DNA from: Patescibacteria group bacterium
Lineage (GTDB): Bacteria > Patescibacteriota > Patescibacteriia > UBA10025 > JAHIVO01
NCBI GenBank assembly: GCA_022560375.1
Contig: JADFTK010000004.1
Span: 1 to 46,184 of the forward strand
Direction of reading: 5' to 3'
Length of the DNA stretch: 46,184 nucleotides
Below are positions 1-46,184 of this stretch, piece after piece; position 1 is the first letter of the stretch; the number at the start of each line of letters is the position of its first letter. Made by a program: the position numbers and the translations under genes. The notes beneath the pieces are model-generated. The model had not been told where the DNA came from. It did no database searches and worked only from the letters and a program-made list of their open reading frames with translations.

Positions 1-86
1 CGTTTAGCTTGCCGCACCTCCTCAGGCAATTGAGGAAGCAATTCGACAAAATCATTAATATATTCTTTGGTAACTTTTGGAATCAT

Positions 87-806
87 ATGAATCAGGACAC
101 TGCAGAAAAATTATTAGAAATAAATAGAGTTGGCTATGACCGCATCGCCGAGCAATTCTCATTAACCCGGAAATATCCTTGGCGAGAATTTGAATCATTA
201 AAAGAGTACGTGCACCCAAATTCTAAAATTCTGGATATTGGCTGTGGCAATGGCCGGCTGCTCAGCACCCTAGGGGACAGCGGGATTGACTATACCGGCT
301 TGGATTTTAGTGATCATCTCATCCGGCTGGCTCGGGAAATATACCCCCAACATAAATTTACCGTAGGTAATATTATCACTTTACCTTTTTCTGACCACGA
401 TTTCAATACTATTTTCTGTATTGCTGTACTGCACCACATACCCTCCGAGACCTTGCGCAGTAAAGCCATCGGTGAAATTAAACGTGTTATCAAGCCAGGC
501 GGCTACCTTATCTTGAGTAATTGGAATCTCAGGCAAAAACATTGGTGGCCGCTTCTCATGAAGCATAATTTTAGTAAAATAACAGGACAAAGTCAATTGG
601 ACTGGAATGATGTTTTGAAACCATGGAAAAACTCCCGAGGAGAAAAAATGATGGACAGATACATTCATGCCTTTACTAGGCGCGAACTAAAAAAACTACT
701 GAATGACGGCGGGTTCAAAATATTAAATCAATATTACACAAAAAAAGGGGCGCCCTCTGGCTGGTGGGACGGATATAATCTAATAACCATTGCCCAGGCT
801 AATTGA
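87..806 (+). CDS. Class I SAM-dependent methyltransferase, Trm9/ALKBH8-like
   Basis: VLDIGCGNGRLL-type motif I (ILDIGCGNGRLLS), YDRIAEQFSLTR N-terminus, IAVLHHIPSE..RSKAIGEIKRVIKPGGYLIL. Start at the internal ATG (position 87) is likelier than position 9. Confidence 0.8.
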   Translation: MNQDTAEKLLEINRVGYDRIAEQFSLTRKYPWREFESLKEYVHPNSKILDIGCGNGRLLSTLGDSGIDYTGLDFSDHLIRLAREIYPQHKFTVGNIITLPFSDHDFNTIFCIAVLHHIPSETLRSKAIGEIKRVIKPGGYLILSNWNLRQKHWWPLLMKHNFSKITGQSQLDWNDVLKPWKNSRGEKMMDRYIHAFTRRELKKLLNDGGFKILNQYYTKKGAPSGWWDGYNLITIAQAN

Positions 807-833
807 AAATACCGTTATTTTATGGTACATTGA

Positions 834-2009
834 GTGCAGTCTATGAATAAAAAAATATTAAAAGTTGGGGCAATCCTGTCTTTGGTCCTACTGCTCACAC
901 CATTAACAGTTTCCGCTCTAATTATTCCCGCGAGAGAAACTATTATCATACCTCAGGACGAAATTATTGATGAAAATCTTGTAGCAGTAGCTGATTCCAT
1001 AACTATCAATGGCCAAGTCAATGGCGACGTTATAGTCGCGGGAAACACGATCAAAGTCAATGGCGACGTTCAGGGCGATGTTATTGCTGTTGGCAACTTT
1101 ATCGAAATCAACGGCCAAGTAGCTGGTAATATCCGAGCTATCGGCAATATTATAAACATAAATAATAACGTAGGAAAAAACGTAACCGCCTTGGGACAAA
1201 ACATTACCGTTGCCCAAGAGAGTTCCATAGGTTGGAGTTTTTTAGCAGCTACCTCTAGAACTGAAATATTTGGGGAAGTATCTGGTAATGTGACTGTTTA
1301 TGGTGAAACTATCATCATTAATAATACGATAGGTAATAATCTTACTTTGAACCTGGGAGATGCCGGATTGGCATCTTTAAATTCTAAGACTACTGTTAAT
1401 GGCAATTTCATCTATCATGGTACAAAAAATGCTAAAATAGACCCCAACGCAGTCATCAAAGGTGAAACCATTCACAAACTCTTATCCAGTGAGGTGCTTC
1501 AGGCCAGAGAATTTCTTTCAGGCTCATGGTTCTTTTTCAAAATAATAGGCCTCTTTTCTATTTTACTAATCGGTACCATCATCATTAGTCTTTACAAAAA
1601 TAAGACTATGGAAATTGCTAACCAGATGTGGCAGCGCCCAGGCTCTAAAATTTTGAAAGGTTTTGCCATACTGATTGTAACGCCTATTGCCGTAGTTATT
1701 TTGACGCTCACCGTCATCGGAGGCCCGCTAGCCCTGATCATTACTATGGGGTACTTTATTTTAATTTATCTGTCAAAAATATATATTGGTGTAGCTATCG
1801 GAAAAAAATTACTGGCGGCAAAAAAGAAGGAGGTGTCGCTGATTTGGATAATGATGCTTGGCATATTCTTCTACGCCCTGCTAGTCAATATTCCCTATGT
1901 CGGTTGGTTAGTGGCACTAATTGGTACTACTTGGTTTCTCGGCTCTATCTGGGATATGAAATTATCGAAATCACCTAACAGTACCATGAAATCAAATGAA
2001 AAAAATTAA
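834..2009 (+). CDS. Secreted/membrane polymer-forming (bactofilin-like) protein with C-terminal TM helices
   Basis: Signal peptide, then repeated INGQVNGDVIVAGNTIKVNGDVQGDVIAVGN-type beta-helix rungs, then several hydrophobic TM segments. Confidence 0.7.
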   Translation: MQSMNKKILKVGAILSLVLLLTPLTVSALIIPARETIIIPQDEIIDENLVAVADSITINGQVNGDVIVAGNTIKVNGDVQGDVIAVGNFIEINGQVAGNIRAIGNIININNNVGKNVTALGQNITVAQESSIGWSFLAATSRTEIFGEVSGNVTVYGETIIINNTIGNNLTLNLGDAGLASLNSKTTVNGNFIYHGTKNAKIDPNAVIKGETIHKLLSSEVLQAREFLSGSWFFFKIIGLFSILLIGTIIISLYKNKTMEIANQMWQRPGSKILKGFAILIVTPIAVVILTLTVIGGPLALIITMGYFILIYLSKIYIGVAIGKKLLAAKKKEVSLIWIMMLGIFFYALLVNIPYVGWLVALIGTTWFLGSIWDMKLSKSPNSTMKSNEKN

Positions 2010-3348
2010 CAAAAGCATATTTAAGACTTACGATATCAGAGGCATCTACCCAGATCCTCTGGATGAAGAAACGGCCTACCTTGTGGGTCAGGGATTTGCT
2101 AATCTTACTGACGCCAAAAAAGTAGTAGTCGGGCGCGACATGCGTATTGGTTCACCCGAGCTTTTCAAACAGCTGGTGGCTGGTTTAGTCAGTCAGGGCG
2201 TCCAAGTAGATGATATCGGCCTGGTGCCGATTGATGCTGTTTATTTTTCCGTCGGAAAGTATGATTATGACGGTGGAATTATGGTCACGGCTTCCCACAA
2301 CCCCAAGGAATATAATGGCTTCAAAATGGTGGTCAAAAATGACCAAGTGCTGAATTGGATAAGAGGTAAAGAGCTGTACGATTTTATTCATGACAAAACA
2401 TTTTCATCTCAGGATCAGCCGGGCACTATGCAAACTAGAGATATAATCCCAGACTACATCAGACATGTACTCTCTTTTATTGAGGTGAAAAAAATCCGGC
2501 CGTTCAAAATAGTGGTTGATGCTGGCAATGGCCTGGCCGGCAAGATAATGCCCCTACTGTTTGAAAGTCTGCCAGGAGAAATAATACCGCTCAATTTCAA
2601 ACTTGATGGAAATTTCCCGGCCCACCCGTCAAATCCCTTACTGCCTGAATCCCAGGTGGAAATCAAGAAAAAAGTTGTAGAAACCAAGGCCGATTTCGGA
2701 GTAATTTTGGACGGGGACACTGACCGCCTGTTTTTTATTGATGAAATGGGCAATTTTATCCGAGCCGACGTGACCTTATTGATTCTGGCAAAATACTTTT
2801 TAGAAAAAAATCCTAATGCGGGGATCGTTTATAACGTAATCTGTAGCAAGGCTGTCCCCGAAAAAATCCGGGCTTGGGGAGGCCGTCCAATTCGCAGCGC
2901 GGTTGGTTTTGTAAACTTGGCTAGAGCCATGCAAGATAATAACGGCGTCATGAGTGGTGAACTATCTGCTCACTATGCCTTCAAAGATAATTATTACGCT
3001 GATTCTGGCTTTATTTCTTTTGTCATATTACTGATGCTTATTTCCCAACATGATAAAAAACTTAGCCAAATTACCGCTGGACTCAGCCCTTACTTCAAAT
3101 CAGATGAAATTAACATAGAGATTGATAACATTCCGGCTATTATTACCAAAGTAAAGAAAAAATATAATGATGGCCACCAAGATGAGCTGGATGGTCTAAC
3201 TGTTGAATATGAAGATTGGTGGTTTAATGTTCGGCCATCAAATACCGAGCCATTATTGAGAATAACCATTGAAGGTGATACTAAAGAATTATTAGAACAA
3301 AAACAAAAAGAAATCATTAACTTTATCGAAAGTATTACTCATGGTTAA
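1996..3348 (+). CDS. manB: Phosphomannomutase/phosphoglucomutase
   Basis: TASHNPKEYNGFKMV active-site loop, DGDTDRLFFID metal loop, RPSNTEPLLRI phosphate-binding loop. Confidence 0.93.
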   Translation: MKKINKSIFKTYDIRGIYPDPLDEETAYLVGQGFANLTDAKKVVVGRDMRIGSPELFKQLVAGLVSQGVQVDDIGLVPIDAVYFSVGKYDYDGGIMVTASHNPKEYNGFKMVVKNDQVLNWIRGKELYDFIHDKTFSSQDQPGTMQTRDIIPDYIRHVLSFIEVKKIRPFKIVVDAGNGLAGKIMPLLFESLPGEIIPLNFKLDGNFPAHPSNPLLPESQVEIKKKVVETKADFGVILDGDTDRLFFIDEMGNFIRADVTLLILAKYFLEKNPNAGIVYNVICSKAVPEKIRAWGGRPIRSAVGFVNLARAMQDNNGVMSGELSAHYAFKDNYYADSGFISFVILLMLISQHDKKLSQITAGLSPYFKSDEINIEIDNIPAIITKVKKKYNDGHQDELDGLTVEYEDWWFNVRPSNTEPLLRITIEGDTKELLEQKQKEIINFIESITHG

Positions 3349-4006
3349 AGCCATTATTTTTGACATGGATGGGGTTATCACTGATTCCGAGCCTCTTTGG
3401 GCAGACGCAGTAGAAGAGCAATTTCGGTTACACGGAATAGTCATCAAGCACAATGCGGAATATAATGAATTCGTGATTAAACAGGTACGCGGCCGCAGCC
3501 AAAGGCACGCCATCAATGCTGAGAAAAAAAAGTACCATCTCCAGGGATCTTATCAACAACTTTTAAATCAAAGGCTCCGTATCTTATTTTCTATTTTTGA
3601 CAAAAAATTAACAGCTGTGCCTGGCACAATTCCGCTGATAAAAAAGCTGTATAGGGCTGGCTACCCACTGGCTATTGCCTCCTCCTCCCCCCGTCGGGCC
3701 ATAAATTATATTTTAAACCGCTACCATTTAAAAAAATACTTCAAGGTGAAAGTTTCAGGAGACGATTTTAAAAAAAGTAAGCCCCATCCCGAAATATTTC
3801 TCCAATGTGCTAAACTTCTTAAGGCCAAACCCCAAGATATGCTGGTCTTTGAGGATTCTATCAGCGGAATCCAAGCCGCTCATCGGGCAAAAATGAAATG
3901 CATAGCTGTCAGACAGCCTTATACGCCAAAAAAGTATTTAACTACGACTATATTTGTTTATAAAAATTTGAACCAGATCAGCTTAGCCATGTTAAACAAG
4001 TTATAG
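3341..4006 (+). CDS. HAD-family hydrolase, beta-phosphoglucomutase-like
   Basis: IFDMDGVITDSEPLW, SSSPRRAI, SKPHPEIFLQCAKLL, VFEDSISGIQAA; overlaps the upstream gene end. Confidence 0.9.
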   Translation: MVKAIIFDMDGVITDSEPLWADAVEEQFRLHGIVIKHNAEYNEFVIKQVRGRSQRHAINAEKKKYHLQGSYQQLLNQRLRILFSIFDKKLTAVPGTIPLIKKLYRAGYPLAIASSSPRRAINYILNRYHLKKYFKVKVSGDDFKKSKPHPEIFLQCAKLLKAKPQDMLVFEDSISGIQAAHRAKMKCIAVRQPYTPKKYLTTTIFVYKNLNQISLAMLNKL

Positions 4007-4039
4007 GAAAATGATCGGAAAACCATTAATCACAACCAT

Positions 4040-4828
4040 ATGATCGGAATATTCGACTCTGGAGTGGGAGGATTAACAGTGGTGCGGGAAATACTAAAAC
4101 AACTGCCCGACTACCAAATAACCTACTTTGGCGATACGGCTAGAGCGCCATACGGCAACAAAAGCCGAGATACTATTATCCAGTACGCCATGCAGGATAC
4201 TCAGTTTTTACTGAACCAGGGAGCTAAAATTATTGTTATTGGATGTAATACCGCCTCAGCTATCGCCGCCGATGCTCTCAAGAAAAAATTTCCTACCATA
4301 CCTTTTTTTGATGTTATCACTCCGGCGGTGTCAGCCTCAATTAAAGTATCAAAAAATAAAAGACTCGGAGTGATAGGCACCCGGGCGACAATTGACAGCG
4401 GTATCTATGAAAAAAAAATCAAAGAGAAACATCAGGGCTTCCAAATTTTTAGCAAGGCTTGTCCTCTTTTTGTACCTTTAGTGGAAGAAAACTGGATTAA
4501 ACAGCCTTTCACCAAAGTAGTAGCCCGTAAATACCTTTACACCCTCCGGCTAAAACAAATTGATTCCTTAATACTAGGCTGCACGCACTATCCTTTATTG
4601 AGGGACATTATTCAGAATAAAATTGGGAAAAAAGTTATTTTAATTGATCCCGCCGAGCATGTGGCTATGGATATCAAACGCTTCCTGAGTGAACATTCGG
4701 ACCTAGAAGAATCATTGTCAAACAGCCAACAGCACCAATTCTATTTCAGTGATATCACCCCACACCTGATAGACCTTATCCATAAATGGCTAGGGCAGAA
4801 AATTAATCCACGGCTGCATAGTTTTTGA
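4040..4828 (+). CDS. murI: Glutamate racemase
   Basis: IGIFDSGVGGLTVVREI, YFGDTARAPYGNKS, IGCNTASA, LGCTHYPLL. Confidence 0.95.
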   Translation: MIGIFDSGVGGLTVVREILKQLPDYQITYFGDTARAPYGNKSRDTIIQYAMQDTQFLLNQGAKIIVIGCNTASAIAADALKKKFPTIPFFDVITPAVSASIKVSKNKRLGVIGTRATIDSGIYEKKIKEKHQGFQIFSKACPLFVPLVEENWIKQPFTKVVARKYLYTLRLKQIDSLILGCTHYPLLRDIIQNKIGKKVILIDPAEHVAMDIKRFLSEHSDLEESLSNSQQHQFYFSDITPHLIDLIHKWLGQKINPRLHSF

Positions 4829-4831
4829 ATA

Positions 4832-4864
4832 AAAAAAACGTGCACCCTATCAGGATTAGGATAC
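4832..4864 (-). terminator. Rho-independent terminator between convergent murI and plsC-like genes
   Basis: On the minus strand ACACGTTGT-proximal GTGTATCCTA/TAGGGTGCAC stem followed by TTTTTTTT; overlaps the minus-strand stop region. Confidence 0.6.
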
Positions 4865-5599
4865 ACGTTGTAGTGAATGTTCTCGCTGTAGCGATTTGAC
4901 AGAGTCAATAATCCGCTGGTTGATATACCCCACGCGATCTTTGACGTCATCAATCGAGTCCAGACCAGAAAAATTCACCGGCTCACCAAACGATACCACT
5001 AAATACCGTAGCATACTTAAGGGCAACCATCGGCCAATTACGCCTTTTGTTTTGGGCCCACCAAATATCTTACTCATCCCTTCTATGTAAATAGGGATAA
5101 CTTCTAACGGCTCTTTACTGCGAGCTACTATCCAGGCTGGTCCCAGCCGGGATTGAGATAAATTAAAGCTCCGTCCACCCTGATAGAAAATCAGGATATT
5201 GTTTTTTTCCAAGACTTGTAGGTACCTTCTCATCAGCAACCCATCATCTCGCTTCTTGACCGAAACAGCCCTCAACAGCTGCATCAGTAACGCAGTGTAC
5301 CACTTGCCAAAATAGTTTTCTGCAGCAGCAAAGTTTACCGGCGGACGGGAGGGGTAAAAAATAACCGACGGGAAAAAGCCAATGGTTCCGATCATAAAAG
5401 AGTCATACATAGTCTGGTGATTGGAGACAAACAGCACTCCTCGTCCTACTTTAGGAATATTATGCCTACCATAGACACGTGTAATATTAAGTACCTTGAA
5501 GAAAAAAAAGCAGACAAAACCGGTTAATACGATGATAACATAGGCCAACCAAAGCAGAGGGCGCTGACGCCACCAATCAAGCGTTAGAATATATTTCAA
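4856..5599 (-). CDS. 1-acyl-sn-glycerol-3-phosphate acyltransferase (PlsC) family
   Basis: FVSNHQTMYDSFMIG (NHx4D motif), FYQGGRSF (EGTR-like motif). Confidence 0.8.
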   Translation of the reverse strand: MKYILTLDWWRQRPLLWLAYVIIVLTGFVCFFFFKVLNITRVYGRHNIPKVGRGVLFVSNHQTMYDSFMIGTIGFFPSVIFYPSRPPVNFAAAENYFGKWYTALLMQLLRAVSVKKRDDGLLMRRYLQVLEKNNILIFYQGGRSFNLSQSRLGPAWIVARSKEPLEVIPIYIEGMSKIFGGPKTKGVIGRWLPLSMLRYLVVSFGEPVNFSGLDSIDDVKDRVGYINQRIIDSVKSLQREHSLQRVS

Positions 5600-5647
5600 T
5601 GGACTTCTCCTTCTATATTTACAAGGTTCAATTTTTCTATTAGAAAA

Positions 5648-5676
5648 ACATTAACATAATTTTTTCATCACGTCAA
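5648..5676 (-). promoter_or_regulatory. Putative sigma70 promoter for the plsC-like gene
   Basis: Minus strand TTGACG - 17 bp - TAATGT. Confidence 0.45.
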
Positions 5677-5722
5677 GCCTTGCACCCTTAAGCATAATAA
5701 GAAAAAATTTTATTGCTCAAGC

Positions 5723-6739
5723 CTACTCTTCAGCGGCAAGTTTTTCCAAAACCTTTTTCCTTACTTCCTCCAATATATCGTGGTGCTCTTTTAGATAAAG
5801 GCGGGCCGTTTCCCTGCCTACGCCGAATTTATTATCACCGTAGCTATAGCTATTGCCACTCTTCTTAATAACATTATTTTGTACCCCCACATCAAGCACG
5901 TCACCAGATAAAGAAATACCCTCATTGTACATGATATCAAACTCAGTGGTCCTAAAAGGAGCCGCCACTTTATTTTTAACAATTTTAGCCTTAACGCGGT
6001 TGCCAATTACTTCGTCGCCCTTCTTGATCTGGGCAGACCGCCTGACCTCTATGCGCACTGATGAATAAAACTTTAGAGCCATACCACCGGTCGTTGTTTC
6101 CGGATTGCCAAAAAATACCCCAATCTTTATCCTAATTTGATTAATAAATATGACCACCGTCTTAGTCTTACTGATAACGCCAGCTAGCTTTCTCAACGCC
6201 TGACTCATCAATCTTGCTTGTAATCCCATGTGTGAATCACCCATATCACCCTCTATCTCTGCTTTGGGGGTTAAAGCAGCTACTGAATCAATAACCACTA
6301 CATCAACGCCATTTGACCTAACCAAAGTTTCCATGATTTCTAAGGCCTGCTCGCCGTTATCTGGCTGAGAAATTAAAAGCTCATCTACATTGACGCCAAT
6401 CTTGTGCGCATAATCTGGATCCAGGGCATGTTCAGCATCAATGAAGGCAGCCGTGCCTCCAGATTTCTGCACTGAGGCCACAATATGCATCGCTAAAGTC
6501 GTTTTACCTGATGCCTCAGGACCATATATTTCAGTGATCCGGCCACGCGGCACACCTCCAATACCCAAGGCTATATCTAAAGAAAGACAGCCGGTCGAAA
6601 CCGCATCGACCTTAATCCTGTTAGCTTCTCCGAGTCTCATGATCGATCCTTCGCCAAAACGCTCTTTGATCTGAGTTATAGCTTCTTGGGTAGCTCGGGC
6701 TTTTGCGTCGCTTATTGTTTTTTCGCTGTTTTTGGCCAT
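5723..6739 (-). CDS. recA: Recombinase RecA
   Basis: [13 protein letters not shown] Walker [35 protein letters not shown]. Confidence 0.98.
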
Positions 6740-6777
6740 AAATTATGATTTTAAAAAATTATTTATTGAAATTATTT

Positions 6778-7458
6778 TTACTCAATACTTGGTTCATATA
6801 ATACGGTGCGTCTTATTTCCGTTACTTTACTTTGCCTTTTTTCCGCAGTAATTATTATGGTATTAAGTCCTTCACTCAGAATGACTGTCTCTAAAAAATT
6901 TCCCTTGGCATCGAGAAAAATTTCTCGCCCATTAATCTTTAATTGTATCTCCGGCTCTGTTGATCCGCGAATATCAATCATGGTATCCCGAACCGTAATT
7001 GAATCAGATGGATAATCTACCGTCAAGCTAGGTGGGGAAAAAATCTTTACGACTACTATTCCGAAATAAGTCAGGGCAGCAGCGATAACTAATCCAATCA
7101 AAATGCCCCGAACTATCTTAGGCGTGATAATTGACTTAGGCAATTTTTTTTCATGCATTGATAATCCTATGTGCTGTTGCTGAGGAACGACTCGACTCTC
7201 ATGCTGCCGATAAAGGTCCAAAACGTAATCAACGCTCACCTGTAAAAAATCCGCATATTTTTTTAAAAAACTTTCTATGTAGACCGCGCCCGGCAGTGCT
7301 TTATAATCACCATTTTCAATAGCTTCAATATAGCTCCTTCTAATCTGAGTGGCTTTTTCTACATCAGCCAAGCTGAAACCTGATTCCTCTCTAACTTTTT
7401 TTAATCGCTCGCCAAGTGTCTTTGACCGCTGAATTGTCCTAGTGCTAAAGTCTTTCAT
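6778..7458 (-). CDS. RodZ-like helix-turn-helix, single-TM protein with extracytoplasmic beta domain
   Basis: LGERLKKVREESGFSLADVEKATQIRRSYIEAIENGDYKALPGAVYIESFLKKYA HTH_25 signature; central TM; Ig-like/glucodextranase-like C-terminus. Confidence 0.8.
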   Translation of the reverse strand: MKDFSTRTIQRSKTLGERLKKVREESGFSLADVEKATQIRRSYIEAIENGDYKALPGAVYIESFLKKYADFLQVSVDYVLDLYRQHESRVVPQQQHIGLSMHEKKLPKSIITPKIVRGILIGLVIAAALTYFGIVVVKIFSPPSLTVDYPSDSITVRDTMIDIRGSTEPEIQLKINGREIFLDAKGNFLETVILSEGLNTIIITAEKRQSKVTEIRRTVLYEPSIE

Positions 7459-7460
7459 GA

Positions 7461-9779
7461 TCAGCCTACTTGCTCCTCATCTTCATTGTCCACTTCCTCT
7501 TCTGATGATTCGTCAATTTCTGATGATTCGTCATTGGCAAAATTATCATCTTCTAGATCACCACCTGCCTCGTATGGCCTATCAGGCTGAGACTGTAATA
7601 TTACTCGAGGCTTGGCCCCATCTCCTGGCCCAATGACCCCCTGCTCTTCCAATATATCTAATAAGCGGGCGGCGCGGGCATAGCCAACTCTCAATCTCCT
7701 TTGTAGTAGCGAAGCTGAGGCTTTACCAGCCTTGAGGACTAAATCTTTTGCCTGATCAACTAATTCATCGTCGCCCATGTCCTCAAAGTTACCGACCAAG
7801 GTACGATCAACTACTTTAGCAGTTATTTCTTCTTGGTATTCTGGCTGGCCTTTACTCTTGAGATAGCTAGTCACCCGGCTTATTTCCTGATCAGTAACGT
7901 AAGCGCCCTGCAAACGCTTGGGCTTAGAAAGTTGTGGGGTGATATATAACAAATCCCCTCGCCCTAATAATTTATCAGCTCCTGAGGTGTCTAGGATGGT
8001 TCGGGAATCAACCTTTGAGGCCACGGCAAAAGCGATTCTAGTAGTGATGTTGGCTTTTATTAATCCCGTGATGATATCTACTGACGGTCGTTGGGTAGCT
8101 AGGATTAGATGAATGCCCACTGCCCGAGCCATTTGAGCTAATCTGACAATAGCCGCCTCAACTTCATTGGCTGCCACCGTCATTAAATCAGCTAACTCAT
8201 CAATGGCCACAACCAAATAAGGCATGGTATCTCCGTTATCATTATTGTACGACCGGATATCCCGATGGCCCGTCTTGGATAATAATTCAAACCGGCGATC
8301 CATTTCTGATACTACCCAGCGCAAGGCGTTGATGGTTTTATCTACATCATTCACTACTGGGGTTATGAGATGTGGAATACCATTATAAACAGAAAGTTCC
8401 ACACGCTTAGGATCTATTAATATCAATTTTAATTGGTCGGGTGAATTCTGGTACAGCAAGCTTAATAAAATAATGTTGAGACAAACTGATTTGCCTGATC
8501 CGGTAGCCCCGGCGATGAGCAAATGTGGCATGGGATCCAAATCCTCAGCCCATATTTTACCAGCCACATCCTTGCCTAGACCGATAGTCAAATTAGATTT
8601 ACTCTTTTTAAATTCTTTATCTTGGATAATTTCTTTAAGTTTAACCAAAGCTACGGCCTGATTTGGCACCTCAATACCTACTAACGATTTCCCCGGAATC
8701 GGGGCTTCGATTCTAATCGGATGGGCCGCTAAGGCCAAAGCTAAATCATTATCCAGGTTAGTTATCTGTGAAATCTTCACTCCCTCTTCCGGACGCAGGG
8801 TGTACTGGGTGACAGTCGGGCCCACTTTTGTTTCACCCATAGCTACTTCTATGCCAAAATTACTGAAAGTCTTTTGGATAATCTCCTTACTGCTGTCAAT
8901 GTCACCGCTAGTGGCTTTTAGGCTACTTGATTCTAGAAGATCAATGGGTATCTCAATTTTATTAGTCCGTTTTTTACCCTTATTAAACAAAGCCATCTGT
9001 TCCTTATCTTCTGTCTTGTGCTCAGGCTCTGCTTCAGTAGTTTCTGATATCTCCGCTTGGCTGGCTATGGATTTAACTTGAAATTGATCAGTACCAGCAT
9101 CTTCTGGCTCCTCTAGTTCCTGATCGTCAACAGTATCGCCACCTGTCGATTCCATATTGACTTTTATTTTATAAAAAAACTGTTTGATCCGACCGGTAAG
9201 GCTCTTTAAGATATTACCTTTTTGGTAAAGACGGCTTAGGGACACATCATAAAATATTAGGAGCGAAATAATAGTAGCCGCCACTAAAATAATTCCTGCC
9301 AGCCATGGTCCCATTATATTATTCAATGGATATGATAATAATAATCCCAGGTAGCCGCCGCCACGTCCCTCACTTATATCGATGACCGCCCGCTCCAAAG
9401 GCACAGCAACTAAGTGCAGAAATCCAGTACCGCTCAACAAAAATAATACCAAGCCGACCCCATTAGCCAAACGGAATTCGTATTTACGAGGTCGGGTTAA
9501 TAAATATCCCAAGACTGCTAAGACTAAGGGGATGACAAACTTGCCCCAACCGAAACTATATGTCAAACCGACATTTACTGCTTGGCCAAACTGGCCCGCC
9601 CAGCCAAAAAGGCTGAATAAAGTAACGATAGCCACAGTAAAAATCAGTATTATAAAAATACCACTTTTGGTTTCCGGCTTTAGACGAGGACTCACCTCGG
9701 TGCCACCTCCACTTCTTGTCTCTCTTTCAGCTTCCTGTTTAAATTTTTTTAAATATTGTTTCTTAACGTTTTTTACCAT
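7461..9779 (-). CDS. ftsK: DNA translocase FtsK/SpoIIIE
   Basis: Multiple N-terminal TMs, HLLIAGATGSGKSVCLN Walker A, winged-helix gamma-like C-terminus (SASLLQRRLRVGYARAARLLDILEEQGVIG). Confidence 0.96.
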   Translation of the reverse strand: MVKNVKKQYLKKFKQEAERETRSGGGTEVSPRLKPETKSGIFIILIFTVAIVTLFSLFGWAGQFGQAVNVGLTYSFGWGKFVIPLVLAVLGYLLTRPRKYEFRLANGVGLVLFLLSGTGFLHLVAVPLERAVIDISEGRGGGYLGLLLSYPLNNIMGPWLAGIILVAATIISLLIFYDVSLSRLYQKGNILKSLTGRIKQFFYKIKVNMESTGGDTVDDQELEEPEDAGTDQFQVKSIASQAEISETTEAEPEHKTEDKEQMALFNKGKKRTNKIEIPIDLLESSSLKATSGDIDSSKEIIQKTFSNFGIEVAMGETKVGPTVTQYTLRPEEGVKISQITNLDNDLALALAAHPIRIEAPIPGKSLVGIEVPNQAVALVKLKEIIQDKEFKKSKSNLTIGLGKDVAGKIWAEDLDPMPHLLIAGATGSGKSVCLNIILLSLLYQNSPDQLKLILIDPKRVELSVYNGIPHLITPVVNDVDKTINALRWVVSEMDRRFELLSKTGHRDIRSYNNDNGDTMPYLVVAIDELADLMTVAANEVEAAIVRLAQMARAVGIHLILATQRPSVDIITGLIKANITTRIAFAVASKVDSRTILDTSGADKLLGRGDLLYITPQLSKPKRLQGAYVTDQEISRVTSYLKSKGQPEYQEEITAKVVDRTLVGNFEDMGDDELVDQAKDLVLKAGKASASLLQRRLRVGYARAARLLDILEEQGVIGPGDGAKPRVILQSQPDRPYEAGGDLEDDNFANDESSEIDESSEEEVDNEDEEQVG

Positions 9780-9903
9780 GGCTACCCTAGCTTAGGCTGA
9801 AAAATATCAGCGTTGTCAATACATTATACCACTTTTTTCCTTATTTATCAAGGCAAAAAGAATCCTTTTTTTCTGGCGGGAAAGGTTGGGAAACTTAAAT
9901 TAC

Positions 9904-12900
9904 TTATTTTTCTTTTTCGGCTCGGAAACCTGTTCCAGCAGGTATCAGCTTGCCAATAATCACATTCTCTTTTAAACCTCGGAGGGTGTCAACTTTACCT
10001 GATACCGCAGCATCAATAAGCACCCGCGCTGTTTCTTGGAATGAGGCGGCGGACAAAAAGCTCTCGATCGATAACGACGCCTTGGTGATACCTAGTAATA
10101 ACTGCTCATAAACCGCTGGCTGTTTGGATGTCCCTTTCTGATCCTTGTGTGCCTTTAGTACTCTTCTTTTTTCTATGATTTCTCCTGACAGAAAGGTGGT
10201 GTCGCCTGATTCTTTAATATAGACACGTGAAAACATCTGATTGACAACTAGCTCAATATGCTTATCATTTAATTTTTGCCCCTGTGAAGAATAAATAAAC
10301 TGAATATCCCTGATAATATAGCGCTGGACTGCCTCCAAATCTTTCAAATGAAATAGCTGATGCAAGTCAATGGCTCCGTCAGTTAATTGATCTCCAATAG
10401 CTACTTTATCCCCGTTCTTGACTATTATTAATTGTCCGGAAGAAACACTATACTCCTGCCCTTTACCTTTATCCGATGTTAATCGCAATTCCTTATCATC
10501 TAATTTTATGGTGCCGGCAAACTTTGCCTTGACTTCCTTGAGGCCCTCAGTGACTAAAACTTGATCCGCTTTTACTTGATCGCCATCCTTAACTTTAAAT
10601 AAAACTTTCTTGCTCTTCTTTATTTTATAAATCTGTTCCTCAGTAAGGTCCCCTACAATAGTAATAGTGGAAGTATTATTTTCCTCATCTTTAGTGACGG
10701 TGATCTCCCCTGATTCACCAGCAATTATGGCAGGACTTTTTATGGGACGGGCTTCAAATAACTCTTCTACTCGAGGTAAACCCTGAGTAATATCCTGGCC
10801 GGCCACACCACCAGTATGGAAAGTTCTCATGGTCAGCTGAGTGCCCGGTTCACCAATACTCTGAGCAGCAATGATACCAACCGCCGTGCCTAGTTCGACT
10901 AGCTTATTAAAACCAAGGTCATAACCATAACATTTTTTACAAACTCCCCAGTCAGATTTACAAGAAAGTACCGATCTCACCTTCACGCGCTCGGGGTTAA
11001 GGCTTTCTAATTTTGGCAATATTTCTTCGGTTATTAACTCATTGCGCTTAGCAATAACCTGCTTGGTCTTGGGATCTTCAATGACTTCAAGCACTACCCG
11101 GCCCAGCAAGCGACTAGCGATACTGTCACCAATTTTCTCGCCATCCTCTCTCAGTACATAAAAACCTTTTTTGTCGCCACAGTCCACTTCAGTAACGATA
11201 ACATCTTGGCAGACATCCACTAAACGCCTGGTTAGATAACCGGCATTGGCAGTACGTAATGCGGTATCTGACAAACCTTTTCGGGCACCATGGGTAGAAA
11301 TGAAATATTCTAGCACATCAAATCCTTCTTTGAAACTTCCTTTAACTGGTAATTCAATGGTTTCACCAGACGGATTAGTTACCAAACCTTTCATACCCAT
11401 CATTTGGGTAGTTTGGGCCCATGATCCTCTAGCCCCCGATTCAATCATGCTATAAACGGGGCCTTTCGGATCAAGAGCTTCCCGGCTGACTTTTTGAATC
11501 TTATCCTTAGTTTGTGACCATATTTCAATAACCTTCATGTGGCGCTCATCATCGGTCAAGAGGCCCTGCTCATAGTGAGACATAATCTCCTCAGTCTGTT
11601 TTTCGGCGGCACCAATAATTTCCTTCTTTTGTGGTGGCGTTGTTAAATCACTCATGCCCCAGCTAATACCCGACATCGTCAGGTACTTAAATGCCGTCGT
11701 CTTGATTTTATCTAGTAATATTACAGTTTCTTCGTTTCCATATTTATACAGTATGGTACCGACTAGGTTTGATAAAGTTTTTCTATCGAGTACCTCATTG
11801 ACATAACTGTGCTTCTCGGGTAATAATTGATTAAAAATAATTCTACCGGCGTTGGTCTCTAGCATTGTTTTACCAATTTTTACATTAATCTGTTCCTGAA
11901 TATGTATTTTATTAAACTGGTAGGCCATTAATACCTCGTTGGATGAACTAAAATATTTACGATCCTCTTTGGCCACATCCTTCATAACTGTCATGTAGTA
12001 GCACCCCAAAACAAGATCCTGAGTTGGTGTGGCAATCGGCTGTCCAGTAGCCGGTTTCAATAAATTCTTTACCGAAGCAATAATTTCCTTAGCCTCTTTT
12101 TTTGCATTCTCCGTAAGAGGCACATGCACGGCCATCTGATCGCCATCAAAATCAGCATTAAAGGCAGGGCAGACTAGCGGGTGTATTTGGATGGCTTTAC
12201 CTTCGATCAGGACAGGACGGAAAGCTTGGATACCCAGACGATGTAACGTTGGAGCTCGATTCAGCAATACATGCGAATCCCTGGATACTTCTTCCAGTAT
12301 ATCCCATACTTCCGGCCGTTCGCTTTCAATATATCGCCCAGCGCTCCTGACATTATGCACAAATTCACGCTTGATTAGCTGGCTTATAATAAACGGCTTA
12401 AACAGTTCCAGTGCCATTTGCTTAGGTAGGCCGCACTGATCCATCTTTAAATGAGCACCAACTACGATCACCGAGCGCCCAGAATAATCAACCCGTTTAC
12501 CTAATAAATTCTGTCGGAATCGTCCCTGCTTACCCTTCAAGATATCCGCGATTGATTTCAACATGCGTTTTTGCCCGGTCGAGGCGGTAACTGTTTTACC
12601 ATGACGAGCGTTATTATCAATCAAGGCATCAACTGCTTCCTGGAGCATCCTCTTTTCATTACGCCTTATAACCTCTGGAGCATTCAGCACGATCAATCTT
12701 TTTAATCGATTATTTCTATTAATAACTCTACGGTATAAATCATTTAAATCAGAAGCAGCAAACCTACCACCATCCAACTGAACCATCGGGCGCAAATCAG
12801 GCGGAATAACAGGGATGACGGTTAGGACCAGCCATTCTGGCCGAAATTTATTATTTTTGAAACTGTTAAACAATTTCAAACGCCTGACAGCACGACGCCT

Positions 12901-13776
12901 CTTTGTTTCAGGCATATCCACTATCTCTTTATTAATAACTTTTATGTTGTCCTCTAGAGATACCTGACTAAGCAATAAATGGATTGCTCCCGCTCCAATA
13001 TCCGCTTCGAAAACATGACCATATTTCAAAGAGAGATCTCGGTACACCTGTTCGGAAATAATTTGCAGTGCTTTTAAGTTGCGTAATTCTTTTTTTGCCA
13101 GATCAGCAGCTTCTGACAGATCATTTAGCTTTTCTTCACGACGATCACTATTAGCCACTAATTCCTCATCTATTTGCTTAATAACCTTTTTTTGCTTTTT
13201 CTCGTCAGGCTCTTTACTAATCTCGTCTGACTTACGCTGTTTAATTTCACCGGCAATCCTGTCAAAATCCGCGTCAATGCCCTTCTTTTTAGATTGCTGC
13301 TCCGCGTCAATCTGCTTCAGTGTTTCCTCACGTAGATTATCATCAACCTTGGTAATAATAAAATTAGCAAAATAGATCACTTTTTCCAATTCTTGAATTG
13401 ACAAATCAAGTATCAACCCAATCTTGGAGGGAATACCGCGTAAAAACCAAATGTGTGAAACCGGAGCAGCTAACTCGATGTGCCCCATGCGTTCACGACG
13501 TACAATACTTCTAGTTACCTCCACCCCGCATTTATCACAAATGATTCCTTTATACCTTACTTTTTTATATTTACCACAATAGCATTCCCAATCCTTAGAC
13601 GGCCCAAATATTTTTTCACAAAACAAGCCATCCTTTTCTGGCTTCTGAGTGCGGTAGTTTATCGTTTCTGGCTTGAGGACTTCTCCATGAGACCAACCCA
13701 AAATATTTTCCGGTGAAGCTATCTTCAAACGAATGGCCTTAAAATCTACAGTTGAATTAGAAATTTCTGATTCCAT
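9904..13776 (-). CDS. rpoC: DNA-directed RNA polymerase beta' subunit
   Basis: NADFDGDQMAVHVPLT catalytic motif, zinc-binding CYCGKYKKVRYKGIICDKCGVEVT. Confidence 0.98.
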   Translation of the reverse strand: MESEISNSTVDFKAIRLKIASPENILGWSHGEVLKPETINYRTQKPEKDGLFCEKIFGPSKDWECYCGKYKKVRYKGIICDKCGVEVTRSIVRRERMGHIELAAPVSHIWFLRGIPSKIGLILDLSIQELEKVIYFANFIITKVDDNLREETLKQIDAEQQSKKKGIDADFDRIAGEIKQRKSDEISKEPDEKKQKKVIKQIDEELVANSDRREEKLNDLSEAADLAKKELRNLKALQIISEQVYRDLSLKYGHVFEADIGAGAIHLLLSQVSLEDNIKVINKEIVDMPETKRRRAVRRLKLFNSFKNNKFRPEWLVLTVIPVIPPDLRPMVQLDGGRFAASDLNDLYRRVINRNNRLKRLIVLNAPEVIRRNEKRMLQEAVDALIDNNARHGKTVTASTGQKRMLKSIADILKGKQGRFRQNLLGKRVDYSGRSVIVVGAHLKMDQCGLPKQMALELFKPFIISQLIKREFVHNVRSAGRYIESERPEVWDILEEVSRDSHVLLNRAPTLHRLGIQAFRPVLIEGKAIQIHPLVCPAFNADFDGDQMAVHVPLTENAKKEAKEIIASVKNLLKPATGQPIATPTQDLVLGCYYMTVMKDVAKEDRKYFSSSNEVLMAYQFNKIHIQEQINVKIGKTMLETNAGRIIFNQLLPEKHSYVNEVLDRKTLSNLVGTILYKYGNEETVILLDKIKTTAFKYLTMSGISWGMSDLTTPPQKKEIIGAAEKQTEEIMSHYEQGLLTDDERHMKVIEIWSQTKDKIQKVSREALDPKGPVYSMIESGARGSWAQTTQMMGMKGLVTNPSGETIELPVKGSFKEGFDVLEYFISTHGARKGLSDTALRTANAGYLTRRLVDVCQDVIVTEVDCGDKKGFYVLREDGEKIGDSIASRLLGRVVLEVIEDPKTKQVIAKRNELITEEILPKLESLNPERVKVRSVLSCKSDWGVCKKCYGYDLGFNKLVELGTAVGIIAAQSIGEPGTQLTMRTFHTGGVAGQDITQGLPRVEELFEARPIKSPAIIAGESGEITVTKDEENNTSTITIVGDLTEEQIYKIKKSKKVLFKVKDGDQVKADQVLVTEGLKEVKAKFAGTIKLDDKELRLTSDKGKGQEYSVSSGQLIIVKNGDKVAIGDQLTDGAIDLHQLFHLKDLEAVQRYIIRDIQFIYSSQGQKLNDKHIELVVNQMFSRVYIKESGDTTFLSGEIIEKRRVLKAHKDQKGTSKQPAVYEQLLLGITKASLSIESFLSAASFQETARVLIDAAVSGKVDTLRGLKENVIIGKLIPAGTGFRAEKEK

Positions 13777-13778
13777 AT

Positions 13779-16700
13779 TTATTTCTTTTCTTTTTTTATG
13801 ATGGGAGCTACTTCTTTTTCTTCAACTTTTTTTTCTTCCACACCACCGATTAGCTCCACATCTAAACATAAACCCTTTAATTCACGGACTAACACATTAA
13901 AAGACTCAGGAATATTAAGCCTTCTGATAGGTTCTCCTTTGATAATAGCTTCATAAGCTTTTGATCGCCCCGGCACGTCATCAGATTTAATAGTCAGCAT
14001 TTCCTGCAAGGTATAAGCGGCTCCATATGCTTCCAGAGCCCAAACTTCCATTTCACCAAATCTCTGACCACCAAATTGCGCCTTACCACCCAGTGGCTGC
14101 TGGGTAACTAAAGAGTAGGGACCAATCGAGCGCATATGAATTTTATCCTCAACCATGTGATTCAGCTTCAATATATACATATATCCGACGGTAATTTTCT
14201 GATCAAACCTATCTCCAGTTCTACCATCATGTAAAACTAGCTTACCGTCTTCAGGGAAACCTGCTTTTTTCAATTCGCTTTTTATAACATGTTCCGGGGT
14301 GCCATTGAGTGGAGCGGTGGCCACTTTATAACCAAGAGTGTTGGCAGCCATACCCAAATGAGTTTCTAAAATTTGACCGATATTCATACGGGAAGCCACG
14401 CCCAGTGGGTTTAACATGACGTCTACTGGGGTACCATCCTCTAAATAAGGCATGTCTTCTATCGGTACTATTCTCGAAATCACGCCTTTATTACCATGAC
14501 GTCCGGCTAGCTTATCGCCCACCTGAATTTTGCGAAGCTGGGCAACTGAAATTTGAAGTGACTTGATAATGCCCGAAGCCAATTTGTCACCCTTTTCTCG
14601 GGAAAAAATTCGTATGTCCACAACCTTACCATGCTCACCATGCTCGAGGTAAAGGGAGCTGTCTTTTACATCTTTGGCTTTCTCCCCAAAAATAGCACGT
14701 AATAATTTTTCTTCAGCTGAAAGCTCCGTCTCACCTTTTGGCGTAATCTTACCTACCAAGATATCTCCAGATGACACTTCTGCCCCAATTCTTACCACGC
14801 CTTCATCATCAAGATCTTTCAATTTTTCTTCCCCAATGTTGGGAATGTCACGGGTCACCACCTCAGGACCTAATTTGGTATCACGGATATCTACAGTGTA
14901 ATCCTCAATATGTATTGAGGTGAATACATCATTATGAACCAGCCGATCAGATATTAAAATAGCATCCTCATAATTTCCACCTTCCCATGACATGAAGGCC
15001 ACCATCACATTCTGACCCAGGGCCAGCTCACCGCCATCCGTAGCTGGACCATCGGCCAATATATCCCCTTTAGCTACAACTTGGCCAACTTCAACTATGG
15101 GCCGTTGATTTATACAAGTCGAGGCATTGGAACGGACAAACTTATGCAATTCATATTTTTGTACTTTATTATTATTACCTAAAACACTTATTTCATCGCC
15201 ACCTACCTTAGTGACCTTGCCTTCAAAATCATTTATTACTGTCTGTCCAGAATCAAAAGCGGCTTTATATTCTATCCCAGTTCCCACCAGTGGAGAATCA
15301 GGAGTAATACAGGGGACGGCCTGGCGTTGCATATTGGAACCCATTAAAGCGCGAACAGCGTCATCATGCTCTAGGAATGGAATTAACGCTGTGGATATAC
15401 TAATTATTTGATAGGGAGCTACATCCATAAAATCAACATCCCAAACATAATCTACTGTCGGTTCGCCGTGTTTTCTAACCTCAACCTTATCACTGGCAAA
15501 ATAACCGACGTCATCGATCGGTGTAGTTGCCGCAGTAGTTACATATTTTTCTTCAATGAAAGCGTCCATATAGACAATCTCATGGGTCACCCTGGGTTTA
15601 ATCGCAATAGATTCTTTTCCAGAATCCTCAATTTGTCTTGCTAACTCCTTAGAAATCTTTTGTCCGGACTTAGCAATTACCTGCCCGCCTTTATCCTCTA
15701 TATCTTCGCGTAGAATTTCGCCTTCGGTAACTGACATCTTATTCGGCAGATCATGAATTATTTTTCGAAAAGGCGTTTCAATAAAACCAAACTCATTTAC
15801 TCGAGCGTAGCAAGCTAAATGCCCTACCAAACCAATATTTGGGCCTTCAGGAGTAGCAATCGGACAAATACGCCCATAGTGAGTTCGATGCACATCACGA
15901 ACATCAAAACCGGCCCTCTCCCGTGAGAGACCGCCCGGACCCATAGCTGATAACCGGCGTTTATGTTCCAGCTCGGCCAGGGGGTTGGTCTGATCCATAA
16001 ACTGCGAAAGCTGCGATGACATAAAAAATTCTTTGATGGATCCAATAATCGGCCGGGCATTGATCAGTTGATTGGGCGTCAGGGTATTCAAATCCATAGT
16101 ACTCATGCGATCTTTCACGATTCTCTCCATACGAGCCAAGCCAATTCTAAATTTATTCTGGACTAATTCTCCAATGGCTCTGACACGCCTATTACCTAAA
16201 TGATCGATGTCATCAGCATCTTTTTGCGAATTATTAAGCTTGATTATCTCCTTGATAATAAAAACCATATCATCCTTTTGCAGGACTCGATGCTCTTTGG
16301 TGTTAGGATAGGAAAAACCAAATCTTTGATTCATCTTAAACCGTCCTACTCGTCCAAAATCATATCGATCGAAACTAAAAAACATTTTGTGGATCAGATC
16401 ACGAGCATTGTCTACCGTGGCTAAATCACCAGGGCGGACACGCTTGTATACCTCTCGTAATCCTTCCGCCTCGTCATGGGAAGTGTCTTTAGCTAAGGTG
16501 GCGTCAATAAATTTCATTTCCGATTCAGCATCCTTACCCTGAAATAGGGAACGGATTTCCTCGTCGGTACCATAGCCAAAGGCTCGCAGTAAAGCTGTCA
16601 CCGCTACTTTGCGTTTACGATCTATTTTGACTGAGATGACCCCGTTAGCATCAGTTTCCAGCTCCAGCCAGGCACCACGGTTAGGAATTATTTTAGCACC

Positions 16701-17171
16701 ATAACGCCGGATACCGCGAATAACTTCAGAGGTGAAAAAAACACCAGCTGATCGGATCAGCTGGCTCACCACCACACGCTCAATACCATTAATAATAAAA
16801 GTTCCCCGCTTGGTCATCAAAGGAAAATCTCCAAGATAAACTTCCTGCTCTTTTATTTCTCCAGTTTTCTTATTGACTAATTTTGTCTCGACTCTCAGAG
16901 GAGCGTCATAGGTAACATTTTTTTTCTTTGCGGTGCGCTCATCAAAGCGGGGTTTATCAAGATAATAATTTAGAAAGTACAGCTCTAAGTCGCGGCCAAT
17001 AAAATCTTTAACCGGAGATACTTCGTCAAATAATTCCTTGAGTCCATCCTTGATAAACCATTCGTATGACTTCTTCTGAACTTCGATTAAATTTGGCAAT
17101 TCTAAAGCGGCGGTGTTCTTAATAAACCGCTTCCTGACTATACCTTTATTTCTGGGGATTAATTCGGACAT
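13779..17171 (-). CDS. rpoB: DNA-directed RNA polymerase beta subunit
   Basis: Full-length Rpo[49 protein letters not shown]. Confidence 0.98.
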
Positions 17172-17292
17172 TAAAATAAGCTCTCTTTTACTCTATTGCA
17201 AGAAAAGAGGCTGTGCTAATACTTAATTGTTACGTTTTGAAACTTAACGTCATTGAATGTTTAGACGTCTCCTTATTGGATATGTAATCAAG

Positions 17293-17321
17293 AGTGTAAC
17301 AGAAAGGTGAATAGCTGTCAA
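17293..17321 (-). promoter_or_regulatory. Putative sigma70 promoter for rpoBC
   Basis: Minus strand TTGACA - 17 bp (GCTATTCACCTTTCTGT) - TACACT. Confidence 0.55.
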
Positions 17322-17413
17322 ACAATCTGTATTATACCCTTTATTTATATTTTTTACCTTATATTAGCAAAAAATAGCAACTATTTAATAAGCGGTTCCC
17401 CTATAAAAAATAA

Positions 17414-17433
17414 AAATCCACAGGTTATCCACA
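17414..17433 (+). promoter_or_regulatory. DnaA-box-like pair
   Basis: AAATCCACAGGTTATCCACA: one exact TTATCCACA (17425..17433) plus an adjacent AAATCCACA. Confidence 0.35.
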
Positions 17434-17527
17434 AAAAACAAAAAAATGAGGTTAAACATAGAAAACAGGTATAATTCCTCTGAACTACCCAGGCTATGGC
17501 AACTTATTAATTTAATGAAGCAAAACT

Positions 17528-18844
17528 TTAGCCCAATAACTCCCTGATAACTTGCCGATCGTCCCAGGGAATCATTTTTCCACCGGCTACAGCCATAACA
17601 GTCTCACTCCCCTTACCAGTAACGATGACTATATCACCCTCACCAGCCAAAGATAATCCTTTTTGGAGAGCAGCACGCCTGTCGATAACACTAAAACAAT
17701 TTTCATCCAACACTTTTCCATTCTTGATAGCGCCCGATACTACTTCGTCAATAATCTGCTGAGGAGACTCGTCATACGGGTCCTCATTAGTTACTATGAC
17801 CACATCGGCATACTGGGCAGCTAAGGCACCAAGCTGGGGACGCTTAGCTTTGTCCCGACCTCCTCCTTGCGACCCCAGAATACTTATAATTTTTTTTGGT
17901 TTTAAAACAGTCATGGCCTGATAGGCAGCTTCTAGCGAGGCAGGCTCATGGGCATAGTCTACAAATATTTTAAATCCTCGCCGGTTTACTATCTCCTCTA
18001 AACGCCCGGGGATTAACCGGACGCCTTCCAAGGCTTCCTTCATTATTGGCAGTGCTATGCCTAGAGCCAAACCAATGGTGATGGCTGACAAAGCATTATA
18101 CACATTAAATTTTCCCAGCAGGTTCAAATTAAAAATCTGGCCATTAACTGTGAAGGAAATACCGTCAACACGTAATGATAAATCATGCCCCACAATATTA
18201 TGAGTGACCCCGGTAACTATTTTATGATCCGCATTCAAACCGAAAGTCCACTTGGCATCCGCTTCAGGATTTATAAATAACTGAACCTCCTGATCATCAT
18301 TATTGGCAATGATAATTTTCTTGATGTCTTGTCCGTTGATACTCTTACGATAACTATGGGCCAAACCGTAGAATAACCGCAATTTGGCCTGGCGATATTT
18401 GGCATAGCTGCCATGTGATTCAATGTGCTCTGGAGACAAACTAGTGAATAAGGCTACATCATAATCTATCCCTAGATGCCTATACTGAGCAATCCCCTCC
18501 GATGATGTCTCAATGACGGCGTATTGGCAGCCAGCCTTAACCATCTGCTTTATCAGCTGCTGCAACCTCCAACGACCAGGCATCGTTTGCTTGGTGTCAT
18601 TAACCCACTCGCGGTCTCCTATTTTAAAATGGGTGGTAGCTATAGCCCCCACTTTATGCCCATTGGCTTCTAAAATTTTGGTAACTAGGGTAACAACCGA
18701 TGACTTACCTTTAGTCCCAGTCACCCCAATGACTATCAACCTACGCGAGGGGTGACCATAGCGCCAAGCACCTGCCCCAGCTAAAAGCCAATGATAGGAT
18801 TGGAGAATAAATAATGGAATAAATTCCCTGATAAATTGCTTCAT
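17528..18844 (-). CDS. Mur ligase family protein (UDP-N-acetylmuramyl-tripeptide synthetase-like, short N-terminus)
   Basis: GVTGTKGKSSVVTLV ATP-binding loop, ETSSEGIAQYRH, DYAHEPASLEAAY, GSQGGGRDKAKRP, TNEDPYDESP. Confidence 0.88.
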   Translation of the reverse strand: MKQFIREFIPLFILQSYHWLLAGAGAWRYGHPSRRLIVIGVTGTKGKSSVVTLVTKILEANGHKVGAIATTHFKIGDREWVNDTKQTMPGRWRLQQLIKQMVKAGCQYAVIETSSEGIAQYRHLGIDYDVALFTSLSPEHIESHGSYAKYRQAKLRLFYGLAHSYRKSINGQDIKKIIIANNDDQEVQLFINPEADAKWTFGLNADHKIVTGVTHNIVGHDLSLRVDGISFTVNGQIFNLNLLGKFNVYNALSAITIGLALGIALPIMKEALEGVRLIPGRLEEIVNRRGFKIFVDYAHEPASLEAAYQAMTVLKPKKIISILGSQGGGRDKAKRPQLGALAAQYADVVIVTNEDPYDESPQQIIDEVVSGAIKNGKVLDENCFSVIDRRAALQKGLSLAGEGDIVIVTGKGSETVMAVAGGKMIPWDDRQVIRELLG

Positions 18845-18989
18845 AATCTAGAACAACAAGTAATTACCTTTCTGGATATTTTTACCAGCTTCGTAAGTCA
18901 GTATGACATAAATATTCAAATTAATGGAATTTCCGAGGCGCTCAACTAGAATATCTGAAAGGCGCCTAACATGCAGAGAGGTTAATTCA

Positions 18990-19719
18990 TTAGGAAGATC
19001 GCAAAGTGGCATTAATCACTACCACCTTACCAATATCATTAACACTCAGGTCAGTAATTTTCGTGCCGACTGTATATTCAGAGATTACATCCCTGATAAT
19101 ATTGCGCTCACCATTCTCTTTAATAATATTCCTGGTTACTAAGGTTAGAGGAGCGGCCACTATGATTAAAAAAATAACAAACCAACTGATGTTGCTGGCG
19201 GCCTTGCTTTTCCCGGTAGCTGATAATTTCGTGTAGGCAATGGCGAAAGCCCCCACAAATCCGGCGGCTAAGGCAATAAATAATTCAAAAAGTGTCGGCT
19301 GAGTCCTCAGTAAAACCTCATGGCTGTCCCCTAAAAAAGGTGAGAAAACACCGATGACAAATGATACCAAAAAAATTATGAAACTGGCTTTTAAAAAAGT
19401 AAAAAAAGATTTTTTGAATAAACGGCCATTGCCCTTGATAACAGCCAGGGCTAAAGCTAAAATCGGCCATAATAAAGGGGCGGTAATCATGCCGCCGATG
19501 ACTACAGCGGCGTTATTGATAATCAAGCCAAGCGCCACAATGATGGTAGAAAAAATTGTCAGTAATACAAAAAAAATAGGCCTGACTCAGCTCGTCCTTT
19601 TTATATCCTCGGAAATTTTTCGCTGTCGGTCCTCGTCAATTCGTAAAAAACGAAAAACTATTTTGACCGAACGCTCTGATAGTCTCCTCAATTTTATCAA
19701 TATTATTTTGTTTCATCAT
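18990..19719 (-). pseudogene. DUF389 membrane protein with frameshifted N-terminal part
   Basis: ORF 18990..19538 gives NNAAVVIGGMITAPLLWPI (DUF389-like). Upstream coding (MMKQNNIDKIEETIRAFGQN.., RFLRIDEDRQRKISEDIK.., KDELSQAYFF, VLLTIFSTIIVALG) continues in different frames with shifts at homopolymers. Confidence 0.6.
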
Positions 19720-20008
19720 TAATCCATTTTTTATACGAATAAGACACTCGATCAATCGGTATTTCTATAATACAGGGGATGGCATACGAATGATATTTTT
19801 TAATTAAAGCCTCAATTTTCTTATAGTGCTTTTTTTGAGTTTTAATAAAGGTAGCTACCTCGTGACCCTGTACCTGCTGGCCCTGCCACCAATACCAGGA
19901 CTGAATCGGAGAAAAATTTATACAGGCGGCTAAACGCTTATCCAAAATCTTCTGGGATATTTTTTTTGCTTCCCGCTCATTGGGGTATGTCACGTATATA
20001 TCAATCAT
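19703..20008 (-). CDS. cutA: Divalent-cation tolerance protein CutA
   Basis: MIDIYVTYPNEREAKKISQKILDKRLAACINFSPIQSWYWWQGQ; internal ATG start at 20008. Confidence 0.88.
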   Translation of the reverse strand: MIDIYVTYPNEREAKKISQKILDKRLAACINFSPIQSWYWWQGQQVQGHEVATFIKTQKKHYKKIEALIKKYHSYAIPCIIEIPIDRVSYSYKKWINDETK

Positions 20009-20009
20009 A

Positions 20010-20414
20010 CTACTCGGCCTTAATGACATTACCCTCAAGATCTATTTCCACGAAATGCTTAGCTTCACCTGACAGATAGGCTGAACACTGGTTAGCTGGT
20101 AGATTATCAATATCCTGCCTAGGATTGTGCACCACATCCGCGACCCAGTCTGGTATAACTCGATTGGACAAACACGGACCGCTGGACAAATCATCGCCGC
20201 TTAACAATGCTGCTCGCCAGAGCTCAATAGCTTTAGCAATGGCCAGATCCTTATCCGCCTGCTGTTTAATCTGGATATCAGCTGATCCCGTTAATATTTC
20301 CACCGGACTGAAGCTACTGCCGTCGTCACCTTTATCATTTAGAAATGATCCGATTAAAATGACTGCCCCGACCATTGACCCCACGACTACTAATATGATA
20401 ACTATTTTACCCAT
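20010..20414 (-). CDS. Hypothetical single-TM/secreted protein
   Basis: N-terminal hydrophobic segment MGKIVIILVVVGSMVGAVILIGSFL; no family recognised. Confidence 0.5.
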   Translation of the reverse strand: MGKIVIILVVVGSMVGAVILIGSFLNDKGDDGSSFSPVEILTGSADIQIKQQADKDLAIAKAIELWRAALLSGDDLSSGPCLSNRVIPDWVADVVHNPRQDIDNLPANQCSAYLSGEAKHFVEIDLEGNVIKAE

Positions 20415-20527
20415 ATATATTTACTTTTAATTAATTATATTATAATATTTTCCAGATTAAAAAACAAACAGAAACTTTCAAGGCTTCTGCTTAAAAAGAA
20501 TTTGGACACTATAAGTCTTCATGTCAA

Positions 20528-20557
20528 ATAAAAAGCCCTTAATTTAATAAGGGCTAA
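20528..20557 (-). terminator. Rho-independent terminator
   Basis: Minus strand AGCCCTTAttaaatTAAGGGCT followed by TTTTTATTT. Confidence 0.75.
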
Positions 20558-20830
20558 TTAAAAACAAGAAACAAGTTTGGGCAAACGACAAAAACTATAG
20601 CCGATTGTCTGGCCCGGGCAAATTAGAACCATATTACCCGAAGCGCCAAAATTGTACTCCAATAATAACTGAGAAGAACAATTAATACTAAACTTACTAC
20701 TGATCTTGTCGGCAATCTTAACGATTGAATCCCCTGGCTGTATTAGTATCGTTAAAACAAACCGATGATTTCGTAATCCTTTTTTCTCCCCTGAATCAAC
20801 TACTCCTTCGTCTTTTATAATAAATTCCAC
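20558..20830 (-). CDS. Small protein with a weak LysM-like segment
   Basis: LIQPGDSIVKIADKISSKFSIN...LLLEYN...LICPGQTI resembles a LysM core; SD-like AGGAGG before the ATG and a terminator after the stop. Confidence 0.45.
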   Translation of the reverse strand: MEFIIKDEGVVDSGEKKGLRNHRFVLTILIQPGDSIVKIADKISSKFSINCSSQLLLEYNFGASGNMVLICPGQTIGYSFCRLPKLVSCF

Positions 20831-20874
20831 TATTACCTCCTGAACATGATGGAAAAGAACTCTTAGTATTTATA

Positions 20875-22038
20875 TTATTTAATATTTTTCTTTAATTCAT
20901 CGACCTTGTCTAATTTTTCCCAGGGAAACTCTACATCCGTCCTACCGAAATGCCCGTAAGCAGCTGTTTTTTCATAAATTGGCTGTTTTAAATCTAAATG
21001 CTCAATGATATCTGCTGGCTTAAGAGGGAAATTATTTTTTACCAACTCGACTAGTTCCCCATTTTCTATTTTGCCTGTGCCGAAAGTATTTAACATTATA
21101 GAAACAGGCTCAGCCACACCGATAGCGTAAGCTAACTGTACTTCACAGCGGCTGGCAATGCCGGCCCCCACAATATTTTTGGCTATGTACCGAGCGACAT
21201 ACGAAGCGCTGCGGTCAACCTTGCTGACATCCTTGCCAGAAAAAGCTCCCCCCCCATGGGCACCGACACCACCGTAAGTATCTACGATAATTTTTCTACC
21301 TGTGAGACCTGTGTCGGCCGGTGGACCACCAAGCACAAACCGACCGGTAGCGTTAATAAAAAATTTAATCTCCTCATTGTACCAATCACCTAATACTGGC
21401 TTAATTACTTTTTCCTTAATGTCTTGGCGTAGATCTTCCGTCTTGATATCCTCTGAATGATGAGCGGCTATGACCACCGTCTTTACTTTATTTGGTTGAT
21501 CACCTTCATATTCTACAGTAACTTGAGACTTGCCGTCGGGCCGCAAATAATCAAGCTCGCCACTTTTCCTGACCTCGGCTAGCTTCTTGGTAAGTTTATG
21601 AGCTAGTGATAATGTTAGCGGCATTAATTCTGGAGTTTCATCACAGGCAAATCCAAACATCAAGCCCTGGTCACCCGCGCCCTGCTCTCGATGCTCTCCT
21701 TTACCCTCGTCTACTCCCTGAGCGATATCTGGAGATTGCTCATGAATGGCATTGATCACCCCAACGTCCGTATCACAAAAACCTATAATTGATTGATCAT
21801 ACCCAATCCGTTTGAGGGTTCTCCTCACAATACTTTGGATATCTACATATCCTTTAGTCCTGACTTCTCCTCCTACCATTACCAGACCGGTAGTTACAAA
21901 CGTCTCAACGGCGGAACGGGAATCTCGATCCTGCTTGAGCATTTCATCGTAGATGGCGTCAGATATTTGGTCGCAGACTTTATCCGGATGGCCCTCGGTA
22001 ACTGATTCTGACGTAAATAATCTTTTTTGGTCTGCCAT
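20875..22038 (-). CDS. metK: S-adenosylmethionine synthetase
   Basis: [57 protein letters not shown]. Confidence 0.98.
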
Positions 22039-22067
22039 ATTTATGGATATTAATTAATCTATATATT

Positions 22068-22092
22068 AAAAAAATCTCTGCTTAAGAGATTT
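22068..22092 (-). terminator. Expression-platform terminator of the SAM riboswitch
   Basis: Minus strand AATCTCTTAAGCAGAGATTTTTTT; an alternative AAGAG/CTCTT pairing with the P1 3' strand could form an antiterminator. Confidence 0.7.
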
Positions 22093-22101
22093 GGGAACTA
22101 A

Positions 22102-22223
22102 CCTCTTATCTACCCCAGCATAATCATTCATGATGGGCTGGACTTAGCACCTTACCTCATAACTTATGGGATAGGTTGCCGAAGCGTCATCGGGCCAGGA
22201 CCCTGATACTTTCTCTTGATAAG
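22102..22223 (-). promoter_or_regulatory. SAM-I (S-box) riboswitch upstream of metK
   Basis: Minus strand CTTATCAAGAG...CCTGGCCCGATGACGCTTCGGCAACC...AAGGTGCTAAGTCCAGC...GTAGATAAGAG; P1 CTTATC/GATAAG. Confidence 0.95.
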
Positions 22224-22297
22224 CTTGAATTATTAATGTAAAGACAGCATAACAAAATCTAAATTTATAGTCAATGCTAATAAAATACAGATGAGGA

Positions 22298-22357
22298 AAG
22301 CCCGCACCTATCTGAACACTATTTATTTCCTAATAATGCGCAAATTGGTGCGGGCTT
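22298..22357. repeat. Perfect 11-bp inverted repeat with 38-nt loop
   Basis: AAGCCCGCACC (22298..22308) and GGTGCGGGCTT (22347..22357). Confidence 0.6.
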
Positions 22358-22481
22358 AGTTTTAAATCCCCCTTTGCAAAGTAGAGGATCAGGATCCGCA
22401 CAGACATTAAAGCTTGTTTGGATCACCTAATAATTATATCACATCTAACCAAAAAAATCAACCTTTTATATCTAAAACGGC

Positions 22482-22562
22482 CTAACGATACCGCAAACTA
22501 GTAATTTTTTTGCCTCTTTTCTTCTGATGCTTTTTTTTGGCTACTTTCGTTTTTTTATTCAT
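22482..22562 (-). CDS. Very small, highly basic peptide (26 aa)
   Basis: ATG...TAG encodes MNKKTKVAKKKHQKKRGKKITSLRYR; GGAAG just after the ispH stop; not in the ORF track because of length. Confidence 0.45.
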   Translation of the reverse strand: MNKKTKVAKKKHQKKRGKKITSLRYR

Positions 22563-22579
22563 ATTTTTAATTATACTTC

Positions 22580-23578
22580 CTAAGCTGACATTTTACTGTC
22601 AGCAGATATGGTATGCTTATCAATAAATTTATGGCCGGCGCCAGTCTTCTGCGCGGCCGCTTTTATTTCCGGGGGTAAATCAAACCAAACTCGCTCTTCC
22701 ATGACTTCCAACTCCTCAACTTTCGTAGCCCCCATCTGCCGCAGATAATCAATAACCTTTTGTACCAGATCCTCTGGAGCAGAAGCGCCTGAAGTAACTC
22801 CCACCACCTTTACATTTTTGAACCATTTTTTTTGAATATCCTCAGGACCATTTATTCTGTAGGTTGTCGTTCCTTTATCCTTAGCAACGTCTACTAATCG
22901 ATTAGTATTAGAGCTGGCAGCAGAACCAACCACCAGGACTAAATCAGAAGCCTCAGCCAATGGCCTGGCCGCTCGTTGACGATTAGTCGTAGCATAGCAA
23001 ATATCCGAAGAGGGAGGCAGTATGACCTGGGGATATTTTTTCTTTATGGAATCTAATAATCCCTTAGTGTCATCTACTGATAAAGTAGTTTGGGTTAACA
23101 CTACAATTTTCTCCGCCTGAGAAAAATTAAGGCTCTCAATATCCTTCTCCGATTCGACAATAATAGTACTGTCTGGAGCTTCACCTCTGGTGCCCACTAG
23201 TTCAATATGGCCTTTGTGCCCTACCAAAATTATGCGATATCCTTCTTTAGCAAAACGTTTAGCTTCTAAATGAACTTTAGTGACTAGGGGACAAGTAGCA
23301 TCTATGAGATTTAGTTCTCTGGACTTGGCTATCAAATAGTCAGCGGGCGGACTGCCATGGGCACTAAAAACAACGTTAGCTCGTTTGGGAATTTCCGTTA
23401 CAGCCTCAATAAATATTACACCCTGATCCTCTAAATCTTTTACCACCTTCTCATTATGGACTATGGCATGCTTAACATATAAAGGCTTACCATAAACCTC
23501 CAAGGCGAGTTTGACGGTGTCAATCGCCCGGTCTACTCCGGCGCAGAATCCTCTTGGTTTAGCAAGTAATATTTTCAT
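22580..23578 (-). CDS. ispH: 4-hydroxy-3-methylbut-2-enyl diphosphate reductase
   Basis: MKILLAKPRGFCAGVDRAIDTV, HAIVHNEKVVKDL, FSAHGSPP, DATCPLVTKVH, VGSAASSNTNRL. Confidence 0.95.
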   Translation of the reverse strand: MKILLAKPRGFCAGVDRAIDTVKLALEVYGKPLYVKHAIVHNEKVVKDLEDQGVIFIEAVTEIPKRANVVFSAHGSPPADYLIAKSRELNLIDATCPLVTKVHLEAKRFAKEGYRIILVGHKGHIELVGTRGEAPDSTIIVESEKDIESLNFSQAEKIVVLTQTTLSVDDTKGLLDSIKKKYPQVILPPSSDICYATTNRQRAARPLAEASDLVLVVGSAASSNTNRLVDVAKDKGTTTYRINGPEDIQKKWFKNVKVVGVTSGASAPEDLVQKVIDYLRQMGATKVEELEVMEERVWFDLPPEIKAAAQKTGAGHKFIDKHTISADSKMSA

Positions 23579-23661
23579 AAAGCACGCCCAGTATACCAGA
23601 ACTGCAGTGGTTGGTCTATGTAGAAGTACAGTATTTTATTACTTAGATAGCATTAACACCT

Positions 23662-24510
23662 CTACAGACTAAGTCTCACCATCACCGGCTGATGATCAGA
23701 ACCTGAACCACGCAGTTGCACGCCAGTGGCTCTAGCCCCTTTTACAAAAAAATGATCAAGTCTTGGCAGCCATCTTTTTCCGGAAAAAAGTTTGGAGAAA
23801 CCAAATTTTTTCAAGATAGCGTTAACTTGCTCAAATCCACCCAAGAAGGTATTAAAATCTCCCCCAATGACTACGCAATCATCATTATTATGATCAATTA
23901 TTTTTTGTAAAAACCGCAGCTGCTTTATCCGCCCACTTGGCCAAGCCGCATTTTCTAAATGAATATTGTATATCCCGATTGACTTACCACTATCTGTGAG
24001 AATCTGCGTATATAGCGCTAATCTTTTGATTACATGGCCACGGCCCATGAACTGACGGGCAACTGATGGCAATGGGTAAACAGCTGTTTTAGTGAAAGGA
24101 TAGCGCGATAGGGCTAATTGCCCGGAATGGGAAAAATTATAAAAAGATGTTGGCTTTTTCACCTGATGCAATGGGGCGTAATAAGTATTAAACCCTGCAA
24201 AGATGGGATCATCCCAAAATACACCAGATTCATAAACAGGGGCTTCCTGAACTAATATCATTCCGGGATTATGCTCGTGCATTATCTTTTTCAGAGATGC
24301 ACGGATTTTGCTTTTATGGTAACCCCGAAAAATATTCCATGAAACCATAGACAACCCCCCACAAACATTTAATTTAGATACATTGTTATCTAAGTGAACT
24401 TTTTTTTCAATGTCGCCCATTTCAGAAATATGCCCCTCTAAATACACCGGGTTAAATGTCGACTGAAGAAATTCTCTAGCTGCTTGAGCTAATTCCCTGT
24501 ATCTACCCAT
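23662..24510 (-). CDS. Endonuclease/exonuclease/phosphatase family protein
   Basis: VSWNIFRG, LVQEAP, YNIHLENA, VIGGDFNTFLGG, RLDHFFVKG, GSDHQPVMV. Internal ATG (24510) preferred. Confidence 0.85.
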   Translation of the reverse strand: MGRYRELAQAAREFLQSTFNPVYLEGHISEMGDIEKKVHLDNNVSKLNVCGGLSMVSWNIFRGYHKSKIRASLKKIMHEHNPGMILVQEAPVYESGVFWDDPIFAGFNTYYAPLHQVKKPTSFYNFSHSGQLALSRYPFTKTAVYPLPSVARQFMGRGHVIKRLALYTQILTDSGKSIGIYNIHLENAAWPSGRIKQLRFLQKIIDHNNDDCVVIGGDFNTFLGGFEQVNAILKKFGFSKLFSGKRWLPRLDHFFVKGARATGVQLRGSGSDHQPVMVRLSL

Positions 24511-24535
24511 ATTTTTATTGCTATTAATTCCGTGC

Positions 24536-24642
24536 CCTCGGCAGCCCGACACCACTCACTTTATCTCAGGTACAGGATCCCTTGCCTGTCCGCCGAACCC
24601 GAAACGTAAGTGAAGGGGAAGGCGGAAACGACGAGGGCTGGC
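24536..24642. repeat. GC-rich imperfect palindromic intergenic element
   Basis: CCCTCGgCAGCCC ... CGAGGGCTGG and inner CCGCC/GGCGG, CACTTT-like/AAGTG arms. Confidence 0.4.
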
Positions 24643-25362
24643 TTATCGACTCTCCGATTTAATGAATCTTGACAGCTTGGGAATATCCGAGGGTTTACCA
24701 AAATCAATCCAGTATTCCCTGAGCCTTAATATTTTTACTTTATGCTCCTTGGCTAGCAAAGTTATGGCATCGGTAATTTCGAATTCACCTCTCGGAGATA
24801 TTTTTATTTTTTCTACTGCGTCAAATATATCCGGAGTGAATTTATAGAGGCTGGCATTCACTAAATTACCTACAAACTCCTTGGGCTTTTCTACAATTCT
24901 TTTCAAATAATCATTATCGTCCGTTACTAAAACACCCTGCGTTTCTGGATGCTCACTTTCTACGCAGCCTACATAATTAAGATCATCTTCCCGCAAACAA
25001 TTTTTTACATCCTTCGTTTGATAGAAATTGTCCCCCGCCACAGCTATAAAATTATTATTACCAATAATATCTTTGACTATTTTTATGGGCAGAGCTGTAC
25101 CGTATTCATTTTCTCCCAAAACTGTAAATTGATTTACAATTGTAATCGGATAGGGATATGATTCAGCAAATTCCTCTATGTATTCGGAGTGATAGCCGGT
25201 TACTAATATAATTTCATTAAGGCCAGCTGCTCGTAGATTTTCTATTACATAATATAAGAAAGGCTTACCATCAATATTAATCATGTGCTTGGGCTTATTC
25301 TTGGCCAGATGCTTCATTCTAGTACCCCGGCCGGCCGCTGATATGACTACTTTATTTATCAT
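24643..25362 (-). CDS. Sugar-phosphate nucleotidyltransferase
   Basis: VVISAAGRGTRMKHLAKNKPKHMINIDGKPFLYYVIENL; C-terminal YWIDFGKPSDI. Internal ATG at 25362. Confidence 0.88.
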   Translation of the reverse strand: MINKVVISAAGRGTRMKHLAKNKPKHMINIDGKPFLYYVIENLRAAGLNEIILVTGYHSEYIEEFAESYPYPITIVNQFTVLGENEYGTALPIKIVKDIIGNNNFIAVAGDNFYQTKDVKNCLREDDLNYVGCVESEHPETQGVLVTDDNDYLKRIVEKPKEFVGNLVNASLYKFTPDIFDAVEKIKISPRGEFEITDAITLLAKEHKVKILRLREYWIDFGKPSDIPKLSRFIKSESR

Positions 25363-25669
25363 CGGACTGATCCTGAGAATTATCTGATTCTTTTTTGGAT
25401 AAGCGGTGCTGGGCACATGCGTTATTTTCCATTAGGTCTTTCGCCGTCTCCAGACTTACGTCTATACGACTAAGTTCATGTTTATTGATACCGCCGTTCT
25501 TATCAAACCAATTAAGTGGGATGCTACGGGTAAACTCCTTACTACACTGTGGGCAGGTCATTTCGATTTTGCGATATTCACCTTCGGTGGTCGGTACTAT
25601 CTTCTTTTCATGGTCAGTCTCTGCTTCTGCCTCAGGTATAGATGATAAATTTTCTGGCCTATTCTCCAT
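25352..25669 (-). CDS. Hypothetical protein with CPxC...CxxH zinc-ribbon-like region
   Basis: MTCPQCSKEF...NNACAQH; overlaps the nucleotidyltransferase start. Confidence 0.5.
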   Translation of the reverse strand: MENRPENLSSIPEAEAETDHEKKIVPTTEGEYRKIEMTCPQCSKEFTRSIPLNWFDKNGGINKHELSRIDVSLETAKDLMENNACAQHRLSKKESDNSQDQSDDK

Positions 25670-25679
25670 TTTTATAAAA

Positions 25680-26714
25680 TTATATTTTACGAAATCCCCT
25701 AGCTATTTTATAAAGCTTATACCAAAAATTATCTAAAATCAAATCATAAGCTCCCAGCCAAGAAACTTCCTGCCCGCCGAAACCTTTTTTGAATCTGGTA
25801 ATGCCCGCCCAGCTATGATTCGTATTATCTGAATCTGAGGGGACCACCCCCCATAAATCATAAAAAGTATGCCCAGATTTTTTTGCTTGTTGGATCTGGG
25901 ACCACTGTAGTAAATGAGGGGCCATAACATTGCGATGTGAGTCCGATGAAGCACCATGCACGTAAGTTGCGGTGTCGCCAAAAAATGCCACTAAACTTGC
26001 TGCTACCACCTCGTTATCTATGGATGCCAGAAAAAGTTTCATAAATCCGGAGGGCCTCAAGGCGTTCAACATAGCCTGGTAGTACTGGCCGGGATGAGAG
26101 CGAAAACGATCTCGCTGAGTCGTAACTTCATTCAACTTGTTAAACAATTGTATATCTTCCAACTTATCTGCCACTCGTACGACCACCCCTTTGCGTTCGG
26201 CTAAGTGAATATTATATCGAGTTTTCTGGTGCATACCCTGAAGTAATTCATCCTCAGTAGATTTTAAATCTATATATATAGTGTCCTGGGGCTGTACAAA
26301 ATGAGTTGCTTCCATGGCAACGTTCTCAGCTACCTGGTCAAACAATTTCTTATTATTAGTCTCTAATGGCGGCTCAATTCTGATAAATAATCCGCCGGCC
26401 TCCTTAGCTTTGTCCGACATTGCTTTTACTAATATTTTAAAAGTTTCGGTAAACTGATTGCTATCTAATGCCGCATCAATAATTGGCCCACGCGGGCAAT
26501 AAAAATAATGCCGGCCTAGCGGCAGCGGCATTTTGATAATTTGGGCAGCACCCACCAATTGTTCACCTTCAAATATCCCTAATCGCCAAACTTCACGGTT
26601 GATGCTTTTCTGAAATTCTCCCCACTGCCAAGATTGCAAAAACTGGGCTCGTGGCTGTCTGGCCACCAGCGAATTTAAAACTTCCTTTGAATCAACTTCC
26701 CTAATCTCCATCAT
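25680..26714 (-). CDS. FemAB-family peptidyltransferase (GNAT fold)
   Basis: FLQSWQWGEFQKSINREVWRLG, HQKTRYNIHLAERKGV, DLWGVVPSD, FKKGFGGQEVSWLGAYDL. Confidence 0.9.
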   Translation of the reverse strand: MMEIREVDSKEVLNSLVARQPRAQFLQSWQWGEFQKSINREVWRLGIFEGEQLVGAAQIIKMPLPLGRHYFYCPRGPIIDAALDSNQFTETFKILVKAMSDKAKEAGGLFIRIEPPLETNNKKLFDQVAENVAMEATHFVQPQDTIYIDLKSTEDELLQGMHQKTRYNIHLAERKGVVVRVADKLEDIQLFNKLNEVTTQRDRFRSHPGQYYQAMLNALRPSGFMKLFLASIDNEVVAASLVAFFGDTATYVHGASSDSHRNVMAPHLLQWSQIQQAKKSGHTFYDLWGVVPSDSDNTNHSWAGITRFKKGFGGQEVSWLGAYDLILDNFWYKLYKIARGFRKI

Positions 26715-27292
26715 CTTTTACCGAGCATTTTAAGCGCCTCCCGTACTCTAGCGGCAGCTGTTTCTATAGAATGATCGACCTGGCTCAAAGCCTCACGAGC
26801 CTCTCTAATAGTATAACCCAGACTTACTAAGGCATCGATGGCTTCCCCGTCTGCTATCACGCCGGACAATCCTTGGCCGTCTGACTTGGCATCAAAGGTA
26901 ATTTTATTTTTTAGCTCAATGATAATCCTTTGGGCTGTCTTGCTGCCTATGCCTGATACTTTAGTCAATAATGAATCATCCTCGCTAGTAATAGCGTTTT
27001 TCATATCACCTACCGGCACTAAAGACATGATAGTCAATCCCGACTTCGGACCAACACCACTCACTCCAATCAACAGTTTAAATAGATCCAACTCCTCCCG
27101 TGCCGGAAACCCATACAGCTCCATAATATCCTCACGAACGTACATATGAGTAAATAAATTCACCGGATCACCTGCTTTTACTTTCTCCATAAATAATGAG
27201 GTCACAAAAACTTCATAGCCAACTTTGTTTACTTCAACTATGAGTGATTTGTTAGTTTTTAATTGGATGGTACCGTCTAGTGAGGCAATCAT
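26711..27292 (-). CDS. ruvA: Holliday junction branch migration protein RuvA
   Basis: MIASLDGTI, LLIGVSGVGPKSGLTIMS, VSGIGSKTAQRIIIELKNKI; C-terminal UBA-like domain. Confidence 0.95.
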   Translation of the reverse strand: MIASLDGTIQLKTNKSLIVEVNKVGYEVFVTSLFMEKVKAGDPVNLFTHMYVREDIMELYGFPAREELDLFKLLIGVSGVGPKSGLTIMSLVPVGDMKNAITSEDDSLLTKVSGIGSKTAQRIIIELKNKITFDAKSDGQGLSGVIADGEAIDALVSLGYTIREAREALSQVDHSIETAAARVREALKMLGKR

Positions 27293-27400
27293 ACGCTCAG
27301 TTAGTATATCAAGTAGTATATCAAATTACCCGAGCACAAAAAAGCCTCTATTAATATCAAATAGTATCAAACAAATTAAATAGCTGAACAAAAAATCATG

Positions 27401-28972
27401 CTAGGCTGCTTTTAAACCAGCCACTGCACTCTCGAAGTGGGCAATTCCCTCTTTGACAATGGAATCCACGTCATCAGTACAGGCACTACTGCAATCTATG
27501 GTCAGCTTGGAATTCTCTTTCCTGAGCGTCAATAGCTTAAACCGGTCCTCACTATGCTCTATCTCAGTAATGCCCCGTATTTTATCATCGCGCAATATAT
27601 CATAACCTCGCTTCTGAAAAGATTCAATCAAAAAATCGCGCAAGGCAGTCACTATATGAGGGGATTGTTCGACGGTCCAATATGGCTCAATGACAGAAAC
27701 CATATCTTCATCAGGAGGATTCCTCAATCCTGATTTAGGATTTTTGAACAGTGGCACTAAAATTAACGGAGCCATGAGTGTGGTTATTAAAGTCATCATG
27801 ATAGAAACGCCAAATATTTCATTACTGATTATGCCCGCCGATAAACCGATGCCAGCAATAATCAAGGCTACCTCCCCACGCGGCAGCATGCCAATGCCAA
27901 TCCGCATCGACCCCATGAAATTGAAACCAGAAAACAAAGCAGGCAATCCTGAACCAACTACTTTACCAAAAATAGCGAAAGCAGTAATTACTAAACCAAA
28001 CACTAAGACGGCACCCATGGACCTAAAATCAACCAATGTCCCCATAATAGCAAAAAATACAGGCACAATCAGGTGTGATGCTCCAGCTAACTTTTCCTCC
28101 AGCTCTTTACCTAGCTTGGTCACTGAAAGCAAGATACCTGTCAGATAAGCACCGATGATCATGGCCAGACCAAACATTTCTGCTATGGCGGCCACAGCGA
28201 AAACAATAGCAGCTGCTATGGCGGCATAAGACTTTCCCTCCAGTTTAAGCAGTACATTGGAAAGTTTATTGCCGAACATCCAACCAAGAAATACCATGCC
28301 ACCTAAAAAGCCAATAGCCTTCAAGCCTATGACTCCTAACTCAGACAAGGATACGCCCTCAGAACCACTGCCAGCCATTGATATCACTAGGGCTAATATC
28401 ATAATACCAAGTATGTCGTCAATGACTGCGGCGGCTAATATGGTTACACCCTCCCGGGTATCCAATTTATACATATCGGATAACACGCGCGCGGTAATTC
28501 CTACGGAGGTAGCCACCATAATAGCTCCCATAAACATGGCTGGTACATCAAAGAGGCTGTCAGCAAAGCCAAATAGCACTGTCCCCCAGGCGCCTAGGAA
28601 AAACGGTACGACCACACCGCCAATGGCAATACCCAACGATTTCAAACCATACTTCACGAACAGCTTGGCGTCTGTCTCTAAACCAACTAAAAATAACAGT
28701 AAGACCGCGCCAATCTGACCAAAAAAGTATAATTCTGTCGAGATGGGTAGAGTGGATACATGCTCTCCCACCGCTTCTACAATAGGAAAAAGCTGGCCAA
28801 TCCAGGGCAGATTAATTGCCCCAAAGGCAAATGGGCCAACGACCATACCACCAATTAATTCCCCCAAAACCTCCGATTGTTTAAATTTCTTGAAGGCCAA
28901 CCCAAATAATTTAGCGGCCAGCAGCAATATGGCCAGCTGGAGAACCAAATGCGCGAGTTCCTGTGGATCCAT
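27401..28972 (-). CDS. Kef/CPA2-type cation:proton antiporter with a C-terminal cytoplasmic extension
   Basis: Many TM helices; GELIGGMVVGPFAFG, AAAVIDDILGIMILA, GMLPRGEVALIIAGIGLS. Confidence 0.9.
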   Translation of the reverse strand: MDPQELAHLVLQLAILLLAAKLFGLAFKKFKQSEVLGELIGGMVVGPFAFGAINLPWIGQLFPIVEAVGEHVSTLPISTELYFFGQIGAVLLLFLVGLETDAKLFVKYGLKSLGIAIGGVVVPFFLGAWGTVLFGFADSLFDVPAMFMGAIMVATSVGITARVLSDMYKLDTREGVTILAAAVIDDILGIMILALVISMAGSGSEGVSLSELGVIGLKAIGFLGGMVFLGWMFGNKLSNVLLKLEGKSYAAIAAAIVFAVAAIAEMFGLAMIIGAYLTGILLSVTKLGKELEEKLAGASHLIVPVFFAIMGTLVDFRSMGAVLVFGLVITAFAIFGKVVGSGLPALFSGFNFMGSMRIGIGMLPRGEVALIIAGIGLSAGIISNEIFGVSIMMTLITTLMAPLILVPLFKNPKSGLRNPPDEDMVSVIEPYWTVEQSPHIVTALRDFLIESFQKRGYDILRDDKIRGITEIEHSEDRFKLLTLRKENSKLTIDCSSACTDDVDSIVKEGIAHFESAVAGLKAA

Positions 28973-29068
28973 TTTTTATTTTCTCTTAAAAAACCTAAAT
29001 TTATTAAAAAAGTCCGACCTGCCGAACTTGTTAGCATTCATAATAAACTTTTTTACCAAAGTGTCAAG
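28972..29068. repeat. Direct repeat copy 1 (97 bp): antiporter promoter, attenuator hairpin and 5'UTR
   Basis: Aligns without gaps to 29484..29580 with about 6 mismatches; minus strand TTGACA-16-TATTAT promoter and AGTTCGGCAGGTCGGACTTTTTT hairpin. Confidence 0.85.
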
Positions 29069-29168
29069 ATATCTGTAGAAATATACACCTATAGACCATT
29101 TGCTAAACAACTAAATTCATGGTAAAATATTAAAAAATGAACTTTCAAAAAAGAAATTGAGGTAAAAA

Positions 29169-29420
29169 ATGAAAAAATTATGCATATTATTGCGTAGTGA
29201 AAAATTGACTATAACATTACAAAGACTGACAATTTCCCTCTTTATTGGATCTATGTTCATGCTTATAGCTTTGTTGCTTATTGAGACAAATAGAATGTCT
29301 ATCAATACAGTTCCTGTTGAAATTATCAATAATATAAGATTGTTTATAGCAGCTATTGGACTATCTGGGTTCACTCTAGGGGCTATCTGCTCAAAAGAAA
29401 TCATCCGCCAAGTTTTATAA
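29169..29420 (+). CDS. Small membrane protein (83 aa)
   Basis: GAGG SD upstream (attgaggtaaaaaATG), two hydrophobic segments, followed by a terminator. Confidence 0.6.
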   Translation: MKKLCILLRSEKLTITLQRLTISLFIGSMFMLIALLLIETNRMSINTVPVEIINNIRLFIAAIGLSGFTLGAICSKEIIRQVL

Positions 29421-29461
29421 TGTGCCGGAATTACCTTAAATCTTTTTCAAGAAAATATTAC

Positions 29462-29489
29462 CCTGTTTCGTAATGATTCAGGGTTTTTT
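29462..29489 (+). terminator. Rho-independent terminator for the 83-aa gene
   Basis: CCTGtttcgtaatgattCAGGG followed by TTTTTT. Confidence 0.6.
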
Positions 29490-29580
29490 ATTTTCCCTTA
29501 AAAAATCTAAATTTATTAAAAAAGTCCGACCTGCCGGACTAATTAGCATTCATAATAAACTTTTCTACCAAAGTGTCAAG
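29484..29580. repeat. Direct repeat copy 2 (97 bp) of the antiporter regulatory region
   Basis: See 28972..29068; keeps the promoter and a stronger AGTCCGGCAGGTCGGACTTTTTT hairpin but no downstream CDS on the minus strand. Confidence 0.85.
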
Positions 29581-29597
29581 TACATAGAGGGTTGACA

Positions 29598-29632
29598 TAA
29601 AAAAAAAGAGAGATGCAGGTTGCACATCTCTC
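29598..29632 (-). terminator. Rho-independent terminator of the 89-aa gene
   Basis: Minus strand GAGAGATGTGCAACCTGCATCTCTC followed by TTTTTTTTT. Confidence 0.8.
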
Positions 29633-29720
29633 ATAATGGTAATGGTCGCTGGAAGCCTTTTAATCAGCCTTGCGCACTACCTCCTCCATCCACATCTTCT
29701 GACGAAGATGGATCTCCGGA

Positions 29721-29990
29721 CTAAGAATCATCAGTACCCGGGGAACTGGACTCTTCTGCCGGAGTGTCGGATGCCGGTGGTGCAGCCGAATCATCGGGCT
29801 TGTCAGACTTTTCAGGCTCCTCGGGCTTGTCCATTTCGGTACAGAGCATGCGTACCAGTGCGAGGAATCCTATTGCCGCTGCTGCGGCGGGTTTGTCCAA
29901 TTCGACTTGTTTATCTGCTGCGTCTAACGATGTACGCCAGTCAAAAACTTCCTGTTGGATCTCTCCAGATCCGGACTCATCTGCTGCCAT
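29721..29990 (-). CDS. Small acidic, Pro/Ser/Asp-rich protein (89 aa)
   Basis: GGCAGGAGGAAATCATG start context and strong downstream terminator; C-terminus EKSDKPDDSAAPPASDTPAEESSSPGTDDS. Confidence 0.6.
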   Translation of the reverse strand: MAADESGSGEIQQEVFDWRTSLDAADKQVELDKPAAAAAIGFLALVRMLCTEMDKPEEPEKSDKPDDSAAPPASDTPAEESSSPGTDDS

Positions 29991-30045
29991 GATTTCCTCC
30001 TGCCCCTCTCTGGGAGCTTTTTATGTTGTTAATTAGTTGTTAAAA

Positions 30046-30175
30046 GGTAATAAGGAACATTTCTAAAATCTAACTTTTTAAACTAACCCATAACTATTGT
30101 TTTGTCAAGGGGTGCCCTCACTTCTTTCAAAGTTTTGTACAAAAATTAGTAACAAGGAACGATTCTAAAGCTAAC
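30046..30175. repeat. Two imperfect 30-bp direct repeats about 100 bp apart
   Basis: ggtaataaggaacatttctaaaatctaac (30046..30074) and ttagtaacaaggaacgattctaaagctaac (30146..30175). Confidence 0.4.
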
Positions 30176-30247
30176 CCTCTTGCACTTGCTCAGAGCGATA
30201 ACTCAGTCAAGAAAAAAACGTCCCCTTTTAATAACAGACCCTATGAG

Positions 30248-30460
30248 TTAATTTGGTTTTGATTGAAGCTTTGCTTCAGAAATTCTGATCACTCCTTTCA
30301 GTAATGGTTTGAGCTCTGCCGAAGCATTGTTTAATTCCTCCCTGCAAATGTCCAAAACACGCATATGGCTGATATCCCATATTTCCTAACGGCCAGCCCA
30401 GCTGAATATACTTTAATTCCATCAATGCCAAGTGATTGAATGATTCTAATTACATATTCT
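30248..30460 (-). pseudogene. Decayed/frameshifted small gene remnant
   Basis: Coding-like YVIRIIQSLGIDGIKVYSAGLAVRKYGISA in one frame then MRVLDICREELNNASAELKPLLKGVIRISEAKLQSKPN* (30248..30364) in another. Confidence 0.35.
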
Positions 30461-30549
30461 TTTTACCAGAGTGTGGCCCGCCAGTTTGTTTGGGCAATGG
30501 GATACGGCCATGTAAACTCTTAAAGCACTCGGGGTCAGAACCGTCTAAA

Positions 30550-30858
30550 TTATTCCGCTTCGTTCCTCCGAGTAAATTTTATATTGTGTATTTTCTCTAA
30601 CATATTCAAGGTAGCTTCAACGGAAAGATTTTTCGTATCCACCAAAATCAGCCGGGTGCCAAATTGTTTTATCAAAGGCGCAAAAAATTCGTCGCCCCAT
30701 GAGGGAGAAAAAGTGTTAACTCCGGTAAAAACAACTTCAACTGATTCACTGTCGGTAATATCACTAAGTGACGGTTTAAAAGCGGCCAAGGCTTCCCTGC
30801 CTTCTTCACGAGAAGTGAGCGTGGTACCAAATTTTTTTAGTTCAATAACCATATACAT
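30550..30858 (-). CDS. STAS-like protein (DUF4325-type)
   Basis: IELKKFGTTLTSREEGREALAAF...SVEVVFTGVNTFSPSWGDEFFAPLIKQFGTRLILVDTKNLSVEATLNMLEKI; abuts the upstream GHKL gene with 0-bp spacing. Confidence 0.7.
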   Translation of the reverse strand: MYMVIELKKFGTTLTSREEGREALAAFKPSLSDITDSESVEVVFTGVNTFSPSWGDEFFAPLIKQFGTRLILVDTKNLSVEATLNMLEKIHNIKFTRRNEAE

Positions 30859-31599
30859 TTAATAATTTATTATAGCAAAGGTTCCTTTAACAAAATCCGG
30901 ATTTTTTTCTATCTTGAGAGTTTTATTTATTTTACTCAAAGAAAGGACAGCGTCGCCCGAGTGGAAAAAAAGTTTGAAATTATAATCTACTACCACTTTT
31001 CTGACGTATTTCAGACCATTACCTCTGGCTTCCGGGGCACGTCCCGATATTATTTCCGTGAAAGCAACTTTTAATGCCTCTAGATGATCGGGTAGAGTAG
31101 GCCTGACTTGCCTTAATGTTTTTAATACCCCCTGTCCTCGATCCACCAAAACAACCTTTCTTTTGTTAGTATTATACCCAAAAAATGTTCCTGGCACATC
31201 CGGCCAATTACCAAGGTTGTGGTCAAAAGAGTTATTGCCAATCTCCCCGGTTACAGCGACTATAAGCGGGAATATTTTAGTAAGATTATAATTTTGACTT
31301 AAATCATACTCAAGTCTAGATAATCTGGCCTTAAAAATTGACCTGTCCGGACAATGGAATCTTCGTAGTATTTCAGGAGGATTTGGATCAAGCGCCCATT
31401 TTTGGGCAATTTTTAAAAGAACCTGAAAATTATTTGATAAAAAATTTTCAATATCATTTTCATCATAATAGTATCGGCTGATTTTACCGGTTTGCTTCCT
31501 TTTAGCCTTTAAGCGGCCGGATTTGTCCCATCGGCGCAAAGTTTGCTGGTTAACCGCTAATTTGTTGGCTGTTTCTCTTATGGTAAATTCTGTGTTCAT
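30859..31599 (-). CDS. MerR-type HTH fused to GHKL (HATPase_c-like) ATPase
   Basis: N-terminal TIRETANKLAVNQQTLRRWDKSGRLKAKRKQTGKISRYY; GHKL motifs EIGNNSFDH (N box), VDRGQGV (G1), ARGNGLKYV (G2). Confidence 0.75.
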   Translation of the reverse strand: MNTEFTIRETANKLAVNQQTLRRWDKSGRLKAKRKQTGKISRYYYDENDIENFLSNNFQVLLKIAQKWALDPNPPEILRRFHCPDRSIFKARLSRLEYDLSQNYNLTKIFPLIVAVTGEIGNNSFDHNLGNWPDVPGTFFGYNTNKRKVVLVDRGQGVLKTLRQVRPTLPDHLEALKVAFTEIISGRAPEARGNGLKYVRKVVVDYNFKLFFHSGDAVLSLSKINKTLKIEKNPDFVKGTFAIINY

Positions 31600-31735
31600 A
31601 AACAATTATAAGAATAACACATATACATTATTTAAACAAGTTTTTCTATTTTTTTGAGGTTTTTTTTATAAAACCTATACATTTTGTGTGGTATTGGCTA
31701 TACAAAAACTACCTAATATAGAGACATTTACTTAA

Positions 31736-31768
31736 TAAAAAAAGAGGTGTGAATAACACCTCTTTGTA
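31736..31768 (-). terminator. Rho-independent terminator of the cupin gene
   Basis: Minus strand AAAGAGGTGTtattcACACCTCTTTTTTT. Confidence 0.8.
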
Positions 31769-31779
31769 TAAAAACCTAA

Positions 31780-32136
31780 CTATTCTTCGTAATAGTCGCC
31801 TTCTTCCCAGTTAAATTTGAAAACGACATAACGGAAGTCATGTTTGCTATGATTTGAGACCGCATGCCAATCATCTGGCTCGACGATCAAGACATCCCCA
31901 GGCTCGAGATTAATGACCTCGCCATTCACGACGAATCGGCCATTGACATTAGTGAAATAAAATATTTCAGTTTGCAGTTTGTGATAGTGATTCTCACACA
32001 CTTGGCCGGGAGCAATCTTGAGCTCTTGTACTAGCAACCCAGGTTGGCCAATATCCTCAGGCAGGGCTAGCGGTTTTTTACTATACCCTGGTTTATCTAA
32101 CCACTGTTTATCAGCATTACTAATGTGTTTCACCAT
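31780..32136 (-). CDS. Cupin-domain protein
   Basis: APGQVCENHYHKLQTEIFYFTNVNGRFVVNGEVINLEPGDVLIVEPDDWHAVSN. Confidence 0.85.
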   Translation of the reverse strand: MVKHISNADKQWLDKPGYSKKPLALPEDIGQPGLLVQELKIAPGQVCENHYHKLQTEIFYFTNVNGRFVVNGEVINLEPGDVLIVEPDDWHAVSNHSKHDFRYVVFKFNWEEGDYYEE

Positions 32137-32296
32137 ACCTCCTTTGTTTTTTTGAAAGTTCTATGTTGATAAACTATAATAAACCACTTTAATATATAAT
32201 GTTTTATCTGTCAACATTATATATTGACGGAAAGTCAAAGCGTCAGATCACTTCTCTACGTTATTTAGATCTTATGCTATAGTCAAGTTAAATCTG

Positions 32297-32345
32297 TCAT
32301 TCTGAGACCCGACATTCATCGGGGTAGACTCCGCGAAGAATCCTC
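32297..32345. repeat. Partial dispersed TCATTCTGAG...GAAGAATC-type element
   Basis: ctgtcattctgagacccgacattcatcggggtagactccgcgaagaatcc; shares TGTCATTCTGAG and GAAGAATC with 35298..35376. Confidence 0.55.
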
Positions 32346-32382
32346 TTGCCTTATAGTAAAGAGTTTTTTACTAACATGCCAA

Positions 32383-32454
32383 AAATTTAAACTACAATCA
32401 TCTTTCCAGCCAACTGGCGACCAGCCCCAGGCCATTAAAAATCTCAGAAAATAA
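32383..32454 (+). pseudogene. uvrB 5'-end fragment
   Basis: Translates [23 protein letters not shown] versus [23 protein letters not shown] at the intact UvrB N-terminus (32943..). Confidence 0.85.
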
Positions 32455-32883
32455 CTAATTTGCCTGGTTTGAATTCTGTGGGCTCTGACCTATGTTACCT
32501 TGACCAGCTGATAAAATCCTATAATTCTTATGAACGTAATGAAAAACAATAAAGACGACCAAGCTAATAAGCAAATTAACAATATTAGTAAAAATTGATA
32601 GCAACAGAAATATCCCCAATAACCAGCGTGCCCAATCAGAAATATATAACACTCCAATTATAATTGCTGTACCAATCCCCACTTGCAAAAAAATAACAAT
32701 TGATAACATTGTACTTGAAGCTACTGACGAATCGTCAAATAAAGCAAATACAGAAATTAAATCTAATATTCCAAGTATTAAGCTGATTATCAGCCAGAGT
32801 AGTAAGAATAACCATAAAAAATACAAGCTACTTTTTCTTTTTAAGTGATTTGATCTCTCTTTAAAAACAGTTTGTAATGACAT
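32455..32883 (-). CDS. Small multi-TM membrane protein (142 aa)
   Basis: Four hydrophobic segments; lies exactly between the uvrB fragment and intact uvrB. Confidence 0.6.
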   Translation of the reverse strand: MSLQTVFKERSNHLKRKSSLYFLWLFLLLWLIISLILGILDLISVFALFDDSSVASSTMLSIVIFLQVGIGTAIIIGVLYISDWARWLLGIFLLLSIFTNIVNLLISLVVFIVFHYVHKNYRILSAGQGNIGQSPQNSNQAN

Positions 32884-32939
32884 AAGGTTTTTTATTAATA
32901 ATTTAATTGCATTATAATTATACCAAAAGCATTAAAATA

Positions 32940-34916
32940 ATGAAATTCAAATTAAAATCAAACTTCCAACCAACAGGCGATCAGCCCCAGGCCATTAAAA
33001 AATTAGTGGCTGGCTTAAAGAAAAAATATTTTGCCCAAACCTTGCTTGGCGTTACTGGCTCTGGCAAAACTTTTACTATGGCTAATGTGATTGCTGAGAC
33101 CCAGCGTCCAACTCTAATCATTTCTCATAATAAAACATTGGCAGCCCAGCTGGCTTCTGAATTTCAAGATTTTTTTCCCGACAACGCTGTAAACTATTTT
33201 GTCTCCTACTATGACTATTACCAGCCCGAAGCGTATATACCCAGGAGTGATACTTATATAGAAAAAGAAACTCAGCTGAATGAAGAAATCGATCGTCTGC
33301 GCCATGCCTCTACCACCGCCCTGCTTTCTAGAAAAGACGTCATCATTGTTGCCTCAGTTTCGTGTATCTATGGGCTAGGTTCACCAATTGAATACAAAAA
33401 GGATGTTATAACCATCACCCAAGGTCAGAATACTAAACGGGATCTGCTCTTGCGTGATTTAGTAAATGTCCAGTACCAGCGCAATCAAACTGATCTGTGG
33501 CGTAACAGATTTCGGGTCATTGGTGAGGTGGTTGAAATATTTCCTTCTGATTCAGAAAATAATTTTTTCCGCATTCAATTCTTCGGCGACGAGATAGAAA
33601 AAATAACAGAGATTGATTCACTAACCCAACATGTCGTAGCCAACCATAAAGAGATTGATATTTATCCCGCTCGCCACTATTTAGCTCCCGGGAATGTCAT
33701 GAAACAGGCACTCAAAGAAATTGAGAGTGATATGAAAAAACAGGTGGCCCTATTTAAAAAAGCTAATAAACTCATAGAGGCCCAGCGGCTGGAGCAAAGG
33801 ACCAGGTATGACCTAGAAATGATACGAGAAGTTGGTTTTTGTAATGGCATAGAAAACTACTCCCGATACTTTGACCGGCGTAAAACCGGACAACCACCAT
33901 ATACTCTGATTGATTTTTTCCCTAAGGACTTCCTGCTGTTCATCGATGAATCACACATGACCATACCCCAAATCAGGGGCATGTACTTCGGGGACCGCTC
34001 GCGTAAAGAGACTTTAGTAGGCTATGGTTTTCGCTTGCCCGCCGCCTTGGATAATCGACCACTAAAATATGAAGAGTTTACTAAAAAAATAAACCAGGTA
34101 ATCTATGTTTCCGCCACTCCCAGCGACTATGAACGGGAGCGATCTGATCAAATAGCCGAACAAATACTGAGACCAACGGGTCTTCTAGATCCGACGGTGG
34201 AAATTAAACCTTCGGCCAATCAAATTGATGATTTGATTGGAGAGATAAAAAAACGAGTCAGCAAAAATCAACGCGTATTAGTTACTACGCTAACTAAGCG
34301 CATGGCTGAGGACCTAACTGACTATCTGGGTGATTTGGATATCAAGGTCCAATACCTGCACTCCGAAGTGGATACCTTTGAACGGCTAGAAATACTACGC
34401 GACTTGCGTATGGGCGTCTATGATGTATTAATAGGCATTAACCTACTCCGAGAGGGCCTGGACCTACCCGAAGTATCTTTAATTGCTATTCTGGATGCTG
34501 ACAAAGAGGGCTTCTTAAGATCAGACACAGCTCTCATCCAAACCATGGGTCGGGCGGCGCGTCATGATGCTGGGCACATCATCATGTATGCAGACGTAAA
34601 AACCGGCTCGATGAAAAGGGCTATTCAGGAAACAGTGCGCCGCAGAAAAATTCAAAAAGAATATAATAAAAAACATAACATCACTCCAACCTCGATTCAA
34701 AAGGCTATTAAAGATTCCCGCTTGGCTGGTTCCAAAGCCAAAGAAAAAGAGGACAAACAATTGGCTTTCCAAGACATTCCTCGAGAGGAAGTGCCACATA
34801 TTATCTCTGACTTAGAAAATCAGATGGAAATGGCCGCTAAGAACTTGCAGTTCGAAAAAGCCGCCATACTGAGAGATGAAATTCTGATCTTACAAAAAAT
34901 TAATAGGAAAAAATAA
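32940..34916 (+). CDS. uvrB: Excinuclease ABC subunit B
   Basis: [53 protein letters not shown]-terminal UVR motif. Start at 32940 rather than 32907. Confidence 0.97.
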
Positions 34917-34981
34917 AAATAAGTACACCTATTATAAATTGACTAATAATAACTATTGAGTTAAAGTATAAATAGTCAACC

Positions 34982-35007
34982 TCCCCATATCTAATGGGGA
35001 TTTTTTT
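34982..35007 (+). terminator. Terminator-like hairpin ending at the GIY-YIG start codon
   Basis: TCCCCATatctaATGGGGA + TTTTTTT, then ATG at 35008. Confidence 0.75.
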
Positions 35008-35295
35008 ATGCGGCAATATTATGTATACATGATGACGAATAAGTTTAATAGAGTTCTATATGTTGGCGTAACTAATGACTTGGAAAGACGCGTATGGGAG
35101 CACAAAGAAAAACTCATTGATGGCTTTACCAGCAGATATAACATTACCAAGTTAGTCTATTATGAAGTAGGGTGCGATATTCTCAGTACAATTCAGAGAG
35201 AAAAGCAGATTAAAGGATGGGTTAGACGAAGGAAGGTAGCATTGATTAAAAGTTTGAATCCTACATGGCAAGACCTGAGTGAAGATTTTATTTAA
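35008..35295 (+). CDS. GIY-YIG nuclease family protein (UPF0213/YhbQ-like)
   Basis: YYVYMMTNKFNRVLYVGVTNDLERRVWEHKEKLIDGFTSRYNITKLVYYE...REKQIKGWVRRRKVALI. Confidence 0.92.
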   Translation: MRQYYVYMMTNKFNRVLYVGVTNDLERRVWEHKEKLIDGFTSRYNITKLVYYEVGCDILSTIQREKQIKGWVRRRKVALIKSLNPTWQDLSEDFI

Positions 35296-35297
35296 GT

Positions 35298-35376
35298 TGT
35301 CATTCTGAGGGAGTATAACGACTGAAGAATCTCCTAGCCTTCGGCTAGGGGACTCTTCACTTCGTTCAGAGTGACA
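35298..35376. repeat. Long imperfect palindromic repeat (79 bp)
   Basis: TGTCATTCTGAG...GAAGAATCtCCTAGCC-TTCG-GGCTAGGgGAcTCTTC...TTCAGAGTGACA. Confidence 0.8.
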
Positions 35377-35418
35377 GGGTTAAGTTATAATAACTTGAGT
35401 GACGGGTGGTATTAATTT

Positions 35419-35520
35419 ATCATGCTGAGCGAAGTCTCGGCAGAGCCGGACGAGTCGAAGCATCTCTTTTTATACCTATTTGCCATATACAGAGATCCCT
35501 CGCGTTGCTCGGGATGACAA
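35419..35520. repeat. Second palindromic repeat of the same class
   Basis: TCATGCTGAGCGAAG...GCATCTCT...AGAGATCCCTCGCGTTGCTCGGGATGACA. Confidence 0.65.
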
Positions 35521-35648
35521 GGCTTGGTCGGTATGGGTATGACGGAGATCCTGAAACAAGTTCAGGGTATATGCTTAATCTTTTTTTTCGCCCAAGACGT
35601 TAGCACTCTTCACCATAACAGTTGATACAAAAAACTTTCGAAAATAAA

Positions 35649-35700
35649 AAAAGCCGCTCTTTACTCATAAAAGAATAAAAAACGGCTAAAATGGACTCAC
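35649..35700 (-). terminator. Terminator of the sigma factor gene
   Basis: Minus strand AGCCG...CGGCTTTTTTT. Confidence 0.6.
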
Positions 35701-37119
35701 CGGCTCCTGATCCGGTGTATCAAAGTATGCTCGTAAAGCTCGAGAACGGGATACATGTCTCAGGCGAGTAATCGCCTTTTCCTTGATCTGGCGAATCCGC
35801 TCTCTAGTAAGAGAGAATCGCGCGCCTATTTGCTCGAGGGTCATATCATTATCTGATCCCAGACCAAAATAAAGAGTAATGACCTCAGCCTGACGAGAAG
35901 TTAGAGTATCTAGGGCCTTAGCTATATCCCGACGCAGGGTGTTATCCAGCATCGGTTGGTCAGGCGATGGCTGACTATGGTCCTCCAATACATCAAGCAA
36001 GGTGTTATCGGTTTCTCCATGACTATCGGTAAACGACTGATTCAGCGACAAGGCAGTTCGGCCGACTTTCAGTGTGGTGGACACCTCCTCTTCCGACAAT
36101 TCAAGAACTGCCGCAATCTCCTCCGGGGTAGGATGCCGTCCTAAAGATTGCAAGAGCCTATCAGTAGCCTGGCCGATCTTATAAAGCCGGCCAACCCGGT
36201 TAAGAGGTAGGCGAACTGCCCGGGACTGCTCAGCCAAAGACTGCAGAATAGCCTGGCGTATCCACCAAATAGCATAGGAAATAAACCGGAAGCCCAGTGT
36301 CCAGTCAAAGCGTTTAGCCGCTTTGATCATGCCGATGTTACCATCATTGATCAGATCTGCCAAGGGCATGCCTTGCCACTGATACTGCTTGGCCACTGAG
36401 ACGACAAAACGTAAATGGGCTTTCACCAATTTATTCTGAGCATCCTTATCTCCCTGCTTCATCCGCTTTGTAAGTTTCAACTCTTCATCGCGAGAAATCA
36501 AAGGTGTCCTGGAAATTTCCTCAAGGTATTTATCCAGAGACGGATCGCCGAATCGTAATCCACCTTTACTGGATGACTTGGCCCGGCCTGGCTTCTGCAT
36601 CGCCATTTGCGCACGACGATATCGAATTAGATCAGCTTTTTGCTTATCCGGCTCAGGAATTTTAGCCGCCAATTTTTTTGTTTTTATGCGCCTAATTTTT
36701 TCCTTTACTACAGTTTTTTTCGCTGGTGGACTAATATCAATCTCTAAATTGGCATAACCCTTAGCGAAAAAAAACCAGATGAAATGCTCCACCGAAAAAA
36801 GAAAAGTTTCCGGTATCAGCTTCAAGCTTAAAGCTATCCTCTTATCCTCGGGAAAGCTTTGTAACAATTGAGACCAGGTTATCTTATTAACCTCGCCATT
36901 AGATGAAGCTAAAGATAAAAGCCAAGGATTTCTAGAAACGAACGCCCAAAAATCCTTGGGCTGCATATCGCCGTCACAGAAAAACTGTTCAACGCTGGAT
37001 CGGTGCTGACCCAACATAAAATCCAGATCTAGATCCTGGCTGCAAAACTGCTCAAACTCACCTAACTCTGAAAGGTGAGGTCGCCGTAAAAGATCCTGGA
37101 GTAGTTGTCCTCCGGTCAT
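35686..37119 (-). CDS. rpoD: Sigma-70 family RNA polymerase sigma factor, RpoD-like
   Basis: Region 1.2 DPSLDKYLEEISRTPLISRDEE, region 2 RFDWTLGFRFISYAIWWIRQAI, region 4 GARFSLTRERIRQIKEKAITRLR; strong AAAGGAGGG SD. N-terminal ~190 aa not recognised. Confidence 0.9.
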   Translation of the reverse strand: MTGGQLLQDLLRRPHLSELGEFEQFCSQDLDLDFMLGQHRSSVEQFFCDGDMQPKDFWAFVSRNPWLLSLASSNGEVNKITWSQLLQSFPEDKRIALSLKLIPETFLFSVEHFIWFFFAKGYANLEIDISPPAKKTVVKEKIRRIKTKKLAAKIPEPDKQKADLIRYRRAQMAMQKPGRAKSSSKGGLRFGDPSLDKYLEEISRTPLISRDEELKLTKRMKQGDKDAQNKLVKAHLRFVVSVAKQYQWQGMPLADLINDGNIGMIKAAKRFDWTLGFRFISYAIWWIRQAILQSLAEQSRAVRLPLNRVGRLYKIGQATDRLLQSLGRHPTPEEIAAVLELSEEEVSTTLKVGRTALSLNQSFTDSHGETDNTLLDVLEDHSQPSPDQPMLDNTLRRDIAKALDTLTSRQAEVITLYFGLGSDNDMTLEQIGARFSLTRERIRQIKEKAITRLRHVSRSRALRAYFDTPDQEPVSPF

Positions 37120-37294
37120 AATGACCCTCCTTTCATTTTTTTCAAGGTTCTATATTACTTTCAAAATATCTTATTATAATTGTACCATAAAGAAGGCCAA
37201 AGAAAACCCCATACCAACATGATACCGTATTTCCTCATGTGGTTTTAACCTAGAATCTAAATTAAAACTGATAGGCACAAATTAAAAAAATCTC

Positions 37295-37323
37295 TTGACA
37301 AACACCTCAAAACGTGCTAGAAT
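37295..37323 (+). promoter_or_regulatory. Consensus sigma70 promoter for the 1417-aa surface protein
   Basis: TTGACA - 17 - TAGAAT with TG extended -10 (GTGCTAGAAT). Confidence 0.75.
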
Positions 37324-37355
37324 ACTAATAGAAAAATAAAAACCAAAAGAAAAAC

Positions 37356-37406
37356 AGCACCAAAAAATAAACCTTACCTTGAGGAAATATTTGGTGTCTT
37401 TTTTTT
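37356..37406 (+). promoter_or_regulatory. Leader hairpin plus U tract (attenuator-like)
   Basis: CACCAAA...TTTGGTG followed by TCTTTTTTTT, between promoter and CDS. Confidence 0.55.
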
Positions 37407-37465
37407 CATAAAAAACAAACTTACATTAAAACAGAGTAAAATAAAAACCAAATCAAATAAAAAAC

Positions 37466-40400
37466 GTGAATTTTCTATCACCCAGGAAACAAAATAAAAA
37501 CAAACTAAAAAAAATCCATATGGTTATTGGGGGCTTTTCATTGAGGCTCCTTGTTTTTATATTAATTATTTCTTGGATATTTACCGGATGGCCGCCTATA
37601 TATATTAATGACACTATACAGTTTCCCCCTCCTATCGAAAAAGTTAACGCCGCCACAGAAATTTTAAGGCCAAATGCCACCGGTGACTCAGCGCAGTGGA
37701 CACCTAACACTTCCACTGACTATGGCGATACCTCTGACCAAAATTCTAGCACCTATATCTCTGAATCAACTGATGAAGACCGCGATATTATGAATTTAGC
37801 GGATCCGACTTTTGATTCTGGCTCTACTATAAATTGGGTTGAGATGCATATGTCTTGCCGCTCCGACGGTAGTGGCCAAGGAGAACGAATGAACGGCATC
37901 ATTCGCTTAAGCGGAACAGATGATAATCACCTCAACAACGCAAACATCAGCAGTTCTTCATTTACTGAATACACTGGTGCTCAAGTTACAACTGATCCCA
38001 GTGGTGGAGCTTGGTCATTTGCTGACATCCAAAACATCCAAATCGGTGGCCAAATAAAAACAATTGGTAACGGGGAAACTATAGACTGTGACGAGTTCTG
38101 GGTGGTAGTTGACTATACTCTTCCCTCGGCCGGCATTACCATCTCCGGCAATGTCTACACGGATGAAGGGTCATCCGCCTTTGACTGCTCTGCCGATAAC
38201 CTGACCATCAAAGTCTCGATCAATGGAGCGGCCGAAGACACAGACACCTGCACAGCATCGTCCGGCGCCTACTCAATCACCACCTCGAGTGCTCCCTCGG
38301 CGGCCGGTGATCCTATCGTCTTGTACATTGATTCGGCGGAAACGCCCAACGCCACCACGGTCACCTTGGCCGCTGACACCTCCTCCAACATCACCAGCCT
38401 CCACCTTTATCAGAATCGGGTCATTGCCCGTCACGAAGACTCTGGGCCCAACACCAATGCTAAATTCGGCACTGGCGATAACGCCGATACGGGAATTCGC
38501 TACAGTGTGTCGGCCGGCGCTCTCACCGTAGAGTCTGGAATGGAACTGCATATATGGACCGGAGATACTTTTACCCCTGGTGGCACAGTTACCACCAATG
38601 CTACTGGTGGCGATCTCCACGTGGATGACAGTGCCACCGCCACTCTTGATACAGCCACCAACACCATTGGCCGCGATATACTGGTTGATGCCTCAGCTAC
38701 CCTGAATATTAATACTAACACTAATATCGAAGGTGGAGATATTACTACCACTGGCACGTCAGTCACCATAGCCACTTCCGGAACCCCCACCGTTACTATG
38801 ACCGGGACCGGCAACATTGGTGGCGGCACCACTCCAACCATAAACTTCTATAATCTGACTATCGGCACAGCCACCGCCGCCAGTACTACCGTGGCCAGCA
38901 GCTTTACCGTGGCTAATACTTTAGACGTCGATACCTCTGATACTTTAAGTATTAATACCAGCCAGACCGTATCACATACCGGTACTGTCATTACTCTGGA
39001 TGGCACCATAAGTGGAGCAGGTACATTATCTATTGACGATGGATCAGACGGCCCAGGTGCAGCCGGCACCCTCAGCTCTATTGTCCGTTATGATGCCAGT
39101 GCCGGCAATATATTATCAACAACCTTTGATGCCCGAACTTACAACGGCCAAGTTGAATTCTTCTCTAGCAGTGCCACGGCACGTACGGTCACCTTTGCCA
39201 CTGGGACGTACACATTATCTGGTGCCTCCTCACATCTGTACGTTATTGCGGATGGAGCATCGCCTGGTGATGTTACTCTAGTTAGCGCTACCAATAACCC
39301 TACCGTGACCATTGGAGGCGACTTAGATTTTACAGGATCAGGCAGTAGTTCCGAAGTTATTACCTCGGGCACCGGTACCTGGACAGTGTCTGGCAATGTA
39401 GACTTTACAGCAGGGACGTATACTGCTACGTCTGGAAATACTTTTCAGGTAGATGGCACCTCGAAAAATCTCACCTCCAATGGCCAGGTATATGATAATT
39501 TTTCTATCACCGGCGGCAGTATCACTACTGTTGATCAGCTGGATGTGTCCGGCAACTTCAATCTGACCTCCGGCACGCTGACCCAGGGCGCTAACGTAGA
39601 TATTGTTTTAACCGGTGATGCGGTTAATTTAGCCAGTGGTACTACCTTTACCAAGGCCAGTGGTACCGGTAATTTCATCATGGACGGTATATCGGATAAT
39701 CAGTCATTTGATGACGCCAATGCTACCAAGCAGGATATGGGTTCGGTGCAGATCGGCATGAGTCCTGGCACGACTAAATTAAAAAGTGATTTCTCGGCCA
39801 CTGACTTAACTATTTTAACAGGCGATAAATTTGAAACTCATGGCTGGGAAGTAGATGTATCGGATTTTATTGATTGCCAAGGCACCTGCACCTTTGATTT
39901 ACAGGATGATGCCCCGAGTAATGAGGGTGATGGTACGATAGTTACTTTCGGCGGTAACTGGACTATGTCCGGCACTGGCACATTTATCGTGTCTACTGAC
40001 TCCCGCGTAGAGCCGGACGGCACTGCCGACCAGACAATTACTACTGGCAGTAAAGCCTTCTTTGATTTCTACTCAAACAATGCTGGGACTACTGACTCAG
40101 TGGATGATGTAATAATTTCTACCGGTACCTTTGACGTGGACGGAGCTTTGACTGTTAATGACGGCGAACTGGACTTAGAGACCAATGATCCCACTACAGA
40201 CATAGAGGGAAATATCACTATTGCGGCTGGTGCAGAATTGTTTGCTTCCAGTACCGGCTCGTTCAATGCGGCAGGCAGCTGGAATAATGACGGTACCCTG
40301 ACTCCGGGATCTGGTACTATTACTTTTGATGCTGGTACAACTGGAAAAACTATTGAGTCTGGAGGACAAAGTTTTAACAACGTCGTTTTCAATAATGCTT

Positions 40401-41719
40401 CAGGCGGCTGGACTGTCCAGACAGAAAACATGACTACCGCCAGTGACTTAACTTTGACAGCGGCCAGCACTTTCACTCTGCAAACAGCCAGAACGCTAGA
40501 AGTACAAGGCAACTTCACCCTCACAGTGGCTGGTGCCAACACCACCTGGACCGGCTCAACTCTATATCTCAATGGCTCGGGTGGTATGTATGATATTAAT
40601 ACTAAAACTCATGGTGGTGATACATTCGCTACCCTGCGTATTGGAGCTTCAGAAGATATCGCTATGTGGGATTCGGACGCCAGTACTTTTACTATTGACT
40701 CTGGTGGCTGTCTCTTTTCTGAAGACCATGCTGGTACAGCAGGACGTATGAATATATACGGCACCTGCAACACTAGGACTAATGAATACTGGAGCTATGC
40801 TACGGACTGGGATGGGGCGGCACTTACCCGTCAGGCTGATATACGCTTTGCTGCTAGCGCCACGCTAACAGTAGATAGCGCCGATACGCTGGAGATCAGA
40901 GGTCAGAATGCCACTTCCAATCGCTCACTGGTTACCAGGCAGAGCACGGGCAACTATGGCCTGACTATGAGCGGCACTATTGATGCCCAGTACTATGACT
41001 TTGATAATCTAGACGCTAGTGGCCTAAATATTACCAGCACTGCTACTATAACCGAGTTATCTGACGGTAATTTCGATAACAATGCCAGTGGTGCTTCTTC
41101 CGCCTATATTACAGTCAATGGCATTACTTCCTCAGAAAATTTCTTTGATAATGTCTTTGATGATAATGGGGATGGTACAGATGTTAATGTGGTTTACAAC
41201 GTCAATGCTGATGGATCAGGCATAGACTGGACCTTCTTTGGCTGGAGCGGTAATAAGGGCGGTGAAGATTTTGACAATGAATTGAATAGTGCCTTTGTGG
41301 GCTGGAATTCTGAATTGAATCTATCAGTCAGCAGTACCACGGTAAACCTGGGTGTGCTGAACCTAACCTCTGTGGCCACTGGCAATCATACCATTACCGT
41401 TACTACCAATGCCGCCAATGGATACACATGTAGAGTGGTAGAGGATGGCGAAATGCGTAATGGTGCTAATACTATTAATGACGTATCGGACGGTACAGTC
41501 ACGGCTGGATCAGAAGAATATGGGATCAACTGTTCTGGGGCTGACTGCGCCCTGGGTAGTGACACCGCTATTACTGGAACACCCCTGACTGTTGCTTCGA
41601 ACACTGGTGTTGTAGACGCTAGTGTAACTACCTTTACTTATAAAGCCGCGGCATCTGGAATTACCGTATATGGAAATTATGCCCACTTGGTGACCATAAC
41701 CTGTACCGGAGACTTTTAA
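37466..41719 (+). CDS. Very large secreted beta-rich surface protein (1417 aa)
   Basis: N-terminal hydrophobic segment; long T/S/G/D-rich repetitive beta-strand region; C-terminal module shared with the next gene. Confidence 0.8.
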   Translation: MNFLSPRKQNKNKLKKIHMVIGGFSLRLLVFILIISWIFTGWPPIYINDTIQFPPPIEKVNAATEILRPNATGDSAQWTPNTSTDYGDTSDQNSSTYISESTDEDRDIMNLADPTFDSGSTINWVEMHMSCRSDGSGQGERMNGIIRLSGTDDNHLNNANISSSSFTEYTGAQVTTDPSGGAWSFADIQNIQIGGQIKTIGNGETIDCDEFWVVVDYTLPSAGITISGNVYTDEGSSAFDCSADNLTIKVSINGAAEDTDTCTASSGAYSITTSSAPSAAGDPIVLYIDSAETPNATTVTLAADTSSNITSLHLYQNRVIARHEDSGPNTNAKFGTGDNADTGIRYSVSAGALTVESGMELHIWTGDTFTPGGTVTTNATGGDLHVDDSATATLDTATNTIGRDILVDASATLNINTNTNIEGGDITTTGTSVTIATSGTPTVTMTGTGNIGGGTTPTINFYNLTIGTATAASTTVASSFTVANTLDVDTSDTLSINTSQTVSHTGTVITLDGTISGAGTLSIDDGSDGPGAAGTLSSIVRYDASAGNILSTTFDARTYNGQVEFFSSSATARTVTFATGTYTLSGASSHLYVIADGASPGDVTLVSATNNPTVTIGGDLDFTGSGSSSEVITSGTGTWTVSGNVDFTAGTYTATSGNTFQVDGTSKNLTSNGQVYDNFSITGGSITTVDQLDVSGNFNLTSGTLTQGANVDIVLTGDAVNLASGTTFTKASGTGNFIMDGISDNQSFDDANATKQDMGSVQIGMSPGTTKLKSDFSATDLTILTGDKFETHGWEVDVSDFIDCQGTCTFDLQDDAPSNEGDGTIVTFGGNWTMSGTGTFIVSTDSRVEPDGTADQTITTGSKAFFDFYSNNAGTTDSVDDVIISTGTFDVDGALTVNDGELDLETNDPTTDIEGNITIAAGAELFASSTGSFNAAGSWNNDGTLTPGSGTITFDAGTTGKTIESGGQSFNNVVFNNASGGWTVQTENMTTASDLTLTAASTFTLQTARTLEVQGNFTLTVAGANTTWTGSTLYLNGSGGMYDINTKTHGGDTFATLRIGASEDIAMWDSDASTFTIDSGGCLFSEDHAGTAGRMNIYGTCNTRTNEYWSYATDWDGAALTRQADIRFAASATLTVDSADTLEIRGQNATSNRSLVTRQSTGNYGLTMSGTIDAQYYDFDNLDASGLNITSTATITELSDGNFDNNASGASSAYITVNGITSSENFFDNVFDDNGDGTDVNVVYNVNADGSGIDWTFFGWSGNKGGEDFDNELNSAFVGWNSELNLSVSSTTVNLGVLNLTSVATGNHTITVTTNAANGYTCRVVEDGEMRNGANTINDVSDGTVTAGSEEYGINCSGADCALGSDTAITGTPLTVASNTGVVDASVTTFTYKAAASGITVYGNYAHLVTITCTGDF

Positions 41720-41770
41720 AACTAATTATCTGGCCTTTCAGTAGCCTAGGGCATGGATTGGTAAAATCTA

Positions 41771-41799
41771 TTGACAATGTCTTAAAAACATGCTAAAAT
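41771..41799 (+). promoter_or_regulatory. Consensus sigma70 promoter for the 365-aa surface protein
   Basis: TTGACA - 17 - TAAAAT with TG extended -10 (ATGCTAAAAT). Confidence 0.75.
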
Positions 41800-41814
41800 G
41801 ATAGTATAAAAGGC

Positions 41815-41860
41815 ACAAAGTAGCGAAAAATCGGCAAAAAAGCTACTTTGTACATTTTTT
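41815..41860 (+). promoter_or_regulatory. Leader hairpin plus U tract (attenuator-like)
   Basis: ACAAAGTAGC...GCTACTTTGT (10-bp perfect arms) followed by ACATTTTTT. Confidence 0.65.
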
Positions 41861-41874
41861 AAAAACAAAAAAAT

Positions 41875-42972
41875 ATGAAAAATAAAATAAACAAAAAAAT
41901 CAAAGTCGATTTTTCCATAGTTAAAACGGGCACCCTTAAACGTGGCCGTGTATTTAATGCTTTCAAAAAAACAGTGGCTATCTTCAGCCTTATTGCTTTA
42001 ACCTTTGTCTGGAGCGGTATTTATCAAATCCAGACTGTCAAAGCGGCTGGTCTAGATGATGTCGCGATCACCCTTTCAGTGGAAACTGTCAGTGCCGCCT
42101 CTCAAGTAACCGTGGTATTTACTTTTGGCACACTAGGTAACGGTGATTCTATTGATATCTACCTGGGTGAGGATACTGGCGGTGACCAATGGGGCTTAAA
42201 TTCTGTTACTACCGCTGACATTTCCTGCGATGATGATGGTACTGGTGAAACATATACCATTGACTCAGTGGCAGCGGCTACCGCATCACTTCCTTTGAAG
42301 GTGGGCATTACCGCTACCACAGTTGGTGCCGGCGCTGCTGTAGTTACCTGCTTGGTCGGAGATGGCACACCTAATCCTACCAATCCAGCGGCAGCTGATG
42401 GTTATTCTGTAACGGTGGTTACTACATCTGACTCTGGTGCAGGTATAGCCTACGTCGGTAATGCCAATGACGTTACGGTATCAGTTGATGTACTACCTAA
42501 CTTGTCTCTAACTATCGATAACCCAGATGCTACTAATTGTACTCTGGCCTCTGGTGTCACCACCTGTAATCTAGGCACGGTACTAACTACTACCATTGCC
42601 ACCGGCAACTATGATGTGAATGTTGGCACCAACGCAGCCAATGGTGCTACTCTACAAATAGCCGAAGACGGCAATCTGCGAAATGGAGGAAATTCAATTA
42701 CAGATTTTGTCGAAGATAGTGGAACTATTACGGCTGGTACCGATGAATATGGTATTACGGTAGCCGCTGATGCCGCCTGGACCAAGGCTGGTATCTATAC
42801 CGATGATGCCTCGCCCATTGCTACTGGTCCAGTAACTGTGGCTACTACCTCTGCACCCATTGATATAGCGGGCAATGATATAACCATCACTCATCAAGTA
42901 GCTATTGATTCTACGGTCGTCGGCCTCACCTACTCACATATAGTAACCTGGACAGCGACTGCTAATTTCTAA
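41875..42972 (+). CDS. Secreted surface protein (365 aa) with C-terminal module related to the 1417-aa protein
   Basis: Signal peptide; TGNYDVNVGTNAANGATLQIAEDGNLRNGGNSITD...SGTITAGTDEYGI. Confidence 0.75.
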   Translation: MKNKINKKIKVDFSIVKTGTLKRGRVFNAFKKTVAIFSLIALTFVWSGIYQIQTVKAAGLDDVAITLSVETVSAASQVTVVFTFGTLGNGDSIDIYLGEDTGGDQWGLNSVTTADISCDDDGTGETYTIDSVAAATASLPLKVGITATTVGAGAAVVTCLVGDGTPNPTNPAAADGYSVTVVTTSDSGAGIAYVGNANDVTVSVDVLPNLSLTIDNPDATNCTLASGVTTCNLGTVLTTTIATGNYDVNVGTNAANGATLQIAEDGNLRNGGNSITDFVEDSGTITAGTDEYGITVAADAAWTKAGIYTDDASPIATGPVTVATTSAPIDIAGNDITITHQVAIDSTVVGLTYSHIVTWTATANF

Positions 42973-42997
42973 AAAGAATTTACGAATATTATATTAA

Positions 42998-43024
42998 AGC
43001 TCCCCTGGTTGGGGAGCTTTTTGG
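42998..43024 (+). terminator. Terminator downstream of the 365-aa gene
   Basis: AGCTCCCCtggttGGGGAGCT + TTTT. Confidence 0.85.
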
Positions 43025-43061
43025 TTATGCGAATCTGAAAAAATTTATACTTTTAACAGCT

Positions 43062-43125
43062 TGCCATCCTAAACTTGTTTCAGGATCTCATAATATAGTT
43101 TACCAGTGGATTCCGTACCAATTCC
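43062..43125. repeat. Dispersed palindromic element (degenerate)
   Basis: GCCATCCTAAACTTGTTTCAGGATCTCA...CCAGAATAAC; shares the CTGAAAC(A)AGTT(C)AGG core with 35549..35569. Confidence 0.45.
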
Positions 43126-43233
43126 AGAATAACAAAAAAGTATGGCATCAATTTATTTCTGATTAGATGCTTAGTATCTAAGTATCTAACTTCAGATAAG
43201 TTTTAAATTGGTGTATAATATACACATTAACTT

Positions 43234-44466
43234 ATGAAAAAAAATCCAGCCATCAACAAAAATAAATTAAATACTCTAGCTATGGCCACGCCGATTATTA
43301 TTGTCGGGATATTTTTCAGTATATTTTTTGTACCATATCAGGCTTGGGCTGTTACCATTTCCCAACTTACCGTAGAAATAAATACCCAACCAGGAGAAAC
43401 CACCGAACAAACTATTCAGCTATACGACGACTCTCTTCAAGGGATCACTGTGTATCCCAGAGTATTTAATTTTACGGAGGATCCTAACCGTGAAGGGTCC
43501 GCTCTAGTGCTGACTGATCCAGCCGATCTAAAACCTGACCGGGACTGGATAAAATTTGACAGTAATCGCATTGATCTGCCAAACGATGGAACACTAGTAG
43601 ATTTCCCCTATCGCATAGAAGTCCCCCCTGATGCTGAGCCGGGCACCCACTTAATCTCCTTGGTATTCCGTACCCGGCCCCCTACCCCCGAGGAATTAGC
43701 CGGCAGCACGATACTTATTGGTACTAATGTAGTCACTAATATATTTCTGAAAGTAGCGGGAGCCACTATTGATCAGATTGAGGCTGACTTCCAATCAGGT
43801 ACCTACACTAATGATGATCCTAATTTATCGGCAGCAGAATTAAAAGAATTTTTTAAACCAAAAAGCTTCTTCATAAAACCACCAGTAGAATTTCTGCTGA
43901 CAGTCCATAACCAGGGCAACACCCATCAAAAACCTGACGGAAATATACGCATAGTAAATGACCTGGGGCTCAATGTGCCTGAAAAACTTCTGGTCAATGA
44001 AAATAACCGCATTGTCCTACCAGGAACCAGCCGCACCTTCGCTGTACCCAGCTATGGCCAGGGTTTTATGTTTGGCAAGTACCGCGCCAAGCTAACCCTG
44101 CTCTATGGCAATCCCCTACGCTCCCTGACCAAAGAAATAACCTTTTGGATAGTTCCTTTATTAGAAATGATCATCTTGACTTTATTTATACTTCTGCTCA
44201 TAACAATTGCTCATTTCAGGAAACAGCGACGTCAATACCAGGATAGCAAACGCGAAAAAGTCAGAGAGCAAAAAGAAGAAGTGCGCGAACGCCAACGTGA
44301 ACAGCGTGAAGCTGAGCGCGAAGAACGCCTGCGTCGCGAAATAGAAGATCTGAAAAATCGGCAGAGTCCTCCAGCCGAACCGCCCCCCGAAAGCTGGCCA
44401 CCCAATGAAAATTACCCACCGACTGAACCACCACCGACGCCTTATGCCCCGCCCCCACCGAACTAA
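43234..44466 (+). CDS. DUF916/WxL-interacting-protein-like membrane protein, paralogue A
   Basis: Signal peptide, AVTISQLTVEINTQPGETTEQTIQLYDD..., PYRIEVPPDAEPGTHLISLVF, C-terminal TM then charged and Pro-rich tail. Confidence 0.7.
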   Translation: MKKNPAINKNKLNTLAMATPIIIVGIFFSIFFVPYQAWAVTISQLTVEINTQPGETTEQTIQLYDDSLQGITVYPRVFNFTEDPNREGSALVLTDPADLKPDRDWIKFDSNRIDLPNDGTLVDFPYRIEVPPDAEPGTHLISLVFRTRPPTPEELAGSTILIGTNVVTNIFLKVAGATIDQIEADFQSGTYTNDDPNLSAAELKEFFKPKSFFIKPPVEFLLTVHNQGNTHQKPDGNIRIVNDLGLNVPEKLLVNENNRIVLPGTSRTFAVPSYGQGFMFGKYRAKLTLLYGNPLRSLTKEITFWIVPLLEMIILTLFILLLITIAHFRKQRRQYQDSKREKVREQKEEVRERQREQREAEREERLRREIEDLKNRQSPPAEPPPESWPPNENYPPTEPPPTPYAPPPPN

Positions 44467-44474
44467 CTAATTTT

Positions 44475-45641
44475 ATGAAACTACGCTACCACATAATATT
44501 ATTTACCGGCCTGTTACTACTCGGCTCTCTACTAGCTGCTAAACCAGGCCAAGCAGTAACTATCTCCCAGCTTATTGTGGAAATAAATGCCCACCCTGGA
44601 GAAACTGTACAGCAATTAATTCAGCTATACGACGACGCTCTTACCGGAGTGACGGTATATCCGTCCGTATCAAATTTTACCGAAGATCCTAACCGCGAAG
44701 GGTCCGCTCTAGTGCTGACTGATCCAGCCGATCTAAAACCTGACCGGGACTGGGTAAAATATGATGTTGAACAATTAACCTTACCAGCCGAAGGCACTTT
44801 AGTTGACTTCCCTTATCGCCTCGAGATACCAGAGGATGCTGAACCGGGCACCCACCTATTATCAATTGTCTTCCAGACTCGTCCCCAGGAATCTGAAAAA
44901 TCTGAAGGCAGCGTTATTTATATCAGTGCAAATGTCGTTACCAATATATTCCTCAAGGTGACAGGTGCTACTATTGATAAAATCGATGCAGAATTTAAGA
45001 CCGGTATCTACACCAATAAAAGTCGCGCCATATCCCCCAATCAACGTAATCAATATTTCCAGCCCAAAACATTCTTTTTGAAAACACCAGTAGATTTCCA
45101 GCTTATCGTCAGCAATCAAGGCAATACTCACCAGAAACCCGACGGTAATGTACGCATTATCAATGATTTTTTGGGCGGCCCACCCGAGAAACTATTGATC
45201 AATCAAGAAAGTAAAATCATCCTGCCAGATAACGACCGTACGTATGAGGTGCCCAGCTTTGGCCAGGGATTTATGTTTGGCAAATACCGTGCCAAATTGA
45301 CCCTACTCTATGGCAGTCCCTTAAGGACAGTGGAAAAAGAAATTGTTTTCTGGATTATGCCAGTCGTTGAAATATCGATTGCCTTGGGATCGTTAATACT
45401 AATAATCATTATTATCATTATTATTAGAAAAGCGGGCAAGCGGCGTCGCCAGAAACATGAAGCCGAGCAAGAGAAGAAACAAGAGTCCAAAGATAAAGAG
45501 AGAGAGGAGCGCTTGCGTAAAGTCATTATGGAAGAGTTGCAGCAGAAAAAAAATCCAAAAAGAAAAAAACCCAACCTTAAGAAATCCAAAAACTTAATCT
45601 CTAAAGAACAAAATTCTGACAAGCAAAAAGGTGAAAAATAA
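44475..45641 (+). CDS. DUF916/WxL-interacting-protein-like membrane protein, paralogue B
   Basis: Same architecture as paralogue A; AVTISQLIVEINAHPGETVQQLIQLYDDALTGVTVYP; Lys/Glu-rich tail. Confidence 0.7.
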   Translation: MKLRYHIILFTGLLLLGSLLAAKPGQAVTISQLIVEINAHPGETVQQLIQLYDDALTGVTVYPSVSNFTEDPNREGSALVLTDPADLKPDRDWVKYDVEQLTLPAEGTLVDFPYRLEIPEDAEPGTHLLSIVFQTRPQESEKSEGSVIYISANVVTNIFLKVTGATIDKIDAEFKTGIYTNKSRAISPNQRNQYFQPKTFFLKTPVDFQLIVSNQGNTHQKPDGNVRIINDFLGGPPEKLLINQESKIILPDNDRTYEVPSFGQGFMFGKYRAKLTLLYGSPLRTVEKEIVFWIMPVVEISIALGSLILIIIIIIIIRKAGKRRRQKHEAEQEKKQESKDKEREERLRKVIMEELQQKKNPKRKKPNLKKSKNLISKEQNSDKQKGEK

Positions 45642-46184
45642 TTTACTGCCTAAACAGTCCATCTTCAATATAGTGCGCTTGACTGTTGTTATCGCCTGTG
45701 GTGTTTTAGCAGGCAATTACATGCTAGCCAGCCCAGCCCAGGCAGTAACTATCTCCCAGCCAATCCTGGAAATAAATGCTGCACCAGGTGAAACAATATA
45801 TCAATTAGAACAGTTATATGACGATGCCAAGAAAGGAATAACCGTTTACCCCTGGGTATATAACTTTACCGAGAATCCAGATCGCGAAGGCTCAGCTATT
45901 GTACTGACTGATCCAGCTGACCTGCAACCTGATCGGGAATGGATAAAATACGATGCCAGCCGGGTCGATCTACCAGCCGACGGATCTCTAGTAGATTTTC
46001 CTTACCGCATTGAGGTGCCAGCCAACGGCGAGCCAGGAACACATCTCATATCTTTGGTATTTCGTTCGCGACCGCCCACTCAAGAGGACTTGGATGGCAC
46101 CACTGTATATATTGGCTCAACCGTAGCCACTAATATATTCCTAAAAGTATCTGGCAGGATAGTGGATCTTATTAATGTTGAATT
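45631..46184 (+). CDS. DUF916-like membrane protein, paralogue C (partial, runs off the window; GTG start)
   Basis: GTG AAA AAT AAT TTA... reads KNNLLPKQSIFNIVRLTVVIACGVLAGNYMLASPAQAVTISQPILEINAAPGETIYQLEQLYDDAKKGITVYPWVYNFTENPDREGSAIVLTDPADLQPDREWIKYD...; absent from the ORF track. Confidence 0.75.
   Translation, partial: MKNNLLPKQSIFNIVRLTVVIACGVLAGNYMLASPAQAVTISQPILEINAAPGETIYQLEQLYDDAKKGITVYPWVYNFTENPDREGSAIVLTDPADLQPDREWIKYDASRVDLPADGSLVDFPYRIEVPANGEPGTHLISLVFRSRPPTQEDLDGTTVYIGSTVATNIFLKVSGRIVDLINVE

Follow-up and report, generated by a model that had tools for sequence, protein, structure and literature searches.

Organisation of the locus

The window analysed here is a stretch of 46,184 nucleotides (contig JADFTK010000004.1) from a member of the Patescibacteria, which are tiny and mostly uncultured bacteria. 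Two adjacent genes on its minus strand encode an ATPase of the GHKL type headed by a helix-turn-helix (HTH) domain and a small STAS-like protein of the DUF4325 family. The following features belong to this gene pair, all of them on the minus strand:

30550..30858 (-): STAS-like DUF4325 partner ORF, 102 aa, directly after the ATPase stop
30700..30702 (-): codon of Ser53, a residue invariant in 24 relatives, in SPSWxDEF of the DUF4325 partner
30859..31599 (-): HTH-GHKL ATPase gene, 246 aa from the ATG at 31599, stop codon 30859-30861
30862..31431 (-): GHKL ATPase domain, residues 57-246, from the conserved boxes and the predicted structure
31432..31587 (-): BldC/MerR-like winged HTH, residues 5-56, from Pfam MerR_1 and the fold match of a relative to the BldC-DNA complex 6ama
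31543..31545 (-): codon of Gln19, which co-varies with operator position 8 (Gln with T)
31741..31765 (-): terminator-like hairpin belonging to the upstream gene and setting it apart from this operon

A preliminary description of the window had given the ATPase 248 aa, the length obtained from the TTG at 31605; read from the ATG at 31599 it has 246 aa. The same description had the DUF4325 ORF starting right after the ATPase stop. There is indeed an ATG at 30858, in the same frame as the ATPase gene, but the true start is probably at 30852, because the relatives begin at the residue aligned with Met3.

Domain identity

By profile the HTH of the window ATPase is of the MerR-type winged kind, matching Pfam MerR_1 with an E value of 2.2e-8 (34.5 bits against a cut-off of 21.6) and HTH_17 with 2e-6. 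The match to the NCBIfam BldC family (NF033787; E 6.3e-5) reached 22.8 bits against a cut-off of 77, which places the protein outside the BldC family proper. Nevertheless the HTH of a close relative superposes on DNA-bound BldC (6ama) with 1.8 A over 53 residues and 42% identity. The HTH also resembles those of excisionases, yet no conserved integrase neighbour appeared and a role of this kind was discarded.

No Pfam family matched the GHKL part of the window ATPase, and HATPase_c_2 was matched weakly by three of 20 relatives (best E 0.002). The GHKL boxes are invariant in the 20 relatives, namely the N box (E119/N123), the G1 box D153RGQG157 (D153-x-G155-x-G157) and the G2 box R192GNGL196. 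The structure predicted for the ATPase (pLDDT 92, pTM 0.88), in which low confidence is limited to the ATP lid at residues 187–191, shows the Bergerat (GHKL) fold, and among the matches listed its best counterparts in the PDB are the GHKL proteins GyrB and Hsp90/TRAP1, with probabilities of about 0.9-1.0. The protein would be expected to bind ATP. As for the partner, the window protein falls just under the curated cut-off of PF14213 (20.2 bits against 23, E=4.8e-4), and this family matches all 24 partner relatives scanned, with a best E value of 1.1e-9.

The domain make-up that had been read from the letters alone, an HTH and a GHKL ATPase followed by a STAS-like protein, was thus upheld by the MerR_1 match, the invariant boxes and the relatives of the partner.

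Distribution and gene neighbourhood

Matches to the ATPase were found in 54 of 192 relatives, a few of them HTH-only or weak, and the related proteins share 35-71% identity with the window protein. A scan of GTDB yielded 441 confirmed loci; the names attached to the best 80 are mostly those of Patescibacteria (Kerfeld-, Komeili-, Uhr-, Magasanik-, Portnoy-, Moran-, Peregrinibacteria and others). In all loci with enough contig room the DUF4325 gene overlaps the ATPase gene or sits 0-75 nt downstream of it, and this recurrence of the pair in dozens of genomes far exceeds chance. About a dozen relatives of approximately 190 aa are without the HTH and keep the pair. The neighbourhood survey, in which both fused and HTH-less pairs were seen, therefore agrees with the pairing that had been proposed for the window.

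No other gene was conserved around the pair among the relatives surveyed; the two largest neighbour clusters proved to be antisense ORFs of the pair itself and were set aside. A tblastn search of the ATPase against phages and plasmids found nothing, and one IMG/VR contig encodes a relative. Two loci have an extra copy of DUF4325: in one it lies about 5.8 kb away from the pair and has a C-terminal extension (L047:1937-2341, +), and in the other it follows the copy of the pair in tandem (L076:6434-6682, -).

Operator repeats in the promoters of the module

Comparison of the upstream regions revealed that the promoters of HTH-bearing members share direct repeats with the consensus TTGYATAGRTTT. 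A matrix built from 37 loci recovered sites in 34 of them on cross-validation. When it was applied to 64 held-out loci, at least one site was present in 62 and at least two in 55. The sites have a strongly preferred orientation in these held-out loci, 152 lying on the coding strand and one on the opposite strand (2.3 expected in shuffled sequence), and their spacings cluster at about 10, 20–21 and 31 bp. The repeats go together with the HTH, since among 14 HTH-less loci a site at 10 bits was found in one. The exception (L068:6767-7174, -) is a shortened ATPase ORF of 135 aa with an operator site still upstream, apparently a truncated HTH-bearing gene.

The window operator is weaker than most and consists of a strong copy and, 54 bp from it, a weak one. 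These copies and the elements of the core promoter discussed below are located as follows:

31668..31687 (-): main operator copy ACAAAATGTATAGGTTTTAT, 15.2 bits
31634..31639 (-): putative -35 box TTGTTT, with the 17-bp spacing common to L032-L034
31614..31633 (-): second operator copy AAATAATGTATATGTGTTAT, weak (6.9 bits), lying in the spacer of the promoter and placed as in L032-L034
31611..31616 (-): putative -10 box TATTCT, 11 nt before the ATG
31605..31610 (-): TATAAT, alternative -10 box, 5 nt before the ATG

As far as the comparison reaches, paired operators are almost only found at the promoter of the module itself. Across 36 genomes the tandem pattern was counted 16 times, and 14 of these cases are at the module's own locus. 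In the genome of the window the count of single sites equals that of the reversed control (6 vs 6), giving no regulon signal, and the sites that score with the matrix outside the locus are intragenic. In a Kerfeldbacteria genome (L033:8150-8192, -) the gene of a 310-aa HTH-type protein has upstream of it two operator copies (17.0 and 13.7 bits) at a distance of 23 bp from each other. This is a possible second target, for which reason small regulons may exist.

A one-residue, one-base recognition code

Residue 19, in the recognition helix of the HTH, varies together with operator position 8, the pair sharing 1.01 bits of excess mutual information whereas the next of 246 columns reaches 0.29. 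The combinations observed were Asp–C (48), Gln–T (27), Met–T (5), Asn–G (10), Asn–T (4) and others (6). Asp thereby predicts C in 48 of 48 cases and Gln or Met predicts T in 32 of 32, and Asn goes with G in 10 of 16.

Co-change was assessed on a tree for which only the GHKL part was used, the residue being scored as Asp or not and the base as C or not. On this tree 18 residue changes and 18 base changes are accommodated by only 19 changes of the two taken jointly. There are about 18 co-changes, and 17 of 18 independent pairs changed in the same direction with none in the opposite one. Well-supported branches hold only 5 of the 18 independent pairs, about 4 of them in the same direction and 0 opposite (p 0.125). 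Moreover, two genomes carry two copies of the module each, one copy with Asn19 and G-type sites and the other with Asp19 and C-type sites, as expected if the paralogues are insulated from each other. On this comparative evidence the HTH appears to read the repeated operator words of its own promoter by a code of one residue and one base.

Core promoter and mode of regulation

In most loci the operator copy nearest the gene (3'-most) also supplies the −35 box. The arrangement TTGYAT-17-TAnnnT is present in 58 of 85 loci, against about 1-9 at most other offsets; a second peak of 41 at 12 bp corresponds to a TATGnTA extended -10 pattern. In 32 of 66 loci the −10 box lies 6–7 nt before the ATG, which is the spacing of leaderless mRNAs. 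The window and its three nearest relatives (L032-L034) depart from this geometry. Their pattern is TTGnnn-17-TAnnnT, the −10 box stands 10–12 nt ahead of the start codon, and the second operator copy falls in the spacer or on that box.

The TATAAT that had been proposed as the −10 box of a possibly leaderless mRNA lies where it was described, but TATTCT is the likelier −10 box because its TTGnnn-17-TAnnnT geometry is conserved in the nearest relatives. The suggestion of leaderless transcription was close, and it would fit the many relatives with the shorter spacing; in the window there is probably a leader of 4–5 nt and not strictly none.

Repression by tandem binding of the BldC type is suggested by the residue-base code together with the overlap of the operator with the −35 box. 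The BldC-like HTH on the GHKL ATPase would bind the TTGYATAGRTTT repeats head to tail, on the same helix face and overlapping its own core promoter, and would most likely repress its own operon by keeping RNA polymerase off the −35 box; in the clade of the window the block would fall within the -35/-10 spacer.

The repeats could also be those of a promoter activator that recruits RNA polymerase in the manner of some proteins of the MerR or response-regulator type. The spacer typical of MerR activators measures 19-20 bp, whereas here the −35 box is itself made up of an operator copy, and the spacing has the normal value of 17 bp. Operator copies do lie upstream of the −35 box as well, as activation would have it, and BldC protects varied promoter positions (PMC5859096); on balance we regard an activator as improbable.

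We therefore favour a self-contained, autoregulated two-gene module whose HTH binds repeats in its own promoter and most likely represses it, a reading to which we assign a probability of roughly 0.7. It had been suggested that the HTH would let the GHKL subunit act on a promoter without a sigma factor. The operator repeats, the HTH-less control and the recognition code all favour this proposal, in a narrower form in which the clear promoter is the module's own only. To judge from these comparisons, the module is very probably an autoregulator that acts on DNA without a sigma factor. Moreover, the existence of relatives without the HTH implies that the GHKL/STAS pair would have a core function that is not transcriptional and that the HTH would mainly control dosage.

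An operon of this kind also calls to mind toxin-antitoxin or other selfish modules, in which one member of an autorepressed operon is harmful and the other neutralises it. The patchy presence (54/192), the want of conserved neighbours, the autorepressor-like operator and the fact that a genome occasionally has a second copy with a different operator would all suit such an element. However, Pfam, NCBIfam and PADLOC show no likeness of the proteins to known toxins, the matches being to HTH and DUF4325 families; the HTH-less forms persist without autoregulation; and the motifs of both the ATPase and the STAS-like protein are strictly conserved, as in signalling proteins. A selfish module is thus the least probable of the explanations considered, and autoregulation by the HTH remains the preferred one.

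The STAS-like partner

Control of the ATPase by its STAS-like partner is plausible. The partner, produced together with the ATPase, would modulate the nucleotide state of the GHKL domain, and this state would most likely set the hold of the ATPase on DNA or its multimer state. In a classical partner switch, which is compatible with autoregulation, the GHKL subunit would be a serine kinase that phosphorylates Ser53 of the STAS-like protein and so frees or locks the DNA-binding protein. By analogy with SpoIIAA, Ser53 is a candidate phospho-acceptor; it is invariant within SPSWxDEF, as are the E/N and G boxes of the ATPase, and the two genes are paired. A phospho-cycle of the classical form is nevertheless doubtful, because no SpoIIE/RsbU-type PP2C phosphatase was found in 30 carrier genomes, the same search being positive in 5 of 14 controls (B. 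subtilis and four others). In addition HATPase_c_2, the Pfam family of the RsbW/SpoIIAB type, matches few members here, and these weakly. In a joined-chain model, in which in-frame pairs were read through their stop codons, the domains fold (about 90 pLDDT for the STAS-like part), but the model does not fix how they are arranged, nor the interface between them (pTM 0.62). We consider a classical kinase switch unlikely, though more probable than activation of the promoter.

The genome of the window also encodes a stand-alone RsbW-like HATPase_c_2 protein of 187 aa (G000:C8, L198:2415-2978, -; E 2.6e-10); the surrounding ORFs that were read include no obvious gene for a STAS protein or a sigma factor.

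Relation to known systems

BldC of Streptomyces binds direct repeats at promoters head to tail and in the same orientation (PMC5859096). The module resembles it in the MerR-like HTH (42% identity for the relative of the window protein) and in the same-orientation promoter repeats. It differs in that BldC is a lone HTH of 68 residues whereas the HTH of the module is part of a fusion with a GHKL ATPase, in the word recognized (AATTxxxx(C) for BldC, TTGYATAGRTTT for the module), and in its targets, BldC having a large regulon and the module its own promoter as the only clear one.

With SpoIIAB/SpoIIAA and RsbW/RsbV the module shares a GHKL ATPase and a small STAS-type protein encoded together. 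In contrast to those systems, the DNA-binding domain sits on the GHKL subunit, DUF4325 takes the place of the STAS family, and there is no conserved sigma-factor neighbour and, in the 30 genomes searched, no SpoIIE phosphatase. A possibly related pair occurs in Francisella phage vB_FhiM_KIRK, where a DUF4325 ORF of 112 aa lies beside a 293-aa hypothetical protein (Fhv_0046/0047), near phage repressor genes (PMC7924643), although no HTH fusion or operator is described there.

We found no description of an HTH–GHKL/DUF4325 system in the open-access literature. The parts are known and their combination with a DNA target of its own is a variant, for which the comparative evidence on the DNA target is unusually strong. 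An uncharacterised domain pair thereby gains a testable wiring diagram, with a defined operator, recognition residue and promoter, in a large bacterial group whose regulation is hard to study. We tentatively suggest, at somewhat less than even odds, a DNA-binding partner switch spread through the Patescibacteria, in which the STAS-like protein would directly control the promoter grip of a BldC-headed GHKL ATPase, free of any sigma factor, and an evolvable one-residue code would keep copies in one cell apart. If the STAS-like partner does control binding, partner switching need not go through sigma factors.
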